From assembly GCF_907163125.1 (NCBI RefSeq), contig NZ_OU015319.1:2914001-2978000 (forward strand): a DNA stretch of 64,000 nucleotides, in the 5' to 3' direction. The notes under the pieces were generated by a model. It had not been told where the DNA came from. It saw nothing but the letters and a program-made list of their open reading frames with translations, and did not search any database. The position numbers and the translations under genes are program-made. How positions within the stretch are numbered: the first letter of the stretch is position 1; each line of letters opens with the position of its first letter. This document shows positions 1 through 64,000 of the stretch, in pieces. The stretch comes from Cloacibacterium caeni (GTDB lineage: Bacteria > Bacteroidota > Bacteroidia > Flavobacteriales > Weeksellaceae).

Positions 1-22
1 GAAGTCCTTTTCGTGAGAAATA

Positions 23-967
23 TTACTCTTTTATTAAACTTTTCGTTTGCGTATTTCCTTCTTTATCAGTGATTTTTACAAGGTAATTTCCTCTTTGTAA
101 AGAAGAGATGTTCATTTCTTTTGAAGCTGATTCTTTTATTTTTTTACCTGAAAAATCATAAAGTTCTATTTTTGTAATAAGAGTCTCAGATTTCACAAAA
201 ACAACATCTTTTGCAGGATTGGGATAGATGGAAATGTTGTTTTTGATATTAGACAAGTCAGCTGTAGCCAGCGTTCCGGAATATAAACTATTTACCTGAG
301 CATCTGTTAGTGCCACGTCAAAAATTTGTAAATCATCAATCGTCGCATTTAGAGTTAACCAAGAAGAAGTACTTGGAGTAGCACCTATTTTAAATAAATT
401 ATTGATTGTGTTAGATGTGTTGATTGCTAAATTTTGTGTTTTGATGAGTGCACCATTCATATAGATTTTAATTTTAGAGCCATCATAAGTCGTTACTAAA
501 TGATACCATTGTCCGTTATTAAAAAAGACATTAGAATTTTCATTAATGGTGATTGTTACACTATAACCGGCACCCCAATTGTATTGTTCTAAACCATTAT
601 TGTAGTTCATGGTAAGGCCAAAAGCTTGTCCGTTTACAGCATTTCCATAACTAAATATGTAACTTCCACCGGTTGCATTATATTGGTTGAATTTTATCCA
701 AGTTGCAACAGTTCTAGGGTTATTTCCTAATGGTAAATTATTGATAATTGCTTTTAAACCTCCAGCATTGGGAATATTCACTGCTTGTCCACCATTTCTA
801 CCCGTAACAAATGAAGTCGGAAAAGTGGCATTCAGTTGACCAAGTTGTATAGTAGAATTGCTATTAGAATATGTATTATTAAATGTAAAGTGATGAATTG
901 GTGTTTGTGCAAAAGCCAAGACAGAAATAAACAAAGTGAAAATGAGTAGAGATTTTATTTTCATCAT
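23..967 (-). CDS. Secreted LamG-domain protein with T9SS type A sorting domain
   Basis: Encodes 314 residues. A signal peptide ends near AFAQ (about residue 21). A LamG/concanavalin-like jelly-roll region spans roughly residues 25-235; TWIKF, WYHLVTTYDG and KIYMNG are typical strands of this fold. The last ~75 residues are a T9SS type A sorting domain (ISIYPNPAKD, LQRGNYLVKI, KSLIKE). The protein is therefore expected on the cell surface or outside the cell, probably binding a glycan or another surface ligand; no catalytic motif was seen. Its ATGATG start overlaps the TGA stop of the gene upstream, which suggests translational coupling. The second ATG (964) is an equally good start. The ligand is unknown. 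Confidence 0.85.
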   Translation of the reverse strand: MMKIKSLLIFTLFISVLAFAQTPIHHFTFNNTYSNSNSTIQLGQLNATFPTSFVTGRNGGQAVNIPNAGGLKAIINNLPLGNNPRTVATWIKFNQYNATGGSYIFSYGNAVNGQAFGLTMNYNNGLEQYNWGAGYSVTITINENSNVFFNNGQWYHLVTTYDGSKIKIYMNGALIKTQNLAINTSNTINNLFKIGATPSTSSWLTLNATIDDLQIFDVALTDAQVNSLYSGTLATADLSNIKNNISIYPNPAKDVVFVKSETLITKIELYDFSGKKIKESASKEMNISSLQRGNYLVKITDKEGNTQTKSLIKE

Positions 968-1392
968 TTTTTGTTTTTAATGGTTAAAAAATAATTTTGA
1001 AATTCGTTTTCTATGTCTGTAATATCAATTTGTTTTGCACTTTTTTTCGGCATGTAGAAAATAATATCCCAAGAAAGTTCTTTAATATTGAATTTCTTAA
1101 ATCGGCCATTTTCTAAGAATCTTACTTGATCAGAACTATTGATTTTAATGGTTTTGATGTTTTTCTTTTTTAAGAAAATTTTGGCTTGATCTAAATAATA
1201 TAAGCCATCTTCTACAATCACAGAAAACTCATCTTCACTCGCAGATTCTTTTTTCAGTTGGTTAATTCTATCGTTAGAAGGCATTACAATCACTACTGCT
1301 TTTTCTTTAATATTCAATGTTTTTTGAGCCGGTAATACGTTGAATGTGAAAAGAAGTAGAAGAGCAAAAAGGTTTAATTTGAATTTCATCAT
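964..1392 (-). CDS. Small exported protein of unknown function
   Basis: About 142 residues with a signal peptide (MMKFKLNLFALLLLF to a cut near LPAQ). The mature part is short, charged and mixed alpha/beta, and no family was recognised. The start is placed at the ATGATG at 1392/1389 because the signal peptide begins there; an in-frame ATG at 1419 would put nine extra residues in front of it. Its stop overlaps the start of the LamG gene, and the gene upstream ends about 70 bp before it, so the three minus-strand genes probably form one operon of exported proteins. Confidence 0.7.
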   Translation of the reverse strand: MMKFKLNLFALLLLFTFNVLPAQKTLNIKEKAVVIVMPSNDRINQLKKESASEDEFSVIVEDGLYYLDQAKIFLKKKNIKTIKINSSDQVRFLENGRFKKFNIKELSWDIIFYMPKKSAKQIDITDIENEFQNYFLTIKNKK

Positions 1393-1460
1393 TTTTAGAA
1401 AATTTAAAGAAATTACCACGGAACTTATAGAAAAGTCCCGCAGTAATCATATGAAGAAGG

Positions 1461-2627
1461 TTACTTGTTTGCGTTTGCTTTAGCACAATCTATCGGGTCC
1501 ATTCCAGAGTTGGCATAATCTGTAGGTGGAGTGATATAGTTTTCGGCTAAACTTCCTGGTGCAGAATAAGAATTTTGCTGTTCTATTTGCATATTCATAA
1601 ATCCACAAGTTCCGTCAGGTTTTTTGAAAACTGCTACAATAGCCATAATTCTAGAAGTTAAAGTTTTTACATAAATTCCTTGATTGTTCCTTAAATCTTG
1701 ATATTGTGGCGCCCATTCACTTGTTGGGTAACAATAGATTGGCGTTTCTTTCCAGCCGTAATCTGCTACACGTTTTTTTACTGCTGCCATCATTGCTTGT
1801 TGAGAAGGTGCTTTTGCTGGAGTTGCTTTTTTAGGGAGATTCATATTTGCAGAATAAGCTTCTTCTTTTTTCTTGTCCATATCTTTAAAGATTTGAGCAA
1901 TTTTTGCAGGAGTATAGTTTTTAATTTTGTCTTCCATTCCTGCTTTATAGAAGAATAAATATTGCTGTCCTTCAAATAAATTATGTCCATAAGGATCACT
2001 ACCAGAAGCTGCGTAGGGTTCGTCTGAAGCGTAAAATAATCCTGGTTCTAGTTGTAGCAAACCTTTTACTTCTCCTTTTTTTACACCTTTTGCTGGATCT
2101 TTGTCTAAATACTGTACATATGCAATATCTGGCATATAACAGTCTATGTAATGTAAAATTCCTTTGGATTTCATTTGTTGCAATAGCATGGCTTTGTATT
2201 TTGCATTTACCCCAGAGCTAATCCAAGTGGTATATTGAGCATCAATAATTGGATTTCCTTCGCTGTTTTTTTGAAAATGATATCTCGAATAAAGATTGAC
2301 TTTGAAATTAGCATCATCAAATTCAAGATATACTTTTTTAAGGGCTAAAACCTTACCATTAGTAATATTTTTAATTCCTAAAGGAACCGATGCGTAATAA
2401 ATTCCACTTGGTCCGTCTTTTTTAAAATTTTGTTTTTCTAAAAAAGGATCTGCAGCATCTTCTTCTAGTGCCTTTAAGTCCTTTTTGTCTGGAGTAATCG
2501 CTTTTTTGGCATCTCCTTCTGGTGTTCCTAATGTTTTTTCGGCAACTTTAGTGAGGAGTTTTCCGAATTGTGCATTCGCTTGAAGAGTAAAGCAGGTAAG
2601 AAGGAGAATAGAAATAGTTTTTCTCAT
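1461..2627 (-). CDS. Exported protein of unknown function
   Basis: 388 residues beginning with a clear signal peptide (MRKTISILLLTCFTLQANAQ). The mature region has a lysine/aspartate-rich segment (about residues 35-65), then mixed sequence with several aromatic patches (YSRYHFQK, YGHNLFEGQQYLFFYKAG). There is one cysteine pair near the middle and others near the C-terminus (CYPTSEW, CGFMN, DCAKANANK). There is no T9SS sorting domain and no lipobox, so a periplasmic location is most likely. No family was recognised. It is the first gene of the minus-strand run and is divergent from the sensor kinase gene, sharing a 250-bp intergenic region with it. Confidence 0.75.
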   Translation of the reverse strand: MRKTISILLLTCFTLQANAQFGKLLTKVAEKTLGTPEGDAKKAITPDKKDLKALEEDAADPFLEKQNFKKDGPSGIYYASVPLGIKNITNGKVLALKKVYLEFDDANFKVNLYSRYHFQKNSEGNPIIDAQYTTWISSGVNAKYKAMLLQQMKSKGILHYIDCYMPDIAYVQYLDKDPAKGVKKGEVKGLLQLEPGLFYASDEPYAASGSDPYGHNLFEGQQYLFFYKAGMEDKIKNYTPAKIAQIFKDMDKKKEEAYSANMNLPKKATPAKAPSQQAMMAAVKKRVADYGWKETPIYCYPTSEWAPQYQDLRNNQGIYVKTLTSRIMAIVAVFKKPDGTCGFMNMQIEQQNSYSAPGSLAENYITPPTDYANSGMDPIDCAKANANK

Positions 2628-2775
2628 AATGTTTTTATATATTAAATTGTGTTTTCATCAATAAACCAATAGCGATATAATTTTTGTAAGAATTGGCTAA
2701 AGTGTTTCTTCATGTTTTTTTTGCAAAATTATTTCTAGTGATGCTTTGTTCTGGAGTACATTTAACCAAATCTGA

Positions 2776-2820
2776 TTTTGGATTAACGTAACTAACTTTT
2801 AGATTTTCGTTAATTCAAAA
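2776..2820. promoter_or_regulatory. Inverted repeat in a divergent intergenic region
   Basis: Arms at 2776-2788 (TTTTGGATTAACG) and 2808-2820 (CGTTAATTCAAAA) match at 12 of 13 positions when one is reverse-complemented, with a 19-bp spacer. The pair lies between the exported-protein gene (minus) and the kinase gene (plus), centred about 66 bp upstream of the kinase -7 box. It could be an operator for the LytTR regulator encoded downstream. That role is inferred from position only. Confidence 0.45.
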
Positions 2821-2863
2821 TGGTTTTTAGTAAACTCTGAAACGGAGTGAGAAGAATTATTGT

Positions 2864-2871
2864 TAATTTTG
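2864..2871 (+). promoter_or_regulatory. Bacteroidetes-type -7 box (TAATTTTG)
   Basis: TAATTTTG fits the TAnnTTTG -7 consensus of Bacteroidetes promoters and ends six bases before the ATG at 2878. It rules out the in-frame ATG at 2860 as the translation start, because that codon would lie upstream of the transcription start. No TTTG element was seen at the usual 19-bp spacing. Confidence 0.5.
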
Positions 2872-2877
2872 TTTATA

Positions 2878-5730
2878 ATGATTAAGAAAATCTTATTTTT
2901 TCTAGCGGTTTTAATAAATTTTGTAGTTTCTGCACAAAATAGTATTCCCTATTATTATCATCTCAGTAAGCAAAACGGAATGCCTACAGAAGTGGTTTAT
3001 GATGTTTACCAAGATAGAAAAGGTTTTATTTGGATTTCTACAGAACAAGGTCTATTCAGATATGATGGTAAAAATTATCAGAATTATGCGTTAGATGAAC
3101 AGACTTCTAAATCAGGTTCTTGTATCAGCGAAGATAAATATGGAAGAATTTGGTATAGTAATTTTGATGGATATCTCTATTTTATAGAAAAAGGACAACT
3201 GAAATTGTTCAAACCTCACATTCCTATTGGTTATCTTAAATTTGGACTTATTAATAATTCGCTTTTTACGGTAGAAGAAGAGGGAGTAATCGTTTATGAT
3301 TTGATGACGGGAAAGAAAAATAAATCTTATCCTATCAATCAAAAAAAACTCAATTTTACGCATAGTGACGGAAAGAATTTTTATGTTTTCGCAGATGAAT
3401 TGCTTATCATCAATGAAAAAGGAAAAACAGCAGTTCAACTTCCAGAAGCGCTTAAGAATTTCAGAGCAGGAATTATGCAAAACACCAAAAATGGTTTGCT
3501 TTTTACTTCTAAGCATGAGAGTTTTGGGTATTATTTTAAAAACAATACATTTTCTAAAGTTAATTTTCCTAAAGAAATCACTTTCGTGCAAAACACGTCT
3601 TTTGATGGAAAAGAAAACTGGCTTTGTACTACTGATGGCGCTTTTAGCACGAATTTAGCACAACCTTTTTTCAAAGGATATAACATTTCTACGGTTTATA
3701 AAGATAGAAATCAGAATTATTGGTTTGCTACCATTAATAATGGAATTTTCTTAGTTCCCAATCTTCATGTGCAGTTTTTTGAAAGTAAAAATATTATCAC
3801 TTCACTTTCTGCGTATAAAAACCAACTGCTCATCGGGACACAAAATGAAGAGTTATTTCTGAAAAATATTGAAAATCAAAACGAAAAGTTAATTTTTAAG
3901 GGAGAAAATAAACACGAGATTTATTTGTTGAAATCTTTCAATAATTCTCCGAATATTTTTACTTCTTCTTATGGTTTTAGAATTCTAGACCAAAATGGAA
4001 AATTAGTCTACCAAGACGAAGCAGCCATCAAAGATATTGCTCCATTAGACGAGAAAAACTTTGCTTTTGCAGCGAGCGGAACTTGCGGTTTTCTCAGTTT
4101 TGGAAAAACAAAAACGGATTGGCAAAAAATCTTTCCTCCTCAGATAACTTTAGGAGCTCAGAATACTCTAATCAATAAAGTGAGAGGGAAATCTGTGGTT
4201 TTCGATGCGGAAAATTTAAGACTATATTTTGCAACCAATAAAGGTCTTTTTGTGGTTTCAAAAAATAAAACTCAAGAAATTTTATATCGAGGAAAATCTG
4301 TGTATATCAGTAGATTGGTTCAATATGGCTCGCAGATTTTTGCACTTACTCAGAATAATAAATTGTTGCAAGTAAAAGACTTTCAAATCATTCAACCAAG
4401 TATTTTTCAGTCGCTTTCTCAGAATAAAATTCTCAATATCAGAATGATTAATGAGAGATTGTATCTAAATTCTGACAATGGAATTTTTGTCTATGATTTT
4501 AAAACTCGAAAACAATACAAAAAACTTTCTTACAACCAAGACTTTGAATTCAGTCAAATTACAGAAATAGGCGATAAGGTTTTTATTGGTGTAAATAGAG
4601 GGATTTTATCCTTGCCACTTTCTTATCAAGAGCATCAGAATTACCCGAAATTAATTTTAGATGAGGTGAAAATAAATGGTAAAATCACGTCTTTTTCTTC
4701 TCAAAAATCATTTGAAAATGATGAAAACAATTTAGAATTAAGATATGCTTTGCTCAATTTTACTCCAGGAGAAAAATACAAGGTTTTTTATAAAATAAAT
4801 AATGGAAATTGGCATCTCGCAGACGAAAATTCTAGAAAATTAGACTTTCCGTCACTTTCGGCTGGCGATTATCAAATCACATTGAAAACCGAAGATAAAA
4901 ATGCAGCGCCCATTGTTTTGAATTTTACCATAAAACAAGTTTTTTGGAAATCTTGGATTTTTATACTTTTTATAGGCGGTTTGTTGATTTTTTTAATCAA
5001 TTTTTATTATCGATATCAAATCAGAAAAATAAATTATACCAAACAGCTAGAAATTGACACCATTCGTTTAGAAAAAGAGAGCAACAGTTCGAAACTCAAA
5101 GCTTTTAAATCGCAAATGAATCCGCATTTTTTCTATAATGCTCTGAATACTTTGCAGTCGTATATTCTAACCAATGAAAAAAAGCCAGCGCTTACTTATT
5201 TGTCTCAATTTTCTGGATTAACGCGCAAAATTTTAGAATTTACAGAACAAGATTACATCTCTTTAGAAGAAGAAATAGAAACGCTGAAACTGTATTTAGA
5301 ATTAGAAAAAGCGAGATTTAATGGAGATTTACACTATGAAATCTCGACTAAAAATATTGACCATCTTTCTAAAATTCATATTCCTGTTTTGCTTTTACAG
5401 CCTTATGTAGAAAATGCAATTAAACACGGACTTCTTCATTCTAGAAAAGAAAAAATATTGAATATTTCCTTTGAGCTGAAAAAAGATTTTCTCTGTATTA
5501 GGATAGAAGATAACGGAATTGGTATCGAAAAAAGTAAAATTATTAATGCTCAAAAAGGCAACCAAAAACCAGCTTCTTTTGCAACTTCGGCACAAGAAAA
5601 AAGAGTAGAAATCCTTAATAAAATGTATAAAAATTCTGTTTCTATCATCATAGAAAATAAGGAAAACGAAAATGGAGTTTCTATAGGAACTTTGGTGAAA
5701 ATTCAACTAAAACCCATTAATGTATTATGA
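2878..5730 (+). CDS. Two-component sensor histidine kinase, beta-propeller/Y_Y_Y sensor, LytS-type kinase
   Basis: About 950 residues. A signal peptide (MIKKILFFLAVLINFVVSAQ) precedes a two-propeller-repeat sensor (YDVYQDRKGFIWISTEQGL and similar blades, about residues 20-600) and a Y_Y_Y-like domain. One membrane span follows (WIFILFIGGLLIFLINFYY, near 700-720), and then a cytoplasmic His_kinase (LytS/YehU type) module. The phospho-acceptor is H750 in QMNPHFFYNALN, and the ATP-binding part has ENAIKHG and EDNGIGI. The 3' end overlaps the response regulator gene by 4 bp (ATGA). It is probably a periplasmic sensor, often linked to polysaccharide or envelope signals in Bacteroidota; the signal is unknown. 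Confidence 0.9.
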   Translation: MIKKILFFLAVLINFVVSAQNSIPYYYHLSKQNGMPTEVVYDVYQDRKGFIWISTEQGLFRYDGKNYQNYALDEQTSKSGSCISEDKYGRIWYSNFDGYLYFIEKGQLKLFKPHIPIGYLKFGLINNSLFTVEEEGVIVYDLMTGKKNKSYPINQKKLNFTHSDGKNFYVFADELLIINEKGKTAVQLPEALKNFRAGIMQNTKNGLLFTSKHESFGYYFKNNTFSKVNFPKEITFVQNTSFDGKENWLCTTDGAFSTNLAQPFFKGYNISTVYKDRNQNYWFATINNGIFLVPNLHVQFFESKNIITSLSAYKNQLLIGTQNEELFLKNIENQNEKLIFKGENKHEIYLLKSFNNSPNIFTSSYGFRILDQNGKLVYQDEAAIKDIAPLDEKNFAFAASGTCGFLSFGKTKTDWQKIFPPQITLGAQNTLINKVRGKSVVFDAENLRLYFATNKGLFVVSKNKTQEILYRGKSVYISRLVQYGSQIFALTQNNKLLQVKDFQIIQPSIFQSLSQNKILNIRMINERLYLNSDNGIFVYDFKTRKQYKKLSYNQDFEFSQITEIGDKVFIGVNRGILSLPLSYQEHQNYPKLILDEVKINGKITSFSSQKSFENDENNLELRYALLNFTPGEKYKVFYKINNGNWHLADENSRKLDFPSLSAGDYQITLKTEDKNAAPIVLNFTIKQVFWKSWIFILFIGGLLIFLINFYYRYQIRKINYTKQLEIDTIRLEKESNSSKLKAFKSQMNPHFFYNALNTLQSYILTNEKKPALTYLSQFSGLTRKILEFTEQDYISLEEEIETLKLYLELEKARFNGDLHYEISTKNIDHLSKIHIPVLLLQPYVENAIKHGLLHSRKEKILNISFELKKDFLCIRIEDNGIGIEKSKIINAQKGNQKPASFATSAQEKRVEILNKMYKNSVSIIIENKENENGVSIGTLVKIQLKPINVL

Positions 5731-6473
5731 AAGCACTGATTGTAGATGACGAAGAAAGAGCTAGAGTTTCTCTTAGATATTTAATTGCAGAATTTTTGCC
5801 CCATTTAGAAATTGTGGCAGAGTGTGATGGGATTCCTAATGCTGTGAAATCTATACATAAACATAAGCCAGATTTGGTTTTTTTAGACATCGAAATGCCT
5901 GGACATTCTGGATTAGAGATTCTAGATTTTTTTGACGAAAAAGATTTAAATTTTGGAATAATTTTTACCACAGCTTATCAAGAATATGCCATTAAAGCAT
6001 TTAAACTTTCGGCGGTAGATTATTTGTTAAAACCCATTAATCCTATAGAATTGCTAGAAGCGGTAAATAGATTTCAGAAATTAACAAGTCAGAAAATAAA
6101 AGTGCTTCACGAAAGCTTAGGAAAAGATTTTTCAGAAACCAAAAAAATAGGAATTTCTCATAGCAACGGAATAGAACTTATTTTGCCAGATGAAATTATT
6201 TATATCAAAGGAGAAGGAGCGTATTCAGAAATACATTTGACGGATGGTAAGAAGATTCTAGCAAGTAAAAACCTGAAAATGTTCGAAGAGAATTTAGCCG
6301 AAAATCCACAATTTATAAGAGTTCACAAATCTTATATCGTGAATTTTAATCATCTCATTTCTATTAATAAATCAAACGGAGGAACCATTGTTATGACTAA
6401 TCAGATGGAAATTCCTTTTAATTCTGATAGTTATGAACTGATTTTAGAAAAAATAAATTTGATAAAAAAATAA
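5727..6473 (+). CDS. LytTR-family response regulator
   Basis: 248 residues. An N-terminal receiver domain carries the acidic pair in VDDEE, the phospho-acceptor D54 (VFLDIEMPG), a conserved T in IFTTAY and K in LLKPINP. The C-terminal ~100 residues are a LytTR DNA-binding domain (IIYIKGEGAYSEIHL, SKNLKMFEE, FIRVHKSYIVN). It is the cognate regulator of the overlapping upstream kinase. The gene converges on the IS256-type transposase 50 bp away, so the IS marks the downstream edge of this pair. Confidence 0.92.
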   Translation: MKALIVDDEERARVSLRYLIAEFLPHLEIVAECDGIPNAVKSIHKHKPDLVFLDIEMPGHSGLEILDFFDEKDLNFGIIFTTAYQEYAIKAFKLSAVDYLLKPINPIELLEAVNRFQKLTSQKIKVLHESLGKDFSETKKIGISHSNGIELILPDEIIYIKGEGAYSEIHLTDGKKILASKNLKMFEENLAENPQFIRVHKSYIVNFNHLISINKSNGGTIVMTNQMEIPFNSDSYELILEKINLIKK

Positions 6474-6512
6474 AAAAGACACTATCCCAAAAAGTGTGTA
6501 AGTTAAAAAGTT

Positions 6513-6540
6513 AAGGCTTGGATTTTATAATCTGAGCCTT
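6513..6540. terminator. Hairpin at the 3' end of the transposase gene
   Basis: AAGGCT-n2-GATT pairs with AATC-n2-AGCCTT around a short AT loop. The stem overlaps the last codons of the transposase and is followed by T-rich sequence on the plus strand. It may end both the transposase transcript and read-through from the LytTR gene. Confidence 0.5.
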
Positions 6541-7727
6541 TTGTCAAAAATAAGCATAAATTGGTTTAAAACAATACCCCAATTTTGGATTGGCATTGAC
6601 CATTTTTTGGTAGCTTCCTTTAAAGCAAGAAAAACCGACTTCAAGACTGCATCATCCGTAGGGAAAGACATTTTGTTTTTGGTATATTTTCTGATTTTTC
6701 CATTGAGATTTTCAATTAAATTAGTAGTGTAAATAATTTTACGGATTTCCAAAGGAAAGTCAAAAAATACAGTCAGTTCGTCCCAATTATCTCTCCACGA
6801 TTTTATCGCATAAGCATATTTGGATTCCCATTTTTCTGCAAAATCATTCAGAGCGGCTTCTGCCGCTTGTTTATTTGGAGCATTATAGATGTGCTTCATA
6901 TCGGCAGTAAAGTCTTTTCTGTCTTTCCAAACCACGTATTTACAGGCGTTTCTAATTTGATGAACTACACAGATTTGGGTTTGAGATTCAGGAAAAATTG
7001 AGCGAATAGTCTGGGTAAATCCATTCAAATTATCGGTAGCTGTAATTAAAATATCTTCTACACCACGAGCTTTTAAATCGGTTAAAACAGTCATCCAAAA
7101 ACTAGAACTTTCGTTTTTTCCGAGCCACATTCCGAGAACTTCTTTCTTGCCATCACGGTTTAAACCTACCGCTAAATAGATGGTTTTATTGATGACTTTT
7201 GAGTTTTCACGAACTTTAAAGACAATTCCATCCATCCAAACAATGAGATAAAGGTCTTCTAATGGTCTATTCTGCCAACTCACTACTTCGCTTGCAACTG
7301 CATCAGTAATCCTAGAAATGGTAGAAGTAGAGACTTCAAAATCGTACATCTCACGAATTTGCTCCTCAATATCGCTCACGCTCATTCCTTTAGCATAAAA
7401 GGAGATAATGATATTTTCTAAACCTTCTATAATATTGTGTCTTTTAGGAACTAGAGCTGGTTCAAAACTACTTTCTCTATCTCTGGGAATTTTTATTTCA
7501 GATTCACCAAATGAGGATTTTATCTTTTTGGTTCCGTGTCCGTTACGATAGTTTCCAGTGGTGGTTTTTTCGTGTTTCTCGTTGTCGAGATGAGCATCAA
7601 GTTCGGCTTCGAGCATGTGTTCTACAGCTCGTTTGTGCATTTGTTTAAAGAATGAGGTTAAATCTTCTCCATTCTTAAAGGATTTGTAGAAATCCTTGTT
7701 GTTTAATAAGTCTTCTTTGTCAATCAT
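6525..7727 (-). CDS. IS256-family transposase
   Basis: 400 residues, full length for a mutator-type DDE transposase. The likely catalytic residues are D166 (VWMDGIVFK), D232 (TATDNLNGF) and E339 ([18 protein letters not shown], the C-terminal signature of the family). Between them lies the [13 protein letters not shown] segment typical of IS256 transposases. It catalyses cut- or copy-type transposition of the element it sits in. No frameshift or internal stop was seen. It is transcribed towards the LytTR regulator. Confidence 0.95.
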
Positions 7728-7752
7728 AACTATGTAAATATATAAAATAGTA

Positions 7753-7814
7753 AAAAGTTATTTCCGAAAAATTTTTTGAGCTTTTATTGCTCAAAATTTT
7801 TCAGAATAACTTTT
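7753..7814. other. Long hairpin upstream of the transposase, overlapping the right IS end
   Basis: 7753-7762 (AAAAGTTATT) pairs with 7805-7814, and inside it 7766-7781 pairs with 7789-7802 apart from two extra T residues, leaving a 7-base loop. The outer arm is shared with the terminal inverted repeat. It lies between the IS end and the transposase start, so it could stop outside transcription from entering the transposase gene, or take part in end recognition. Function inferred. Confidence 0.6.
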
Positions 7815-7881
7815 CAACTTACACAGTTAATGAAATACTACCATAAAAACTTTGCCAAAATTCTCAACCTTTACCTTTACC

Positions 7882-8709
7882 TCAATCTATCATTACACTC
7901 GTCATGCTCAAACTTCCACCAATCAATTCATCATTAAAAAGCGAAATTTCATCAGATTTTTCTTTCAAACCAAGCGTGTAAATCAGAGGTAAATAATGAT
8001 CAGGAGTAGGAATGGCATTTTGCAATGCGGCTCCTTGTTTTTCAAAATGAATTAAATTCTGAAAATTTCCATCAAGAATCCATTCATTCGTTTTGGCTCT
8101 CGCTTCTATTGCCCAATCCCAACCAGCACCAACCGTATTGATATTCTTCCAGTCAATCATTCTAAGATTGTGAACCACGTTTCCACTTCCGATAATCAGA
8201 ATGCCTTTTTCTCTTAATTTTTGTAATTTTTTAGCCAAATCAAAATGATATTGAGCAGGCTGAGTATAATCAATACTCATTTGGATCACTGGAATATTTG
8301 CTGCGGGATACAAATGTTTTATCACGCTCCAAGCTCCATGATCTAGTCCCCAACTATCGGTTTCTATAACTGAAGTGGGCGCCAAAAGTTCTGCTGTTTC
8401 TTTCGCCAATTCAGGATTTCCTTTTGCAGGATATTCTACCTCGAAAAGTTCTTGCGGGAATCCATAAAAATCATGAATCGTTTTCTGCATTTCTCCCGAA
8501 GTTACATAAGTTCCTTTGGTGTACCAATGCGCAGAAATACACAAAATAGCATTGGGAGTAGGAATTTTTTTAGAAATTTCTCTAAATCCTCTCACAAATT
8601 GGTTTTCTTCTATTGCATTCATCGGCAAACCATGTCCTAAAAATAGAACCGGCATTTTTTCGCTTTTGGGCAATTGTTCAGAAATGTATTCTAATACGTT
8701 GATGTTCAT
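7882..8709 (-). CDS. ygiD: 4,5-DOPA-extradiol-dioxygenase-like protein (YgiD/DodA class)
   Basis: 275 residues, the usual length for class III extradiol ring-cleavage dioxygenases of the YgiD type. Motifs include LFLGHGLPMNA near the N-terminus, ILCISAHWYTKGTYVT, SWGLDHGAWSVIKHLYP and IIGSGNVVHNLRMIDW, which supply the metal-binding histidines. The family opens catecholic rings such as L-DOPA, but the physiological substrate in bacteria is usually unknown. The gene lies just beyond the right end of the IS element and about 65 bp downstream of yceI, separated from it by a terminator-like hairpin. Confidence 0.88.
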   Translation of the reverse strand: MNINVLEYISEQLPKSEKMPVLFLGHGLPMNAIEENQFVRGFREISKKIPTPNAILCISAHWYTKGTYVTSGEMQKTIHDFYGFPQELFEVEYPAKGNPELAKETAELLAPTSVIETDSWGLDHGAWSVIKHLYPAANIPVIQMSIDYTQPAQYHFDLAKKLQKLREKGILIIGSGNVVHNLRMIDWKNINTVGAGWDWAIEARAKTNEWILDGNFQNLIHFEKQGAALQNAIPTPDHYLPLIYTLGLKEKSDEISLFNDELIGGSLSMTSVMID

Positions 8710-8723
8710 TTTAATTAAAAATT

Positions 8724-8753
8724 GATGCAGAATGCTCTAAAGCGTTCTGCATC
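8724..8753 (-). terminator. Hairpin terminator between yceI and the dioxygenase gene
   Basis: GATGCAGAATGC (8724-8735) pairs with GCGTTCTGCATC (8742-8753) with one G-T pair and a 6-base loop. Read on the minus strand it is followed by a T-rich run, as expected for an intrinsic terminator after yceI. Confidence 0.65.
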
Positions 8754-8774
8754 TTTCATCGTTTGTGTTTGTTA

Positions 8775-9284
8775 TTATCCTTTTACGAATTGTAATTCTC
8801 CAGCGATTTTTACTTCATCGCTTACTAAAACACCGCCAGTTTCCAAGGCTGCATTCCAGTTTAAACCGAAATCACTTCTTTTGATTTTTCCTTCAAAAGT
8901 AAATCCAGCTTTAGTGTTTCCCCAAGGATCTTGGTTGATTCCACCGAATTCCACTTCTAATTGTACTGGTTTAGTAACTCCGTTAATAGTTAAATGTCCT
9001 GTTACATTATCAGCTAAAGAAGCACTTTCAAAAGTAATCGTTGGGTTTTGTTCTGCATTGAAAAAATCTGCACTTTTCAAGTGAGTATCTCTATCTGTAT
9101 TATTTGTGTCAATAGAATCTGTTTGGATAGTCGCGCTTACTTTTGCGTTTTTGAAAGTATCATCTTCTGCTTCTACTTCAGCAGTAAAAGTGTTGAAAGC
9201 TCCTTTTACGTTAGAAATCATCATGTGTCTTACTTTGAAGGTAATTTCACTGTGCGTAGTGTCTAAGTTCCATTTTGTTGCCAT
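8775..9284 (-). CDS. yceI: YceI-family lipid-binding protein, cytoplasmic form
   Basis: 169 residues forming the YceI lipocalin-like barrel: it starts at WNLDTTHSEITFKVRHMMISNVKG, and later has TFESAS, GHLTINGVTKPV and FEGKIKRSDFGLNWN. Members bind polyisoprenoid or amide lipids. Unlike periplasmic YceI proteins there is no signal peptide, so this copy is predicted to be cytoplasmic, as is common in flavobacteria. The length matches the family core. A hairpin downstream separates it from the dioxygenase gene, so it is probably transcribed alone. Confidence 0.9.
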   Translation of the reverse strand: MATKWNLDTTHSEITFKVRHMMISNVKGAFNTFTAEVEAEDDTFKNAKVSATIQTDSIDTNNTDRDTHLKSADFFNAEQNPTITFESASLADNVTGHLTINGVTKPVQLEVEFGGINQDPWGNTKAGFTFEGKIKRSDFGLNWNAALETGGVLVSDEVKIAGELQFVKG

Positions 9285-9318
9285 AATATTTTGTATTTTT
9301 TAGTTAATTATTATGGTG

Positions 9319-9326
9319 CAAATGTA
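9319..9326 (-). promoter_or_regulatory. -7 box (TACATTTG, minus strand) for yceI
   Basis: The minus strand reads TACATTTG, matching TAnnTTTG, about 35 bp upstream of the yceI start. No -33 TTTG was found at the usual distance. Confidence 0.45.
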
Positions 9327-9586
9327 CAGCGCACAGAATCCTAGATGCATTGATGTAAGATAAGAAATGATTTTTTTAATACATCTACCATTAATTTGAA
9401 AAGATTGATAATCTGTAATGTGTGTATTGTAATGTTCTCAATAACCATGCCACAGCATTTATTTCAGGAAGTAAACAGTTAACGCAAGTGTTATTTCGTG
9501 TCAAAAAAAAATTAGGGTAGATTGTTTTTATTTTACTTTTCGTTGGTATTTATTTCATCTGTTTTTTGTGTTTTTTGAGACATTTG

Positions 9587-9624
9587 TTCGAATCAGGTTC
9601 GAATCAAGTTCGAATCAGCTTCGG
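9587..9624. repeat. Three-and-a-half copies of an 11-bp TTCGAATCA repeat
   Basis: TTCGAATCAGG, TTCGAATCAAG and TTCGAATCAGC start at 9587, 9598 and 9609, and a degenerate TTCGG follows at 9620. The period is 11 bp, about one helical turn, so each palindromic TTCGAA faces the same side of the helix. This resembles a multi-site protein-binding array. It is not a CRISPR: the unit is too short and has no spacers. Confidence 0.7.
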
Positions 9625-9903
9625 AAAAAGGGTACTTTTTGCGAACAAAACTCGAGTTTGACTGCCACTTGATTCAACTCAAACCCTTATTTGTTTTCTT
9701 CAAAATGTGCGTCGTCCTAAAATAACTATACAACTGTTTATTTATAATTTAAATTGCTTATTTTGAGTATATTATAAGAATGGAAAGCAGTAAATTCTAA
9801 AAATATCTATACGTAATGCGAAACAAAATATACACAAAAAATACTGAATGTATAGCATGTAGGTAAAATTTACCAAAAAAATAGCTCTTTCACAAAACTT
9901 TTG

Positions 9904-9911
9904 TATATTTG
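9904..9911 (+). promoter_or_regulatory. -7 box (TATATTTG) upstream of the DUF1905 gene
   Basis: TATATTTG matches TAnnTTTG. It sits within a 16-base sequence (9899-9914, TTTTGTATATTTGAGT) repeated exactly at 11304-11319. It probably drives the two-gene module 9983-11120. Confidence 0.55.
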
Positions 9912-9915
9912 AGTA

Positions 9916-9952
9916 ATGTGGTCGAAATCCGCTCTGCTACTTCCGACCACAT
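9916..9952 (+). promoter_or_regulatory. Leader hairpin or operator
   Basis: ATGTGGTCG (9916-9924) pairs perfectly with CGACCACAT (9944-9952) across a 19-base loop. It lies just after the -7 box and before the ATG at 9983, so it would be in the 5' leader of the transcript or act as an operator. Confidence 0.5.
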
Positions 9953-9982
9953 CGGTTCGGCTAAAAGACAACACGTAACAAA

Positions 9983-10450
9983 ATGGAATACTTAGTAAAA
10001 GACGAACAACTCGAATTAAAATATGAACACGGAAAAGGTGCTTGGACTTATCATATTCAAATCCCCAACACCAAACACATTGTCGGAAAATGGGGTTCAT
10101 TAAAAGTATCTGGCACTATTGACAATTACAAAATTGATAGTATCAACCTATTTACAATTACAGGGCAAGACAAACTAATTTCCATTAATGACAAAATCCG
10201 TAAAGCAATTAATAAAAGCGGAGGCGACAAAGTTAGGGTGACACTTTACTTGCTGACTTCAAATAAACAAATTACCGAAAAGGAAATTTTAGAAACATTC
10301 AAAGAAGCAGGAGTTATTAAAGCCTTTGAAAAATTGACAGACGAAGAACAAAAAGAAATTATTGGCAAAATTGCATCATCCAAATCGGAAGACAAACAAG
10401 TTAAAATGATTTTGAAATTTATTGACCAATTAAGCAAAAGCAATGATTAA
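9983..10450 (+). CDS. DUF1905 / YdeI-OmpD-associated family protein
   Basis: 155 residues. The N-terminal ~90 residues match DUF1905 (GAWTYHIQIPN, GKWGSLKVSGTIDNY, IRKAINKSGGDKVRVTL). The C-terminal ~55 residues match the helical YdeI/OmpD-associated tail (EILETFKEAGVIKAFEKLTDEEQKEII). This two-part layout is common in small bacterial proteins of unknown role, some annotated as bacteriocin-protection-like; that role is not established here. The stop overlaps the start of the broken DUF2461 gene by 8 bp, so the two were co-translated. It is the first gene of accessory module 1. Confidence 0.8.
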   Translation: MEYLVKDEQLELKYEHGKGAWTYHIQIPNTKHIVGKWGSLKVSGTIDNYKIDSINLFTITGQDKLISINDKIRKAINKSGGDKVRVTLYLLTSNKQITEKEILETFKEAGVIKAFEKLTDEEQKEIIGKIASSKSEDKQVKMILKFIDQLSKSND

Positions 10451-11120
10451 AGAGACTTCGCTTGACTTCCTTTAAAAACTTAAAAATAATAACTCAAAAG
10501 ATTGGCTTGAACAAAACCGAGATTGTTATGACCATTACAAAACTGACATTTTAGAATTAACAGAAAACCTTTTGACAGGATTATCAAAATTTGACCAATC
10601 CATTTCACAAGCCAATTTAGACCCAAAAAAGTGTTTGACAAGAGTAAACAGAGATTTGCAATTTTCAAAAGACAAGACACCATACAAAAACTATGTTTTA
10701 ATTGTATTCAACAAAAATGGTTTTCACGGCAACACGGCAGGATATTATATCCAAATTGAGCCAAGTGCTAACTTTTTAGGTGGTGGAATTTGGCAGACAG
10801 CACCTGAACTTCTTAAAAAAATACGTCAAGAAATAGACTATTCATTTAATGACATTAATAAAATTATATCATCACCAAAGTTTCAAAAGACCTTTCCAAA
10901 TGGAATACAAGGTGTAGGCAAACTAAAAAAAATGCCAGACGGTTATGACGAGACAAATCCAGCAAGCGAACTTTTAAAAATGAAAGGATTTTGTACTAAG
11001 GAAATCATAAGCGATAAAACTCTATTAAGTAAAGACTGCATTGCAACAATCTTGGACAGTTTCAAGACTTCAAAACCGTTAATTGACTACATAAAAAATG
11101 CAATTGAGTATGACGAATAA
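10443..11120 (+). pseudogene. DUF2461 (TIGR02453) family gene with an early nonsense codon
   Basis: The frame from the ATG at 10443 reads MIKETSLDFL, then TAA (10473-10475), then continues as KLKNNNSKDWLEQNRD in the same frame to the stop at 11120. Family members start with the same pattern (xLxFLKxLKxNNxxxWFxxN), so the TAA most simply replaced an AAA lysine codon. The rest is intact, including TRVNRDLQFSKDKTPYKNY and YYIQIEPSANFLGGGIW. A truncated product might start at the TTG at 10572, but that would lack the N-terminal helix. Function of the family is unknown. Read error is the main alternative. Confidence 0.8.
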
Positions 11121-11147
11121 AAAGCCCGAACAGCTAACAGCCGTAGC

Positions 11148-11328
11148 TGTTGCACAACTCATTTTTTTAGAAAATAGTTTTTAAAAACATAATATTTAGA
11201 ACTCTTTAGAAGCAATTTTAGAGAGGGATGTTTTTAAAATATTAAAATTTAGAGCGCTTACAATGGTGTTTTTTATGTTGTAAAGTATGGTTTTTATACA
11301 AATTTTTGTATATTTGAGTTGTGCAACA
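11148..11328. repeat. 181-bp element with perfect 14-bp terminal inverted repeats (MITE-like)
   Basis: TGTTGCACAACTCA at 11148-11161 is the exact reverse complement of 11315-11328. The interior is AT-rich and non-coding. The right end contains TATATTTG (11309-11316), a -7 box pointing outwards. The left ~95 bp recur at 12467-12558, and the right-end sequence recurs at 9899-9914. It could be a miniature mobile element, or the junction between two gene cassettes. Confidence 0.65.
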
Positions 11329-11337
11329 AGCACATTG

Positions 11338-11521
11338 TATTGGCAAAATGCGGGGAGAAGTGCAAAATTGAAAAGCAGTAAAAATAATCCGCTCATGCTT
11401 TTCAATTCCGCATTTTTTTGTAAGTTAGCAGTATTGAAAAAGCATTCGCTACGTTAAGTCTAAATTGAACTTTTCGTTCCATTTAGCCCGCACTTCGCCA
11501 ATACTTTTTCCGTTATCTGTC
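11338..11521 (+). other. Nested imperfect palindromes upstream of module 2
   Basis: The outer arms are TATTGGC plus GAAGTGC at 11338-11363 (split by 12 bases) and GCACTTCGCCAATA at 11490-11503. Inside, AATTGAAAAGCA (11366-11377) pairs perfectly with 11396-11407. GTTATCTGTC at 11512-11521 is the reverse complement of GACAGATAAC at 12452-12461, beyond the module's last gene. No gene is visible between 11121 and 11556. The structure recalls long folded recombination sites such as attC, but the canonical R'/R'' boxes are not clear. Confidence 0.5.
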
Positions 11522-11556
11522 ATTTTAAAACAAAAAACCGTTAAAAATTAAATATT

Positions 11557-11757
11557 ATGAAGGAATACAAAGTTGAATCTTTAATTTATTACACTAAGTT
11601 AACACTTGATTCTGAACACATTGTGAAAAAATCAAAAGAAGAAATTCAAGAAAAATTGGATGAATATTCTAAAAATGGATATAAATTAACTTCAACGACT
11701 TCAACCAATTTCGGTTTTGCAGTTTATATTTATTTGTTTTTTGAAAAAGATGCTTAA
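11557..11757 (+). CDS. Small DUF4177-like protein
   Basis: 66 residues: MKEYKVESL at the start, then EIQEKLDEYSKNGYKLTSTTSTN and a hydrophobic strand (FAVYIYLFFEK). This alternation (short strand, helix ending in G-Y/W-x-L, strand) is that of DUF4177-type small proteins. Its stop overlaps the next gene's ATG (11750) by 8 bp, the same overlap seen in module 1. Function unknown. Confidence 0.6.
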   Translation: MKEYKVESLIYYTKLTLDSEHIVKKSKEEIQEKLDEYSKNGYKLTSTTSTNFGFAVYIYLFFEKDA

Positions 11758-12460
11758 AGAAAAGATTACAATTTTTTTTAAAAAATATTTTCCAGAGTTC
11801 GCTTTGATTTTCATAAGTGTTATTCTTGCATTTCTATTAACTGAATGGAGCAGTAATAAAAACGAAAAACTGTCCCAAAAAACAATTTTGACTGAAATAA
11901 AAAATGGATTACGGTCTGATGTTAAAGACCTTCAGGCAAACTTGGACAATCACAAATTCAGCATAAGAGGTGTGAGAGTCTTTAGAAATTGGACAATGGA
12001 GAAGAAAATTCCTCAGGATTCTATTGCTTTTTACTATTATGGTCTATTTCGAAATTATACTCCTATTATAAATAAAACAGGTTACGAATCTTTAAAATCT
12101 AGCGGACTTAAAACAATCAGCAATGATTCGTTGAGATTTAAAATTATTACTCTTTATGATTTTCACTACAAAATTATTGAAAAACTTGAAGATTCTCACC
12201 CTGAAATGCAAGATTTCCAGAACTTTTTCAAGCCAACAAACGATATAATTCACTCAAATTTATTATTTGATGAAAAAGGAAATATTGTTGGAATTCAGCC
12301 TTCAAAAAATATTTCTGAAAATGACAAAAAAGCATTGTTAAGTTATTTTTGGCGAATGGAAATAAATAAAAAGTTTAAAATTATGAGATATAATGGGATT
12401 ATTGAAAAACTTAAAGAACTTGAGAAGAATATTGATGTGGAAATAAAAAACGACAGATAA
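11750..12460 (+). CDS. DUF6090-like single-span membrane protein
   Basis: 236 residues from the ATG at 11750. A basic N-terminus (MLKEKITIFFKKYF) is followed by one membrane span (FALIFISVILAFLLTEW, about residues 14-32). A long, mostly helical soluble part follows, with a heptad-like segment (LTEIKNGLRSDVKDLQANL). The layout is that of the DUF6090 family common in flavobacteria, whose function is unknown. The in-frame ATG at 11717 lies inside the upstream gene and is less likely. The gene's last codons form one arm of the inverted repeat GTTATCTGTC/GACAGATAAC that brackets module 2. Confidence 0.7.
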   Translation: MLKEKITIFFKKYFPEFALIFISVILAFLLTEWSSNKNEKLSQKTILTEIKNGLRSDVKDLQANLDNHKFSIRGVRVFRNWTMEKKIPQDSIAFYYYGLFRNYTPIINKTGYESLKSSGLKTISNDSLRFKIITLYDFHYKIIEKLEDSHPEMQDFQNFFKPTNDIIHSNLLFDEKGNIVGIQPSKNISENDKKALLSYFWRMEINKKFKIMRYNGIIEKLKELEKNIDVEIKNDR

Positions 12461-12466
12461 CATAGG

Positions 12467-12558
12467 TAGCTGTTGCACAACTCCCATTTTTAGAAATACT
12501 ATTTCCAAAACATAAAATTTCGACCTCTTTAGAAGCAATTTTAGAGAGGTTTGTTTTT
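12467..12558 (+). repeat. Partial second copy of the TGTTGCACAACTC element
   Basis: TAGCTGTTGCACAACTC followed by an AT-rich stretch and GAAGCAATTTTAGAGAGG matches 11144-11230 closely. The right half found in the first copy is missing: similarity ends at the stop codon of the TIGR03915 gene. It lies directly after the last gene of module 2 and contains a weak hairpin (CCTCT/AGAGG) that may act as a terminator. Confidence 0.7.
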
Positions 12559-13322
12559 TAATACTTTTCAGTTAAGTATTTCCAGTATCGTTTTGGAACC
12601 CACTGAATATGAAGTTTCATGTTTTTTCGTTCAGGAATTCCTGTTTTTACAAAGTAACGTTGCCAAAGTGTTTGGTATTTTTTCTCTTCTTCATGATGGA
12701 ATTGTTCAGAATTTCTGAAATTTTGCAATTGAGAAGAATCAGGTATGAAAAAATGAACTTCTTTTAAATCATAGAAAATTCCGTAATGCCTTTTCAAGTC
12801 AAAAATCATCCATTTTTGGTCGGCGTATCTTTCTTTAAAATGTTTTCTAATGAGTGGTAAAACATTAAAATCAGGTTCTATTTTGGCAAAATACACTTCA
12901 TCTTGTAATAATTCAAATCGTACAAAAGCCAGCATTCTGTGTCTTTCTCTGCTCACACTTCTACAAATTTTAGAAATTTCTAAAATATCTTCATTCCCAA
13001 AATCTTGTAAAATATTTTGTTTTGGATGTTTTATAGAATGTCGAACTGCGCTCAGAATTAATCTTTCTAAGTCTTTTCTCTCCGAGAAATAAACAATCAT
13101 GAGTTGAGAAATGCCTTGCTTTCCTAGGTTTTGTTCTAATTTTTTCAGAACTCGGTCAGATTTGTTAAAATCAGTAATGACTTCGTGTGTTTCTGCGAAG
13201 AAATTCTCTTGACTGTAATTTTGTTGAGCAACAATTTCCACCACGTCATATTTGTACTCGAAAACTTCAAATACAGCCGTCATTAATCCTTCAAAAGTGG
13301 AATCGTAGAGTAGGGTGGTCAA
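12558..13322 (-). CDS. TIGR03915-family putative DNA repair protein
   Basis: 254 residues, starting LLYDSTFEGLMTAVFEVFEYK, the N-terminal signature of TIGR03915/DUF4130. It also has RERHRMLAFVRFELL and WMIFDLKRHYGIFYDL, typical of the C-terminal half. In some bacteria this domain is fused to a uracil-DNA-glycosylase-like domain. It is nearly always paired with the radical SAM protein TIGR03916, which lies 79 bp upstream on the same strand here. The pair is thought to act in DNA repair or modification, but the reaction is not known. The 3' end abuts a mobile-element copy. Confidence 0.88.
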   Translation of the reverse strand: MTTLLYDSTFEGLMTAVFEVFEYKYDVVEIVAQQNYSQENFFAETHEVITDFNKSDRVLKKLEQNLGKQGISQLMIVYFSERKDLERLILSAVRHSIKHPKQNILQDFGNEDILEISKICRSVSRERHRMLAFVRFELLQDEVYFAKIEPDFNVLPLIRKHFKERYADQKWMIFDLKRHYGIFYDLKEVHFFIPDSSQLQNFRNSEQFHHEEEKKYQTLWQRYFVKTGIPERKNMKLHIQWVPKRYWKYLTEKY

Positions 13323-13401
13323 TTTTTATTAATGATAATAAATTATTAATGAAATATAAATGATAATCTTTATAATTAAATATTCGTGCATTCGTGGCAA
13401 T

Positions 13402-14658
13402 TTAAAACAAACTCAACTGCTCCGAAAACGGATTTTGCCATTTAGATTTCATGCCGTTTACAATGATTTGTCTAAAATTTTGCTCATCAATCAATCGGTT
13501 GAAAATATTTTGACTTTCAAATTCTATGAAATATTTGGCTCTGTTGGTGGCAACGCCCATTTTTTTGAGGTGCTCTAAATTCAGTTTCTGAAATTTTCTC
13601 GCCATCAGAATTTTATTTACAGAAGTTACGCCTACTCCAGGAATTCTTAGCAGCATTTCTTTCGGAGCGGTATTGATATTTACAGGGAACTTTTCTCTGT
13701 TTCTTAGCGCCCAAGCTAATTTTGGGTCTACTTCTAAATCTAGAAATGGATGATTTTTGTCTAAAATTTCATTGGCATCAAAACCATAAAAACGCATCAA
13801 CCAATCTGCTTGATACAGTCGGTTTTCCCTTTTCATTGGAACTTGTGCATGAATGGAAGGTAAATTTTTATCTTCTAAAACAGGAACGTAACCAGAATAG
13901 TATACCCGTTTCATGTTGTAATTTTGATAAAAATGTTTGGCTACATGAATAATTTTCAGGTCTGTTTCATTGGTTGCGCCCACAATCATTTGGGTAGATT
14001 GACCAGCTGGAGAGAATTTCGGAACTTTTCTGAAAATTTTCCTTTCTTCTTGATAAACCGTTAAAGCATTTTTAATAAAACCCATCGGTTTTATCATGTC
14101 TTGATGGGATTTTTCGGGAGCGAGAAGTTTTAAACCAGATTCTGTAGGGATTTCCAAATTAATGGAAAGTCTGTCTGCATATAATCCCGCTTCTCTAATC
14201 AGTTCATCACTTGCTCCAGGAATGGTTTTTAGGTGAATGTAGCCATTGAAGTTATGTTCTTCTCTCAGTTTTTTGGCAATTCTCACCAATCGTTCCATGG
14301 TGAAATCTGCATTTTTAAAAATTCCAGAGCTTAAAAATAAGCCTTCAATGTAATTTCTGCGGTAAAAATTCATGGTGAGATCTACCACTTCTTCCACCGT
14401 GAAAGCTGCCCGTTTTATGTCGTTTGATTTTCTGGAAACACAATATAAACAGTCGTAAATGCAATGATTGGTCAAGAGAATTTTGAGCAAGGAAATACAC
14501 CTGCCATCTTCTGTGTAAGAGTGACAAATTCCCGCAGTATGACTGTTGCCTAATCCGCCTTTGTTTTTGCGATTTCCACCACTCGAAGAGCAGGAAACGT
14601 CGTATTTAGCAGCGTCTGCAAGGATTTCTAATTTTTCTTTTATTCTGTCGAAATTCAT
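13402..14658 (-). CDS. Putative DNA modification/repair radical SAM protein (TIGR03916)
   Basis: 418 residues. The radical SAM iron-sulfur motif is C66-x3-C70-x2-C73 (CIYDCLYC). Near the C-terminus is a helix-hairpin-helix segment (NINTAPKEMLLRIPGVGVTSVNKI) expected to contact DNA. SQHDM-like and SPAGQSTQMIVGATNETD motifs are characteristic of the family. It binds a 4Fe-4S cluster and S-adenosylmethionine; the substrate is unproven. It is co-oriented with the TIGR03915 gene just downstream. Confidence 0.9.
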   Translation of the reverse strand: MNFDRIKEKLEILADAAKYDVSCSSSGGNRKNKGGLGNSHTAGICHSYTEDGRCISLLKILLTNHCIYDCLYCVSRKSNDIKRAAFTVEEVVDLTMNFYRRNYIEGLFLSSGIFKNADFTMERLVRIAKKLREEHNFNGYIHLKTIPGASDELIREAGLYADRLSINLEIPTESGLKLLAPEKSHQDMIKPMGFIKNALTVYQEERKIFRKVPKFSPAGQSTQMIVGATNETDLKIIHVAKHFYQNYNMKRVYYSGYVPVLEDKNLPSIHAQVPMKRENRLYQADWLMRFYGFDANEILDKNHPFLDLEVDPKLAWALRNREKFPVNINTAPKEMLLRIPGVGVTSVNKILMARKFQKLNLEHLKKMGVATNRAKYFIEFESQNIFNRLIDEQNFRQIIVNGMKSKWQNPFSEQLSLF

Positions 14659-14806
14659 AATCTTCTCAGGTCAAAGATAGTACCAACAAAATAAAATTTC
14701 AATAGATTTTGTCTAAAGTTATCCGCAAAAAATGTTAAAAAGAAATAATTCTAATAGTTAATTTAAATCTTAACAAAATCGCAAATCACAAATCACAAAT
14801 CGTAAA

Positions 14807-16282
14807 TTAAAGCACTTCTTTTCTGATTTTTGCAATCGCTTTTTTCATGCTTTCATTGAAGTGTTCTTTTTCTAATCGGCTTGGTGGTGCTTTTCTTACT
14901 TCGCAGTCAGAGATGCTGCAGGTTTCACAGGTTACGCCTACATCTTCAGATTTAATGCTGTCGTTTTTCGCAAATTTTATTTTTTTCAAAGAATTAGCAT
15001 TCAATAAAATTCCCAAGCAGTAACTTCTGTTGGTTCCGTCTGAAAATGGATTTCTGTGAGAGGTAGAAATAACCAGATAACTCAATCCAGAATCTTTATA
15101 ATGCGAAATTTGTGCAGAAGTAGCGGTCTCGTTTTCTTTTAGTTCTTTTAGATTTTTAATGGCAATCCAGCGTCTGCAATAATGTTCGTTAGTCGCATTT
15201 CCGTGAGGAGCTTGTTGTTGATTTAAGTGTAATTCCTTGAGAATTTGAACCTTGTCTGTGTTTTTCTTTTTGACAAAACACAAATAAAATAAATCTTTTA
15301 TCCCAAATTCGGCTGAAAGTAAATTGGTTAATCGGTAATAAAAAGTTTCAGGAGAATTGGTAAAATGGGCAATTAATTCATCAAATTTTTGAGAATTAAA
15401 GTCTGGTTCGTCAAAGAATTCTTCTGTTTTTTCAATCAATTCATCTTTTGGAATCAGAATACAACCTGCAAAATAGGAAGCGTAGAAATTGCTCAATAAT
15501 TCTTCGAAACTCGTAAAATCTAACCAAGAATAAGTATTCGGTCTTGGGTTAAGTTCTAAAACTTGAAAGCCAATTTCTTTGGCAAGAATAAAGGTTTTTT
15601 GGTTTTCGTCAAGCAAACGATTGAGGAGCAATAATTTTTTTTCAGGAACGTAAAGCGAACGAAGATGATTTAAGGTTCCGTATTGCTCAAAATCTTCGGA
15701 TTTTATTTCATAGTCGAAAACATCAATCAGGATTTTTTCTAAATGTTTGATGTCAATATTTTTCCCAAGCTTTAATTGATTTTCTTCGGCGAAATTTTTG
15801 GCTTTTTCTTCGATATCGGGGAAGTGATTGTCGTATAATTCTTGAAAACTTCTCACTACGGCAAAGTAAAAACGCTCTTTTCCGAGATTGTAATTTTGTG
15901 AAATTTCAATCAAAGTGTTGATAAAAGCAGTTACTTTTTTAGGAGCTTCACTGATGATATTAATGAGTGTATTTTTATTGATTCCAAAAAGTTCTAGAGG
16001 AACTTCTTTGAAGAAATCACTTTGTAAAATCTCACTAAAAGGAGCTAGGTTTTTGTCCAATTTGGTAGAGACTAAATCGTCAAATTTACAATTCAGTACA
16101 TCAGCTAACTGAATGATTTTGTCGTGTTTAGGGTATTTTTTTCCGTTTTCTATTTCGTTGAGATACGATTTAGAAAGTTTGGTTTTATCTGCTAAATCTT
16201 GCAAAGACCAATTTCTTTTTTGTCTCTGTTGTCTCAGTTTTAAACCAAAAACGGTCTTGATAAAATCACTTTCGCTGCTCAT
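14807..16282 (-). CDS. XRE-family regulator with degenerate ImmA/IrrE domain (RamB/ScfR-like)
   Basis: About 491 residues from the ATG at 16282; an upstream in-frame ATG at 16333 adds 17 residues that look non-coding. An N-terminal HTH (LRQQRQKRNWSLQDLADKTKLSKSYLNEIENGKKYP) precedes an ImmA/IrrE-like region. Its HExxH site is replaced by K235-E-I-G-F239, so no zinc protease activity is expected. The C-terminal domain carries a cysteine cluster (CETCSISDC). This is the architecture of RamB/ScfR, regulators of acetate and short-chain acyl-CoA metabolism. It is divergent from aceB, so it probably controls the glyoxylate shunt. Confidence 0.88.
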   Translation of the reverse strand: MSSESDFIKTVFGLKLRQQRQKRNWSLQDLADKTKLSKSYLNEIENGKKYPKHDKIIQLADVLNCKFDDLVSTKLDKNLAPFSEILQSDFFKEVPLELFGINKNTLINIISEAPKKVTAFINTLIEISQNYNLGKERFYFAVVRSFQELYDNHFPDIEEKAKNFAEENQLKLGKNIDIKHLEKILIDVFDYEIKSEDFEQYGTLNHLRSLYVPEKKLLLLNRLLDENQKTFILAKEIGFQVLELNPRPNTYSWLDFTSFEELLSNFYASYFAGCILIPKDELIEKTEEFFDEPDFNSQKFDELIAHFTNSPETFYYRLTNLLSAEFGIKDLFYLCFVKKKNTDKVQILKELHLNQQQAPHGNATNEHYCRRWIAIKNLKELKENETATSAQISHYKDSGLSYLVISTSHRNPFSDGTNRSYCLGILLNANSLKKIKFAKNDSIKSEDVGVTCETCSISDCEVRKAPPSRLEKEHFNESMKKAIAKIRKEVL

Positions 16283-16383
16283 GATAAAATTTTTATTGAA
16301 TCTAAATAAGGCGTAAAACCCTTTAAAATTCAAAGATAAGAAATATAAGCGATTTTTCGCATAATAATTTTTTCTAAAAATTT

Positions 16384-16397
16384 AGCGAACGTTCGCT
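16384..16397. promoter_or_regulatory. Perfect 14-bp palindrome, candidate operator
   Basis: AGCGAACGTTCGCT is self-complementary and GC-richer than its surroundings. It lies between the regulator gene (minus) and aceB (plus), 18 bp upstream of the aceB -7 box, where it would overlap the -33 region. It is the best candidate binding site for the divergently encoded regulator. Confidence 0.6.
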
Positions 16398-16415
16398 GTA
16401 AGTGAAAATATTTTT

Positions 16416-16423
16416 TATATTTG
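16416..16423 (+). promoter_or_regulatory. -7 box (TATATTTG) for the aceB-aceA genes
   Basis: TATATTTG fits TAnnTTTG and lies 85 bp upstream of the chosen aceB start. It overlaps TTTGCAAA, which resembles the core of actinobacterial RamB sites; that resemblance may be chance because the -7 box itself ends in TTTG. Confidence 0.55.
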
Positions 16424-16508
16424 CAAAAGAACTAATTCAAAATCTATTCATTTCGTTTCAAATAAAACTAATAACCACATTTTTTTGAAACCCACAACAA
16501 AATATACT

Positions 16509-18080
16509 ATGGAGTCTAATTTTAAAATAACAGCCACTCATCATTATCCCGAAATTTTCTCGGAAGAATTGGTGAAATTCTTGATTCACTTGCATAAAAA
16601 ATTTAATGATAAGAGAATAGAACTTTTGGAACAAAGAAAAAAAGTTCAAGAAATGATTAATCAGGGAATAATGCCTGCTTTTCCTAAAGAAACTCGTGGA
16701 ATAAGAGAAGAAAATTGGGTGTGCAGCAGATTGCCAAAAGATTTACAAGACAGACGTGTAGAAATTACAGGTCCTGTTGATAGAAAGATGATTATCAATG
16801 CTTTGAATTCTGGGGCGTCTACTTTTATGGCAGATTTCGAAGATTCTAATTCGCCAACTTGGGAAAATTGCATGGAAGGACAAATTAATCTTTCTGATGC
16901 GATTAATAGAACCATAGATTTTGTAAACGAAGAAGGGAAATCATACCAATTGGGCGAGAAATTGGCGGTGCTTTTGGTAAGACCTCGTGGTTTACATTTA
17001 GACGAAAAAAATATTACAATAAATGGAGAAAAAGCTTCTGGCTCTTTAATTGATTTCGGGATTTATTTTTTCAGAAATGCGAAAAAATTATTAGAAAACG
17101 GAAGCGGTCCTTATTTTTATTTACCAAAATTAGAGCACTATAAAGAAGCACGATGGTGGAATGAGATCTTCAATTTCTCACAAAATTATTTAGGTATTTC
17201 TCAAGGCACTATTAAGGCCACAGTTCTCATCGAAACCATTACTGCTTCTTTTCAGCTCGATGAAATTTTATACGAACTCAAAGAACACAGTTCTGGACTC
17301 AATTGTGGAAGATGGGATTACATTTTCTCTTACATCAAAAAATTCAGAAATCACAAAGAATTTTTAGTTCCAGACAGAGATCAAGTGACCATGACTTCGC
17401 CTTTTATGAGTGCTTATTCTAAACGAGTAATTCAAGTTTGTCACAAACGTGGAGTTCATGCAATGGGAGGAATGGCAGCGCAAATTCCTGTGAAAAATAA
17501 TGAAGAAGAAAACGAATTGGCATATGCAAAAGTTCGTGCAGACAAAGAGCGTGAAGTGAAAAACGGTCACGATGGAACTTGGGTAGCACATCCTGGTTTG
17601 GTTCCTGTAGCGAAGAAAATTTTTGATGAATTTATGCCGACTCCAAATCAAATAGATAAAAAACATGAAGACTATCATATTACAGAGGCAGATTTATTAG
17701 AAGTTCCAAAAGGTGAAATCACCGAAAAAGGCGTGAGAAAAAACATCAACGTAGGAATTCTTTATATAGAATCTTGGCTCATGGGAACTGGAGCTGCTGC
17801 ATTGTACAATTTAATGGAAGATGCTGCCACTGCAGAAATTTCTAGAACTCAAGTTTGGCAATGGCTGAAAAATCAAGCAAAACTTAATGACGGAAGAACA
17901 TTGACCCAAGAAATGGTTCTGGAATTTGAGAAAGAAGAACTCGAAAATATTAAAAAATATGTAGGCGAAAATCGTTTCGAGAAAGGAAAATTTGATTTAG
18001 CAACCAAACTCTTTAATGAATTGATTTTCGATGAAAATTTCGAGGATTTTTTAACCTTAAAAGCGTATCCGTTTATTTAA
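16509..18080 (+). CDS. aceB: Malate synthase A
   Basis: About 523 residues, the normal size of form A. It condenses glyoxylate with acetyl-CoA to malate, the second step of the glyoxylate shunt. Motifs include GPVDRKMIINALNSGA, FMADFEDSNSPTWEN, LLVRPRGLHL, ATVLIETITASFQLDEIL and NCGRWDYIFS, which contain the catalytic Arg and the Mg-binding Glu/Asp. An in-frame ATG at 16485 would add eight residues (MKPTTKYT); the start at 16509 is preferred because MESNFKI is the usual beginning in related bacteria. aceA follows 228 bp downstream, with no terminator between them. Confidence 0.95.
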   Translation: MESNFKITATHHYPEIFSEELVKFLIHLHKKFNDKRIELLEQRKKVQEMINQGIMPAFPKETRGIREENWVCSRLPKDLQDRRVEITGPVDRKMIINALNSGASTFMADFEDSNSPTWENCMEGQINLSDAINRTIDFVNEEGKSYQLGEKLAVLLVRPRGLHLDEKNITINGEKASGSLIDFGIYFFRNAKKLLENGSGPYFYLPKLEHYKEARWWNEIFNFSQNYLGISQGTIKATVLIETITASFQLDEILYELKEHSSGLNCGRWDYIFSYIKKFRNHKEFLVPDRDQVTMTSPFMSAYSKRVIQVCHKRGVHAMGGMAAQIPVKNNEEENELAYAKVRADKEREVKNGHDGTWVAHPGLVPVAKKIFDEFMPTPNQIDKKHEDYHITEADLLEVPKGEITEKGVRKNINVGILYIESWLMGTGAAALYNLMEDAATAEISRTQVWQWLKNQAKLNDGRTLTQEMVLEFEKEELENIKKYVGENRFEKGKFDLATKLFNELIFDENFEDFLTLKAYPFI

Positions 18081-18308
18081 GAGCCAAGTAAAAAGTAAAA
18101 AGAGCCAAGAAAAAACTCTGTGTTAAAAAGAGGAAAAACCTTTGCGGACATTGCAAATCATCTTTGATGATTCTTTGTGAACTTAAAAATATTTTCAAGA
18201 AAAATAAAAAAAATCTTTGCGCGCTTTGCGTTTAAAAAAATCAGTGTTCTCTGTGAAAAACTCCATGAACGCTGTCAATTATAATAAACAAAACAAACCC
18301 AAAATATC
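18081..18308 (+). repeat. Repeat-rich aceB-aceA spacer
   Basis: Begins directly after the aceB stop with GAGCCAAGTAAAAAGT (18081-18096) and a second, degenerate GAGCCAAG. It continues with CTTTGCG/CTCTGTG-type flavobacterial filler and a small AATCATC-ttt-GATGATT hairpin (about 18157-18173). There is no open frame or strong terminator, so aceB and aceA could share a transcript. Confidence 0.6.
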
Positions 18309-19586
18309 ATGAACAGACAAGAACAAATCCAAGCGCTCGAAAAAGAATGGAGAGAAAATCCAAGATGGAGCGGAATTACAAGACCTTATTCGGCTGAAGA
18401 AGTTTTAAAACTCAGGGGAAAATACAAGTTAGATTATACCATCGCTACTCAAATGTCTGAGTTGCTTTGGAAAAAGTTAAATAATCAAGATTTTGTTGCA
18501 GGTTTAGGCGCTTTAACAGGAAATCAAGCGGTTCAAGAAGTGGACGCAGGTTTAGAAGCGATTTATCTTTCTGGTTGGCAAGTTGCCGCAGACGCGAATC
18601 TTTCTGGAGAAATGTATCCTGATCAATCGCTTTATCCTGCCAATTCGGTTCCTGCAGTGGTGAAAAAAATCAATAATGCACTTTTGAGAGCAGACCAAAT
18701 TCAGTCTGTAAATGGAGGTGGTGAAAAAGATTACTTAGTTCCAATTGTTGCCGATGCAGAAGCTGGTTTTGGTGGAAATTTGAATGCTTTTGAATTGATG
18801 AAACAAATGATAGAATCTGGTGCAGCTGGTGTTCACTTCGAAGATCAATTGTCTTCTGCTAAAAAATGCGGTCATCTTGGCGGAAAAGTTTTGGTTCCAA
18901 CTCAAGAAGCGATCAATAAATTGATTGCAGCAAGATTAGCAGCAGATGTTTGCGGAGTTCCTACGGTTTTAGTGGCAAGAACAGATGCAGATGCAGCAGA
19001 TTTATTGACTTCTGATATTGATGATAGAGATAAAAAATTTGTAACTGGAAAGAGAACTTCTGAAGGTTTCTTCCAAGTGAATTGTGGTGTGGAACAAGGC
19101 ATTGACAGAGGACTTTCTTATGCGCCTTATGCTGATTTAATTTGGATGGAAACATCTAACCCAGATTTAGAATATGCGAGAAAATTTGCAGAAGGAATTC
19201 ATGCGAAATTCCCTGGAAAAATGTTGGCGTACAATTGTTCTCCATCTTTCAACTGGGCAGCGAAATTAACCGTTCCTGAAATGGAAACTTTCCGTGAAGA
19301 ATTAGCAAAAATGGGATACAAATTCCAATTTATCACTTTGGCAGGTTTTCACGCTTTGAATACTGCGATGTTCGAATTGGCATTGGCTTACAAAGAAAGA
19401 GGAATGGCTGGTTACAGCGAATTGCAAGAAAGAGAATTTGCATTACAAGCGAAAGGTTTCCGTGCAGTGAAACACCAAAGTTTCGTGGGAACTGGTTATT
19501 TTGATGCAGTTCAAACCGTAGTAACTGCAGGAAATTCTTCTACCACAGCTTTAGCTGGTTCTACTGAAGCGGAGCAATTCCATTAA
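18309..19586 (+). CDS. aceA: Isocitrate lyase
   Basis: 425 residues, typical of the short bacterial form. It splits isocitrate into succinate and glyoxylate, the entry step of the glyoxylate shunt. The catalytic cysteine is C187 in the KKCGHLGGK loop. Other conserved parts are [10 protein letters not shown] (Mg-binding), [20 protein letters not shown] and NCSPSFNW. Its position after aceB and opposite a RamB-like regulator marks this as the acetate/fatty-acid growth locus. It ends with a strong bidirectional terminator shared with the glucosidase gene. Confidence 0.97.
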
Positions 19587-19590
19587 TTAA

Positions 19591-19640
19591 GAGCCAAGTA
19601 AAAAGTAAAACGAGCCAAGTAAAAAGACTCAAGTAAAAAG
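19591..19640 (+). repeat. GAGCCAAG(T)AAAAAG repeats after aceA
   Basis: GAGCCAAGTAAAAAGT (19591-19606) is followed by a second GAGCCAAGTAAAAAG and a degenerate ACTCAAGTAAAAAGT copy. The same unit follows the aceB and queD stop codons within 0-5 bp. Confidence 0.7.
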
Positions 19641-19756
19641 TAAGAATATAGTTTAAAAGATTCTGAAATTTTAGAAAATAAAAAATGATTTATTCATAAT
19701 TCATTTCCATTTGTCACTCTTAACAAACAAAGAGTCCATAGTTTTTAATTTGTTGA

Positions 19757-19795
19757 AAAAATCGCCTCGCAATTTTGCGAGGCGATTTTATTTTA
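19757..19795. terminator. Bidirectional intrinsic terminator
   Basis: ATCGCCTCGCAA (19761-19772) pairs perfectly with TTGCGAGGCGAT (19775-19786) around a 2-base loop, with an A-run before and a T-run after. It ends aceA on the plus strand and the GH31 gene on the minus strand. Confidence 0.9.
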
Positions 19796-22204
19796 TAACT
19801 TAATTTTCACTTTACTTTCCTTAGCAGAATCCCAAACCAAATTCACTTTCAAAGTTTTCTTTTCAGAATCATAAGTGTATTCTAATTTTTTACAACCTGC
19901 TTTTACAGAATTTGGATTTTTAGAAACATGGTGAATAACGAGTTCTATATTTTTAGATTTTGCAGAAAAGTTAGCGCCCACTTCATTTTCCAGTTCAAAA
20001 GTGATGGTTTTTCCGTTGGTTTCAGCATCAAATTCCATCATTTCAAATTGTCCTTTTTCGTAGGCTTCGTTTTGTAAACCATCATCATTGTACAATTTAA
20101 GTTGGGTTTCTTTTACTTTTTCGTCAAAATAATAATGCAAAATCAAAGAATTTCCATCATATTCTTTGGTAGATTGCATCGGTTTCGCCATTGGAATAAT
20201 ACTTCCTGCTCTTACAAAAGTTGGGATTTTATCTTCTTCCGTGGCAAAAGTCTGAGTAGTTCCGCCAGAAATTTTTTCATCAATATAGAAATTTACCCAA
20301 TCAGAATTTTTAGGGAAATAAATGCTTTGTTCTTTTTGTCCTTTATTTAAAATCGGAGAAATTAAGAAATCTTTGCCCCAAAAATAAGCGGTATTATACG
20401 TGTAAAGTTCTTGATTTTCTGGTTCTTCAAAAAATAAAGGTCGCATTAACGGAGTTCCGTTTTTATGATTTTCGAAAACCAAATTATAATTATAAGGAAG
20501 CAAAGCGTAACGCAATTCAATCGCTTTTTTGGCTAAATTTTTTGCTTTTTCGCTTCTGTAAACCGGTTCGCTTGGAACATTTTCGTCAGCGTGAGGTCTG
20601 TAAATTGGGTTGAAAACGCCGTATTGCAACCAACGAGCATACAATTCATCGTCTTCATTTTTTCCTGCAAAACCTCCCAAATCACTGTGCATAAAAGCTA
20701 TTCCTTGAAGTCCCATTTGTAAAACAATGTCAGGCTGACTTTGCAATCCGCCCCAACTTCTAGAAACGTCGCCACTCCAAGGAACGAGGCCATTTCTTTG
20801 AGCACCAGAATAACCAGCTCTCATCAAAATAAACGGACGAGCATTTGGTGAAGTTTCTGCAAAGCTTTCTTTCACTAATTTCGCCCAATCCATTCCGTAA
20901 ATATTGTGAACTTGGTCGCCATTTTTTCCGTTTCCGTGAAGAATGGTAGAAGGATGAACTTCTGGTTCACCTAAATCTCCCCAAATTCCTGTAACGCCTT
21001 GATTTAATAAGTCTTTGTAAATATTTTTGAACCAAGAATTTCCTTTTTGGCTGTAAATGTCAATCAAACCAGTGTGCCCGAAATAAAAATCGTACATAAA
21101 TGCTTTTCCCTCGTTGTTTTTTGCCAAAATATCTTTGTCAAGAGCTTCTTGATAACGCGAAGAAGTGTTCACTACGAAAGGTTCGGTGATGAGAATGGTT
21201 TCTACGTTGTTTTTTCTCAAATCATCAATCATTTGTTGAGGTTTTGGGAAATTATCTTTGTCCCAAGCAAAATTTCCTAGCGTTCCTTGAATAGATTTCC
21301 CGAACCAATATAAATCTAAAATAATGGCATCAACTGGAATCTTTTCTGCTCTAAATTTTTCGATGGTTTCCACGGTTTGTTGTTGCGTGTGATACCCAAA
21401 TTTACTCGAAAAATTCCCTAAACTCCATCTTGGAAGCATCGGTTGTTTTCCTGTTAAATCTGTGTAATTTTTAACCAAATCTTCCCAAGAATTTCCTGAA
21501 ATGACTTGATACACTTTTCTTCCAGAAACCGTTTCGTAAGTCAATGAATTGTCTTTTTTGCTGTCTAAATCGAGGTAACCAATAGGAGCATTGTCAAAAT
21601 GAATCAAATATTTTTTACTTGAAACTACAATTGGCATCGTGAAATTGAGCAATGGAGCGTGAGTTTCAAAACCGTAATGAGCACGATTGTAGAGCATTAG
21701 TCTATTTCCTCGGCGATTCATTCCGAGCGCTCTTGCTCCAGCTCCATATAAAACTTCGTCTGGAGAAAGATTGAAATTTAATGTTTCAAAATTTTGTGGA
21801 TGATTATTGATTTCGCCGTTTTCATACGTTCCGTAACCATTTTTTTCTGAAATCAAGAGTTCATCACCTTTGTAATATGAAATTTGAAAAGGCACTTTTT
21901 GAATTTTTACGGTAATTCCAGATGTTTCAATCCATGCAAAACCTCTGGTTTCTCTGAAGTTGTATTTTACAACTTTTGGAGAGAGAATTACGGCGTGAGA
22001 ATTTTCTGTAAGCGTTTGATTTTTTGGGATAAAAGCCGTTTCTACCATTTCTGGCGTGTAGAATTTCACTTGATATAATCCATCATTGACAGAAATTTCT
22101 GCTGTGTTATTTTTAAATTCAATTTTTTGAAAAAATCTCTGACTGTTTTGTGCAAATAGATTGGTTGCCAAGAAAAGCAACAAAAATCTGAAAAGGTTTT
22201 TCAT
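19793..22204 (-). CDS. Glycoside hydrolase family 31 alpha-glucosidase, exported
   Basis: 803 residues with a signal peptide (MKNLFRFLLLFLATNLFAQ). The central (beta/alpha)8 barrel carries the GH31 nucleophile D410 (GIWGDLGEPE) and probable acid/base D479 (WSGDVSRSW). Other family parts are PRWSLGNFSSKFGYHTQQQT, DAIILDLYWFG and GIAFMHSDLGGFAG. N- and C-terminal beta domains flank the barrel. It should hydrolyse terminal alpha-glucosidic bonds in the periplasm or at the outer membrane. Together with the exported GH13 amylase at 28452 it gives the strain a starch or maltodextrin degradation route, though the genes are not one operon. Confidence 0.92.
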   Translation of the reverse strand: MKNLFRFLLLFLATNLFAQNSQRFFQKIEFKNNTAEISVNDGLYQVKFYTPEMVETAFIPKNQTLTENSHAVILSPKVVKYNFRETRGFAWIETSGITVKIQKVPFQISYYKGDELLISEKNGYGTYENGEINNHPQNFETLNFNLSPDEVLYGAGARALGMNRRGNRLMLYNRAHYGFETHAPLLNFTMPIVVSSKKYLIHFDNAPIGYLDLDSKKDNSLTYETVSGRKVYQVISGNSWEDLVKNYTDLTGKQPMLPRWSLGNFSSKFGYHTQQQTVETIEKFRAEKIPVDAIILDLYWFGKSIQGTLGNFAWDKDNFPKPQQMIDDLRKNNVETILITEPFVVNTSSRYQEALDKDILAKNNEGKAFMYDFYFGHTGLIDIYSQKGNSWFKNIYKDLLNQGVTGIWGDLGEPEVHPSTILHGNGKNGDQVHNIYGMDWAKLVKESFAETSPNARPFILMRAGYSGAQRNGLVPWSGDVSRSWGGLQSQPDIVLQMGLQGIAFMHSDLGGFAGKNEDDELYARWLQYGVFNPIYRPHADENVPSEPVYRSEKAKNLAKKAIELRYALLPYNYNLVFENHKNGTPLMRPLFFEEPENQELYTYNTAYFWGKDFLISPILNKGQKEQSIYFPKNSDWVNFYIDEKISGGTTQTFATEEDKIPTFVRAGSIIPMAKPMQSTKEYDGNSLILHYYFDEKVKETQLKLYNDDGLQNEAYEKGQFEMMEFDAETNGKTITFELENEVGANFSAKSKNIELVIHHVSKNPNSVKAGCKKLEYTYDSEKKTLKVNLVWDSAKESKVKIKL

Positions 22205-22231
22205 TGTTGTAAATAATTATAATATTTTGAA

Positions 22232-24706
22232 TTAAAATTTAATTAATTTTTTATAATATGTTTTTCCGTTTCTGTCAATTATAATTAGGAAGTAATTACC
22301 AGGTAAAATATTCTGTGTATTTATAAAATTTTCATTTGAATATCTTATTTCATTTCCTAAAATGTCAATTAATTTTATTAATTTAATATTGTTTAAATTG
22401 ATTTTAATGTAATCTTTAAACGGATTTGGGTATATAGATATTTCGTTTTTTATATCTGATGTATTTAAGGTTTTTCCTAAGTTTTGAAACCATGCTATTT
22501 CTTGATTAAAATTGTATATATTTTTTGCGAAAATATCTTTTTTGCCATCATTGTCAATGTCAATAAAGTCTAAACTGTTAGAATAGAAATTTGAAGATAT
22601 AATGTTGCCGTTATCAAAAATATTATTTCCTATATTAGTATAAAGTTTTAACAAGTTATTGTCATAATTTGTAATAAAAATGTCTAAATCATTATCATTA
22701 TCTATATCCGTAAAAAATAATTTATCTGAGGAGAAAAAGGATTTAGGAAAATTTATAGATTTTTGTAAGGAATAATTACCTTTACCGTCTGTATTTTCAA
22801 ACCAGCTTAATTTGTAAGAATTATCAAAATATATTATATCTAAATCATTGTCATTGTCCAAATCAATAAAATTTGTTATTTCTTTTATGTCTGCTCTTGT
22901 ATTATCCAATACAAAATTACCCTTGCCATCGATATTTTTATAGAAAAAAGTGTTGTAAGATTGATTTGAAATAATGTCTAAATCATTATCATTGTCATAA
23001 TCAAATATTTTAAATGTATTGGCTTTTATGTTTAAAATTGATTTGTTGAAATTAGCTTTTCCATCATTTTTTAATAAATAAAAAGTATTTTTATTATCAA
23101 GAGAATAATTAACTAATATGTCTGATATATTATCTCCATCAAAATCATTAAAAACTAAATTTTGAATATTATATATTGATGAAGAGACATTTGTTTCTGT
23201 AAATATTGAATGTTCAGTGTATTTTAAATTAAGATCATCAATATTTTCTAGCCAAACTATTTCATTGGTTTTGTTTGGAAAATTTGCAGTCTGTTTTGTA
23301 AAAAGAATATCTATATCTCCATCATAGTCAATGTCATCATAGTGAAATTTATCATTTCCATTGGTGCTTTCGTTAGTAATAAAAGGTGATATTTTTTTTG
23401 GAAATTCAAATTGACCTAGACTATTGTTATTAATTCTTAAAATAAAATCGTAAAAAGAAAATAATGAAAAATCTGCGTCTCCATCTTTATCAAAATCTAA
23501 AATTTGATAATCATATACAGGAGCTATTGTATATATTAAATAATCTTGCTTGATAAATTCTTCATTATTTTTTTTATACCAACGAACTCTTTGATCATAA
23601 TTAGAAACGGTAACTAAATCTAATTTATTGTCACCATCTAAATCACCGTAACTTAAATTTTGATTATTTGTTTTTGTACCACCAGAACCAAGAGTAGAGT
23701 TATTAATTTCTGTAGTTATTAATCTTTTACTACTAAATGTACTATTACCTAAATTTTTAATCCAAAATACTTCATTAAAAGTGAAAACAATAATATCAAT
23801 TTTGCCGTCTTCATCTACATCCATATTTAGAAGTGATATAGCTTGTTGAGTGCCAAGGTTAAAAACTGTTTTAGTAGATATTCCTCCAATGCCATTGTTG
23901 TAAATTATTCTAATTGTATTATTAGAGTAACCTAATGTTTTAAAATTTGCTGTGTCTAAATCACCATCATTATCAAAATCTCCAATAGAGGATAATAGAG
24001 AATATGAAGAACTACCATCGTAAGTTCTAGTAAATATTCCTGTTCCTGAATTGATATAAATATCAGAGTCATTTGTAAGTATATCTAAATCATTGTCTTG
24101 ATCTAAATCAATGGCTGAAAATTTTGATGGAGCTTCACTGCTAGTAATCAAATGTTCTTTGGTAAATGTTCCTTTTCCATCAGTGTTTTCTGCCCAAACA
24201 AAATATACAGTATAATTAGAGGAAGTTTTATAATATGAATAGCACAAATCATCATCTCCATCTTTATCAACATCAAAAAAAACAGGAGTTCCATAAATAT
24301 AATAATTACCTATAAATTTTGGAGAACCAAATGTACCTTTACCATCAAGATGTTCAAGAAATATTATTCTGTATATTGTTGCAGATACTTCTTTTAAAGC
24401 AAAAATGTCTAAATCCCCATCCTTGTCAATGTCAATTGTTTTAATGTATGAAATTCCGTCGGATTCATTATTTATAGACTTTGATGAACTGAAATTACCT
24501 TTTCCATCTAAATTTTTAAACCATACTAGATTTGAAGATGTGTTTTTGCCTACAATTACATCATTATATCCATCATTGTCTAAATCACAAACTAAAGTTA
24601 CATTTGGAGCCTGTCCACTTTCAATGATAGTGTTTTTCTTGAAAGTAACTTGTGCATTAACTGAAATAATAAAGTATAAGAAAACGAATGAGTAAATTTT
24701 TGACAT
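22232..24706 (-). CDS. Secreted VCBS/FG-GAP repeat protein with T9SS type A sorting domain
   Basis: About 824 residues from the ATG at 24706; the frame also has a TTG at 24721, which is less likely. A short signal peptide is followed by some 15 degenerate FG-GAP/VCBS-type repeats of about 45 residues. Each centres on a calcium-loop sequence such as DIDKDGDLDIF, DVDEDGKIDI or DYDNDNDLDI, usually followed by WFENTDGKG. These probably build a seven-bladed propeller or elongated adhesin. The last ~75 residues are a sorting domain (ISIYPNPFKDYI, GNYFLIII, YYKKLIKF). It is unusually rich in Asn/Asp and AT, which suggests relaxed composition or recent acquisition. Ligand unknown. Confidence 0.88.
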   Translation of the reverse strand: MSKIYSFVFLYFIISVNAQVTFKKNTIIESGQAPNVTLVCDLDNDGYNDVIVGKNTSSNLVWFKNLDGKGNFSSSKSINNESDGISYIKTIDIDKDGDLDIFALKEVSATIYRIIFLEHLDGKGTFGSPKFIGNYYIYGTPVFFDVDKDGDDDLCYSYYKTSSNYTVYFVWAENTDGKGTFTKEHLITSSEAPSKFSAIDLDQDNDLDILTNDSDIYINSGTGIFTRTYDGSSSYSLLSSIGDFDNDGDLDTANFKTLGYSNNTIRIIYNNGIGGISTKTVFNLGTQQAISLLNMDVDEDGKIDIIVFTFNEVFWIKNLGNSTFSSKRLITTEINNSTLGSGGTKTNNQNLSYGDLDGDNKLDLVTVSNYDQRVRWYKKNNEEFIKQDYLIYTIAPVYDYQILDFDKDGDADFSLFSFYDFILRINNNSLGQFEFPKKISPFITNESTNGNDKFHYDDIDYDGDIDILFTKQTANFPNKTNEIVWLENIDDLNLKYTEHSIFTETNVSSSIYNIQNLVFNDFDGDNISDILVNYSLDNKNTFYLLKNDGKANFNKSILNIKANTFKIFDYDNDNDLDIISNQSYNTFFYKNIDGKGNFVLDNTRADIKEITNFIDLDNDNDLDIIYFDNSYKLSWFENTDGKGNYSLQKSINFPKSFFSSDKLFFTDIDNDNDLDIFITNYDNNLLKLYTNIGNNIFDNGNIISSNFYSNSLDFIDIDNDGKKDIFAKNIYNFNQEIAWFQNLGKTLNTSDIKNEISIYPNPFKDYIKINLNNIKLIKLIDILGNEIRYSNENFINTQNILPGNYFLIIIDRNGKTYYKKLIKF

Positions 24707-24774
24707 TTTATTTTTTTTCAAATTTATTAATTATTTGATTAAAGTCTTTAAATTAATTAGATTCAAAAATTCTT

Positions 24775-24782
24775 TATCTTTG
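24775..24782 (+). promoter_or_regulatory. -7 box (TATCTTTG) abutting the queD start
   Basis: TATCTTTG ends four bases before the queD ATG (24787), so the transcript would begin at or next to the start codon. Confidence 0.55.
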
Positions 24783-24786
24783 CACC

Positions 24787-25233
24787 ATGATACGCATTAC
24801 CAAAATTTTCACCTTCGAGACGGCGCATGTTTTGTATAACTACGACGGCAAATGCAAAAATATGCACGGACATTCTTACAAACTTTTTGTGACCGTAAAA
24901 GGAACTCCAATTAATGACATCAATAACGTGAAAAACGGAATGGTGGTCGATTTTGGAGATATCAAAAAAATTGTAAAAGAAGAAATTGTAGATGTATGGG
25001 ATCATGCTGTTTTGCTAAATGCACTTACTCCGCACAAAGAATTGGGAGAAGATTTGGCTCAAAAAGGACATAAAGTAATAGAGTGCAATTATCAACCAAC
25101 TTGTGAAAATATGCTCTACGAAATTGCCGAAAAAATTAAAAATAAATTGCCTTCTCACGTTCAATTGGCATATCTGAAACTCCACGAAACCGAAAATTCT
25201 TACGGAGAATGGTTTGCGGAAGAAAATTCTTAA
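24787..25233 (+). CDS. queD: 6-carboxytetrahydropterin synthase
   Basis: 148 residues of the QueD/PTPS family. Zinc ligands H14, H27 and H29 and the catalytic C23 are all present (FETAHVLYNYDGKCKNMHGHSY); the C-terminal LHETENSYGEW completes the active site. It converts dihydroneopterin triphosphate to 6-carboxytetrahydropterin in queuosine tRNA-modification synthesis, although sequence alone does not fully exclude a PTPS role. The start fits the -7 box just upstream. A GAGCCAAG repeat follows its stop, and lpxH lies 100 bp downstream on the same strand. Confidence 0.92.
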   Translation: MIRITKIFTFETAHVLYNYDGKCKNMHGHSYKLFVTVKGTPINDINNVKNGMVVDFGDIKKIVKEEIVDVWDHAVLLNALTPHKELGEDLAQKGHKVIECNYQPTCENMLYEIAEKIKNKLPSHVQLAYLKLHETENSYGEWFAEENS

Positions 25234-25234
25234 A

Positions 25235-25336
25235 GAGCCAAGTAAAAAGTTAAAAGAGCCAATAAATAGAATTATTAATGAAGTCGCAGAGCGACGAAAA
25301 ATATTTTACCCTAAGATTTTAATCTTAGCTAAAAAA
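25235..25336 (+). repeat. Composite intergenic repeat between queD and lpxH
   Basis: GAGCCAAGTAAAAAGT (25235-25250) is followed by a second GAGCCAA. Then come a small hairpin (GTCGC-aga-GCGAC) and another (TAAGATT-tt-AATCTTA). This is flavobacterial filler without coding sense, although the reading frame of lpxH happens to be open through part of it. Confidence 0.6.
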
Positions 25337-26137
25337 ATGAAAATCGAATTACAGCCTGATAAAAAAATCTACTTCGCTTCTGACCAGCATTTTGGTGCGC
25401 CAACTCCAGAGTTGAGTAAGCCAAGAGAAGCTAAATTTTTAGCATGGTTAGACGAAATAAAACAAGATGCGCAAGTTCTGTTTTTAATGGGCGATTTGTT
25501 TGATTTTTGGCACGAATGGAAATATGTAGTTCCGAAAGGTTATGTAAGAATTTTAGGAAAATTAGCAGAATTGAAAGACAGTGGAATTGACATTTATTTC
25601 TTCGTGGGTAACCATGATTTGTGGATGAAAGATTATCTGGAAGAAGAAATTGGGATTCCAGTTTTTTTCGAAAAACAATATTATGAAGTTTCTGGGAAAA
25701 ACTTTCTTTTAGCTCATGGTGACGGACTTGGACCAGGTGATAAAGGTTACAAGAGAATGAAAAAACTCTTTACTAATCCTATTGCGCAATGGTTTTTTAA
25801 GTGGCTTCATCCTGATATTGCGATGAAAATTGCGATTTATTTTTCTACCAAAAATAAGATGATTAGTGGAGTAGAAGACATGAAGTTTTTAGGCGAGGAT
25901 AAAGAATTTCTTATCCTATATTCTAAAGAAAAATTGAAGTCTGAAAATTTAGATTACTTCGTATATGGTCATCGTCATTTGCCTATGATTATAGATTTGA
26001 AAGTTGATGGGAAGGAAGCGAAACATGTGAATCTGGGTGATTGGATTTCGTATTTTACGTATGGTGTTTTTGATGGAGAGGAATTTAAAATATTGAAACA
26101 CGGAGACACAGTGAATGCACAGAGCACACAGGAATAA
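25337..26137 (+). CDS. lpxH: UDP-2,3-diacylglucosamine diphosphatase
   Basis: About 266 residues from the ATG at 25337; earlier in-frame codons lie in repeat sequence. It has the calcineurin-like metallophosphoesterase motifs: SDQHFG, MGDLFDFW, VGNHDLWM, LLAHGDGLG and YGHRHLP. It releases UMP from UDP-2,3-diacylglucosamine to give lipid X in lipid A synthesis at the inner membrane face. The last dozen residues (GDTVNAQSTQE) are encoded by an ACGGAGACACAG-type repeat that recurs 70 bp downstream, so the C-terminus has been extended or replaced by repeat DNA. Confidence 0.88.
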   Translation: MKIELQPDKKIYFASDQHFGAPTPELSKPREAKFLAWLDEIKQDAQVLFLMGDLFDFWHEWKYVVPKGYVRILGKLAELKDSGIDIYFFVGNHDLWMKDYLEEEIGIPVFFEKQYYEVSGKNFLLAHGDGLGPGDKGYKRMKKLFTNPIAQWFFKWLHPDIAMKIAIYFSTKNKMISGVEDMKFLGEDKEFLILYSKEKLKSENLDYFVYGHRHLPMIIDLKVDGKEAKHVNLGDWISYFTYGVFDGEEFKILKHGDTVNAQSTQE

Positions 26138-26273
26138 AAAGCTTTTGCAAACTTTGTAAGTCCGTGGTTTAAAGAAATACGGAGACACAGAAAATAACAG
26201 AAAGCACAAAATTAATTCTCTGTGAGCGCTGTGAAAAACTCAATGTCTCTGTGGCTAAAAAAAATAATATAGT
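26099..26273 (+). repeat. ACGGAGACACAG / CTCTGTG repeat block, left of the GxxExxY pseudogene
   Basis: ACGGAGACACAG occurs at 26100-26111 (inside lpxH) and at 26179-26190, followed by CTCTGTGAGCGCTGTGAAAA. Related sequence in the opposite orientation (CTCTGTATCTCTGTG) lies right of the pseudogene at about 26684-26698. Confidence 0.55.
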
Positions 26274-26658
26274 ATGCACGAAAACGAAATTTCTAAAATT
26301 ATTTTTGATTTGGGACTAAAAATTCATAAAAAATATTGGTCCTGGACTTTTGGAAAGTGCTTATGAAGAATGCTTATTTTATGAAATTTCAAAAGCTGGA
26401 TTATTTGTAGAAAAACAAAAACCAATGCCATTAATCTAAGAAGTGAAATTAGATATTGGCTATAGAATTGACTTATTAGTTGAAAAAAGCGTTGTAATAG
26501 AAGTGAAATCCTGTGAAGCACTAAACGATGTGCATCTTGCTCAAGTTTTAACATATTTAAAATTAAGCGGTTGTAGATTGGGATTACTTATTAATTTTAA
26601 TACTAACTTATTTAAAAACGGTTACAGAAGAATATTGAACGGAAATGTTTCCTTATAA
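26274..26658 (+). pseudogene. GxxExxY-family protein gene, frameshifted and with a nonsense codon
   Basis: Reading from the ATG gives MHENEISKIIFDLGLKIHKK. One extra base in the following A/T run shifts the frame: dropping it restores IGPGLLESAYEECLFYEI, the family's GxxExxY signature. A second lesion is TAA at about 26438 in PMPLI-stop-EVKLDIGYRIDLLVE, where relatives have a tyrosine codon (TAT). The remainder (VVIEVKSCEALNDVHLAQVLTYLKL, GLLINFN) is intact, with a PD-(D/E)xK-like core. Two independent hits make decay more likely than read error. Members are commonly found embedded in such repeats in flavobacteria; their function is unknown. Confidence 0.85.
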
Positions 26659-26695
26659 TAACTCTGTGAACTCCATATAAAATCTCTGTATCTCT

Positions 26696-27775
26696 GTGTT
26701 TAAAAATATTTTTAATATAAAATCTGAAGCAGATTTCCAAGCGGCATGTTTGGAAACGTTTCTCTATCAGTACGAAAATGTAGAAGTTTACCAAAAATTT
26801 GTAGATTTTTTGGGTAAAAACCCTTCGGAAATTAAAGAAATAAAAGATATTCCGTTTTTACCAATCGAAATGTTTAAAAACCATTTGGTATTAGACAAAG
26901 TTTTCGTGAACTTCGTTCGTAAACCTTCGGTTTATGCTCAGACTGACAAACCTTTAAGTTATTTTCAAAGTTCGGGAACTACGCAAATTCAGACGCGTTC
27001 TAAACATTATATTGCAGATTTTAACCTTTACGAAGAAAGTATTTATAAGAGTTTTGAGCAATTTATAGGGAAACCAGAAGATTATATTTTCTTAGGTTTA
27101 TTGCCTAATTATTCAGAAAATCCGCATTCTTCATTGATTTATATGGTAGATTTTTTGATGAAAAAGTCTGGAAAGCCAGAAAACGGATATTTTCTCTATA
27201 ATCACCAAGAATTGTTTGAACTTTTACAGAAATTAGGTAAAGAAAATAGAAAAGTAATTCTTTTCGGTGTTTCTTTTGCCTTATTAGATTTTTTAGATTA
27301 TTGTCATTCTGAACGAAGTGAAGAATCTGTTTCAATTCGTTCGGAATACCTCACAGTCATAGAAACGGGTGGAATGAAAGGTAGAAAAGAAGAAATGACC
27401 AAAGATGAACTTTTGAAAATTCTACAAAAAGGTTTCGGGACAGATAAAATTTTCTCTGAATATTCGATGACAGAACTCCTTTCTCAGGCGTATTCTCTAG
27501 GCGAAAATATTTACGAAACGCCCAACTGGATGCGTGTTCTAATCAGAAATACCGAAGATCCGTTTTCTTATATGGAAGCAGGGAGAACTGGCGCCATTAA
27601 CATCATAGACTTGGCGAATAGACATTCTTGCAGCTTTATTGCGACACAAGATTTGGGCAAAATTGTAAATGATTTTGAGATTCTTCGCTATGCTCAGAAT
27701 GACAAACATGCGTTTCAGGTTTTGGGAAGAATTGACCATTCTGATATTCGCGGTTGCAGTTTATTGGTTTCATAA
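26696..27775 (+). CDS. LuxE-like acyl-protein synthetase / acyltransferase
   Basis: About 359 residues related to LuxE and long-chain acyl-protein synthetases: FQSSGTTQIQTRSKHYI is the P-loop-like adenylate motif, with VIETGGMKGRKEEMTKDEL, YSMTELLSQAYS and GAINIIDLANRHSCSFIATQDLG further on. These enzymes activate a fatty or amino-acyl acid as an adenylate and pass it to a cysteine; the substrate here is unknown. The start is a GTG at 26696 inside CTCTGTG repeat sequence, so the original start may have been overwritten. Two 27-bp mobile repeats have inserted in frame (residues about 203-211 and 327-336), lengthening the protein. Confidence 0.75.
   Translation: MFKNIFNIKSEADFQAACLETFLYQYENVEVYQKFVDFLGKNPSEIKEIKDIPFLPIEMFKNHLVLDKVFVNFVRKPSVYAQTDKPLSYFQSSGTTQIQTRSKHYIADFNLYEESIYKSFEQFIGKPEDYIFLGLLPNYSENPHSSLIYMVDFLMKKSGKPENGYFLYNHQELFELLQKLGKENRKVILFGVSFALLDFLDYCHSERSEESVSIRSEYLTVIETGGMKGRKEEMTKDELLKILQKGFGTDKIFSEYSMTELLSQAYSLGENIYETPNWMRVLIRNTEDPFSYMEAGRTGAINIIDLANRHSCSFIATQDLGKIVNDFEILRYAQNDKHAFQVLGRIDHSDIRGCSLLVS
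27302..27328 (+). repeat. TGTCATTCTGA-type palindromic repeat inside the LuxE-like gene, copy 1
   Basis: Begins TGTCATTCTGAACGAAGTGA and ends AGAATCT; it encodes CHSERSEES, a peptide well known as the translation of this dispersed bacterial repeat. It matches the second copy at 23 of 27 positions in inverse orientation. Confidence 0.85.
27678..27704 (-). repeat. TGTCATTCTGA-type palindromic repeat, copy 2 (inverted)
   Basis: The reverse complement begins TGTCATTCTGAGCATAGCGA. It encodes ILRYAQND, the other familiar in-frame translation of this repeat. It sits between DLGKI and AFQVLGRIDHSDIRG, which are normally almost adjacent in this protein family. Confidence 0.85.
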
Positions 27776-27784
27776 AATTCTGCG

Positions 27785-28324
27785 ATGATTAAAGTAGAGG
27801 AACTTACTTTTGCCTACATTCAAAAATTTTGCGATTTTGAAAAAGATATTGTCTTGACCAATCATTTCAATACAGATTGGGAAGCTGATATTTTGGTGAT
27901 TAATCAGGAAGGTTTTTCTCATGAAATTGAAATTAAGTTATCGAAGAGCGATTTCAAAAATGATTTCAAAAAATTTTATCAAAATCAAAATAGCGGAGAA
28001 AAATTTCTGAAGCATGACAAAATTGGTTGTGGTGATTATGTTTGTAATCATTTTAGTTTTCTATTGCCAATGGGAATGATTGCATTGGAAGAAATTCCTG
28101 AGCATTGTGGCGTGATAGAATTTTATCACAATGAAGATACTTGGAAAACGGATTTCTATATCCGAAGATTGCCTCAAAGAATTCATGAAGATCTTTATTG
28201 GAATCTAGTAGACCAAAAAGATTTTTTAAGAAAATTATCTAGAAATTATTACTTCAAAAAACTAGAATTAAAAGGAAAAACTGAAGAATTTATTTTCAGA
28301 AATGAATTGGGAAATAAAAAATAA
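27785..28324 (+). CDS. MmcB-like predicted PD-(D/E)xK nuclease-fold protein
   Basis: 179 residues. The N-terminal half has the layout D-(x)n-E-x-K: DWEADILVINQEGFSHEIEIKLSKSDFKNDFKK. This resembles the MmcB family of putative DNA repair nucleases, where the Glu-x-Lys is catalytic and is followed by S-x-x-D-F. Two cysteines (GCGDYVC) lie in the middle; the C-terminal region is helical and basic. It starts 9 bp after the LuxE-like gene, so they are probably co-transcribed, although no functional link is known. The family assignment is by motif only. Confidence 0.55.
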   Translation: MIKVEELTFAYIQKFCDFEKDIVLTNHFNTDWEADILVINQEGFSHEIEIKLSKSDFKNDFKKFYQNQNSGEKFLKHDKIGCGDYVCNHFSFLLPMGMIALEEIPEHCGVIEFYHNEDTWKTDFYIRRLPQRIHEDLYWNLVDQKDFLRKLSRNYYFKKLELKGKTEEFIFRNELGNKK

Positions 28325-28355
28325 TATTCCTTTTTTTAAGATTTGTGTTAAAAAA

Positions 28356-28390
28356 ATGACTTTTTTTTCTAGAAAAATAACAAAAGTCAT
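28356..28390 (+). terminator. Hairpin before the amylase gene, possible terminator
   Basis: ATGACTTTT (28356-28364) pairs with AAAAGTCAT (28382-28390), with TTTTCTAGAAAA self-complementary inside. It lies 30 bp after the nuclease-like gene and 60 bp before the amylase start. It has few GC pairs, so it would be a weak terminator. Confidence 0.4.
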
Positions 28391-28451
28391 AAAAAAATGC
28401 TTCTTAAAAAGATTTCTTTTATATATCTTTACTTTCTTAAATACGAACAAA

Positions 28452-30635
28452 ATGAAACATAGATTTACTTTATTGCTGGTACTCTTATTATCTGTAATTT
28501 CCGTAAAAGGACAAGATTATTTAGATGATATTATGTTCCAGTCTTTTGGTTGGGATGAATACTCTCAGTCAAGACACACCAGTGAAGGTGGCTTTTACGA
28601 ATATTATAACTCAAGAGCCGGAAATTTAAAGGCGATGGGTTTTGATATGATTTGGTTGCCACCACCAAGTGCTTCAACAGGAGGTGTAGGTTATTTTCCT
28701 ACAGAATGGTTCAATTTTTCTCAAACTTCTTGGGGTTCTGAAGCTCAATTAAAAAAAATGCTTGCTAATATGAATGCAAGAGGTCTTTATCCTATTGCAG
28801 ATGTTGTAGTTAATCACAGAAGTGGTACAAAAAATTGGACGGATTTTACCAATCCTACTTGGGGGTGTGAAACGATTTGTAGTAATGATGATGCTGCAAA
28901 TCCTGCTAATGTTTATACAGGATGCAGACCTTTTGGAGCTGCTGACACTGGTGAAGAGTTTCCAGGTTCTAGAGATTTAGACCATACTAATCTTACCGTT
29001 CAAAACGGAGTAAAAGATTTTTTGTCTAGATTAAAAGCTTTAGGTTTTAAAGGATGGAGATGGGATGTAGCGAAAGGTTTTTCAGCTTCATATTTTGGGA
29101 ACTATATCAATGATAGTAAGCCATATTATTCTGTAGGTGAGTTTTGGGATGGAAATGTAAATGCTTTGAAAAATTGGATTAACGGTACTTATTCTGGCGG
29201 AGCTACTATTTCTGGAGCATTTGATTTTTCTCTATATTATACTTTATCAAAAATAATTCAAGAAAATCCTACTAATCAATATTCTACATTAAATTCGAGT
29301 GGTAGCATGGCAGGTTTAGCTGGGCAAATTGGGTTCTCTGAAAAAGCGGTTACTTTTGTTGATAATCATGATACCTTTGTTAAGGGTTCGGCTTTTTTAG
29401 GGTCAAACATTCCTAAAGCTTACGCTTATATTCTTACTCACCCTGGAATTCCATGTGTTTTTGCGCCACATTATTATGGAGGAACTTATGCTAAAGATGG
29501 CGTAACAAGAAATTATGGTACAGGTTATGCTTCTGAAATTAATAAATTAATGGCAATAAGGAAAACTACTGGAATAAATGCGTATAGCCATATTACCATT
29601 GATAAAGCGGAGGTTGGTTTATACGCTGCTTATATTAAAAAAAATGCATCAGATACAGAACCAGTAGTTGCTGTTAAAATCGGACCTTATTCTTGGACGC
29701 CTTCATTAGGAACAGGTTGGATTCTTTCTGCTTCTGGTGCTGATTATGCAGTTTGGACTAAAACAGCAATAAATGTTGCTCCAATTATTACTATAACTCC
29801 TTCTAGTAGCAAAAATGTTTCTGGAACAAATGTTACAGTTACTATTTCTGCAAGTGATGATAGTGAAAACGCTCCTACTATTAGATATACCTTAGATGGT
29901 TCAGAGCCTACAGTTTCATCACCACTTTATAGTTCTTCTTTTACAGTAAATTCTAATACTACTGTAAAAGCGGTAGCTTTTGATAATTTAGGTTTAAGTT
30001 CAGGAGTTGTAGAGAGAGCTTACACTTTTGAAACACTAAGAAATATTGTAGTAAGATTTAAACCGCCTACAACTACCCCAAATTGGCCATCACCAAAAAT
30101 CTATTATTGGAATTATTCTCCATCTAATGCACTTCCTGCTGCAACTTGGGGAACTCCTATAAATATGACTGCAGATGTGGATAATCCAGGTTGGTTTAAA
30201 TATACTTTCCCGAATGTTAGCCAAGTAAGTTTCTTATTCAGAGATGGAAGTTCTACTGGTACTTTAGGAGTAACCAAGACTGGTGATATTGTGAATGTAA
30301 CTCAAGACTCTTGGTATGAATGGGATCCTACAAATTCTTTATTCGTGAAACAAGTGAGTTTGTCTACAGATGATCTAGCGGTGAATGCTAAAAAAGTAAC
30401 CCTAGAAATTTTACAGAATCCTGCTTTAAACGGAGTAATTCGTGTGAGATATTCTAATGCAAAAGGTGGTAATCTTTATCTTTATGATTTGAGTGGTAAA
30501 ATGCTTAAAACTCAAAAAGTTTCAGCCAATTCTGGAGATGATACTATTTCAGTAAGCAATTTACAAAGTGGTAATTATTTACTGATGCTGAAATCAGATC
30601 AAGGAATGTCTGTTTCAAAAGTAATTATCAAATAA
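28452..30635 (+). CDS. GH13 alpha-amylase with starch-binding module and T9SS sorting domain
   Basis: About 727 residues from the ATG at 28452, where the signal peptide starts (MKHRFTLLLVLLLSVISVKGQ). The GH13 barrel (about 22-440) has nucleophile D205 (GWRWDVAKG), acid/base E230 (VGEFWDG) and D307 (VDNHDT). Next come a CHB_HEX/Fn3-type domain (RYTLDGSEPTVSSPLYSS, ~445-530) and a CBM26-like starch-binding module (KIYYWNYSP, PGWFKYTFPNVSQVSFLFRDG, ~535-640). A T9SS sorting domain (GNLYLYDLSGKML, LQSGNYLLMLKS) ends the protein. It should be secreted or cell-attached and cut starch to maltodextrins, which the exported GH31 enzyme could finish. Confidence 0.94.
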   Translation: MKHRFTLLLVLLLSVISVKGQDYLDDIMFQSFGWDEYSQSRHTSEGGFYEYYNSRAGNLKAMGFDMIWLPPPSASTGGVGYFPTEWFNFSQTSWGSEAQLKKMLANMNARGLYPIADVVVNHRSGTKNWTDFTNPTWGCETICSNDDAANPANVYTGCRPFGAADTGEEFPGSRDLDHTNLTVQNGVKDFLSRLKALGFKGWRWDVAKGFSASYFGNYINDSKPYYSVGEFWDGNVNALKNWINGTYSGGATISGAFDFSLYYTLSKIIQENPTNQYSTLNSSGSMAGLAGQIGFSEKAVTFVDNHDTFVKGSAFLGSNIPKAYAYILTHPGIPCVFAPHYYGGTYAKDGVTRNYGTGYASEINKLMAIRKTTGINAYSHITIDKAEVGLYAAYIKKNASDTEPVVAVKIGPYSWTPSLGTGWILSASGADYAVWTKTAINVAPIITITPSSSKNVSGTNVTVTISASDDSENAPTIRYTLDGSEPTVSSPLYSSSFTVNSNTTVKAVAFDNLGLSSGVVERAYTFETLRNIVVRFKPPTTTPNWPSPKIYYWNYSPSNALPAATWGTPINMTADVDNPGWFKYTFPNVSQVSFLFRDGSSTGTLGVTKTGDIVNVTQDSWYEWDPTNSLFVKQVSLSTDDLAVNAKKVTLEILQNPALNGVIRVRYSNAKGGNLYLYDLSGKMLKTQKVSANSGDDTISVSNLQSGNYLLMLKSDQGMSVSKVIIK

Positions 30636-30657
30636 GATTAAAATATAAATTCAAATA

Positions 30658-30690
30658 AAAAGCCATTCGAAAGAATGGCTTTTTATTTTT
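30658..30690 (+). terminator. Intrinsic terminator after the amylase gene
   Basis: AAAAGCCATTC (30658-30668) pairs perfectly with GAATGGCTTTT (30673-30683) around a GAAA tetraloop, followed by a T-rich run. Confidence 0.92.
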
Positions 30691-30738
30691 GAAAATAGAG
30701 TAGATGGTTTTTCTATTTTCGAAAAAAAATTGACATAA

Positions 30739-30772
30739 AAAAACCTTCAGAATGTTTCCGAAGGTTTTTATG
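30739..30772. terminator. Terminator downstream of gapA
   Basis: AAAAACCTTC (30739-30748) pairs with GAAGGTTTTT (30760-30769), with a partly paired interior. On the minus strand it follows the gapA stop at 30794; it could also back up the amylase terminator. Confidence 0.8.
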
Positions 30773-30793
30773 TTTGATATTATTTCATTCTGA

Positions 30794-31822
<1,029 letters not shown>

Positions 31823-31827
31823 TTAAT

Positions 31828-32814
31828 TTACATTGCCAAGATTTCTGCAATCTGGAGTAAATCTTGATTGATTTCATTATGCTTTTTAATAGCATCTTCT
31901 ATTGGCGTAAAAACTAAATCGTTTGATCTAATTCCTGCCATTACATTCGTTAATCCTTTCATAAGTCCTACCACAGCTCCATATCCCATTCTACTTGCCA
32001 AAACTCTGTCTGCACAACTTGGTGCACCACCTCTTTGGATGTGTCCTAGAATAGAAACTCTAATATCATAATCTGGGAATCTTTGTTTAGTTTGTTCGGC
32101 TAATTCATAAGTAGAAGCTAATCTCTCACCTTCAGCTACAATAACAATACTAGAAGTTTTTCCTCTTTTTTGTGCTTTTTCGAAAGTTTCGAACAAATCT
32201 TCTAAGCTATCTTTCTTCTCAGGAATAAGAATATCTAATGCTCCAGAAGCAATACCACTGTTCAAAGCGATAAAACCAGCATCTCTTCCCATTACTTCGA
32301 TGAAAAATACTCTATTGTGAGAAGTAGCAGTATCTCTAATTTTGTCAATGGCTTCCATTGCAGTATTCAGTGCAGTATCATAACCGATGGTAAAGTCTGT
32401 ACCGAAGATATCATTGTCAATGGTTCCTGGAACGCCAATTACTTTTACGCCAAATTCTTCTGCAAAAATTTTAGCTCCTGTAAATGTACCATCTCCACCA
32501 ATACATACTAATGCGTCAATACCATTTTTCTGGCATTGCTCGAAAGCTTTTTGTCTACCTTCTTCGGTTCTGAATTCTTTAGAACGAGCCGAACGAAGGA
32601 TTGTTCCTCCTAAATTAATGATATTGTTTACAGAACGAGGTCCCATTTTGGTAAAATTACCTTCTATAAGACCAGTGTAGCCTCCTCTTACTCCTACACA
32701 TTCTATTTTATGGTAGTTAGCAGTTCTTACCACTGCTCTAATTGCTGCATTCATTCCTGGTGCATCTCCACCCGAAGTAAGCACCGCGATTTTTTTCAAA
32801 CTTGCGTTACCCAT
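31828..32814 (-). CDS. pfkA: ATP-dependent 6-phosphofructokinase
   Basis: 328 residues of the bacterial PfkA group. The ATP site is GGDAPGMNAAIRAVVR and GGDGTFTGAKIF; the catalytic loop is PGTIDNDIFGTDFTIGYDTA; MGRDAGFIAL and ILGHIQRGGAPSCADR are also present. The GGDGT sequence (glycine rather than lysine two positions on) points to ATP rather than pyrophosphate as phosphoryl donor. It commits fructose-6-phosphate to glycolysis. First gene of the pfkA-gapA pair. Confidence 0.97.
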   Translation of the reverse strand: MGNASLKKIAVLTSGGDAPGMNAAIRAVVRTANYHKIECVGVRGGYTGLIEGNFTKMGPRSVNNIINLGGTILRSARSKEFRTEEGRQKAFEQCQKNGIDALVCIGGDGTFTGAKIFAEEFGVKVIGVPGTIDNDIFGTDFTIGYDTALNTAMEAIDKIRDTATSHNRVFFIEVMGRDAGFIALNSGIASGALDILIPEKKDSLEDLFETFEKAQKRGKTSSIVIVAEGERLASTYELAEQTKQRFPDYDIRVSILGHIQRGGAPSCADRVLASRMGYGAVVGLMKGLTNVMAGIRSNDLVFTPIEDAIKKHNEINQDLLQIAEILAM

Positions 32815-32833
32815 AGTATTTTAATTTGACATG

Positions 32834-32841
32834 CAAATTTA
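32834..32841 (-). promoter_or_regulatory. -7 box (TAAATTTG, minus strand) for pfkA-gapA
   Basis: The minus strand reads TAAATTTG 19 bases upstream of the pfkA start. No TTTG at -33 spacing was seen. Confidence 0.55.
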
Positions 32842-32888
32842 CAAAATAATACAAAACGAGCTACCATGTTTTTGGTCATATTTGATTT

Positions 32889-32919
32889 TTTGGCTATTAA
32901 TAAAATATTGCTATTTTTG
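32889..32919 (+). promoter_or_regulatory. Complete Bacteroidetes promoter (TTTG-N19-TATTTTTG)
   Basis: TTTG at 32889-32892 and TATTTTTG at 32912-32919 are separated by exactly 19 bp, the consensus spacing. The ATG of the small protein gene follows five bases later (32925). This is the best-matching promoter in the window. Confidence 0.75.
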
Positions 32920-32924
32920 CTGGA

Positions 32925-33278
32925 ATGAACAAAAAATTACATTCAAACAGAAGATTTCTGGCATCACTTTTTGCAAGTGTATATCTGTTTGCTGTAGTGT
33001 TTTCGGGGTTTTTCCATACTCACACCAATAATTTCAAAGAAGATTTACTGTCTTTTAGCAAGAAACCCGTTTCTGAAAAAATTGTAAATTTTGGTGGAGT
33101 AGATGATTGTTTCTCTTCACACTTTTTTAATGCTGGGATAGGAATTTTAGATTCCGACGCAAATTTTCTGTTCATTATTTCTAAAAAATTTACGCTTAAA
33201 AATTTCCAATATCACTTTACTGTACCTACAGAAAAAGTAGTATTCTTCTCATTACGGGCGCCACCAGTTTTCATTTAG
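32925..33278 (+). CDS. Small membrane-anchored or exported protein upstream of a TonB receptor
   Basis: 117 residues. A basic N-terminus and one hydrophobic segment (FLASLFASVYLFAVVFSGFF) are followed by HTH, a DDCFSSHFF motif and an ending LRAPPVFI. The histidines, the cysteine and the RAPP-type ending recall small DUF2946-like proteins often found beside metal-linked TonB receptors. This comparison is by eye and tentative. It lies 80 bp before the receptor gene and has its own consensus promoter, so the two are probably co-expressed. Confidence 0.65.
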   Translation: MNKKLHSNRRFLASLFASVYLFAVVFSGFFHTHTNNFKEDLLSFSKKPVSEKIVNFGGVDDCFSSHFFNAGIGILDSDANFLFIISKKFTLKNFQYHFTVPTEKVVFFSLRAPPVFI

Positions 33279-33357
33279 AATTTTTTATGACTTGCGATGC
33301 TATTTTTAGAAGTTCGCAAATTCCTTATTATTTCAATTTTAACAAAAATTAATCTAA

Positions 33358-35727
33358 ATGTTAATCAAAAAAATATATTTTTTTGTTGCAATGCTTTTTG
33401 CAGCACAGTTGGTGATGGCTCAATATAAATTAAGCGGAAAAATCACTGATTTTGATACTCAAGAGCCTGTAAAAAATGCTTCAGTTTATCTGGTAGACCT
33501 TAAAAAAAGTACCGTTTCAGACCAAAATGGTAATTACACTTTCCAAAACTTAAAATCTGGAAAATATTTCGTAGAAATCACAGGAGATAACTATACTTCA
33601 TTATTGGTTTCCATAGAAGTGAGTCAAGATGCTGTTTCTGATTTCACCCTTCAAAAATCTGCCAAAGAAATAGATGAGGTGGTGGTAACGGCAGTTACCA
33701 GAGCTTCGGAACTGAAAAAGATTCCAGTAGTCATTAAATCTGTAGATAAAAATATCATCAACCAAAACGCTTCCACTAATTTAATTGATGGATTGAAAAA
33801 TATTCCGGGAGTGAACCAAATTACTTCTGGAGCGGCGATTTCTAAACCTGTAATCAGAGGTTTAGGTTACAATAGAGTGATTACATTGGTAGATGGAATC
33901 AAGCAAGAAGGTCAACAGTGGGGCGGCGAACACGGAATAGAAATCGATGAATTTTCGGTGGGGAAAGTAGAAATTGTAAAAGGTCCAGGAAGTTTAATGT
34001 ACGGTTCAGACGGAATTGCAGGCGTACTGAATTTTATTTCTCCAAAAGTAGCTGCAAATGGTAAAATCGAAAATCAATTGATTACCAATTATCAAACGAA
34101 TAACAATTTAATTGCGACTTCTTTTTCGAATAAAGGAAACAAAAACGGCTTCGTTTGGGAAGGAAGATTGACCAATAAATTGGCTGGTAACTACGAAAAC
34201 AAATATGACGGAAAAGTCTTGAACTCAGGTTTCAAAGAATTGGACGGCAACTTAATGTTAGGAATCAATAAAAACTGGGGACATTCTTATTTTAACGTGA
34301 GTTCTTATAATACTACTTTGAATATTGTGGAAGGAGAAAGAGATGCTGATGGAAAATTCACGTTTATCAATAACAATGGAGACGATGTTACCGCTACTGA
34401 TGAAGATTACAAAGGATATAAAGTAGGATTTCCACACCAGAAAATCAATCATTTGAGATTAACTTCAAACAATTATTTCTTATTGAAAAACGGAACCATC
34501 AATGCTGATTTTGCTTTTCAAAATAATAAAAGAAAAGAATTTGCAGACGCAACTAAGCCTGATGAAAAAGAATTGTTCTTTGATTTAAATACCTTCAACT
34601 ATAACGTAAGATATAACGTGAAAGAAACCAATAATTGGGAAACTTCTTTCGGAATTGGTGGGATGCAACAATCGAATACCAATAAAGGAGTAGAAGCGCT
34701 TATTCCTGATTATCAATTTTTCGATGCAGGAGCGTTTGTTTTCACGCAGAAAACTTTTAACAAAAATCTGACTTTAGCAGGAGGATTGAGATTTGACAAT
34801 AGAAATGTAGATGCTCAAGAAATGCTGGAAAATACCGATGTGAAATTTGCGAAATTTAATAAAAATTACAGCGGAATTTCTGGAAGTTTAGGTTTGTCTT
34901 ACCAATTAGACAAGCAATCTACCATTAAATTAAATCTTTCTAGAGGTTTCAGAGTACCGAATATTGCAGAACTTTCTTCTAACGGAATTCATGAAGGAAC
35001 TTTCAGATACGAAATTGGTGATATTAACTTAAAATCTGAAATCAGTCACCAAATTGATGCTGCTTATTTCTTAAATTCAGACCATATTAGTTTTGAATTT
35101 ACACCGTTTGTCAACTTCATTTCTAATTATATTTATACCGAAAAAATGCAAGATGCCAACGGAAATGATGTGATTATTGACCCAAGTGATCCAGTTCCTG
35201 CATTTAGATTTACTCAAGGGAACGCTCAGCTTTTCGGTGGAGAGATTTTCTTAGATTTTCATCCGCATCCATTTGATTGGTTGCATGTAGAAAATTCATT
35301 TTCTTATGTAAGAGCTACGCAGAATAATCGTCCAGAAAATGAAAAGTTTTTACCATTTATTCCAGCGCCAAAATATCGTGGAGAGATTAAAACCAATTTC
35401 GAAAAAGTGAATAATACTTTTTCTGATTTTTATGCTAAATTTTCAGTAGACCATTATTTCAAACAAAATAATATTTACAGCGCTTTTGATACAGAAACAG
35501 CTACTCCTAGTTACACACTTTTGAGTGTAGGAATTGGCGCAGACATTAAGGCATTTGGTAAAAAAGACTTTTTCAATGTTTTCATTAGCGGAGAAAACTT
35601 AACAGATGTAGCGTATCAGAACCATTTGAGCAGATTAAAATATGCTCCAGAAAACCCAGCAACAGGTAGAATGGGCGTTTTTAACATGGGCAGAAATTTC
35701 AGTGTGAAACTGATGATGAATTTCTAA
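33358..35727 (+). CDS. TonB-dependent outer-membrane receptor with carboxypeptidase-like regulatory domain
   Basis: 789 residues. A signal peptide (MLIKKIYFFVAMLFAAQLVMAQ) and a CarboxypepD_reg-like beta-sandwich (KLSGKITDFDTQEPVKNASVYL) are followed by the plug (EIDEVVVTAVTRASELKKIPV, GYNRVITLVDGIKQEGQQWG, VEIVKGPGSLMYGSDGIAGVLNF). A 22-strand barrel ends in the aromatic C-terminus LMMNF. The EGQQWGGEHGIEID plug and His-rich FHPHPFDWLHVEN and EGEHN-free loops resemble ZnuD-like metal importers, but the substrate is inferred only. No SusD partner is present, so glycan uptake is unlikely. Confidence 0.9.
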   Translation: MLIKKIYFFVAMLFAAQLVMAQYKLSGKITDFDTQEPVKNASVYLVDLKKSTVSDQNGNYTFQNLKSGKYFVEITGDNYTSLLVSIEVSQDAVSDFTLQKSAKEIDEVVVTAVTRASELKKIPVVIKSVDKNIINQNASTNLIDGLKNIPGVNQITSGAAISKPVIRGLGYNRVITLVDGIKQEGQQWGGEHGIEIDEFSVGKVEIVKGPGSLMYGSDGIAGVLNFISPKVAANGKIENQLITNYQTNNNLIATSFSNKGNKNGFVWEGRLTNKLAGNYENKYDGKVLNSGFKELDGNLMLGINKNWGHSYFNVSSYNTTLNIVEGERDADGKFTFINNNGDDVTATDEDYKGYKVGFPHQKINHLRLTSNNYFLLKNGTINADFAFQNNKRKEFADATKPDEKELFFDLNTFNYNVRYNVKETNNWETSFGIGGMQQSNTNKGVEALIPDYQFFDAGAFVFTQKTFNKNLTLAGGLRFDNRNVDAQEMLENTDVKFAKFNKNYSGISGSLGLSYQLDKQSTIKLNLSRGFRVPNIAELSSNGIHEGTFRYEIGDINLKSEISHQIDAAYFLNSDHISFEFTPFVNFISNYIYTEKMQDANGNDVIIDPSDPVPAFRFTQGNAQLFGGEIFLDFHPHPFDWLHVENSFSYVRATQNNRPENEKFLPFIPAPKYRGEIKTNFEKVNNTFSDFYAKFSVDHYFKQNNIYSAFDTETATPSYTLLSVGIGADIKAFGKKDFFNVFISGENLTDVAYQNHLSRLKYAPENPATGRMGVFNMGRNFSVKLMMNF

Positions 35728-35839
35728 AAATCTAAGAAAATTACTTTCTTGAGATGATAAAATTCTCGTTAAAGCGAATTGACTTTTTATAAGGAAAATT
35801 TACCTATAAAAAATGCTTTCTGTTTTCATAAAAAAACAC

Positions 35840-35847
35840 TATTTTTG
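35840..35847 (+). promoter_or_regulatory. -7 box (TATTTTTG) for tig
   Basis: TATTTTTG lies 21 bases before the ATG at 35869. It also shows that the in-frame ATG at 35779 lies upstream of the promoter and is not the start. Confidence 0.6.
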
Positions 35848-35868
35848 CAACTCAAAATTTTTAACAAG

Positions 35869-37203
35869 ATGAATGTTACAAGAACCAATCATGACGAAGT
35901 AAGTGCTTTGCTTACAGTAACTTTAAATAAATCTGATTACAAAGATAAAGTTGAAAAACAACTGATCAATTATGCTAAAAATGCTACTGTTCCTGGTTTT
36001 AGAAAAGGAAAAGTTCCATTGAGCATGGTGAGAAAACAATTTGAAGCGGGTATTGCTTTTGAAGAAATTAACAAACAAATTTCTGAAGCATTGAACAACT
36101 ATGTAAACGAAAACAATTTAAGATTAGTTGGTCAGCCAGTTCCAGTTCCTATGAACGAACTAGATTACAATGCAGAAGAAGTTTCTGTAGGTTTCGAAGT
36201 TGGTTTTGAACCAGATTTTAATATTGATTTATCTTCTTACGAAGCTCCTCACTACAAAGTAGAAGCTACTGATAAAGAAATCAACCAAAGCATCGAAAAC
36301 ATGCAAAAAAGATTTGCTGATAAAGATGCTCAAGATAAAGCGACTAAAGATTCTTATGTAGCACTTTCTATTGCACAAGTAGTAGAAGCTGATGCAGAAG
36401 GAGAGCACAATCATCCACCGAAAAATGTAGTAGTTTCTGCTGAGCAAAAAGAAGCTTTCGGTTTGGTAAAATCTCACAAAGTAGGTGATGTAGTGAAGTT
36501 GACTAAAACTCAGTTAACGGAAAACGAAACTTTGGCTAAAGATTTAAATTACAACGAGCATGAACTAGGTCACATTCATCATGAAGATTTAGAAGCTACC
36601 GTTACAGAAATCTATAAATTAAACTTAGCACCACTAGATCAAGAATTATTTGATAAAGTATATGGTGAAGGAAACATTAATTCTGAAGAAGAATTAAAAG
36701 CAAGAGTAAAAACTGAATTAGACGAATATTTCCAACAAAATGCAGATATTCACTTTGTGAATAAAGTATTAGAAAACGTTTCTGAAAAAACTGAAGTTCA
36801 GTTACCAGAAGCATTCTTAGTAAAATGGTTACTATTCTCTAATCCAAACATCACTTCTGAAGAACAAGCAAAAGAAATTCTTGAAGCAGAAAAATCTATC
36901 ATCAAAAATCAAATCATCGAAGGAAAATTATTCCAAGATTATGATGTAAAAGTAGATTATGCAGATGTTTTAGCTCAAGCTGAAGTTTTAGTAAACAACC
37001 AATTAGCAATGTACGGAATCCACAATCTTCCACAAGAAGAAGTACAGAAATATGCAGTAGAAATGCTAAAACAAGAAGAGCAAGTAAGACAAATTTCTCA
37101 AGAAGTTGCAATGGGTAAACTAAAAGATGTTATCCTAGAAAAAGCAAGCAAAAAAGAAACTAAAATTACACACGAAGAATTTTTAGCAGAATTACAAAAA
37201 TAA
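35869..37203 (+). CDS. tig: Trigger factor
   Basis: About 444 residues from the ATG at 35869. The ribosome-binding N-terminal domain carries the GFRKGKVP signature (TVPGFRKGKVPLSMVRKQF). The middle is PPIase-like but divergent (about 150-235, with EHNHPPKNVVVS). The C-terminal helical arms are complete (ELKARVKTELDEYFQQNADIHFVNKVLENV). It is a cytosolic chaperone for nascent chains at the ribosome exit. The PPIase region lacks most usual FKBP active-site residues, as in many Bacteroidota. It has its own promoter and a strong terminator. Confidence 0.92.
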   Translation: MNVTRTNHDEVSALLTVTLNKSDYKDKVEKQLINYAKNATVPGFRKGKVPLSMVRKQFEAGIAFEEINKQISEALNNYVNENNLRLVGQPVPVPMNELDYNAEEVSVGFEVGFEPDFNIDLSSYEAPHYKVEATDKEINQSIENMQKRFADKDAQDKATKDSYVALSIAQVVEADAEGEHNHPPKNVVVSAEQKEAFGLVKSHKVGDVVKLTKTQLTENETLAKDLNYNEHELGHIHHEDLEATVTEIYKLNLAPLDQELFDKVYGEGNINSEEELKARVKTELDEYFQQNADIHFVNKVLENVSEKTEVQLPEAFLVKWLLFSNPNITSEEQAKEILEAEKSIIKNQIIEGKLFQDYDVKVDYADVLAQAEVLVNNQLAMYGIHNLPQEEVQKYAVEMLKQEEQVRQISQEVAMGKLKDVILEKASKKETKITHEEFLAELQK

Positions 37204-37228
37204 TTTTCTAGAAATTTCTTAGAAATAT

Positions 37229-37262
37229 AAATCCGTCTCGAATTTCGAGACGGATTTTTTTA
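37229..37262 (+). terminator. Intrinsic terminator after tig
   Basis: ATCCGTCTCGA (37231-37241) pairs with TCGAGACGGAT (37245-37255), 3-base loop, followed by a run of T. Confidence 0.93.
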
Positions 37263-37350
37263 ACACACATTTAACTGATTTTTCTTTTCTAGATAAGTTT
37301 TTTCTTTATATTTTTATCGTATTAAATTATTATTAATCAAAATTAAAACT

Positions 37351-40300
37351 ATGAGAAAACAATTTCTTTCTTTTGTGTTGTCTTTCTTTTTGATTGCCAA
37401 TGCATTTGCTCAGAACATTCCTCTTGATCCTAGCGTCAGAACGGGCACACTTTCTAACGGGATGAAGTATTACATCAAGAAAAACGTAAAACCAGAAAAA
37501 AAAGTAGAATTCCGTTTAGCGATTAATGCGGGTTCTATCAATGAAGACGAAGACCAGAGAGGTCTTGCTCACTTTATGGAGCACATGAATTTCAACGGGA
37601 CTAAAAATTTCCCAGAGAATAAATTGGTAGATTTTCTACAATCTATCGGGATTAAATTCGGGCAACACCTTAATGCGTATACCAGTTTTGACGAAACCGT
37701 TTACATGCTACCCGTTCCTCTTGACAAGCCAGGAAACCTAGATTCAGGGCTTAAAGTAATGGAAGATTGGGCTTTTAACGCATTACTTACCGATAAAGAA
37801 ATAGAAAAAGAAAGAGGCGTAGTTTTAGAAGAATTGCGTTTAGGATTAGGAGCAGACAAAAGAATGCTAGACCAATATCTTCCTAAATTAGCTTACAATT
37901 CTAGATATGCAGACCGATTACCAATTGGTAAAAAAGAAATTCTACAAAATTTCAAACCAGAAGCGCTGAGAAGATTTCACAAAGATTGGTACAGACCAGA
38001 TTTAATGGCTTTGGTAGTAGTAGGAGATGTTAATGTAGATGAAATGGAGCAAAAAATTAAAGCCAATTTTAGCAAATATCAAAATCCTGCAAATGCTAGA
38101 AAAAGAGTAGATTATGAGATGCCAAATCATAAAGAAACTTTGATTTCTATTGCTACTGATGCAGATGCAACTTCGTCTTCGGCGCAATTTTATATTAAAG
38201 ATGATGGTCCTGCAAAACCAGATGTTACCGTAAATGATTATCAAAAAAGCATTGTAGAACAATTGGCTGCTACCATTGTGAATAACCGTTTGCAAGAATT
38301 AACCAATTCTGAGAAGCCACCATTTATTTTCGGATATGTTTCTCATAGCAATTTCTTGAGAACCAAAGATGCTTTTCAAGCGTATGCGATGACCAAAGAA
38401 GGCGAACAGAAAAATGCGCTTAAAGTGCTGTTAGAAGAAGTAGAAAGAGCAAAAAGATTTGGTTTTTCTCAAAATGAATTAGACAGAGCAAAATCTGAAA
38501 CCCTTTCTAACTTAGAAAAATCTTATAACAATAGAGATAAAACAGAAAGTGCAAGATTGGTAATGGAATATGTAAGAAATTTCCTTAACCAAGAGCCAAT
38601 TCCAGGAATTGAATGGGAATATGAATTGCACAAAAAATATTTGCCAAGTGTGACTTTAGACCAAGTGAATAACATTCTGAAAAATTATATCAAAGATGAT
38701 AGCAGAGTGATTGTGGTAACTGGTCCTAAAAAAGAAAATGCAGTACTTCCTACAGATGCGCAGTTATTGGCAACTGTAGATGATGTGAAAAATGCACAAT
38801 TAAAACCTTACGAAGACAAAGCTGCCATTAAAACTTTGGTAGAGCCTTTTAAATCCAATGGTAAAATTGTAAAAACCGAAGCAGATGCTAAGTTGGGAAC
38901 CACTACTTTTACATTAAGCAATGGCGCAAAAGTAACTTACAAAAAAACAGATTTCAAAGAAGACGAAATTGTTTTCTCAGCGATCAGTTTAGGTGGAAGT
39001 TCTTTAATTTCTAATGAAGACATCGAAAAAACACAATGGGCTTTTCCAGCGCTTTCAGAATCTGGATTCAATAAATATTCTAAAAATGATATTACCAAAT
39101 TCCTTTCTGGGAAACAGGTTTCTGTAATGCCTTATGTAGGAGGAATTTCTACAGGATTCAACGGAAATTCTACCAAAAAAGATTTCGAAACGCTTTTCCA
39201 AATGATTTATGGTTATTTTACCAACCTAAATTATGACGAAGCAAGCTACAATTCTTATAAAGCGAAACAACAAGGATTTTTAGATAACCTTTTGGCAAAT
39301 CCTCAAACGTATTTCCAAAGTGAAGTTCAGAAATATTTGAACCAAAAAAATCCTAGATTCTTCGGAATTTTACCAGATGCTAAAGCTTGGGAAAAAACCA
39401 GCTATAAATTAGCGTACGATATTTACAAAAAATCAGTCGCTAATGCAGGAAACTTCCATTTCTATTTTGTAGGAAATGTAGACGAAAACCAAATCAAACA
39501 ACTTTCTGAACAATATTTAGCAAGTTTACCTTCTACCCAAAAATCAGAAACTTATAAAGATTTAGGATACAGACCTCTTTTCACTTCTACAGAAAAAGTG
39601 ATTAAAAAAGGAAAAGATCCTAAAAGTATGGTGATGATTAGATTCAGTGGGGAAACCAAATATAATGAGAAAGAAGATCTTGCCATGAGAGCTTTAGGTG
39701 AAGTTGCTACGATTAAAATCATCGAAAAACTTCGTGAAGATGAAGGCGGAATTTACGGAGGTGGAGCAAGAGGAAGTTTAAACAAAGTTCCTTATGGAAG
39801 CTACAATTTCAGCATTAATTTCCCTTGTGGACCAGAAAATGCAGAAAAATTAACCAAAATCGCTTTGGCCGAACTTCAAAAAATGATTGACAACGGGCCA
39901 GAACAAAAAGATTTAGATAAATTTAAAGAAGGAGAAGCGAATGATGATGTAACCAATATGAAAGACAATAATTATTGGCTACAAAACATCACGAGCTATC
40001 AAACTCAAGGTGGCGATAAATACAGCGTTCTTAATTATTTAACTAAAGTAAAAGGACTTACTGTAAAAGATTTACAGGCAGTTGGTAAAAAGTATTTAAC
40101 CGAGAAAAACAGAATGGTATTTACTTTAATGCCAGAAGTAGAAACTCCTAAAACGGATGCTCCAAAAGCAGCAGTTTCTGCGAATGTAACGGCTCAACAA
40201 GTGATTGATAATTACGCCGCAGCTTTGGGTGGGAAATCTAAATTAGAAGCGGTAAAAACCGTGAAAACACTTTCTACGATTAAAGTAATGGGCATGGAAA

Positions 40301-40767
40301 TGGAAGCGACTACTTTAGAAATGGCACCGAATAAATCTAAAGCGGTTCAAAAAGTTATGGGACAAGAAATGGTTCAAGTTTTTGACGGCGAAAAAGGTTA
40401 CATGATGCAAGCTGGTCAGAGAATGGATTTACCAGCTCCTGCAATTGAAGAAGCAAAGAAAAAAAGACTATTCGAAGTGCTTTCTTACAATGCGGCAGAC
40501 TTCAAAACAGTAGAAAAAGTAACGGAAGAAGGTAAAGAATTATATCTTTTAGCTGGTGCTGGTAAAAAATTATATTTTGATACCAAAACTAATTTATTGG
40601 TGAAAAGCACTTCTGACAAAGGAGATATGGTTATTCTAGATTACATGGAAGTAGACGGAATTAAGTTTCCTAAAAATATCAAATTAGCCATGATGGGACA
40701 AAACATGGAAATGACCAATAATCAAGTTATCGTTAATAAAGAAGTGTCAGTAGAAGACTTCAAATAA
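37351..40767 (+). CDS. M16-family zinc protease (double repeat) with fused LolA-like C-terminal domain
   Basis: 1138 residues, with a signal peptide (MRKQFLSFVLSFFLIANAFAQ). The inverted zinc motif HxxEH is H74-F-M-E77-H78, with the third ligand in the ERGVVLEELR helix. A second, inactive M16 unit follows (about 510-940, with RLREDEGGIYGGGARGSL-type sequence). The final ~185 residues (QQVIDNYAAALGGKSKLEAVKTVKT to VNKEVSVEDFK) resemble the lipid-binding LolA/LppX fold seen fused to M16 proteases in Bacteroidota. It is expected in the periplasm degrading peptides. Transcribed alone, with terminators on both sides. Confidence 0.9.
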   Translation: MRKQFLSFVLSFFLIANAFAQNIPLDPSVRTGTLSNGMKYYIKKNVKPEKKVEFRLAINAGSINEDEDQRGLAHFMEHMNFNGTKNFPENKLVDFLQSIGIKFGQHLNAYTSFDETVYMLPVPLDKPGNLDSGLKVMEDWAFNALLTDKEIEKERGVVLEELRLGLGADKRMLDQYLPKLAYNSRYADRLPIGKKEILQNFKPEALRRFHKDWYRPDLMALVVVGDVNVDEMEQKIKANFSKYQNPANARKRVDYEMPNHKETLISIATDADATSSSAQFYIKDDGPAKPDVTVNDYQKSIVEQLAATIVNNRLQELTNSEKPPFIFGYVSHSNFLRTKDAFQAYAMTKEGEQKNALKVLLEEVERAKRFGFSQNELDRAKSETLSNLEKSYNNRDKTESARLVMEYVRNFLNQEPIPGIEWEYELHKKYLPSVTLDQVNNILKNYIKDDSRVIVVTGPKKENAVLPTDAQLLATVDDVKNAQLKPYEDKAAIKTLVEPFKSNGKIVKTEADAKLGTTTFTLSNGAKVTYKKTDFKEDEIVFSAISLGGSSLISNEDIEKTQWAFPALSESGFNKYSKNDITKFLSGKQVSVMPYVGGISTGFNGNSTKKDFETLFQMIYGYFTNLNYDEASYNSYKAKQQGFLDNLLANPQTYFQSEVQKYLNQKNPRFFGILPDAKAWEKTSYKLAYDIYKKSVANAGNFHFYFVGNVDENQIKQLSEQYLASLPSTQKSETYKDLGYRPLFTSTEKVIKKGKDPKSMVMIRFSGETKYNEKEDLAMRALGEVATIKIIEKLREDEGGIYGGGARGSLNKVPYGSYNFSINFPCGPENAEKLTKIALAELQKMIDNGPEQKDLDKFKEGEANDDVTNMKDNNYWLQNITSYQTQGGDKYSVLNYLTKVKGLTVKDLQAVGKKYLTEKNRMVFTLMPEVETPKTDAPKAAVSANVTAQQVIDNYAAALGGKSKLEAVKTVKTLSTIKVMGMEMEATTLEMAPNKSKAVQKVMGQEMVQVFDGEKGYMMQAGQRMDLPAPAIEEAKKKRLFEVLSYNAADFKTVEKVTEEGKELYLLAGAGKKLYFDTKTNLLVKSTSDKGDMVILDYMEVDGIKFPKNIKLAMMGQNMEMTNNQVIVNKEVSVEDFK

Positions 40768-40788
40768 AACTTGATTTTTATAAAATGT

Positions 40789-40822
40789 AAAGTCCGAGAA
40801 TGAAAATTCTCGGACTTTTTTA
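40789..40822 (+). terminator. Intrinsic terminator after the M16 protease gene
   Basis: AGTCCGAGAAT (40791-40801) pairs perfectly with ATTCTCGGACT (40806-40816), 4-base loop, then a T-run. Confidence 0.93.
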
Positions 40823-40828
40823 TGTCAG

Positions 40829-40879
40829 AATATACGAACTTTTTCGTATTTATTGGTAGAAGTTTAAACTCCAAATTTG
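40829..40879 (+). promoter_or_regulatory. Inverted-repeat operator and weak -7 box upstream of the TPR kinase gene
   Basis: AATATACGA-N6-TCGTATTTA (40829-40852) has half-sites ATACGA/TCGTAT. Exactly 22 bp after TCGTAT is CAAATTTG (40872-40879), one mismatch from TAnnTTTG. The same operator, spacer length and distance occur at 43838-43888. The operator takes the place of the -33 element, as expected for an activator site. Confidence 0.75.
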
Positions 40880-40932
40880 TAAAAATCATTATTCATAAAT
40901 TTTTATAAATTTAGACTTAGAAAAGTCTCTGC

Positions 40933-42690
40933 ATGAAATCAATTTTATCTTTTGTATTCATTTTTACACTGAGTTTGACTTTTGGGCAAAAATCAAACCA
41001 TAAAAAAATAGATTCTATTAATAATCTTCCGTTTGAAGTAAGGTTAAAAGATGCCGCTATTTTGGACAAGGTTTATCTGAAAAATGCAGAAGAATCTGCA
41101 AAAATTCATTATGACTTAGGAGAAGCTAAATCTTACAGTAACCTTAGTTTGGTCTATTATTATCAAGGAAAATATGAGAAAGATTTGGCGTATTCTCTGA
41201 AAGCGATTCACATTTTCGAGAAATTAAATGACTTAGAGAATCTTTCTTTAGAATGGGGAGAATTAGGGTATAGAATGAAGAAAAGAAATCTAGAGAAAGC
41301 GATTCAGTACATGCAGAAATCTAAACAAATTGCAGAAAAGAATAACCTTCAGAAACCCTTATTGAGCATTTATAACAATTATGGTGTGCTCAAAGAAATG
41401 AAAGTAGAATATGACAGCGCACTTTTCTACTACGAAAAAGGTCTCGCCTTAAAACGAAAAATTAATGACCAAGTCGGCATTCCTTATAGTTTGAATAATA
41501 TTGCAGGGGTTTTTGTGCTCAGAAAACAATTTGACAAAGCGGAGGAAAACTATCAAAAAGCCCTTGAAATCAGAAAAAAAATAAATGATACGGTAGGAAT
41601 TGCAGAAAATTACTCTTACCTAGGAGATTTGCATTTGATGCAAAAAGACTTCAAAAAAGCGATTGGGTTTTATCAAAAATCAACAAAAATCACCGATAAA
41701 CACAAGTATTTAGGACTTTCGCAAGATTCTTATCGCAAGATTTCAGAATGTTTTGAAAATTTAGGAGAACATCAAAATGCTTTGCAGAATTTCAAGAAAT
41801 TTTCAGCACTCAAAGACAGCCTCATTAATCAGGAAACCAATTCTAAAATTGCCGAATTAGAGGTGAAATTTGATACCAATGAAAAAGAAAAACAATTACT
41901 TCAGAAGCAAGCCGAAGTAGAAACTTCTAGAATTAAATTTTCGGTGGCGATTGTATTTGCGATTTTAGCCTCTATTATTGGCTTTCTTTTTTATCGTCAA
42001 CAAAGATTGAAAAACAAGCAGCAACATCAGGAATTTGAATTGAAATCTGCAATGGCGCAAATCGAAAGTCAAAATAAGTTACAAGAACAGCGCTTGTCTA
42101 TTTCCAGAGATTTGCATGATAATATTGGTGCGCAATTAACCTTCATTATTTCGTCTTTAGAAAATACAAAATTTGGAATTCCGAATTTAGAAACTGCGGT
42201 AGAAAAGCGTTTAGACAAAATCAGTGACTTTACCAGAAATACGATTGTAGAACTTCGAGACACGATTTGGGCAATGAATAAAGCAGATTTTACGATGGAA
42301 GATTTGAGTTCTAGGATTTTCAATTTTGTGGAACAAGCGCAATCTGCCAATCAAAATATTTTGTTCAATTTTAGCATTGACGAAAATCTTAAAAACAAGA
42401 AATTTTCGTCTGTAGTAGGTGTAAATTTATACAGAACGATTCAGGAATCTGTGAATAATGCCATGAAATATGCTAATGCTCATCATATAGTCATCAATGC
42501 AGAAAAATTTCAGGAAGGTTTAAAAATTGAAATCAAAGACGATGGAAAAGGTTTTGACACCGAAAATGTAGATGTAGGAAACGGATTGCTCAATATGAAA
42601 AAACGAATGGAAGAAATCGGGGGAAATTTTTCCATCAATTCAGAAATCGGGAAAGGAACCAGCGTAAATGTAGAATTACTGAAATTTTAA
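40933..42690 (+). CDS. TPR sensor histidine kinase (HisKA_3 type)
   Basis: 585 residues. A signal peptide is followed by about six tetratricopeptide repeats in the periplasm (ALFYYEKGLALKRKI, AEENYQKALEIRKKI, AIGFYQKSTKITDKH). A coiled coil (KEKQLLQKQAEVETSR) leads to one membrane span (FSVAIVFAILASIIGFLFY, ~336-355). The cytoplasmic kinase has H395 in ISRDLHDNIGAQLTFI (HisKA_3) and a HATPase domain (NNAMKYANA, IKDDGKGFD, GLLNMKKRM). Its partner is the NarL-type regulator 160 bp downstream. The inverted repeat upstream of the gene suggests autoregulation. The TPR sensor probably binds a protein or peptide; the signal is unknown. Confidence 0.92.
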   Translation: MKSILSFVFIFTLSLTFGQKSNHKKIDSINNLPFEVRLKDAAILDKVYLKNAEESAKIHYDLGEAKSYSNLSLVYYYQGKYEKDLAYSLKAIHIFEKLNDLENLSLEWGELGYRMKKRNLEKAIQYMQKSKQIAEKNNLQKPLLSIYNNYGVLKEMKVEYDSALFYYEKGLALKRKINDQVGIPYSLNNIAGVFVLRKQFDKAEENYQKALEIRKKINDTVGIAENYSYLGDLHLMQKDFKKAIGFYQKSTKITDKHKYLGLSQDSYRKISECFENLGEHQNALQNFKKFSALKDSLINQETNSKIAELEVKFDTNEKEKQLLQKQAEVETSRIKFSVAIVFAILASIIGFLFYRQQRLKNKQQHQEFELKSAMAQIESQNKLQEQRLSISRDLHDNIGAQLTFIISSLENTKFGIPNLETAVEKRLDKISDFTRNTIVELRDTIWAMNKADFTMEDLSSRIFNFVEQAQSANQNILFNFSIDENLKNKKFSSVVGVNLYRTIQESVNNAMKYANAHHIVINAEKFQEGLKIEIKDDGKGFDTENVDVGNGLLNMKKRMEEIGGNFSINSEIGKGTSVNVELLKF

Positions 42691-42702
42691 AGAAATAGAA
42701 CT

Positions 42703-42850
42703 GTAGAGTTGTAGAGTGGGAGAATTGTAGAGTGGGAGAATTGGGGAATTGGAGATTGTTTGGGAAAAATTATGAAACATGAATCCCGAAACTCGAAACC
42801 CGCATCTCGTATCTCGAAACTCGCAACTTGCAACTAATAAATAATATACC
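42703..42850 (+). repeat. Simple tandem repeats between kinase and regulator genes
   Basis: GTAGAGTGGGAGAATT occurs twice in direct tandem (42711-42726 and 42727-42742), with a partial copy before (GTAGAGTT) and a degenerate one after. It is followed by several CTCGAAAC/CTCGTATCTC units. No terminator or promoter is clear, so the pair may still be co-transcribed. Confidence 0.65.
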
Positions 42851-43498
42851 ATGATAAAAATAGCGATAGTAGACGATAATCTTTTTTTGCAAAAAACGGT
42901 TCAAGAGAAACTGTCTTTTTTTGAAGATATAGAAATCAAATCAAAATCTCTGAACGGAAAAGAATTGCTCCAAAAATTAGAAAAAAACTCCAACTTAGAT
43001 TTGATTTTGATGGATATAGAAATGCCAGAAATGAACGGAGTAGAAGCTACTGCGGAAGTAAAAAAGCGTTATCCTCACATCAAAATTTTAATGCTAACGG
43101 TTTTTGATAATGATGAAAAAATTTTTAAATCCATCAAAGCTGGAGCCGATGGTTATTTGCTGAAGGAAATTAATCCTCAAGAATTATACAATTCCATCAA
43201 AGAAACGCTTTCTGGAGGCGCTGCAATGACGCCGTCTATCGCGCTGAAAACATTGAAATTGCTCAGAGAACCTCAGGTTTTCGAAACTGAAGAAGAAAAA
43301 GAAAAAATTACCCTCACCGCAAGAGAGATTCAGGTTTTGGAACAATTAAGCAAAGGATTGAAATATGATGCTATTGCAGAAAATCTCATCCTTTCTAAAG
43401 GAACTATTAGAAAACATGTAGAAAATATTTACGCTAAATTACAGGTTCATAATAAGTTAGAAGCAGTGCAGATTGCTAAGAAGAATAAATTAATTTAA
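42851..43498 (+). CDS. NarL/FixJ-type response regulator
   Basis: 215 residues. The receiver domain has VDDN, phospho-acceptor D55 (LILMDIEMPE), T in LMLTVFD and K in YLLKEINP. The C-terminal LuxR-type HTH (LTAREIQVLEQLSKGLKYDAIAENLILSKGTIRKHVENIYAKL) binds inverted-repeat DNA. It is the likely partner of the TPR kinase and the best candidate to bind the two ATACGA-N6-TCGTAT sites. The next gene starts 10 bp after its stop. Confidence 0.93.
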   Translation: MIKIAIVDDNLFLQKTVQEKLSFFEDIEIKSKSLNGKELLQKLEKNSNLDLILMDIEMPEMNGVEATAEVKKRYPHIKILMLTVFDNDEKIFKSIKAGADGYLLKEINPQELYNSIKETLSGGAAMTPSIALKTLKLLREPQVFETEEEKEKITLTAREIQVLEQLSKGLKYDAIAENLILSKGTIRKHVENIYAKLQVHNKLEAVQIAKKNKLI

Positions 43499-43508
43499 AT
43501 AGTATACC

Positions 43509-43799
43509 ATGAAAAAGTTTCTCTATTTGTTGTCATTCATACTTGTTACCACTATTTCTGCACAAAATTCTAAAGATGCAGTTTTGAATGTAAACGGTAA
43601 ACCAATTGCTACAAAATCTATTCAAAAAGTAGATACTACAAAAGTGAAAATCGGCAAAAAAGTTTCGAAGCAGAAATTAGATTCTACTTTTGATTTAACG
43701 ATGTATGCTGTGAAAGAAGTTTACCGCAGAAACCCTATTGTTACGCTTTTTTTCGCAATTATGGTTATGATAGGAATATTCAAGATTTTTAAAAATTAG
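43509..43799 (+). CDS. Small exported or membrane protein of unknown function
   Basis: 96 residues. A signal peptide (MKKFLYLLSFILVTTISAQ) precedes a lysine-rich central part (KVDTTKVKIGKKVSKQKL). A C-terminal membrane span (PIVTLFFAIMVMIGIFKIF, ~77-95) follows. The mature protein would be a short periplasmic stretch anchored at its C-terminus. It begins 10 bp after the response regulator and is presumably part of its operon. No family recognised; a role in tuning the TPR kinase is possible but unsupported. Confidence 0.7.
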   Translation: MKKFLYLLSFILVTTISAQNSKDAVLNVNGKPIATKSIQKVDTTKVKIGKKVSKQKLDSTFDLTMYAVKEVYRRNPIVTLFFAIMVMIGIFKIFKN

Positions 43800-43837
43800 G
43801 GAAAAGCCAAAGAGTAATATTAATTAAAATTCTGAAA

Positions 43838-43888
43838 AATATACGATTTTATTCGTATTTACTTGCTTATTTCTTCCGAGTATTTTTA
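43838..43888 (+). promoter_or_regulatory. Second copy of the inverted-repeat operator with weak -7 box
   Basis: AATATACGA-N6-TCGTATTTA (43838-43861) repeats both nine-base arms of the 40829 site exactly; only the six-base spacer differs. TATTTTTA (43881-43888), one mismatch from TAnnTTTG, starts exactly 22 bp after TCGTAT. It is placed to drive the secreted-protein run that starts at 43906. Confidence 0.75.
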
Positions 43889-43905
43889 CCAAAAAAAATT
43901 AAACT

Positions 43906-44616
43906 ATGAGAAGAAAATTTATTTTATCGGCTGTTTCAGCATTGATGATTTCGGTATTTACTTTTGCGCAAGAAGGTAATAATTCTGTGAAATTTAACCT
44001 AGGAACTTCTTTTTCTAAACCAGGTGACGAACTGGCAAAAGTGGCGAGAGAAGGTAAAAGCATGCAACTCTCTGTAAGTGCAGAAGGTGCAAGATTTTTC
44101 AATTATAAAAAAGACTCTAAATTAGGTTTTAGAATTGCAGCAGTAGTAGGTTATGACAATACACACATTCTTTCTAGTGATGCGATTACTCAAATTAAGA
44201 CGTCTATTCCGAATATTAAAGGAAGAATTTATCCTTTGTGTTTTAAAGGTTCTGCTTTTGATTTTGCAGGATTAGTAACCAAAGAAAAAGATTTGGGAAT
44301 TGGTTTTTTGGATATTCCTGTGTATTTAATCTTAATTTCTACGGTGAATAGTTTACACTTTGATTATGGAGTTGGTTTTGGAAAACTCAAAGAATCCTCA
44401 AATATTTATGATGATAGTTTTGTAGAAACCACTACCAATAGAACCATGAATTATTTTGGTTGGGGATTTCAGCCTGTTATTTACAATTCTGAAAGTGAAA
44501 AATGGTCTGTAAATGCAATGTTTGATTTTGGGAAATTTAAATGGACGAACGGAAACGGAAACACATCGTCTTTTAAAATGAGTACAGTAGGATTTGGTGC
44601 TCAATATCATTTTTAA
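43906..44616 (+). CDS. Outer-membrane beta-barrel-like protein of unknown function
   Basis: 236 residues with a signal peptide (MRRKFILSAVSALMISVFTFAQ). Alternating strands (KFNLGTSF, LGFRIAAVVGY, LHFDYGVGFGKL, NYFGWGFQPVIYN, KWSVNAMFDFGKF) end in VGFGAQYHF. A C-terminal phenylalanine is typical of outer-membrane barrels, and 8-10 strands are likely. It is the first gene after the second operator and starts a run of four co-oriented genes with gaps of 12-28 bp. No named family recognised. Confidence 0.75.
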   Translation: MRRKFILSAVSALMISVFTFAQEGNNSVKFNLGTSFSKPGDELAKVAREGKSMQLSVSAEGARFFNYKKDSKLGFRIAAVVGYDNTHILSSDAITQIKTSIPNIKGRIYPLCFKGSAFDFAGLVTKEKDLGIGFLDIPVYLILISTVNSLHFDYGVGFGKLKESSNIYDDSFVETTTNRTMNYFGWGFQPVIYNSESEKWSVNAMFDFGKFKWTNGNGNTSSFKMSTVGFGAQYHF

Positions 44617-44628
44617 AATTTTAAAATC

Positions 44629-45162
44629 ATGATAAGAAGTCTGTTTTCTTTGATTCTTGGATTGGTTTTTACGCTAAATTTTGCCCAAGAAAAAACATTG
44701 AATGATATTTTAGCAGGACCTTGGAAAGGTTTTTCGAGTGAACAAATTCCAAACATGGGAGAAATAAATACTGGCGTTTATATGAAATTGGTTTTTAATG
44801 AAAAAATTGACGGAAGTAAAACCGAATATCCTTTTTATGGAACCAATCAAGTAGAATTTATTTACACGAATAATTTTGGAACCAAAACATATTTCGCAAC
44901 AGTAAATGTGAGTGGAGTTTTTAATCTAAAAGACAAAACACTCTATGTGAATGATGACAGTTTTGCTTCTTATGATACTTTACCAGACGGAATGATTTGG
45001 GAGTTGGGGAAATTTAAAGTCACGGTTTATAGAGACCAAGATCATACAGGATTTTTCTTGCTAAAAGGAGTGACCTTAGACAATCAAGGTTATGCAAAAT
45101 CTGGTAGTAAAGTGTATTACACCACAGATATGAATTATAATCCTTGGAAACAAAAATATTAA
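44629..45162 (+). CDS. Exported protein of unknown function (lipocalin-like appearance)
   Basis: 177 residues with a signal peptide (MIRSLFSLILGLVFTLNFAQ). The mature part begins LNDILAGPWKGFS and continues with strands (TYFATVNVSGVFNLKDKTLYVND, FKVTVYRDQDHTGFFLLKGVTLD). The G-x-W-x-G start and all-strand pattern resemble small lipocalin/calycin barrels, but this is a visual impression. It sits 12 bp after the barrel gene and 12 bp before the next, so it is operonic. Confidence 0.7.
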   Translation: MIRSLFSLILGLVFTLNFAQEKTLNDILAGPWKGFSSEQIPNMGEINTGVYMKLVFNEKIDGSKTEYPFYGTNQVEFIYTNNFGTKTYFATVNVSGVFNLKDKTLYVNDDSFASYDTLPDGMIWELGKFKVTVYRDQDHTGFFLLKGVTLDNQGYAKSGSKVYYTTDMNYNPWKQKY

Positions 45163-45174
45163 AACACCTATACA

Positions 45175-46074
45175 ATGAAAAAATATCTATTTATCACGCT
45201 ATTTTTTATAAGCATTGCTGTTTTTTCTCAAGAAAAATACAAGGCATCAGATTATTCACTGCCCAATAATGTAAAAAGCTATAATACATTTGTTTACAAG
45301 TACGATGTAGAATTAGGTAAATATTTCGTCATCGAAAAACACATCAGAATTTTTGAAAAAGGTTTGATAAAATATGATTATGTTTTGGATAATTATTTGG
45401 ATAGATTTACTCAAATCAAAAGATATACATATAATGCTCAAAATCAATTGATTTCTATAGAAACAGCGGATGATTATGAGAAGCCTCAATACTATCCTTA
45501 CATAGATTTTTTTTATGAAAATGGCAAATTGTCAAAAATTTCTGAAGTTTTAGGTAACAAAAGAATTTTTACAGATTTCAATTATGATAAAAAAGGAAGA
45601 ATTCTTAAGGAAAAAAGATATCAAGATGACAAATTAGTATTATCAACAGTAGATTACAATTATATTTCTGATAAAAATTATACAACCAAGAAAGTAGTTT
45701 TTATCAATGATGATTCTAAAAAAATTGTAGATGAAGTTTTTGAAAATAATTTGAAAATTTCAGAAGAAATAGACGACCCAGCTGCTAAAATTTCTTACAC
45801 TTATCAGTATGACAAAAACGGAAATGAAGTGATGAAAAGTGATATGGCAACAAGTTTTGATAGTCATTACGTTTACGGAAAAACAGGCGCCATTCTTAAA
45901 TCCAAAAAAACAGAGTATGATGATTTAGAATTTGACATTGTTAATTATTTTGAATTTTCGGAAATTACTTACGAAGATGGTTCTACAGAAGGAAGCAGAG
46001 TTTTTGATAAAGAATTTGCTAAATCTTTCAATATGAGTGTTTTGAGTTACGATGCGATAGATGATTTGAAATAA
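45175..46074 (+). CDS. Exported YD-like repeat protein, paralogue 1 of 3
   Basis: 299 residues with a signal peptide (MKKYLFITLFFISIAVFSQ). The mature part carries degenerate tyrosine-rich repeats: YTYNAQNQLISIET, FFYENGKLSKISEV, FNYDKKGRILKEKRY and YQYDKNGNEVMKSD. These resemble RHS/YD repeats (xxYDxxGxLxxxx) in short form. Such proteins form beta-rich shells or surface structures. It is the first of three related neighbours. There is no T9SS domain, so the final location is periplasmic or outer membrane. Function unknown. Confidence 0.72.
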   Translation: MKKYLFITLFFISIAVFSQEKYKASDYSLPNNVKSYNTFVYKYDVELGKYFVIEKHIRIFEKGLIKYDYVLDNYLDRFTQIKRYTYNAQNQLISIETADDYEKPQYYPYIDFFYENGKLSKISEVLGNKRIFTDFNYDKKGRILKEKRYQDDKLVLSTVDYNYISDKNYTTKKVVFINDDSKKIVDEVFENNLKISEEIDDPAAKISYTYQYDKNGNEVMKSDMATSFDSHYVYGKTGAILKSKKTEYDDLEFDIVNYFEFSEITYEDGSTEGSRVFDKEFAKSFNMSVLSYDAIDDLK

Positions 46075-46102
46075 TTTATTATATTTGGAATAAACATATA
46101 AC

Positions 46103-47323
46103 ATGATGAAAAAAATAATTCAACTTTTAGTGCTTTTGTTCGTGCAATTTTCTTTTGCACAACAAGATAATGTGGTGAAATATTTAGCAGAAAATTGGGG
46201 TGTAAATAAAGATGTAGCAAAAATAGAAGAAGTGAATTATTCTGTAGGCTTTACTTCTGGGAAATTTGAACCAAGAGAAACCAAAATTTATACCTTCAAA
46301 AACGGAAAAGTAATTTCTATAGAAACACAATATTCTAAAGATAAAGTCATCGAAACTTTCGAATACAATGCGAAAGGAAAGCCTGTAAGATTTTCATATA
46401 TTTCTACAGGAACAGACAAAGCCAGTGAAAACATTTCTACATTTAGCTATGACAAAAACGGAAAACTTATAGAAATTAAACCTTCTAATCCTAGATTTCA
46501 TTGGCAATATAAATATCAATATAAATCTGATGGTACATTGGCTTCCGTAGAAATTTTTGACAATGGAAAATTGGATTCTACATGGAACTTCACCTCTTAT
46601 CAAGACGAAAAAAATTATCAATATATTGATGAAAATTACTCGGCTAATGATGGTAAAAAAGTTTTTGAATTAAAAGAAAGTTTGGTAAACGGACAAAGAC
46701 CTATGAGAAAAGAAGCTTGGTTAGAAGGAAAAGATCCAAACGGAAATGTTTTTAAAATCAGAGAAAACAACGCGGTTTTCGGGAAATATTATTTTTTTAG
46801 AAAATTGACTTATACTAACGGAGAAACCACTGGAAGTACAGAATATAATCCCTATTTCACAGAAGGGATTAATGGAGATATTTTTCAACTTCTAGAAAAT
46901 AAAAACCCTAAATCTACCTATAAAATCAGATTAGGCGAAGACGGAAAATTTAAAATGGAGAATCAAGCAAATCAGCCTATTCCAGATTTGAGCAAAGGTT
47001 TTATCAGTCCCAACAAAACAGATTTCATTTATTTTGACCCTAATAATGGAGAAGTTGCATTGGTAGAAGATATGAAACCTAGTGAAGAGTTCGTGGCGAT
47101 GAAACCGTATAATGTACCTTCTAAAAGATATATTGTCATCAATAATGATTATCAATTCATCATTTTCGATAACGGAAAACAAATCGATACTTCTAGTATG
47201 AAATTGGCTCAAGATATGGGAAATTTAGTCATTCAAGAAAATGGTGTGCCGAAATATTTTGTTCCGAATTTGGACAAACTTACTTTCTTGAAGTTTTATC
47301 CCCTTTATATTTTGGCGCTTTAA
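46103..47323 (+). CDS. Exported YD-like repeat protein, paralogue 2 of 3
   Basis: 406 residues; the start is ATGATG at 46103/46106, followed by a signal peptide (KKIIQLLVLLFVQFSFAQ). YD-like units are FEYNAKGKPVRFSYIS, FSYDKNGKLIEIK and YQYKSDGTLASVEIFDNGKL. After about residue 270 the sequence changes to KFKMENQANQPIPDLSKGF and KRYIVINNDYQFIIFDNGKQIDTSSM, a beta-rich C-terminal domain not present in paralogue 1. Gap to the previous gene 28 bp, to the next 13 bp. Function unknown. Confidence 0.72.
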   Translation: MMKKIIQLLVLLFVQFSFAQQDNVVKYLAENWGVNKDVAKIEEVNYSVGFTSGKFEPRETKIYTFKNGKVISIETQYSKDKVIETFEYNAKGKPVRFSYISTGTDKASENISTFSYDKNGKLIEIKPSNPRFHWQYKYQYKSDGTLASVEIFDNGKLDSTWNFTSYQDEKNYQYIDENYSANDGKKVFELKESLVNGQRPMRKEAWLEGKDPNGNVFKIRENNAVFGKYYFFRKLTYTNGETTGSTEYNPYFTEGINGDIFQLLENKNPKSTYKIRLGEDGKFKMENQANQPIPDLSKGFISPNKTDFIYFDPNNGEVALVEDMKPSEEFVAMKPYNVPSKRYIVINNDYQFIIFDNGKQIDTSSMKLAQDMGNLVIQENGVPKYFVPNLDKLTFLKFYPLYILAL

Positions 47324-47336
47324 AAATTTTGAAAAC

Positions 47337-48131
47337 ATGAAACAAATAACATTTTTCACCATAATTATTTCCATTTTCGGATTTCCTCAAGAAAAACTTA
47401 CGACTCAAGATTTTGGCTTGCATAAAAATACAGAAACTGTGATTTCTAAACAATATTGGGAAGATGACCAATCGAATATAGTTTTTACAGAAGAATTGAA
47501 ATTCTACAATACATTTTTAGAAGAGAAAAAAACCAAAGATGGAGATTATGTTACTGTGAAAAAATATTACTACAATATTGATAATTTATTGGTGAAAATA
47601 GAAACAGAGCATGTTCATTCTGGCGAGAAGGAAAAAGAGGTTTTTCACTATAAAAATCTTCAGTTGCAGAATTCTGAACTTTGGATGCATGGTAAAATGT
47701 TTTCTAAAACTCAATATTTCTTTGACAAAAATAATAGATTGACAAAAGAAATAGAAAAAGATGCTAAAAATAAAGTGACCAGAATAGTATAGTACAAAAA
47801 CTACAAAAATGACGATTTTTTCACCAAACTGATAAAGGATTTTCAAAATGATAAAGTGGAAGAAACCGCCGAAGAAATTTATGAAAATAAATTATTGGTA
47901 GAAGCCAATTATGAAATGTACAACCTGAAAACCAATGTTAAAAATACTTATAATAAAGAAGGTTGGATTGTAAAAGAAGTGTTCAGCAATAGTGAAGTGG
48001 TAGAAAATACCTTTACTTATGAAGTAGATGAGAAGGGAAATCCTATAAAAGTTACCAAAACCAATTCCCAGAATCAAGGAAATTATGTTTTGGTAATCAA
48101 TAATACATATTCTACTTTTCCTACGAATTAA
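47337..48131 (+). pseudogene. Exported YD-like repeat protein, paralogue 3 of 3, interrupted by TAG
   Basis: The frame from ATG 47337 (MKQITFFTIIISIFGFP) runs to TAG at 47790-47792, then continues in the same frame as YKNYKNDDFFTKLIKDF to the stop at 48131. Both halves are typical of the family: YYYNIDNLLVKIET, YFFDKNNRLTKEIE before the stop; YNKEGWIVKEVF, YEVDEKGNPIKVTKTN after it. A single base change (for example TAC or TGG to TAG) explains the interruption. The 3' end overlaps the convergent DUF3109 gene by 11 bp. Either a recent null allele or a sequencing error. Confidence 0.75.
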
Positions 48132-48702
48132 ATTCGCGTTCCCATTCTTCTGCTGCTTCGCAAAGGGTTTTGTAAAAATCTTCGCCGTACTTTCTAATCA
48201 GTGGCGTTTTCAAGAATTTATAAACAGGAACTTGCAATTCTTTTCCTAAGGTACAAGCGTCGCTACAAACGTCCCATTCATGATAATTGATTGCAGAAAA
48301 ATTTCTGTATTCTGTTATTCTAATAGGATAGAGGTGACAAGAAATAGGTTTTTGCCAATCTACAACACCATCTTCGTAAGCTTTTTCGATTCCACATTTG
48401 GTGATGCCTTTTTCATCAAAAATTACATAAGCGCATTCTCCACCATTTACGAGTGGCGTTACCAAATCTCCATCAATATCAGTAACGTGTGTTCCTTGTT
48501 GTTCTATGGCAACTATTCCTTCTGGTCTAAGATAACTTTTAATTTTTGGATAAATTCTTTCCAAAATTTCATTCTCATTTTTGTCAAGCGGAGCTCCCGC
48601 ATCTCCTTCTACACAGCAGATTCCTTTGCATTTGCTGAGGTTACACACAAATTCTTCAGAAAAAATATCTTCAGAAATTAATTTATCATCTATTTGAATC
48701 AT
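48121..48702 (-). CDS. DUF3109 family protein (cysteine-rich, probable metal binding)
   Basis: 193 residues matching DUF3109: cysteines at FVCNLSKCKGICCVEGDAGAPL, GGECAYVIFDEKGITKCGIEKAYEDG, SCHLYPIRI and VCSDACTLG. The eight or more conserved cysteines suggest an iron-sulfur cluster or zinc site, and the family is related in pattern to YkgJ-type proteins. Cytoplasmic, no signal peptide. Its start overlaps the DUF6427 stop by 4 bp, so they are co-translated. Function unknown. Confidence 0.9.
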   Translation of the reverse strand: MIQIDDKLISEDIFSEEFVCNLSKCKGICCVEGDAGAPLDKNENEILERIYPKIKSYLRPEGIVAIEQQGTHVTDIDGDLVTPLVNGGECAYVIFDEKGITKCGIEKAYEDGVVDWQKPISCHLYPIRITEYRNFSAINYHEWDVCSDACTLGKELQVPVYKFLKTPLIRKYGEDFYKTLCEAAEEWEREFNS

Positions 48703-49619
48703 AATCTTATTAGTTCGTCTAAATCTATATAAGTAGTAAGTTTAAAAAGTAATAAAGTGAGAATAATTATCCATACACCGAATTCTTTCATCCAATATTT
48801 TTTCAAAAATCTCAAGGCTCTAGAAAGGATAATCACATTCGGTAAAACCAATAAAAGTAAATATTCATAATTTTTGCCCATGTAAAGAAATACAGTCACC
48901 AATTGTGCCAAGAAAAACAAGAGCATAAAAGTGTACTTAAATTTACTAGAAGGACTTTTTTTATTAAAATTGGCAAAATGGTCCATTACAGCATACAACA
49001 CATATAAAGCAACGGGTAAAAGAAAGTATAATGGATAGTAATCTTGCATGAAAGAATCTTCTACATAAGGAATATAACTTTCGTCAAAATCATGATAACC
49101 AATAAGATACATCACACCAAAATAAGTTCCAAAAACCAATGCATTTCCAAAAAATAATCTGAAAATATTCAGCGAAATATGATCTGAAGTAGAAATAAGG
49201 TGAATCAACACGAAAATAAACATAGGCCAAGTTGTAGGCAAAAACAAGAAATTCACCGCCAAAATTGCGCCAATAATCAGGTATGAATTTTTCCTTACTT
49301 CATCTTGATTGCTGGTCAATAAAACCATTACAAAAGAGTTGGTGAACAAAGACATCGCAATTCCTATGTCTAAACTTCCCGGATATAATGCAAACACAAA
49401 AAAGGTATACAGAAAAAGAGGAAGATGAGTATTGTAATTCAGGCCAATAGCGTTAAAAAGAAAATATCCTAAAGCAAATCCGCAAAACGTAATAATGCTA
49501 GAAAAAACACCTAATGTTTTGAAATCCAATATATTAAATGATATGATCAAAAGAAATAAAAAAAATATATAGACAGGAATCGAAAAAATATTGCTTTCTT
49601 TTGATAGTAATCTGAACAT
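48699..49619 (-). CDS. DUF6427 family integral membrane protein
   Basis: 306 residues with about eight to ten membrane spans throughout (IPVYIFFLFLLIISFNIL, LPLFLYTFFVFAL, NSYLIIGAILAVNFLFL, YPLYFLLPVALYVLYAVM, FGVWIIILTLLLF). The start MFRLLSKES and the gene's placement divergent from a DUF6341 gene are typical of flavobacterial DUF6427 proteins. Function is unknown; an envelope or transport role would fit. It overlaps DUF3109 by 4 bp downstream. Confidence 0.85.
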   Translation of the reverse strand: MFRLLSKESNIFSIPVYIFFLFLLIISFNILDFKTLGVFSSIITFCGFALGYFLFNAIGLNYNTHLPLFLYTFFVFALYPGSLDIGIAMSLFTNSFVMVLLTSNQDEVRKNSYLIIGAILAVNFLFLPTTWPMFIFVLIHLISTSDHISLNIFRLFFGNALVFGTYFGVMYLIGYHDFDESYIPYVEDSFMQDYYPLYFLLPVALYVLYAVMDHFANFNKKSPSSKFKYTFMLLFFLAQLVTVFLYMGKNYEYLLLLVLPNVIILSRALRFLKKYWMKEFGVWIIILTLLLFKLTTYIDLDELIRL

Positions 49620-49625
49620 TTTTAT

Positions 49626-49643
49626 TAATTTTGTGCAAAGTTA
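49626..49643. promoter_or_regulatory. Face-to-face divergent -7 boxes
   Basis: TAATTTTG (49626-49633, plus strand, for DUF6341) and TAACTTTG on the minus strand (49636-49643, for DUF6427) are two bases apart and point away from their genes' opposite sides. The resulting 18-bp segment is nearly palindromic. Each box is about 7-28 bases from its start codon. Confidence 0.55.
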
Positions 49644-49661
49644 ATTTAAAATAAGAAAAAA

Positions 49662-49895
49662 ATGACGTCTTTTTGGTTATTCTTAAGTGATTTGTTCAAA
49701 TGGTCTTTCGGATTCTATGATTTCGCAGGAAACGTATTGAACTGGATTCTATTTATTGTAGCTAGTGCTTTATTTTGCTATTGGTGTTATGTTTTAGTAA
49801 CCACATTAGGGAATAATAAAGATAAAGAATATTATTCACCTACAGAAGGTAAATTCCCATACTACAACCCAGAATTACACACTAAAGAAGATTAA
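49662..49895 (+). CDS. DUF6341 family small membrane protein
   Basis: 77 residues with one central span (GNVLNWILFIVASALFCYWCYVLVTTL). The motif SDLFKWSFGFYDFAGN before it and YYSPTEGKFPYYNPELH after it are those of DUF6341. In flavobacteria this small protein usually sits beside DUF6427, as here, often with upp nearby (not in this window). Divergent from DUF6427 with overlapping promoters. Function unknown. Confidence 0.88.
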   Translation: MTSFWLFLSDLFKWSFGFYDFAGNVLNWILFIVASALFCYWCYVLVTTLGNNKDKEYYSPTEGKFPYYNPELHTKED

Positions 49896-49917
49896 TCAGA
49901 TTTCTTACATAATATAA

Positions 49918-49950
49918 AATCCCGAAATTGTAAAATTTCGGGATTTTTTT
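49918..49950. terminator. Bidirectional terminator
   Basis: AATCCCGAAATT (49918-49929) pairs perfectly with AATTTCGGGATT (49934-49945), followed by a T-run. It ends DUF6341 and, on the other strand, the universal stress protein gene. Confidence 0.92.
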
Positions 49951-49966
49951 ATTCTATTTGTTAAAA

Positions 49967-50404
49967 TTAATTGTGACAAGGAACTACTAAAACAGGAATA
50001 GGAGATTTTTTCGTGATATCTTTGGTAAGACTTCCTACGAAAACATCATAAATGCCGCTTCTTCCATGACTTCCCATGACGATGTAGTTGGCCTTTTTGT
50101 CTTTAGCATAATCTAAAATAATTTCAGCAGCGATGCCTTGTTTTAGTAAATGTTCACAAGCTACACCTTTTGCTTTTATTCTTTTTTCAATTTCATTCAA
50201 CTCGGCGAGTTCTTCAGAAATTTCAGATTTTTCTATCTCTGGGAAATATTGAAATCCCATATCTCCTATAGCAAAGCCTATATCTGCAGGAGCTACGTGT
50301 ATTAAATAAATTTTTCCGGCTATTTCTTTTGCAAAATCTACAGCGCCTTCTACAAGAATATCAGTAGTGTCAGAAAAATCGATGGGTAAAATAATATTTT
50401 TCAT
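49967..50404 (-). CDS. Universal stress protein
   Basis: 145 residues, single UspA domain. It starts NIILPIDFSDTTDILVEGAVDFA and has the nucleotide-binding motif G-x2-G-x9-G-S (GSHGRSGIYDVFVGSLT) and the ending SPIPVLVVP. It is predicted to bind ATP and to act in cytoplasmic stress resistance. Transcribed alone: terminator downstream, and 68 bp upstream lies the FAH-family gene end. Confidence 0.93.
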   Translation of the reverse strand: MKNIILPIDFSDTTDILVEGAVDFAKEIAGKIYLIHVAPADIGFAIGDMGFQYFPEIEKSEISEELAELNEIEKRIKAKGVACEHLLKQGIAAEIILDYAKDKKANYIVMGSHGRSGIYDVFVGSLTKDITKKSPIPVLVVPCHN

Positions 50405-50472
50405 GGCGTGTGTTTTAATAACAGTACTAATTTACAATTTTTAAACGGGAAATAAAAGTTTTTAGAAATGAT

Positions 50473-51081
50473 TTATTGTATGCGCAGACTATAAACTTTT
50501 TCGCCTTCTAGAAACATTTCTAGCTCATCGTTTTCTGATACCTTTCCTACACCTTTTGGAGTTCCTGTGAAAATTAAATCTCCCACTCTTAAAGTGAAGT
50601 ATTGAGAGACAAAAGCAATAATATCATCTGGCGAAAACATCATTAGACAGGTATTGCCATCTTGTACAGTTTCTTTATTTTTTTTGAGTTGAAAATTCAA
50701 ATTTTTTAAATCAAAATTCTCTTTTGGGAAAAAATCAGAAACTACAGCGCTTCCGTCAAAACCTTTTGCGAGTTCCCAAGGTAAACCTTTTCCTTTGAGC
50801 TGAGACTGTAAATCTCTCGCTGTAAAATCTATTCCAAGCGCAATTTCGTCATAATGTTTAGGTGCATTTTCTTTTTGGATATATTTTCCGCCTTTAGAAA
50901 TTTTAAGCACCACTTCTAATTCATAATGCACGTCATCAGAAAATTCTGGAATATAGAAATCACTGCCTTTCTTGAGAACAGCAGTGTCTGGTTTCATGAA
51001 AATAACTGGATTTTCTGGAATTTCGTTTCCTAATTCTTTCGCGTGTTCTGCGTAATTTCTTCCTATGCAAATGATTTTCAT
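50473..51081 (-). CDS. Fumarylacetoacetate hydrolase family protein (FAHD1/YcgM-like)
   Basis: 202 residues, the size of FAHD1-type acylpyruvase/oxaloacetate decarboxylases. Motifs: IGRNYAEHAKELGN, PVIFMKPDTAV, HYELEVVLKI (metal-binding Glu pair), DFTARDLQSQLKGKGLPWELAKGFDGSA and GDLIFTGTPKGVG. It likely cleaves acylpyruvates or decarboxylates oxaloacetate with Mg. It starts 9 bp after an unknown gene and so may be the last gene of a three-gene transcript. Confidence 0.9.
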   Translation of the reverse strand: MKIICIGRNYAEHAKELGNEIPENPVIFMKPDTAVLKKGSDFYIPEFSDDVHYELEVVLKISKGGKYIQKENAPKHYDEIALGIDFTARDLQSQLKGKGLPWELAKGFDGSAVVSDFFPKENFDLKNLNFQLKKNKETVQDGNTCLMMFSPDDIIAFVSQYFTLRVGDLIFTGTPKGVGKVSENDELEMFLEGEKVYSLRIQ

Positions 51082-51090
51082 AATATTAAA

Positions 51091-51675
51091 TTAAAAATTT
51101 TCATTAAACATTTTAAATTCCACTTCAAAAGGAGTTTCGTTTTCACTAATCTTTTCTCTGAACTTTTCTTGATATTCCATATATTTACTATAACAATCTA
51201 TTCTGCTCCAAGATTCATCAATTCGATTGATTTTAAATTCTTCAAAAATTCTGTCCTGAATAATATTATCAATCGGAATATGAAAATAATCTACATTTTT
51301 TGTTATTCCGGGAATTTTTTCTTCACCTAAAAGAAAACAATATTTTAGAGTCATATTAATCCATTTTTGAGCTTGCCCAATGGTTAAAGTATAATCTAAA
51401 GAATATTTTTTTAATTTTTCAGTATTTTCTTTATGCCACTCATCGAATTGTTTTTCATTAAAATCATTCTGGCAAACTTCCTCAATTAAGTTACAAAGTA
51501 ATTTTTCCCATTTATTTTTGACTTCCTGATGATTCTGTGAAAGATTTCTTAACGTTCTACTAAAATCACGATAAGCTCTCCAAATTGCTTTTTTTTTGCA
51601 ATCTGAGTGGCTTTTACTGAAATATAAAGTGATATAAAAATGTTCAATATCCTTATGAGAAATGTTAGTTTTCAT
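51091..51675 (-). CDS. Unknown soluble protein, alpha-helical
   Basis: 194 residues, no signal peptide or membrane span. Rich in Lys, Glu, Trp and Tyr (KKAIWRAYRDFSRTLRNL, GQAQKWINMTLKYCFLL, DESWSRIDCYSKYMEYQEKF), strongly helical by composition. No family recognised. Its ATG overlaps the TAA of the gene upstream (TAATG) and its stop is 9 bp from the FAH gene, so all three appear co-translated or co-transcribed. Confidence 0.75.
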   Translation of the reverse strand: MKTNISHKDIEHFYITLYFSKSHSDCKKKAIWRAYRDFSRTLRNLSQNHQEVKNKWEKLLCNLIEEVCQNDFNEKQFDEWHKENTEKLKKYSLDYTLTIGQAQKWINMTLKYCFLLGEEKIPGITKNVDYFHIPIDNIIQDRIFEEFKINRIDESWSRIDCYSKYMEYQEKFREKISENETPFEVEFKMFNENF

Positions 51676-52031
51676 TATGTATTAAGCATAATATCCATAA
51701 ATTTCGCTAATTCTATTGTGTTTGAAAGCTGAACTAATTCAATATCATCTGAATTGTTGAGATTGATGAAAACTCTCATCAAATCTTTCTTTCCATTTTC
51801 TAAAGAAATATTGATAATATTTTCTTTTTTAATTTCAAATTCTTGAGTTTTACAAGTTGCATCTAACGAACCACTATCTTTTGTGTAAAACTCACCAATT
51901 CTAATAGATTTAATTTTGATAAAGTTCCCTTTAACAGAAATCATATCGCTTTCAATAAAAGGTAGTTTTCCTTCTACTAATGAAATTTCATATTCATTTT
52001 CTCCTTTTTTAATAATGGAAATATTTTTCAT
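51675..52031 (-). CDS. Unknown small protein, beta-rich N-terminus
   Basis: 118 residues without signal peptide. Alternating strands (ISIIKKGENEYEISLVEGKLPF, VKGNFIKIKSIRIGEFYTKD) are followed by ENIINISLENGKKDLMRVFINLNNSDDIELVQLS and a final helix. The sequence is compatible with a small beta-barrel or tail-like fold, but no family was recognised. It is translationally coupled to the following helical protein (TAATG overlap). The upstream 80 bp consist of CTTTGCG-type filler with no clear promoter. Confidence 0.7.
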   Translation of the reverse strand: MKNISIIKKGENEYEISLVEGKLPFIESDMISVKGNFIKIKSIRIGEFYTKDSGSLDATCKTQEFEIKKENIINISLENGKKDLMRVFINLNNSDDIELVQLSNTIELAKFMDIMLNT

Positions 52032-52059
52032 TTGTGATAATTTTAATAGACAATCTCTT

Positions 52060-52108
52060 AGATGAGTGAAGCGACTTTGCGAAAAACCTTTGCGTCTTTG
52101 CGTGAAAA
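52060..52108. repeat. CTTTGCG-type filler repeat
   Basis: GCGACTTTGCGAAAAACC followed by CTTTGCGTCTTTGCGTGAAAA. The same word set (CTTTGCG, GTGAAAAAC) occurs in the aceB-aceA spacer (18140-18260). It is a common intergenic motif of this bacterial group. Confidence 0.55.
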
Positions 52109-52111
52109 ATC

Positions 52112-52876
52112 TTAAAACTTACTTCTCAACTGAATCTTAGTCAAGACCTTCTTGGTATAAAGTGGGAAATCAGCATTCTGAATCCAACCGAAATATCCTA
52201 CATCTTTCGTGAAGACATCTTTTACTTTTTGACCTTTATATTTTCCAAAAGTGAAAATTTCTTCGTCTTTATCATCAAAGGCGATAAATCCTGCCAAATC
52301 TGCAAATTTATTATGGAATGAAAATTCGCTTAAAGCAGCAATATCATTCGGCAAATCTGCATATTTTTCGATTTGAGCATCCAGAACTTCGAAGGTTGCT
52401 AAAGTATCTGCTTCCGCAGAATGTGCATTTTCTAGAGATTTTCCGCAGTAAAATTGGTACGCTGCGCTTAGATTTCTAGGTTCCATTTTGTGGAAAATGG
52501 TTTGAGCATCAATTGGTCTGTGTTTAGATAAATCAAAATCATAACCAGCTCTCAACAATTCCTCTGCTAAAAGTGGAATATCAAATCTATTCGAATTAAA
52601 ACCTCCTAAATCAGAATCCTTAATCATATCAATGATTTTCGGAGCCAATTCTTTAAAAGTAGGAGAATCTTTTACATCTTCATCAGAAATTCCGTGAACA
52701 GCAGTAGCTTCTGCAGGAATAGGCATTTCTGGATTTACATACCAAGTTTTGCTTTCTCTAGAAGCATCTGGAAAAACTTTCAGAATGCAGATTTCTACAA
52801 TTCTGTCTTTAGAAATATTAATTCCAGTAGTTTCTAAATCAAAGATACAGAGCGGTTTATGGAGTTTTAGATTCAT
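52112..52876 (-). CDS. DEDDh 3'-5' exonuclease (DnaQ/ExoX-like)
   Basis: 254 residues. Exonuclease motif I is FDLETTGINISKDRIVEI, motif II GFNSNRFDIPLLAEEL, motif III HSAEADTLATFEVL; the H-x4-D arrangement marks the DEDDh class. The C-terminal ~60 residues (FTFGKYKGQKVKDVFTKDVGYFGWI) are the DUF3820-like tail seen in ExoX-type enzymes. It degrades DNA 3'-5' in repair or proofreading. It is the last gene of a minus-strand run with pssA. Confidence 0.92.
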   Translation of the reverse strand: MNLKLHKPLCIFDLETTGINISKDRIVEICILKVFPDASRESKTWYVNPEMPIPAEATAVHGISDEDVKDSPTFKELAPKIIDMIKDSDLGGFNSNRFDIPLLAEELLRAGYDFDLSKHRPIDAQTIFHKMEPRNLSAAYQFYCGKSLENAHSAEADTLATFEVLDAQIEKYADLPNDIAALSEFSFHNKFADLAGFIAFDDKDEEIFTFGKYKGQKVKDVFTKDVGYFGWIQNADFPLYTKKVLTKIQLRSKF

Positions 52877-52914
52877 AAAATTTATTTTGGTAGGGACAAA
52901 GTCGTGACTTGTCC

Positions 52915-53625
52915 TTACATTTGTTTTTGAAAAATTAGAGAAACGATTATATAAAAAACGATAACCATCGGGATTCCAGCCAATCCTAAAATAGAAATCA
53001 GTAGAATTCCGCCCAAAAGTAAGATGAGTTTTGGGTAATTATCTTTCAGTTTCATCGATTTAAATTTAAGCGCAATCATTTTGATGGGACTGATAAGTAA
53101 CCAACAGCTTGCTGCGACGAGACCTAGTAAAAACAAAGGGTTTTCAAACGTTCGCCAAAACATTCCCGTTTCTTGAAAAGCATAATACATTCCGAAAAGT
53201 AAAACCGTATTACTTGGTGTGTTGAGTCCTTTGAAATAATAGCTTTGCTCTTCATCTAAATTAAAAATAGCCAATCTGAGACATGAGAATAAAGCCACGA
53301 AAAGCCCTAAATATTTCAACTGAAATGGAAGTTCAAAATCCATAAATTGATTACCGAAACCTTCTAGTGCTTTAAACATCGTTACACCAGGCAAAAGTCC
53401 GAAACTTACCATGTCTGCTAGAGAATCTAATTGTGCGCCGAGATTAGAATTGGCTTTAAGCGCTCTGGCAACAAATCCGTCTAAAAAGTCTAAAACTAAA
53501 GAAATGATGATGCAAAGTGCGGCAACTTTATAATTTCCGTTTACTAAATTGATAACACCGATGCTTCCAGAAAATAAATTCCCGAGAGTGAAAGCATTGG
53601 CTAAATTATTTTTTATAAAATTCAT
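52915..53625 (-). CDS. pssA: CDP-alcohol phosphatidyltransferase, probable phosphatidylserine synthase
   Basis: 236 residues with about six to eight spans. The CDP-alcohol motif D-x2-DG-x2-AR-x8-G-x3-D-x3-D is complete: DFLDGFVARALKAN, then GAQLDSLADMVSFG. This fits phosphatidylserine synthase, the precursor step to phosphatidylethanolamine at the inner membrane. Sequence alone does not exclude other CDP-alcohol enzymes. It overlaps the upstream LPG-synthase-like gene by 4 bp. Confidence 0.87.
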   Translation of the reverse strand: MNFIKNNLANAFTLGNLFSGSIGVINLVNGNYKVAALCIIISLVLDFLDGFVARALKANSNLGAQLDSLADMVSFGLLPGVTMFKALEGFGNQFMDFELPFQLKYLGLFVALFSCLRLAIFNLDEEQSYYFKGLNTPSNTVLLFGMYYAFQETGMFWRTFENPLFLLGLVAASCWLLISPIKMIALKFKSMKLKDNYPKLILLLGGILLISILGLAGIPMVIVFYIIVSLIFQKQM

Positions 53626-54488
53626 GGCGTTTCAGTAAGCTTCAAATTTAACTTTCTTATTTGAAATATCACTCCAAAAAGTGAAAAAAATGCAGTAATC
53701 ATTGTAAAAAGTAAAGACGCAGAAACTGAAATTTCTGGATGGAAACTGAACCATTTAGACGCTTGTAGAAAAAGCATTTCTCTCACCCCAATTCCTGCAA
53801 AAGAAATTAAACTGAGCACAGAACTTGCCAAAAATACTACTGCGTATATAGTGAAATTGTTCGTAATATCTAAACTTTTTAATAAAAATATAAAACTGAT
53901 GACTTGTAAAATTTGGACTAAAAATGAATAGGAAAAAGCTTTAAAAAAAACTTTGGTATAAGTAGAAAAAAGCTTTTTAGTCAAAAAATAAGTAAAGAAA
54001 AATCCTACCACTAAAAGAACAAATAAGATGGGGAAGAATTTGGCTTCCAGCAAATTGAAGGAAAATCCCAAAATCAATACGCAAATTGCCAAAAGTCCGC
54101 TTAATCGGTCATTAAAAAGCGATGAGGTAATTTTTTTGGCACTCCAACCAAAATTTTTATTCAAAAGATAGACTTTGTAAGCGTCTCCACCAATTCCACC
54201 TGGAATGAAAAAATTATAGAACATTCCCAAAAAATAGAGTTCTAAATTGCTTCTAAAACTCAAATGGAAATCATTGGCTTTGAAATAGAGTTCAAGTCTT
54301 TTGGTAGAAATAATTTGGGAAGCCAAAAAGAGAATAGCAGCCAGAACGAGATAAAAAACATTCGTTTTTGCCCATAAAACAGTTACTTCCCGAAAAGGAA
54401 TTTTCTGAAAAACGAAATACAACAAAGCAATGCTAATGAAAATTTTAGCAAAGTTGATGAGTAGTTTTTTAAGATTGACTTTCTCCAA
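53622..54488 (-). CDS. Lysylphosphatidylglycerol synthase-like membrane protein (UPF0104)
   Basis: 288 residues, about eight spans, no cytoplasmic synthetase domain. Family motifs: FFIPGGIGGDAYKVYLL, NDRLSGLLAI and FAGIGVREMLFL. Proteins with only this flippase-like region are common in Bacteroidota next to GT2 glycosyltransferases, and may flip or anchor a lipid-linked substrate. It overlaps the GT2 gene by 20 bp upstream and pssA by 4 bp downstream, so the three are one translational unit. Confidence 0.87.
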   Translation of the reverse strand: MEKVNLKKLLINFAKIFISIALLYFVFQKIPFREVTVLWAKTNVFYLVLAAILFLASQIISTKRLELYFKANDFHLSFRSNLELYFLGMFYNFFIPGGIGGDAYKVYLLNKNFGWSAKKITSSLFNDRLSGLLAICVLILGFSFNLLEAKFFPILFVLLVVGFFFTYFLTKKLFSTYTKVFFKAFSYSFLVQILQVISFIFLLKSLDITNNFTIYAVVFLASSVLSLISFAGIGVREMLFLQASKWFSFHPEISVSASLLFTMITAFFSLFGVIFQIRKLNLKLTETP

Positions 54489-55422
54489 ATGTTGTGATAT
54501 TTCTGATGTTAAAAGGTCTTTTTTCTTGAGATTCGTAGTAGGTTTTCATCAACATGTCTACAATAATTCCTGTGGTGAAAAACTGAATGCCAATGAAAAT
54601 AAGTAATACGCCAAGGATTAATAAAGGTCTTCCGCCAATGTCATTTCCTAAAATTTTGAGCGCCAATAAATAAATATTAACCAAAACTCCCAATGTAAAA
54701 GTGATTAAACCGATATTTCCGAAAAGATAAATCGGTTTAGAAAGGTATTTTTTATTGAACAAGACCAAAAGCAAGTCATTAATGACCTTGAAAGTTCTGT
54801 TCATTCCGTATTTAGAAACACCGTGTTGTCTTGGGTGGTGTTTTACGGGAATTTCTGTGATTTTAGCACCGTTTAAATGCGCCATTAAACTAATAAATCT
54901 ATGGTTTTCGCCGTAAAGATTAAGTTCTTTAGCTGTTTCATTGGTGAAAACTTTCAGCGCACAACCTTGGTCAGAAATGTTGAGTTTTGTAGATTTTTTG
55001 ATGATGAAATTCGCAATTTTTGAAGGAATGGTTCTGATGGAAGAATCTTTCCTTTTTTGACGTTTTCCTACCACCAAATCGTAATTTCCATTTTCTAAAA
55101 GTTCTACCATCGCAGGAATATCTGAAGGATCGTTTTGCAAATCTCCATCAAGTGTAATCACGTAATCACCAGTTGCATAATCGAAACCAGCCATCATTGC
55201 AGAACTTTGTCCGTAATTTTTTTTGAGCTCAATCAACACTACATTTGGATGTTTTTTTTCTTTGATTTCTTGTATGGTTTTATCCGTAGAATTGTCGTCT
55301 ATTAAGATGAGTTCATAGTGATATCCATTCATAGCATCAGAAATTCTGTCGATTAAAATTCCTGCATTTCCTTCTTCGTTATACATAGGAATAACGAGAG
55401 AGTAGAATTTATTTTTATCCAT
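54469..55422 (-). CDS. Family 2 glycosyltransferase, dolichyl-phosphate-mannose-synthase-like
   Basis: About 317 residues from the ATG at 55422 (the upstream in-frame ATG at 55455 adds eleven residues unlike a GT2 start). The GT2 domain has VIPMYNEEGNAGILIDRI, LIDDNSTDKT, DGDLQNDPSD (metal-binding DxD) and HPRQHGVSKYG. Two C-terminal spans (LFGNIGLITFTLGVLVNIYLL, LILGVLLIFIGIQFFTTGII) anchor it. It likely makes a polyprenyl-phosphate sugar. Its neighbours are the flippase-like protein and, divergently, a GT39-type enzyme that would use such donors. Confidence 0.92.
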   Translation of the reverse strand: MDKNKFYSLVIPMYNEEGNAGILIDRISDAMNGYHYELILIDDNSTDKTIQEIKEKKHPNVVLIELKKNYGQSSAMMAGFDYATGDYVITLDGDLQNDPSDIPAMVELLENGNYDLVVGKRQKRKDSSIRTIPSKIANFIIKKSTKLNISDQGCALKVFTNETAKELNLYGENHRFISLMAHLNGAKITEIPVKHHPRQHGVSKYGMNRTFKVINDLLLVLFNKKYLSKPIYLFGNIGLITFTLGVLVNIYLLALKILGNDIGGRPLLILGVLLIFIGIQFFTTGIIVDMLMKTYYESQEKRPFNIRNITTFGESQS

Positions 55423-55491
55423 TTTAGCGCTTGATTTGTTACCTTTGCAAAGCAAATTTTTGCAAAAATACTAAAAAACCTGATTTTTATA

Positions 55492-57120
55492 ATGAATCCA
55501 AATCAATTACTTTCTAGAAATCAAATCTTTTTTCTTTTTGTAGGCTTTGTTTTGGTGTACTTAGTTGGGCTATTTATTCCATTGATGGAAAATGATTCTG
55601 CTCAACATGCTACAATGGCGATGAGAATGGCCAATTCTGACAATTTTTTAGAAATTTATAAAGGAGATAATCCTTATCTAGACAAACCGCACTTGCATTT
55701 TTGGCTCGCAGCTTTATCGATGAAAATTTTTGGAATTAATCATATTGCATATAGAATTCCAGCGATTTTATGCTTGTTTTTAGCAGCTTTTTCTGTTAAA
55801 AAGATAGCTGATTTATTGTATAAAAATGAAAATCTAAGTTATACCGCTTCACTCATATTTTTAGCGTCACAAACGATTATACTTTCTGCACACGATGTAA
55901 GAACAGATGCTGTTTTGACGGGTTTTATTGCACTTTCTATTTGGCAGTTTTTAGCTTTTATCAAAACACAAAAAATCAGCAATGTTATTTTAGCAGGGTT
56001 TTTTACAGCATTGGCTTTTTCTTCAAAAGGTTTGATGGCGATTGTGATTATAGGATTTTCGGTATTTTCTTATTTGCTGTATTCTAGAGAATGGCTGAGG
56101 TTTTTTAATGTGAAAATCATTTTTGCTGCACTCAGTTTTGGAGCGGGGATTTTACCGATTTTGTATGCATATTATCATCAATTTGGAAACGAAGGTGTAG
56201 AATTTATTTTGTTTAATCAAAGTGTAAATCGTTTACAAGCCAAAGGTTTTGAGCAAAATAGTCCTGATTATTCTTTCTTTTTTCACACATTACTTTGGGC
56301 ATTTTTACCTTTTTCAATCGCATTTTACACGGGTGTTTTCGAAAGAACTAAAAATTTGATTCAAAAAAGATTTAAAAAAGTAGAAGGTGTAGAGTTTTTA
56401 ACTTTAGGCGGGTTCTGGTTGGTGATGTTGGTATTTAGTTTTTCTAAATTTAAGTTGCCTCATTATTTAAATGGACTAATTCCGATTCTTTCTGTTTTTA
56501 CCGCTTCTTATATTTTTGAAATTTTCGAAAAAAATCAATGGAAAAAAGCCAGAGTTTTTTGGGTGATTCAGTTGGTGGTGATTTCGGTAAGTTTAGTAGG
56601 CGTTTTATTGCTCACGTATTATTTTACAGGAATTCATGAAGTGGTTTTATTTGTGGTTGGTTTGTTTTTTGTGGGAACTTTACTGTTTTATATTTTCAAA
56701 AAAGGAAATATGGTGAGAAGATGGGTTTTGGTCTCTTTGCTTTTTACTATAACCATTAATATTTTTCTCAATTCGCAGTTTTATCCTGTTTTGACCCAAT
56801 ATCAAGGTGGTTTAAAAATGGCTCAATATTTTGAAAAAAATCAACTTTCAACCCAAAATCTTTTCATGCCGAAAGATTATGAAATCTGGTCTTTTGATTT
56901 TTATACCCAACAAAACACGCCTAGAAAAGACGTTTCTCTGTTGAAAAAAGGGGATAGAGTTCTGGTATACGAAAATGATTTACAAAATGTTACACAACCG
57001 TATAAAATTCTTCATCAGGAAACGCATTTTAAAATCACTAAACTTTCCCTAAAATTTCTGAATCCTAAAACCAGAAATGAAAAGCTGAAAAAACTTTATT
57101 TAATCGAGATATTAAACTAG
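55492..57120 (+). CDS. GT39/ArnT-like polyprenyl-phosphate sugar transferase
   Basis: 542 residues with about twelve spans. The first periplasmic loop has MENDSAQHATMAMRM (acidic site) and DKPHLHFWLAALSMKIFG, typical of PMT/ArnT-family enzymes; LSAHDVRTDAVLTGF and FSKFKLPHYLNGLIP follow. It would transfer a sugar from a polyprenyl-phosphate donor to lipid A or another envelope acceptor in the periplasm. The divergent GT2 and flippase-like genes could supply its donor. Confidence 0.85.
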   Translation: MNPNQLLSRNQIFFLFVGFVLVYLVGLFIPLMENDSAQHATMAMRMANSDNFLEIYKGDNPYLDKPHLHFWLAALSMKIFGINHIAYRIPAILCLFLAAFSVKKIADLLYKNENLSYTASLIFLASQTIILSAHDVRTDAVLTGFIALSIWQFLAFIKTQKISNVILAGFFTALAFSSKGLMAIVIIGFSVFSYLLYSREWLRFFNVKIIFAALSFGAGILPILYAYYHQFGNEGVEFILFNQSVNRLQAKGFEQNSPDYSFFFHTLLWAFLPFSIAFYTGVFERTKNLIQKRFKKVEGVEFLTLGGFWLVMLVFSFSKFKLPHYLNGLIPILSVFTASYIFEIFEKNQWKKARVFWVIQLVVISVSLVGVLLLTYYFTGIHEVVLFVVGLFFVGTLLFYIFKKGNMVRRWVLVSLLFTITINIFLNSQFYPVLTQYQGGLKMAQYFEKNQLSTQNLFMPKDYEIWSFDFYTQQNTPRKDVSLLKKGDRVLVYENDLQNVTQPYKILHQETHFKITKLSLKFLNPKTRNEKLKKLYLIEILN

Positions 57121-57177
57121 TGTTTAATTTTCCGAATTTTGGCACTTGCTTTGTTATTAGTATGATAAGAATAACAA

Positions 57178-57185
57178 TAAATTTG
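57178..57185 (+). promoter_or_regulatory. -7 box (TAAATTTG) for the DUF2147 gene
   Basis: TAAATTTG, 49 bases before the ATG at 57235. A TTTG at 57150-57153 is 24 bp upstream, slightly beyond the normal spacing. Confidence 0.45.
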
Positions 57186-57234
57186 TTGTTTAATAAAAAA
57201 TATTTACTTTTAGCAAAAATTTAAAATTAGAAAC

Positions 57235-57654
57235 ATGAAAAAATTAGCATTCGCATTTTTCGCTTTATTCTTCAGTGTTCTTTCATATGCTCAGATTGAA
57301 GGAAAATGGAAAACAATTGATGATGAAACAGGGAAGCCTAAATCTATCGTAGAAATTTTCAAAAAATCAGACGGTAAATATTATGGCAAAATTGTACAAT
57401 TATTACAAAAACCAGAAAATAACAACTGTGTAAAATGTACAGATGATAGAAAAAACAAGCCATTAGTTGGTTTAGAAATCATCAGAGGTTTAAAGAAAGA
57501 CGGTTCAGAATTTACTGATGGAACCATTACAGATCCTAAAAAAGGAAAAACGTACAAGTGTACTGTGACCAGAAACGGTGATAAACTGAATGTAAGAGGT
57601 TACGTAGGAATCTCATTAATCGGTAGAAACCAAACTTGGCATAGAGTAGATTAA
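57235..57654 (+). CDS. DUF2147 family exported protein
   Basis: 139 residues with a signal peptide (MKKLAFAFFALFFSVLSYAQ). The DUF2147 domain is complete: IEGKWKTIDDETGKPKSIVEIF, YYGKIVQLL, NNCVKCTDDRKNKPLVGLEII, GTITDPKKGKTYKC and GRNQTWHRVD. A lipocalin-like barrel is predicted. Expected in the periplasm; function unknown. It has its own promoter and terminator. Confidence 0.92.
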   Translation: MKKLAFAFFALFFSVLSYAQIEGKWKTIDDETGKPKSIVEIFKKSDGKYYGKIVQLLQKPENNNCVKCTDDRKNKPLVGLEIIRGLKKDGSEFTDGTITDPKKGKTYKCTVTRNGDKLNVRGYVGISLIGRNQTWHRVD

Positions 57655-57679
57655 TCTATTTTAGAGATAAAAACAAACA

Positions 57680-57706
57680 AGACACGTCCTAAAAGATGTG
57701 TCTTTT
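57680..57706 (+). terminator. Terminator after the DUF2147 gene
   Basis: AGACACGTC (57680-57688) pairs with GATGTGTCT (57695-57703) with one G-U pair, followed by TTTTT. Confidence 0.8.
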
Positions 57707-57759
57707 TTATTTGTTGACTAAAGTAATAATTGATACATAATAGTTTGATAAAAATTCCT

Positions 57760-57767
57760 TAAATTTG
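57760..57767 (+). promoter_or_regulatory. -7 box (TAAATTTG) for pdhB
   Basis: TAAATTTG, 21 bases before the ATG at 57789; excludes the in-frame ATG at 57765, which overlaps the box. Confidence 0.55.
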
Positions 57768-57788
57768 CAACTCAACAAATTAATCAAA

Positions 57789-58772
57789 ATGAAAGAAGTA
57801 CAATTTCGTGAGGCTATCTGTGAAGCAATGAGCGAAGAAATGCGTAAAGACGAATCGATATATCTCATTGGCGAAGAAGTAGCAGAATATAACGGAGCTT
57901 ACAAAGCTTCAAAAGGAATGTTAGCAGAATTTGGTCCAAAAAGAGTAATAGATGCACCCATTGCAGAATTAGGTTTTGCTGGGATTTCTGTAGGAGCTGC
58001 AATGAACGGAAATAGACCTATAGTAGAGTTTATGACTTTTAACTTCTCTATGGTGGCTATTGACCAAATTATTTCTAATGCAGCGAAAATGTATCAAATG
58101 AGTGGTGGACAGTGGAATGTGCCAATCGTTTTTAGAGGGCCTACTGGTTCTGCAGGTCAGTTAGGAGCTACACACTCTCAAGCTTTTGAAAGTTGGTATG
58201 CAAACTGCCCAGGTCTTAAAGTAATTGTTCCTTCTAATCCATATGATGCAAAAGGATTATTAAAATCTGCAATTAGAGATAATGACCCTGTAATTTTCAT
58301 GGAATCTGAACAGATGTACGGAGACAAAATGGAAATTCCAGAAGAAGAATACTACATCCCAATTGGTAAAGCTGATATCAAAAAAGAAGGTAAAGATGTG
58401 ACTTTGGTTTCTTTTGGTAAAATCTTAAAATTAGCCATGCAAGCAGCAGCTGATTTAGAGCAAGAAGGAATTTCTGTAGAAGTAATAGACTTAAGAACAA
58501 TTCGTCCGCTAGATTATGAGACAGTTCTTAATTCTGTGAAGAAAACCAATAGATTAGTAGTTCTAGAAGAAGCGTGGCCATTTGGTTCTGTAGCTTCAGA
58601 AATTACTTACATGGTTCAGCAAAAAGCATTTGATTATTTAGATGCACCAATTAAGAGAATTACAACTCCAGATGCTCCTGCTCCATATTCAGCAGCATTA
58701 TTTGCAGAGTGGTTCCCGAAATTAGAAAAAGTAAAACAAGAGATTAAAAACGTTTTATACGTAAAATCTTAA
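57789..58772 (+). CDS. pdhB: Pyruvate dehydrogenase E1 component, beta subunit
   Basis: About 327 residues from the ATG at 57789. Transketolase-like central and C-terminal domains: FREAICEAMSEEMRKDESIYLIGEEVAEYNGAYKASKG, GPTGSAGQLGATHSQ, DPVIFMESEQMYG, VSFGKILKLAMQ and DLRTIRPLDYETV. With the alpha subunit it decarboxylates pyruvate using thiamine diphosphate. The alpha subunit gene is not adjacent, as is usual in flavobacteria. It has its own promoter and terminator. Confidence 0.95.
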   Translation: MKEVQFREAICEAMSEEMRKDESIYLIGEEVAEYNGAYKASKGMLAEFGPKRVIDAPIAELGFAGISVGAAMNGNRPIVEFMTFNFSMVAIDQIISNAAKMYQMSGGQWNVPIVFRGPTGSAGQLGATHSQAFESWYANCPGLKVIVPSNPYDAKGLLKSAIRDNDPVIFMESEQMYGDKMEIPEEEYYIPIGKADIKKEGKDVTLVSFGKILKLAMQAAADLEQEGISVEVIDLRTIRPLDYETVLNSVKKTNRLVVLEEAWPFGSVASEITYMVQQKAFDYLDAPIKRITTPDAPAPYSAALFAEWFPKLEKVKQEIKNVLYVKS

Positions 58773-58791
58773 AACTTTAATCATATTTTAA

Positions 58792-58823
58792 AAAAGCGCA
58801 ATCATTTTTGGTTGCGCTTTTTT
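58792..58823 (+). terminator. Intrinsic terminator after pdhB
   Basis: AAAAGCGCAA (58792-58801) pairs with TTGCGCTTTT (58812-58821), then T-rich sequence. Confidence 0.9.
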
Positions 58824-58874
58824 AATTTCATGTAAAATTTTCTTAGGAAAAAGTATTTCCTCTAGAAATTAGAT

Positions 58875-58882
58875 TAAATTTG
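58875..58882 (+). promoter_or_regulatory. -7 box (TAAATTTG) for kup
   Basis: TAAATTTG, 22 bases upstream of the ATG at 58905. Confidence 0.55.
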
Positions 58883-58904
58883 CATTTATTTTTAAACTTG
58901 AAAA

Positions 58905-60905
58905 ATGTCAGACGTTTTAGCTGGAGGTCATCATTTTGACACCAAAAAATTAACTTTCATAGGTGTTTTAGTTTCATTAGGAATTGTTTTCGGAGATATT
59001 GGTACCTCACCATTGTATGTAATGAGTGCCATCATTAAGTCTGGAAAAGAAGCTAAAATGATTTCTGAAGAATATATAGAAGGAGCACTTTCTTGTATTA
59101 TTTGGACACTAACATTGCAAACCACCATCAAATATGTTCTTATTTCTCTTAGAGCGGATAACAAAGGTGAAGGTGGGATTCTAGCTTTGTTTTCTTTGGT
59201 CAAAAAGATGAAAACAAAATGGTTGTATCTCGTTGCAATTGTAGGAGCATCTGCATTAATTGCAGATGGGGTAATCACGCCTTCTCTTACGGTAATGGCT
59301 TCAATAGAAGGTCTTAAGCAAATCAAAGGATTAGATTTAGGAATCAATTCTATTTTGGCAATGACGTCTGTAATTCTGGTTGTAATTTTTGTCGTTCAGC
59401 AATTTGGAACCAGTTTTATTGGAAAGTTCTTCGGACCAGTGATGGTGATTTGGTTCTTGTTTTTAGGAGGATTCGGTGTGGTGAATTTAATGGAACATCC
59501 AGAAGTTTTAAAATCATTTAATCCTTATTACGCATATAAATTAATAGTAACTTCTCCTAGTGCGATTTTGATTTTAGGGGCTGTTTTTCTTTGTACTACA
59601 GGAGCAGAAGCTTTGTATTCAGATTTAGGACACTGTGGTTATAAAAATATTAGAGTGAGTTGGGTTTTTGTAAAAATCATGTTGATTTTAAACTATTTAG
59701 GTCAAGGTGCGTGGTTACTAAATAACTACGGAATGGTTTTCACAGGAACAAATCCTTTCTTCGGAATGTTACCACATTATTTAATTATTCCAGCAGTAAT
59801 TTTAGCAACAGCAGCGGCAATTATTGCTTCTCAAGCATTAATTACAGGTTCATTTACTATTTTTTCAGAAGCGATGTCTCTTAACTTTTGGCCATTCCAA
59901 CAGATTCAATATCCTTCTGGTTTAAAAGGTCAAATGTATATTCCAAGAATCAATTGGGGTTTACTTATTTTCTGTCTAATTGTAGTATTCTATTTCAAAG
60001 AATCTGTACATATGGAAGCAGCGTATGGTTTATCTATTACGGTAACCATGATGATGACTACCATCTTATTGATTGCATGGTTGTGGAGAAATAGAGTGAA
60101 TAAAATTTTTATAGCAATTTTTGCCTTGGTTTATTTGTCTATTGAAATAGGTTTTTTCAGTGCTAACATCATTAAATTCTTCGAAGGTGGTTGGATTACC
60201 GTTTTCTTAGCAGGTTTCGTGGCAGTTTGTATGTATGCTTGGTATAATGGTAGAATGATTAAGCAGAATTTCATCAAGTTTGTAAAACTGAAAGATTATG
60301 TTTCTACCATCAAGGACATTAAACTAGATGAGTCTATTCCGAAATATGCGACCAATCTTGCTTTCTTAAGCCGTGCGAAGAAAGAAGATGAGGTAGAATC
60401 TAAAATTATTTATTCTATCATGCGCTCACAGCCGAAAAGAGCAGACCATTATTTTATTTTAAATATCATCAATCAAGAAGATCCTTTCACCTATAAATAT
60501 TCAATTGATGAGGTAATGCCAGGAACGGTGTATAAAGTGAATTTCCTTTTAGGATTCAAAATTGATAGAAAAATCAATGATTATTTCAATCAGGTGTTAT
60601 TTGATATGATGAAAGAAGGTATTATTCCTGATAGAAGTAGCCACCCATCTCTTAGAAATCATAATATTCCGCCAGATTTAAAATATGTGATTATTGATAA
60701 CGTTTATATTAATGACTTTTTATTGACGGTAAAAGAAAAAATCACCTTGAATATCTATAATTTCGTGAAATATATCGGTAGTAGTGATTTCAAAGCGTAT
60801 GGTTTAGCACCGCATAATGTTTTGGTAGAATCTGTACCACTAATCAATAACCCGATAAGAGAGAAAAAAATTATTTTAGAGGAGTTTAAACGTTACGATT
60901 CTTAA
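58905..60905 (+). CDS. kup: KUP-family potassium uptake transporter
   Basis: 666 residues, twelve spans and a C-terminal cytoplasmic domain. The KUP signature LGIVFGDIGTSPLYVMSAI is near the N-terminus; DNKGEGGILALFSLV, ADGVITPSLTVMASIEGL and CTTGAEALYSDLGHCG follow. It imports potassium with protons across the inner membrane. Single gene between its own promoter and terminator. Confidence 0.96.
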   Translation: MSDVLAGGHHFDTKKLTFIGVLVSLGIVFGDIGTSPLYVMSAIIKSGKEAKMISEEYIEGALSCIIWTLTLQTTIKYVLISLRADNKGEGGILALFSLVKKMKTKWLYLVAIVGASALIADGVITPSLTVMASIEGLKQIKGLDLGINSILAMTSVILVVIFVVQQFGTSFIGKFFGPVMVIWFLFLGGFGVVNLMEHPEVLKSFNPYYAYKLIVTSPSAILILGAVFLCTTGAEALYSDLGHCGYKNIRVSWVFVKIMLILNYLGQGAWLLNNYGMVFTGTNPFFGMLPHYLIIPAVILATAAAIIASQALITGSFTIFSEAMSLNFWPFQQIQYPSGLKGQMYIPRINWGLLIFCLIVVFYFKESVHMEAAYGLSITVTMMMTTILLIAWLWRNRVNKIFIAIFALVYLSIEIGFFSANIIKFFEGGWITVFLAGFVAVCMYAWYNGRMIKQNFIKFVKLKDYVSTIKDIKLDESIPKYATNLAFLSRAKKEDEVESKIIYSIMRSQPKRADHYFILNIINQEDPFTYKYSIDEVMPGTVYKVNFLLGFKIDRKINDYFNQVLFDMMKEGIIPDRSSHPSLRNHNIPPDLKYVIIDNVYINDFLLTVKEKITLNIYNFVKYIGSSDFKAYGLAPHNVLVESVPLINNPIREKKIILEEFKRYDS

Positions 60906-60914
60906 TATAAAATG

Positions 60915-60940
60915 AAAACCTCAAGCAATTGAGGTTTTTA
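60915..60940 (+). terminator. Intrinsic terminator after kup
   Basis: AAAACCTCAA (60915-60924) pairs with TTGAGGTTTT (60929-60938) around a GCAA tetraloop. Confidence 0.92.
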
Positions 60941-60986
60941 GATTTTGTCTCTCATTAAAATTTACCTTTTATTAGTTAAAAATTAA

Positions 60987-60994
60987 TAAATTTG
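60987..60994 (+). promoter_or_regulatory. -7 box (TAAATTTG) for the Fur-family gene
   Basis: TAAATTTG, 16 bases upstream of the ATG at 61011. Confidence 0.55.
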
Positions 60995-61010
60995 CTTTTC
61001 AATTAAAACA

Positions 61011-61484
61011 ATGGAAGCTACTCAAAAAGAAAAAAATATAGGTGTAATAAAAGATGTTCTGAAGCAATATTTACAAGATAAAGCCTACAGAAACACTCCA
61101 GAAAGATATGCCATTTTAGAAGAGATTTATAATATGGATCATCACTTTAATGTAGATGATTTATATCTCATCATGATTAATAAAAAATATCATGTTTCTA
61201 AGGCAACCATCTATAATACTATAGAAATTTTTCTAGATGCAGGCTTGATTCGTAAACACCAGTTCGGCGAAAAGACACTTTCTTCATCTTCTTACGAAAA
61301 ATCTTATTTTGATAAGCAACATGACCATTTAGTGATTTACAAAGATGGCTCAGACAAAGAGATTGAAGAAATTATAGAATTTTGCGACCCTAGAATTCAG
61401 GGCATCAAACAATCCATCGAAGAAGCGTTTGGCGTGAAAATTGACAATCATTCATTATATTTTTACGGACACAAAAAAAAATAA
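61011..61484 (+). CDS. fur: Fur-family transcriptional regulator
   Basis: 157 residues. The winged helix has RNTPERYAILEEIYNMDHHFNVDDLYLIM and HVSKATIYNTIEIFLDAGLI. The dimerisation domain keeps the metal site HDHLVIYKDG and HSLYFYGHKK, but no CxxC structural zinc pairs are present. This lack of zinc cysteines is seen in some flavobacterial Fur homologues. It may sense iron or peroxide; the choice between Fur and PerR is not settled. Its TAA overlaps the OstA-like gene's ATG (TAATG). Confidence 0.88.
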   Translation: MEATQKEKNIGVIKDVLKQYLQDKAYRNTPERYAILEEIYNMDHHFNVDDLYLIMINKKYHVSKATIYNTIEIFLDAGLIRKHQFGEKTLSSSSYEKSYFDKQHDHLVIYKDGSDKEIEEIIEFCDPRIQGIKQSIEEAFGVKIDNHSLYFYGHKKK

Positions 61485-63229
61485 TGAAAAAAATCCTTTT
61501 CGTACTCTTCATTTTTATTTATGCTTTAGGTTTTTCGCAGATTGATAAACTCAATTCCAAAGAACCTTTAGTAAAAGACCCTTATTTCAAAAAAGAAACC
61601 AATGTAGCGGTTCAGCCCGGTCAAAAAGTACGTTTCATTCACTCAGATTTATTCGAAAGAAAACCAGACATGTACGGAGGAAATCCTTTCTTCACAGGAA
61701 ATGTGCAATTCGAACACCAAGGTGCAATGTTGACGGCAGACCGAGTGATTTTCTACGAAAAAGAAAATTTTGCTAAAGCCATTGGAAACGTTTTGCTTGT
61801 TACTTCAGACGGAAACAGAATTACCTCAAACGAAATGGAGTATGATGGAAATACTCAACGAGGAATTGCCCGTGGAAAAGTGGTGCTTACTGATGCGAAA
61901 CAAACCATTTCTACAGATGTTTTGTATTATGACAGAGTAAAAAATACAGCTTATTTCAATTCTGGTGGAACCATTAATGATGGCAGAAACACCATGTGGA
62001 CTCAGTCTGCTACTTATTTCATTGATTCTAAAACCAATGAATTTACCAATAATTACACTATTGATAATGCCCAATATAGAGTAGAAGGAAAAAATATCAA
62101 ACATTATCAAAATACCAATGTTGCAGAGTTTTTCGGGCCTACAACAATTATCAATAAAGAGAAACCTTCTAATTACGTCTACACGGAAAATGGAAAGTAT
62201 CTCATGAACGAAAAACAAGTGTATCTCAATAAAAATTCTAGAATTTATTACAACGGTAAAATTCTGAAAGGAGATAAAATGTTTTTTAATCAACTCACAG
62301 GCTTTGGTAAAGCAGAAGGAAACGTAAGATTAGACGACCCGAAGGAAAATCGTTACATCATCGGTGGTTACGGAGAAATCTACGAAAAAATAGATTCGGC
62401 GATGATTACCCAAAAACCTTATGCGGTAAAAATTATGAATCAAGATACAGCTTATATTGCTGCGGAAAGATTTTTAAGTTACCAAAAATTAGATTCTACC
62501 AATAAGAAAAAAAGTTTCCTTCGTGGATATAAAAAAGTGAGATTGTTCATGACCAAAGCACAAGGTAGAGCAGATTCTTTGAGCTTTAATGAAACGGATG
62601 GAATTCTTCATTTAAACGTGAAACCTCTTTTCTGGAGTGGCGAAAAACAAATTTCTGGAGATAAAATTGAAGCATATTTCAATACAACGGAACAAAATAT
62701 AGACTCTCTAAAAGTCATTGGAAATGCATTTGCAATTTCTAAAGCAGATTCTCTCACGTTGAAAGATGAGTTCAATCAAGTGAAAGGAAATTTAATGACC
62801 GTTTTTTATCAAAACAACGAAATTAAAATTGCCAAAGTAACAGGAAACGCTCAAGCCATTACTTATGCAGATTCTGAAGATGCGCAGACCAAAAAATTAG
62901 ATAGAATCGGTATTGCACTTTCTACTTGTGGACAAATTGAAGCACTTTTTGAAGAAAGAAAAATTCAGATTCTCTCTTGTAATATTGGAGCCAATTCAGA
63001 TATTTACCCGATGAGTATGATTGCTCCAGATAAACGAAAATTCACAGATTTTAATTGGAATACCAAAGATCGACCACGGAAATGGGAAGATATTTTCTTA
63101 GACACGCCTAATTATGAAGAAGTGAAATATGAAACAGACGATACGCTGTACCAAAAAGCGGAAGAACTTCGTAAAAAAGAAGAAGCCAAGAAAAAACCAA
63201 AAACCATCAAAAGAGATAGAAAGCTATAA
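61484..63229 (+). CDS. OstA/LptA-like LPS transport-related protein
   Basis: 581 residues with a signal peptide (MKKILFVLFIFIYALGFSQ). The OstA-like beta-jellyroll begins at VRFIHSDLFERKPDMYGGNPFFTGNVQFEHQGAMLTADRVIFY and has internal repeats: ADRVIFYEKENFAKAIGNVLL, STDVLYYDRVKN and GKAEGNVRLDD. A second OstA-like section spans about 330-480. The basic C-terminus (KKEEAKKKPKTIKRDRKL) ends the protein. It likely acts in LPS transport across the periplasm, similar to LptA/LptD-N. Translationally coupled to the Fur-family gene, followed by a terminator. Confidence 0.88.
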   Translation: MKKILFVLFIFIYALGFSQIDKLNSKEPLVKDPYFKKETNVAVQPGQKVRFIHSDLFERKPDMYGGNPFFTGNVQFEHQGAMLTADRVIFYEKENFAKAIGNVLLVTSDGNRITSNEMEYDGNTQRGIARGKVVLTDAKQTISTDVLYYDRVKNTAYFNSGGTINDGRNTMWTQSATYFIDSKTNEFTNNYTIDNAQYRVEGKNIKHYQNTNVAEFFGPTTIINKEKPSNYVYTENGKYLMNEKQVYLNKNSRIYYNGKILKGDKMFFNQLTGFGKAEGNVRLDDPKENRYIIGGYGEIYEKIDSAMITQKPYAVKIMNQDTAYIAAERFLSYQKLDSTNKKKSFLRGYKKVRLFMTKAQGRADSLSFNETDGILHLNVKPLFWSGEKQISGDKIEAYFNTTEQNIDSLKVIGNAFAISKADSLTLKDEFNQVKGNLMTVFYQNNEIKIAKVTGNAQAITYADSEDAQTKKLDRIGIALSTCGQIEALFEERKIQILSCNIGANSDIYPMSMIAPDKRKFTDFNWNTKDRPRKWEDIFLDTPNYEEVKYETDDTLYQKAEELRKKEEAKKKPKTIKRDRKL

Positions 63230-63235
63230 ATCTAT

Positions 63236-63265
63236 AGAGTCGGACTTTAGTCCGACTTTTTATTT
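63236..63265 (+). terminator. Intrinsic terminator after the OstA-like gene
   Basis: AGTCGGACT (63238-63246) pairs with AGTCCGACT (63249-63257), followed by TTTTTATTTTT. Confidence 0.9.
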
Positions 63266-63347
63266 TTGAAATCAATTTTTACTTTAACAAAACTTTTAAT
63301 AAAAATAAGAGGTCACAACTTAATTACATATCGGTAAAACTTTAATA

Positions 63348-63413
63348 TCTCGCTGATTACGCTAATTTTGCAAATAAAAATTCAGCATCTATTCATCTGC
63401 TGAATCAGCGAGA
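63348..63413. repeat. Nested palindromic intergenic repeat
   Basis: TCTCGCTGATT (63348-63358) is the exact reverse complement of 63403-63413. Inside, ATTCAGCA (63380-63387) pairs with TGCTGAAT (63398-63405), sharing three bases with the outer arm. The 305-bp gap 63230-63534 otherwise holds the OstA-like gene's terminator, this repeat and the aminotransferase promoter. Confidence 0.6.
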
Positions 63414-63522
63414 GTAAAAAAACGGAAAAACCTTTAAATTTAGAATTTGGAAATATGAAATTATCTTGTGATTTCTGTAAAAAATTTTTTAAAAACTTCC
63501 ATCTTCCAACTTTTATCTTCTT

Positions 63523-63530
63523 TATCTTTG
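63523..63530 (+). promoter_or_regulatory. -7 box (TATCTTTG) abutting the aminotransferase start
   Basis: TATCTTTG ends four bases before the ATG at 63535, the same arrangement as upstream of queD. Confidence 0.55.
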
Positions 63531-63534
63531 CAAA

Positions 63535-64000
63535 ATGAAACAAGAATTTTTCAAATATCAAGCACAAACTACACCTTATGCAGCAGGTTTCGAAGTAGAA
63601 AAAGCAATAGGAAGTTATATTTATGGAAAAGATGGTAGAGCTTATTTAGATTTTGTAGCGGGAGTTTCTGCCAATACTTTGGGACATTCTCATCCTAAAG
63701 TGGTGAATGCAATTAAAGAACAGGCAGATAAATATCTTCACGTAATGGTTTACGGAGAATATGCTCAGGAAAAACCGGTGGAACTGTGCAGACTTTTATC
63801 AGAAGCTACTCCAGAACCTTTAGAAGTTACCTATTTGGTAAATTCTGGTGCAGAAGCGATTGATGGAGCACTGAAATTAGCCAAAAGATATACAGGAAGA
63901 GAAGAAATTATCTCCATGAAAAATTCTTATCATGGCAATACTCATGGCGCTTTGTCGGTTTCGGGAAATGAGTTTCACAAGAGAGAATTTCGTCCTTTGT
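63535..64000 (+). CDS. Class III aminotransferase, truncated by the window edge
   Basis: 155 residues visible; the gene continues beyond 64000. The N-terminus shows the class III (acetylornithine/ornithine/4-aminobutyrate) pattern: GSYIYGKDGRAYLDFVAGVSANTLGHSHPKVVNAI, FVNSGAEAIDGALKLAKRYTGR-like sequence (VNSGAEAID) and MKNSYHGNTHGAL, which contact the pyridoxal phosphate. The catalytic lysine would lie further on. The substrate cannot be told from this part. Confidence 0.85.
   Translation, partial: MKQEFFKYQAQTTPYAAGFEVEKAIGSYIYGKDGRAYLDFVAGVSANTLGHSHPKVVNAIKEQADKYLHVMVYGEYAQEKPVELCRLLSEATPEPLEVTYLVNSGAEAIDGALKLAKRYTGREEIISMKNSYHGNTHGALSVSGNEFHKREFRPL

Follow-up and report, generated by a model that had tools for sequence, protein, structure and literature searches.

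A two-component system and a run of secreted-protein genes in Cloacibacterium caeni

The window is the whole stretch of DNA that was analysed, 64,000 nucleotides of C. caeni contig NZ_OU015319.1. It contains a plus-strand block in which a palindrome (operator 1) is followed by genes for a sensor kinase and a response regulator, a 96-aa ORF, a second palindrome (operator 2), and a run of secreted-protein genes at 43906-48131. The whole block, from operator 1 to the YD-like genes, has an M16-peptidase-like gene on one side and a convergent gene on the other. The features are as follows.

40789..40822, + strand, terminator-like hairpin and T run, AAAGTCCGAGAAT gaaa ATTCTCGGACTTTTTT, read by eye
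40829-40852, + strand, operator 1, AATATACGA-ACTTTT-TCGTATTTA (ATACGA-N6-TCGTAT core at 40832..40849)
40872..40879, + strand, -7-like box CAAATTTG, 22 bp past TCGTAT of operator 1
40933..42690, + strand, TPR sensor histidine kinase (TPR, HisKA_3, and HATPase_c by family profiles)
42851..43498, + strand, NarL/FixJ-type response regulator (Response_reg and GerE), recognition helix TIRKHVENI
43509..43799, + strand, 96-aa ORF whose start resembles a signal peptide and whose C-terminal stretch is hydrophobic, between the regulator and operator 2
43838-43861, + strand, operator 2, AATATACGA-TTTTAT-TCGTATTTA (ATACGA-N6-TCGTAT core at 43841..43858)
43881..43888, + strand, -7-like box TATTTTTA, 22 bp past TCGTAT of operator 2
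43906..44616, + strand, predicted outer-membrane beta-barrel, gene 1 of the putative target operon
44629..45162, + strand, 177-aa secreted protein
45175..46074, + strand, YD/RHS-like secreted protein 1 (YD1)
46103..47323, + strand, YD-like secreted protein 2 (YD2)
47337..48131, + strand, YD-like gene 3 (YD3), with an in-frame TAG at 47790-47792

An earlier note on this DNA had placed a kinase and a NarL-type regulator between the two palindromes, and this is where they lie, together with the extra ORF of 96 codons. The regulator belongs to the NarL/FixJ (LuxR-type) family, with 85.5 bits for Response_reg (cut-off 30.2) and 58.9 bits for GerE (cut-off 23.5), and residues D9, D55, T83, and K105 of its receiver are invariant across 18 aligned regulators. 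Its relatives in C. normanense and C. rupense are 99% and 93% identical, respectively. Three relatives within the genus also have the 96-aa ORF; in G002 (L180) it was not found between the regulator and site 2. The terminator-like hairpin sits 3′ of the M16-peptidase-like gene and just 5′ of operator 1.

The downstream run had been described as a barrel, a lipocalin-like protein, and YD-like proteins. The barrel and the YD-like genes stand, but YD3 is interrupted by its TAG codon and the "lipocalin-like" 177-aa protein matched no Pfam or NCBIfam family. Its gene is absent from L036, and YD3 is an open frame of 263-264 aa in L036, L037, L038, and L180. The barrel model (pLDDT 69.9) weakly resembles eight-stranded OmpX/Ail/OmpA-type proteins (TM 0.32-0.40 in the first six matches). 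YD1 scored 27.0 bits with PF05593 (cut-off 22) and 19.5 bits with TIGR01643 (cut-off 15.8), with no single stretch passing by itself; its model (pLDDT 80.7) gave weak Foldseek matches to Rhs and teneurin proteins (TM 0.14-0.33) and also resembles the Bacteroides porin-like protein 4ghb. YD2 and YD3 had no significant match in Pfam or NCBIfam. Because the fold likeness of the barrel and YD1 is weak, we only suggest that the target proteins may act in the envelope or at the surface.

The palindrome occurs twice in the genome, on either side of the kinase-regulator genes

The arms of the two operators match exactly and their spacers differ (ACTTTT versus TTTTAT), correct to the base as first noted. 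The inner 16 bases form 7-2-7 inverted repeats, TACGAAC-TT-TTTCGTA in operator 1 and TACGATT-TT-ATTCGTA in operator 2. The imperfect -7 boxes reported exactly 22 bp after TCGTAT were also located there, and both CAAATTTG and TATTTTTA are one mismatch off TAnnTTTG. According to an excerpt of PMC7366714, Bacteroidota promoters have a TAnnTTTG box at -7 and a less strict TTTG element near -33.

When we searched the 2.98-Mb genome for exact ATACGA-N6-TCGTAT, two copies were found, both flanking the kinase-regulator system and neither at an unrelated gene; the claim that the window has no further full copy thus extends to the whole genome. Under a first-order Markov model of the window sequence, 0.06 exact copies are expected per 2.98 Mb, and 0.00014 copies of the two 9-base arms when both orientations are counted. 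ATACGA/TCGTAT is the only 6+6 palindrome common to both upstream regions, and 6 of 20,000 random region pairs of equal lengths had any such palindrome in common.

Loosened patterns gave ordinary counts. With two mismatches there was no excess in the window (3 found versus a shuffle mean of 1.98), and with one mismatch there was none in the genome (5 places versus 12 for the backwards control). We therefore rejected the motif as a genome-wide excess, and the argument for an operator must rest on exactness, location, and conservation, not on abundance. A third target in the same genome was also rejected, as the three other one-mismatch places lack the -7 spacing or are intragenic. The best composite place in this genome (G000 C1:979607) was not counted as a target because the same place is kept in G001, a genome without the regulator.

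The palindrome and its distance to the -7 box are conserved among relatives

We fetched 80 named loci by similarity to the window regulator. The close set consisted of the window and the 31 nearest loci (n = 32, regulators 51-99% identical) and the distant set of 49 loci, with the split at L066 (51% identity) chosen when results were already in view. In the intergenic DNA we counted all 5-base words that recur in inverted orientation after a spacer of 2-14 bases. ATACG-N8-CGTAT was the commonest palindrome in this all-word count, present in 21 of the 32 close loci, and the palindromes ranked second and third (15 and 10 loci) were overlapping extensions of it. The top palindrome reached 4-6 loci in five shuffles of the close loci, which keep base composition and not dinucleotides. 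Six of the 49 distant loci had ATACG-N8-CGTAT. A later set of 12 loci was fetched after the motif had been fixed; it comprised loci with 58-75% identical regulators, identified by searching 395 genomes of the class, together with one genus member, and one duplicate (L173, equal to L055) was dropped. A site in promoter position was present in seven of these 12 loci (6/11 without the genus member) and absent from five.

For the analysis of geometry, promoter-position sites were oriented by the downstream gene and near-identical ones were removed, leaving 39 rows from 37 places. A TAnnTTTG box with no more than one mismatch stood at offset 22 in 26 of the 39 rows (10 of them exact), the operator-promoter placing of class II-type activator promoters, and at offsets 21-23 in 30 rows; the other 57 offsets had a mean of 0.40 each. 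Outside Cloacibacterium the offset-22 box was present in 22 of 35 rows. As exceptions, the box misfits offset 22 in L178 and L179 and fits at 23 in L171 and L177. The genes behind the 26 offset-22 sites encode kinases or regulators (10), signal-peptide-like proteins as judged by eye (14), and other ORFs (2). The 10 kinase/regulator sites are located before the kinase (2), before a small membrane ORF preceding the kinase (2), or before the regulator (6). A Pfam scan identified the type IX secretion tail PF18962 on 4 of 10 proteins from operator-bearing loci. When 395 genomes of the phylum were searched for the exact composite of dyad, 22 bp, and TAnnTTTG, 14 of them had it, at 27 places in total, and the backwards control gave none.

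Both sites accompany the barrel gene, and a paralogous regulator goes with another site form

Eight loci carry a barrel gene beside the regulator: the window, L036, L037, L038, L180, and the Flavobacteriaceae loci L039, L040, and L168, the barrel gene of L040 being recognised by reading the frame. Each of these loci has both sites, and the spacing is 22 at every one. In 8/8 loci the kinase-promoter box lacks the first T, and in 8/8 the barrel-promoter box has A instead of the last G, so that all 16 boxes are imperfect in the way typical of their side. This conserved weakness of the -7 box, as in promoters needing help, suggests activator-dependent transcription from the kinase and barrel promoters. 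A search of 385 genomes of the class gave barrel homologues in two of them, and the second genome, G063, carries the same locus with both sites. Within Cloacibacterium, the regulator (93-100% identical), both sites, and the barrel gene occur together in five of the seven genomes (G000, G002, G003, G004, and G005), and all of them are absent from the other two (G001 and G006).

A paralogous NarL-type regulator, 38-41% identical and with the helix TVRTHVNNI, is present in G001, G002, G003, G004, and G006. The same five genomes have ATACGTA...CGTATTG sites with the 22-bp spacing, a class-2 form that was defined after the data were seen, and no site of this type was found in G005, a genome without the paralog. 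The paralogous regulator thus appears to use ATACGTAA...CGTAT. Its sites have the outer ATACG...CGTAT and the spacing in common with those of the window, hence the inner bases matter. In one misfit, G003 has a copy of ATACGA-N6-TCGTAT beside the paralogous system (L163), with a poor -7 box. An ATACGTA-type site with a broken left arm is present at G000 C1:1335221-1335268, before a DUF21/TlyC-like gene (named by eye).

Comparison with known systems

The kinase, the regulator, and the operator parts are of known kinds. E. coli NarL, a member of the same regulator family, has the heptamer consensus TACYYMT; the window sites likewise consist of two inverted 7-base elements that start with TAC and are separated by a 2-bp gap, but the fourth base of their heptamer TACGNNN, G, departs from the NarL consensus. 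The regulator scored 126.9 bits with the NCBIfam NarL equivalog (NF007935), below the cut-off of 250, and 95.7 bits with the NarL structure PDB 1a04. At E. coli yeaR-yoaG and ogt, NarL binds inverted heptamers starting with TAC and 2 bp apart, placed against the -35 element (PMC7419079, in excerpt). Unlike in the case of E. coli NarL, the window promoter is of the Bacteroidota type, with TAnnTTTG at -7, and the regulator adjoins its own targets. VraR (5hev) gave a full-length match to the regulator with 115.5 bits; this and other solved NarL/FixJ-family regulators differ from the window system in their organisms, kinases, and targets.

The closest studied system is FimS/FimR of Porphyromonas gingivalis, in which a periplasmic TPR sensor kinase and a DNA-binding regulator activate genes for surface structures, an arrangement that the window system would parallel; the targets there are fimbriae, and the putative ones here are the barrel and YD-like proteins. 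FimS is the best NCBIfam match of the window kinase (NF053520, an equivalog), with 99.1 bits, below the cut-off of 600. Excerpts of PMC5706477 and PMC11053733 describe eight TPR motifs in FimS and an unknown signal, with protein or other ligands proposed, and direct binding of FimR to the mfa1 promoter is stated in an excerpt of PMC1974823. None of 10 FimS-like loci from genomes other than P. gingivalis had TACG-N8-CGTA within 1.5-kb flanks, and we rejected an operator common to FimS-like loci for these short flanks.

A model for activation of both operons

All comparative tests made support what the earlier note had already predicted, a two-component system that regulates itself and an adjoining target operon, as both sites are kept in 8/8 barrel loci, the palindrome is enriched across the regulator family, the 22-bp spacing is fixed, and the elements co-occur in the genus. 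As the same site stands before both operons and is kept at a fixed promoter distance in many relatives, the regulator very probably binds the 7-2-7 dyad near -42 and switches on its own operon and the adjoining secreted-protein operon. According to this model, the TPR kinase would take up an envelope signal and phosphorylate the regulator, whose dimer would bind the NarL-like 7-2-7 inverted repeat TACGNNN-N2-NNNCGTA. With its downstream edge the dyad would meet the -33 region, and 22 bp further on would follow an imperfect -7 box of the sigma-ABfr type. The bound regulator could then touch RNA polymerase and turn on the kinase-regulator promoter, creating positive feedback, as well as the adjoining operon for the beta-barrel and the secreted YD-like proteins. 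If the -7 box starts near -11, the dyad would be centred near -42 and abut the -33 region; NarL activates from a like position at yeaR and ogt, so the window regulator most likely activates both operons. Direct binding, phosphorylation dependence, and activation are steps that we infer, and we read activation, as opposed to repression, from position only.

The regulator might instead bind both sites as a repressor, its dimer at the -33 edge blocking RNA polymerase until phosphorylation frees the promoter (negative autoregulation), which we consider unlikely. Binding sites near -35 can repress, and each site borders the promoter core, a position that fits either mode. However, the -7 boxes are off consensus in like manner in 8/8 barrel loci, as for promoters needing help. 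At yeaR and ogt, a 7-2-7 site abutting -35 is used by NarL for activation (excerpt of PMC7419079), and the nearest regulator to have been studied, FimR, is reported to be an activator (excerpt of PMC1974823). It is less probable still that the sites are read by a DNA-binding protein other than the adjacent regulator. The ATACG dyad with its spacing does occur at unlinked genes among the 27 composite places, many of them without a regulator gene inside the 3-kb locus, and the dyad is also present in Cloacibacterium genomes without the window system; yet in this genus the ATACGA-type pair is found only with the window regulator and the ATACGTA type tracks the TVRTHVNNI paralog, and the 10 of 26 good sites before kinase or regulator genes also argue against another protein. 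Chance, a non-regulatory repeat, an RNA hairpin, or a terminator would agree with site 1 coming after a terminator-like hairpin and with relaxed patterns at chance level in the genome, but we give this explanation almost no weight, as a high G+C content and a trailing T run are lacking at both sites, two exact copies make no repeat family, and against 0.06 expected copies stand the conservation and the fixed spacing.

Activation of both operons by the adjacent regulator would give the function-unknown secreted proteins (the barrel and YD-like proteins, some carrying a type IX sorting tail) a candidate regulator. The operators of NarL-type regulators in Bacteroidota have been little described, and we saw no operator of the ATACGA-N6-TCGTAT form, no locked spacing of this kind, and no such two-paralog contrast in the open-licence literature searched. 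A motif with fixed spacing makes targets predictable for TPR-kinase systems of unknown function.

Recognition helix and inner operator bases

We compared helices and sites in 84 of 93 loci in which the helix could be parsed (L050, L068, L070, L090, L099, L102, L103, L107, and L111 were left out). Loci with the helix T[VI]R[KR]H[VIL]E[NH] had the site in 30 of 44 cases and no exact promoter-position site in 14. Among the 40 loci with other parsed helices, which include L084, L088, and L096 where the parser took the wrong stretch, three had the site, and these read KHTEN or KHREN. Fisher's test gave 6e-9, a statistic that ignores relatedness; relatedness also confounds the association, since the loci were gathered by similarity to the window regulator. 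L050, outside this count, has the site and the helix TIRKHVENI. In distant loci, no clean rule connected inner operator bases with helix residues, and the clear contrast is confined to the genus level.

These data would fit a wiring code for NarL-type regulators across Bacteroidota, an idea with about equal chances of holding or failing. An ATACG...CGTAT frame 22 bp before the -7 box would mark activated promoters, and the inner bases, which two or three helix residues would read (RKHVEN with ATACGA..., RTHVNN with ATACGTAA...), would separate sister systems in one genome. As part of this reading, and with the same evenly divided confidence, operators in Cloacibacterium may come and go with their own regulator, and G000 C1:1335221-1335268 may be a decayed site whose paralog is missing. 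The two-paralog contrast in Cloacibacterium opens the helix-to-base specificity to direct testing. Fifteen loci with ANI or SNI helices had no convincing palindrome. All 5 HVKK-helix loci had TTACC-N7, and four or five of these are Chitinophaga relatives.

Composite promoters and a second operator class

The exact composite promoter, a dyad followed after 22 bp by the -7 box TAnnTTTG, occurs six times in G090 and seven times in G295, two genomes of a single genus within the order, at unrelated genes. The dyads there are of a ATACGTAT-AA-ATACGTAT-like form, and these promoters are a larger predicted regulon with the same geometry as at the window operators.

L131, L133, L142, L143 and L146-L154: composite-promoter loci of G090 and G295
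G000 C1:1335221-1335268 (L119): second-class operator in the window's own genome, with counterparts in L156, L160 and L193

The second-class operators at these places have the form ATACGTAA...CGTATTG, keep the 22-bp spacing of the first class and precede a DUF21/TlyC-like gene. The G000 copy has lost its left arm, and the paralogous regulator (helix TVRTHVNNI) is missing from this genome.

Genes around the kinase and regulator

In the window, a TAG at 47790-47792 lies in frame within the third YD-like gene of the barrel operon; this gene is open, with 263-264 codons, in L036, L037, L038 and L180, where the barrel gene lies beside the regulator. The kinase and regulator genes of the window are separated by ∼160 bp (42691-42850) of short repetitive sequence (tgtagagtgggagaatt..., ctcgaaactcgcaac...), and by ∼124 bp in L036, whereas no gap is left in L037, L038 and L180, whose kinase and regulator genes lie end to end or overlap.

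Many Flavobacteriaceae loci (L039, L040, L041, L042, L043, L044, L048, L050 and L168) have a small ORF of ∼83-107 aa with a hydrophobic start upstream of the kinase gene. Cloacibacterium instead has a 96-102-aa ORF after the regulator, which looks unrelated. Several tandem TPR-kinase or kinase/regulator genes lie beside secreted proteins (L040, L042-L044, L047 and L051), as if the systems were multiplying together with their targets.

Directly behind the regulator in L178 and L179 (7664-7941) is a 74-aa ORF that matches only the regulator's DNA-binding end, with an operator-like site between the two; its product is a possible competitor for the operator. An 83-aa ORF of similar appearance adjoins a site in L144.
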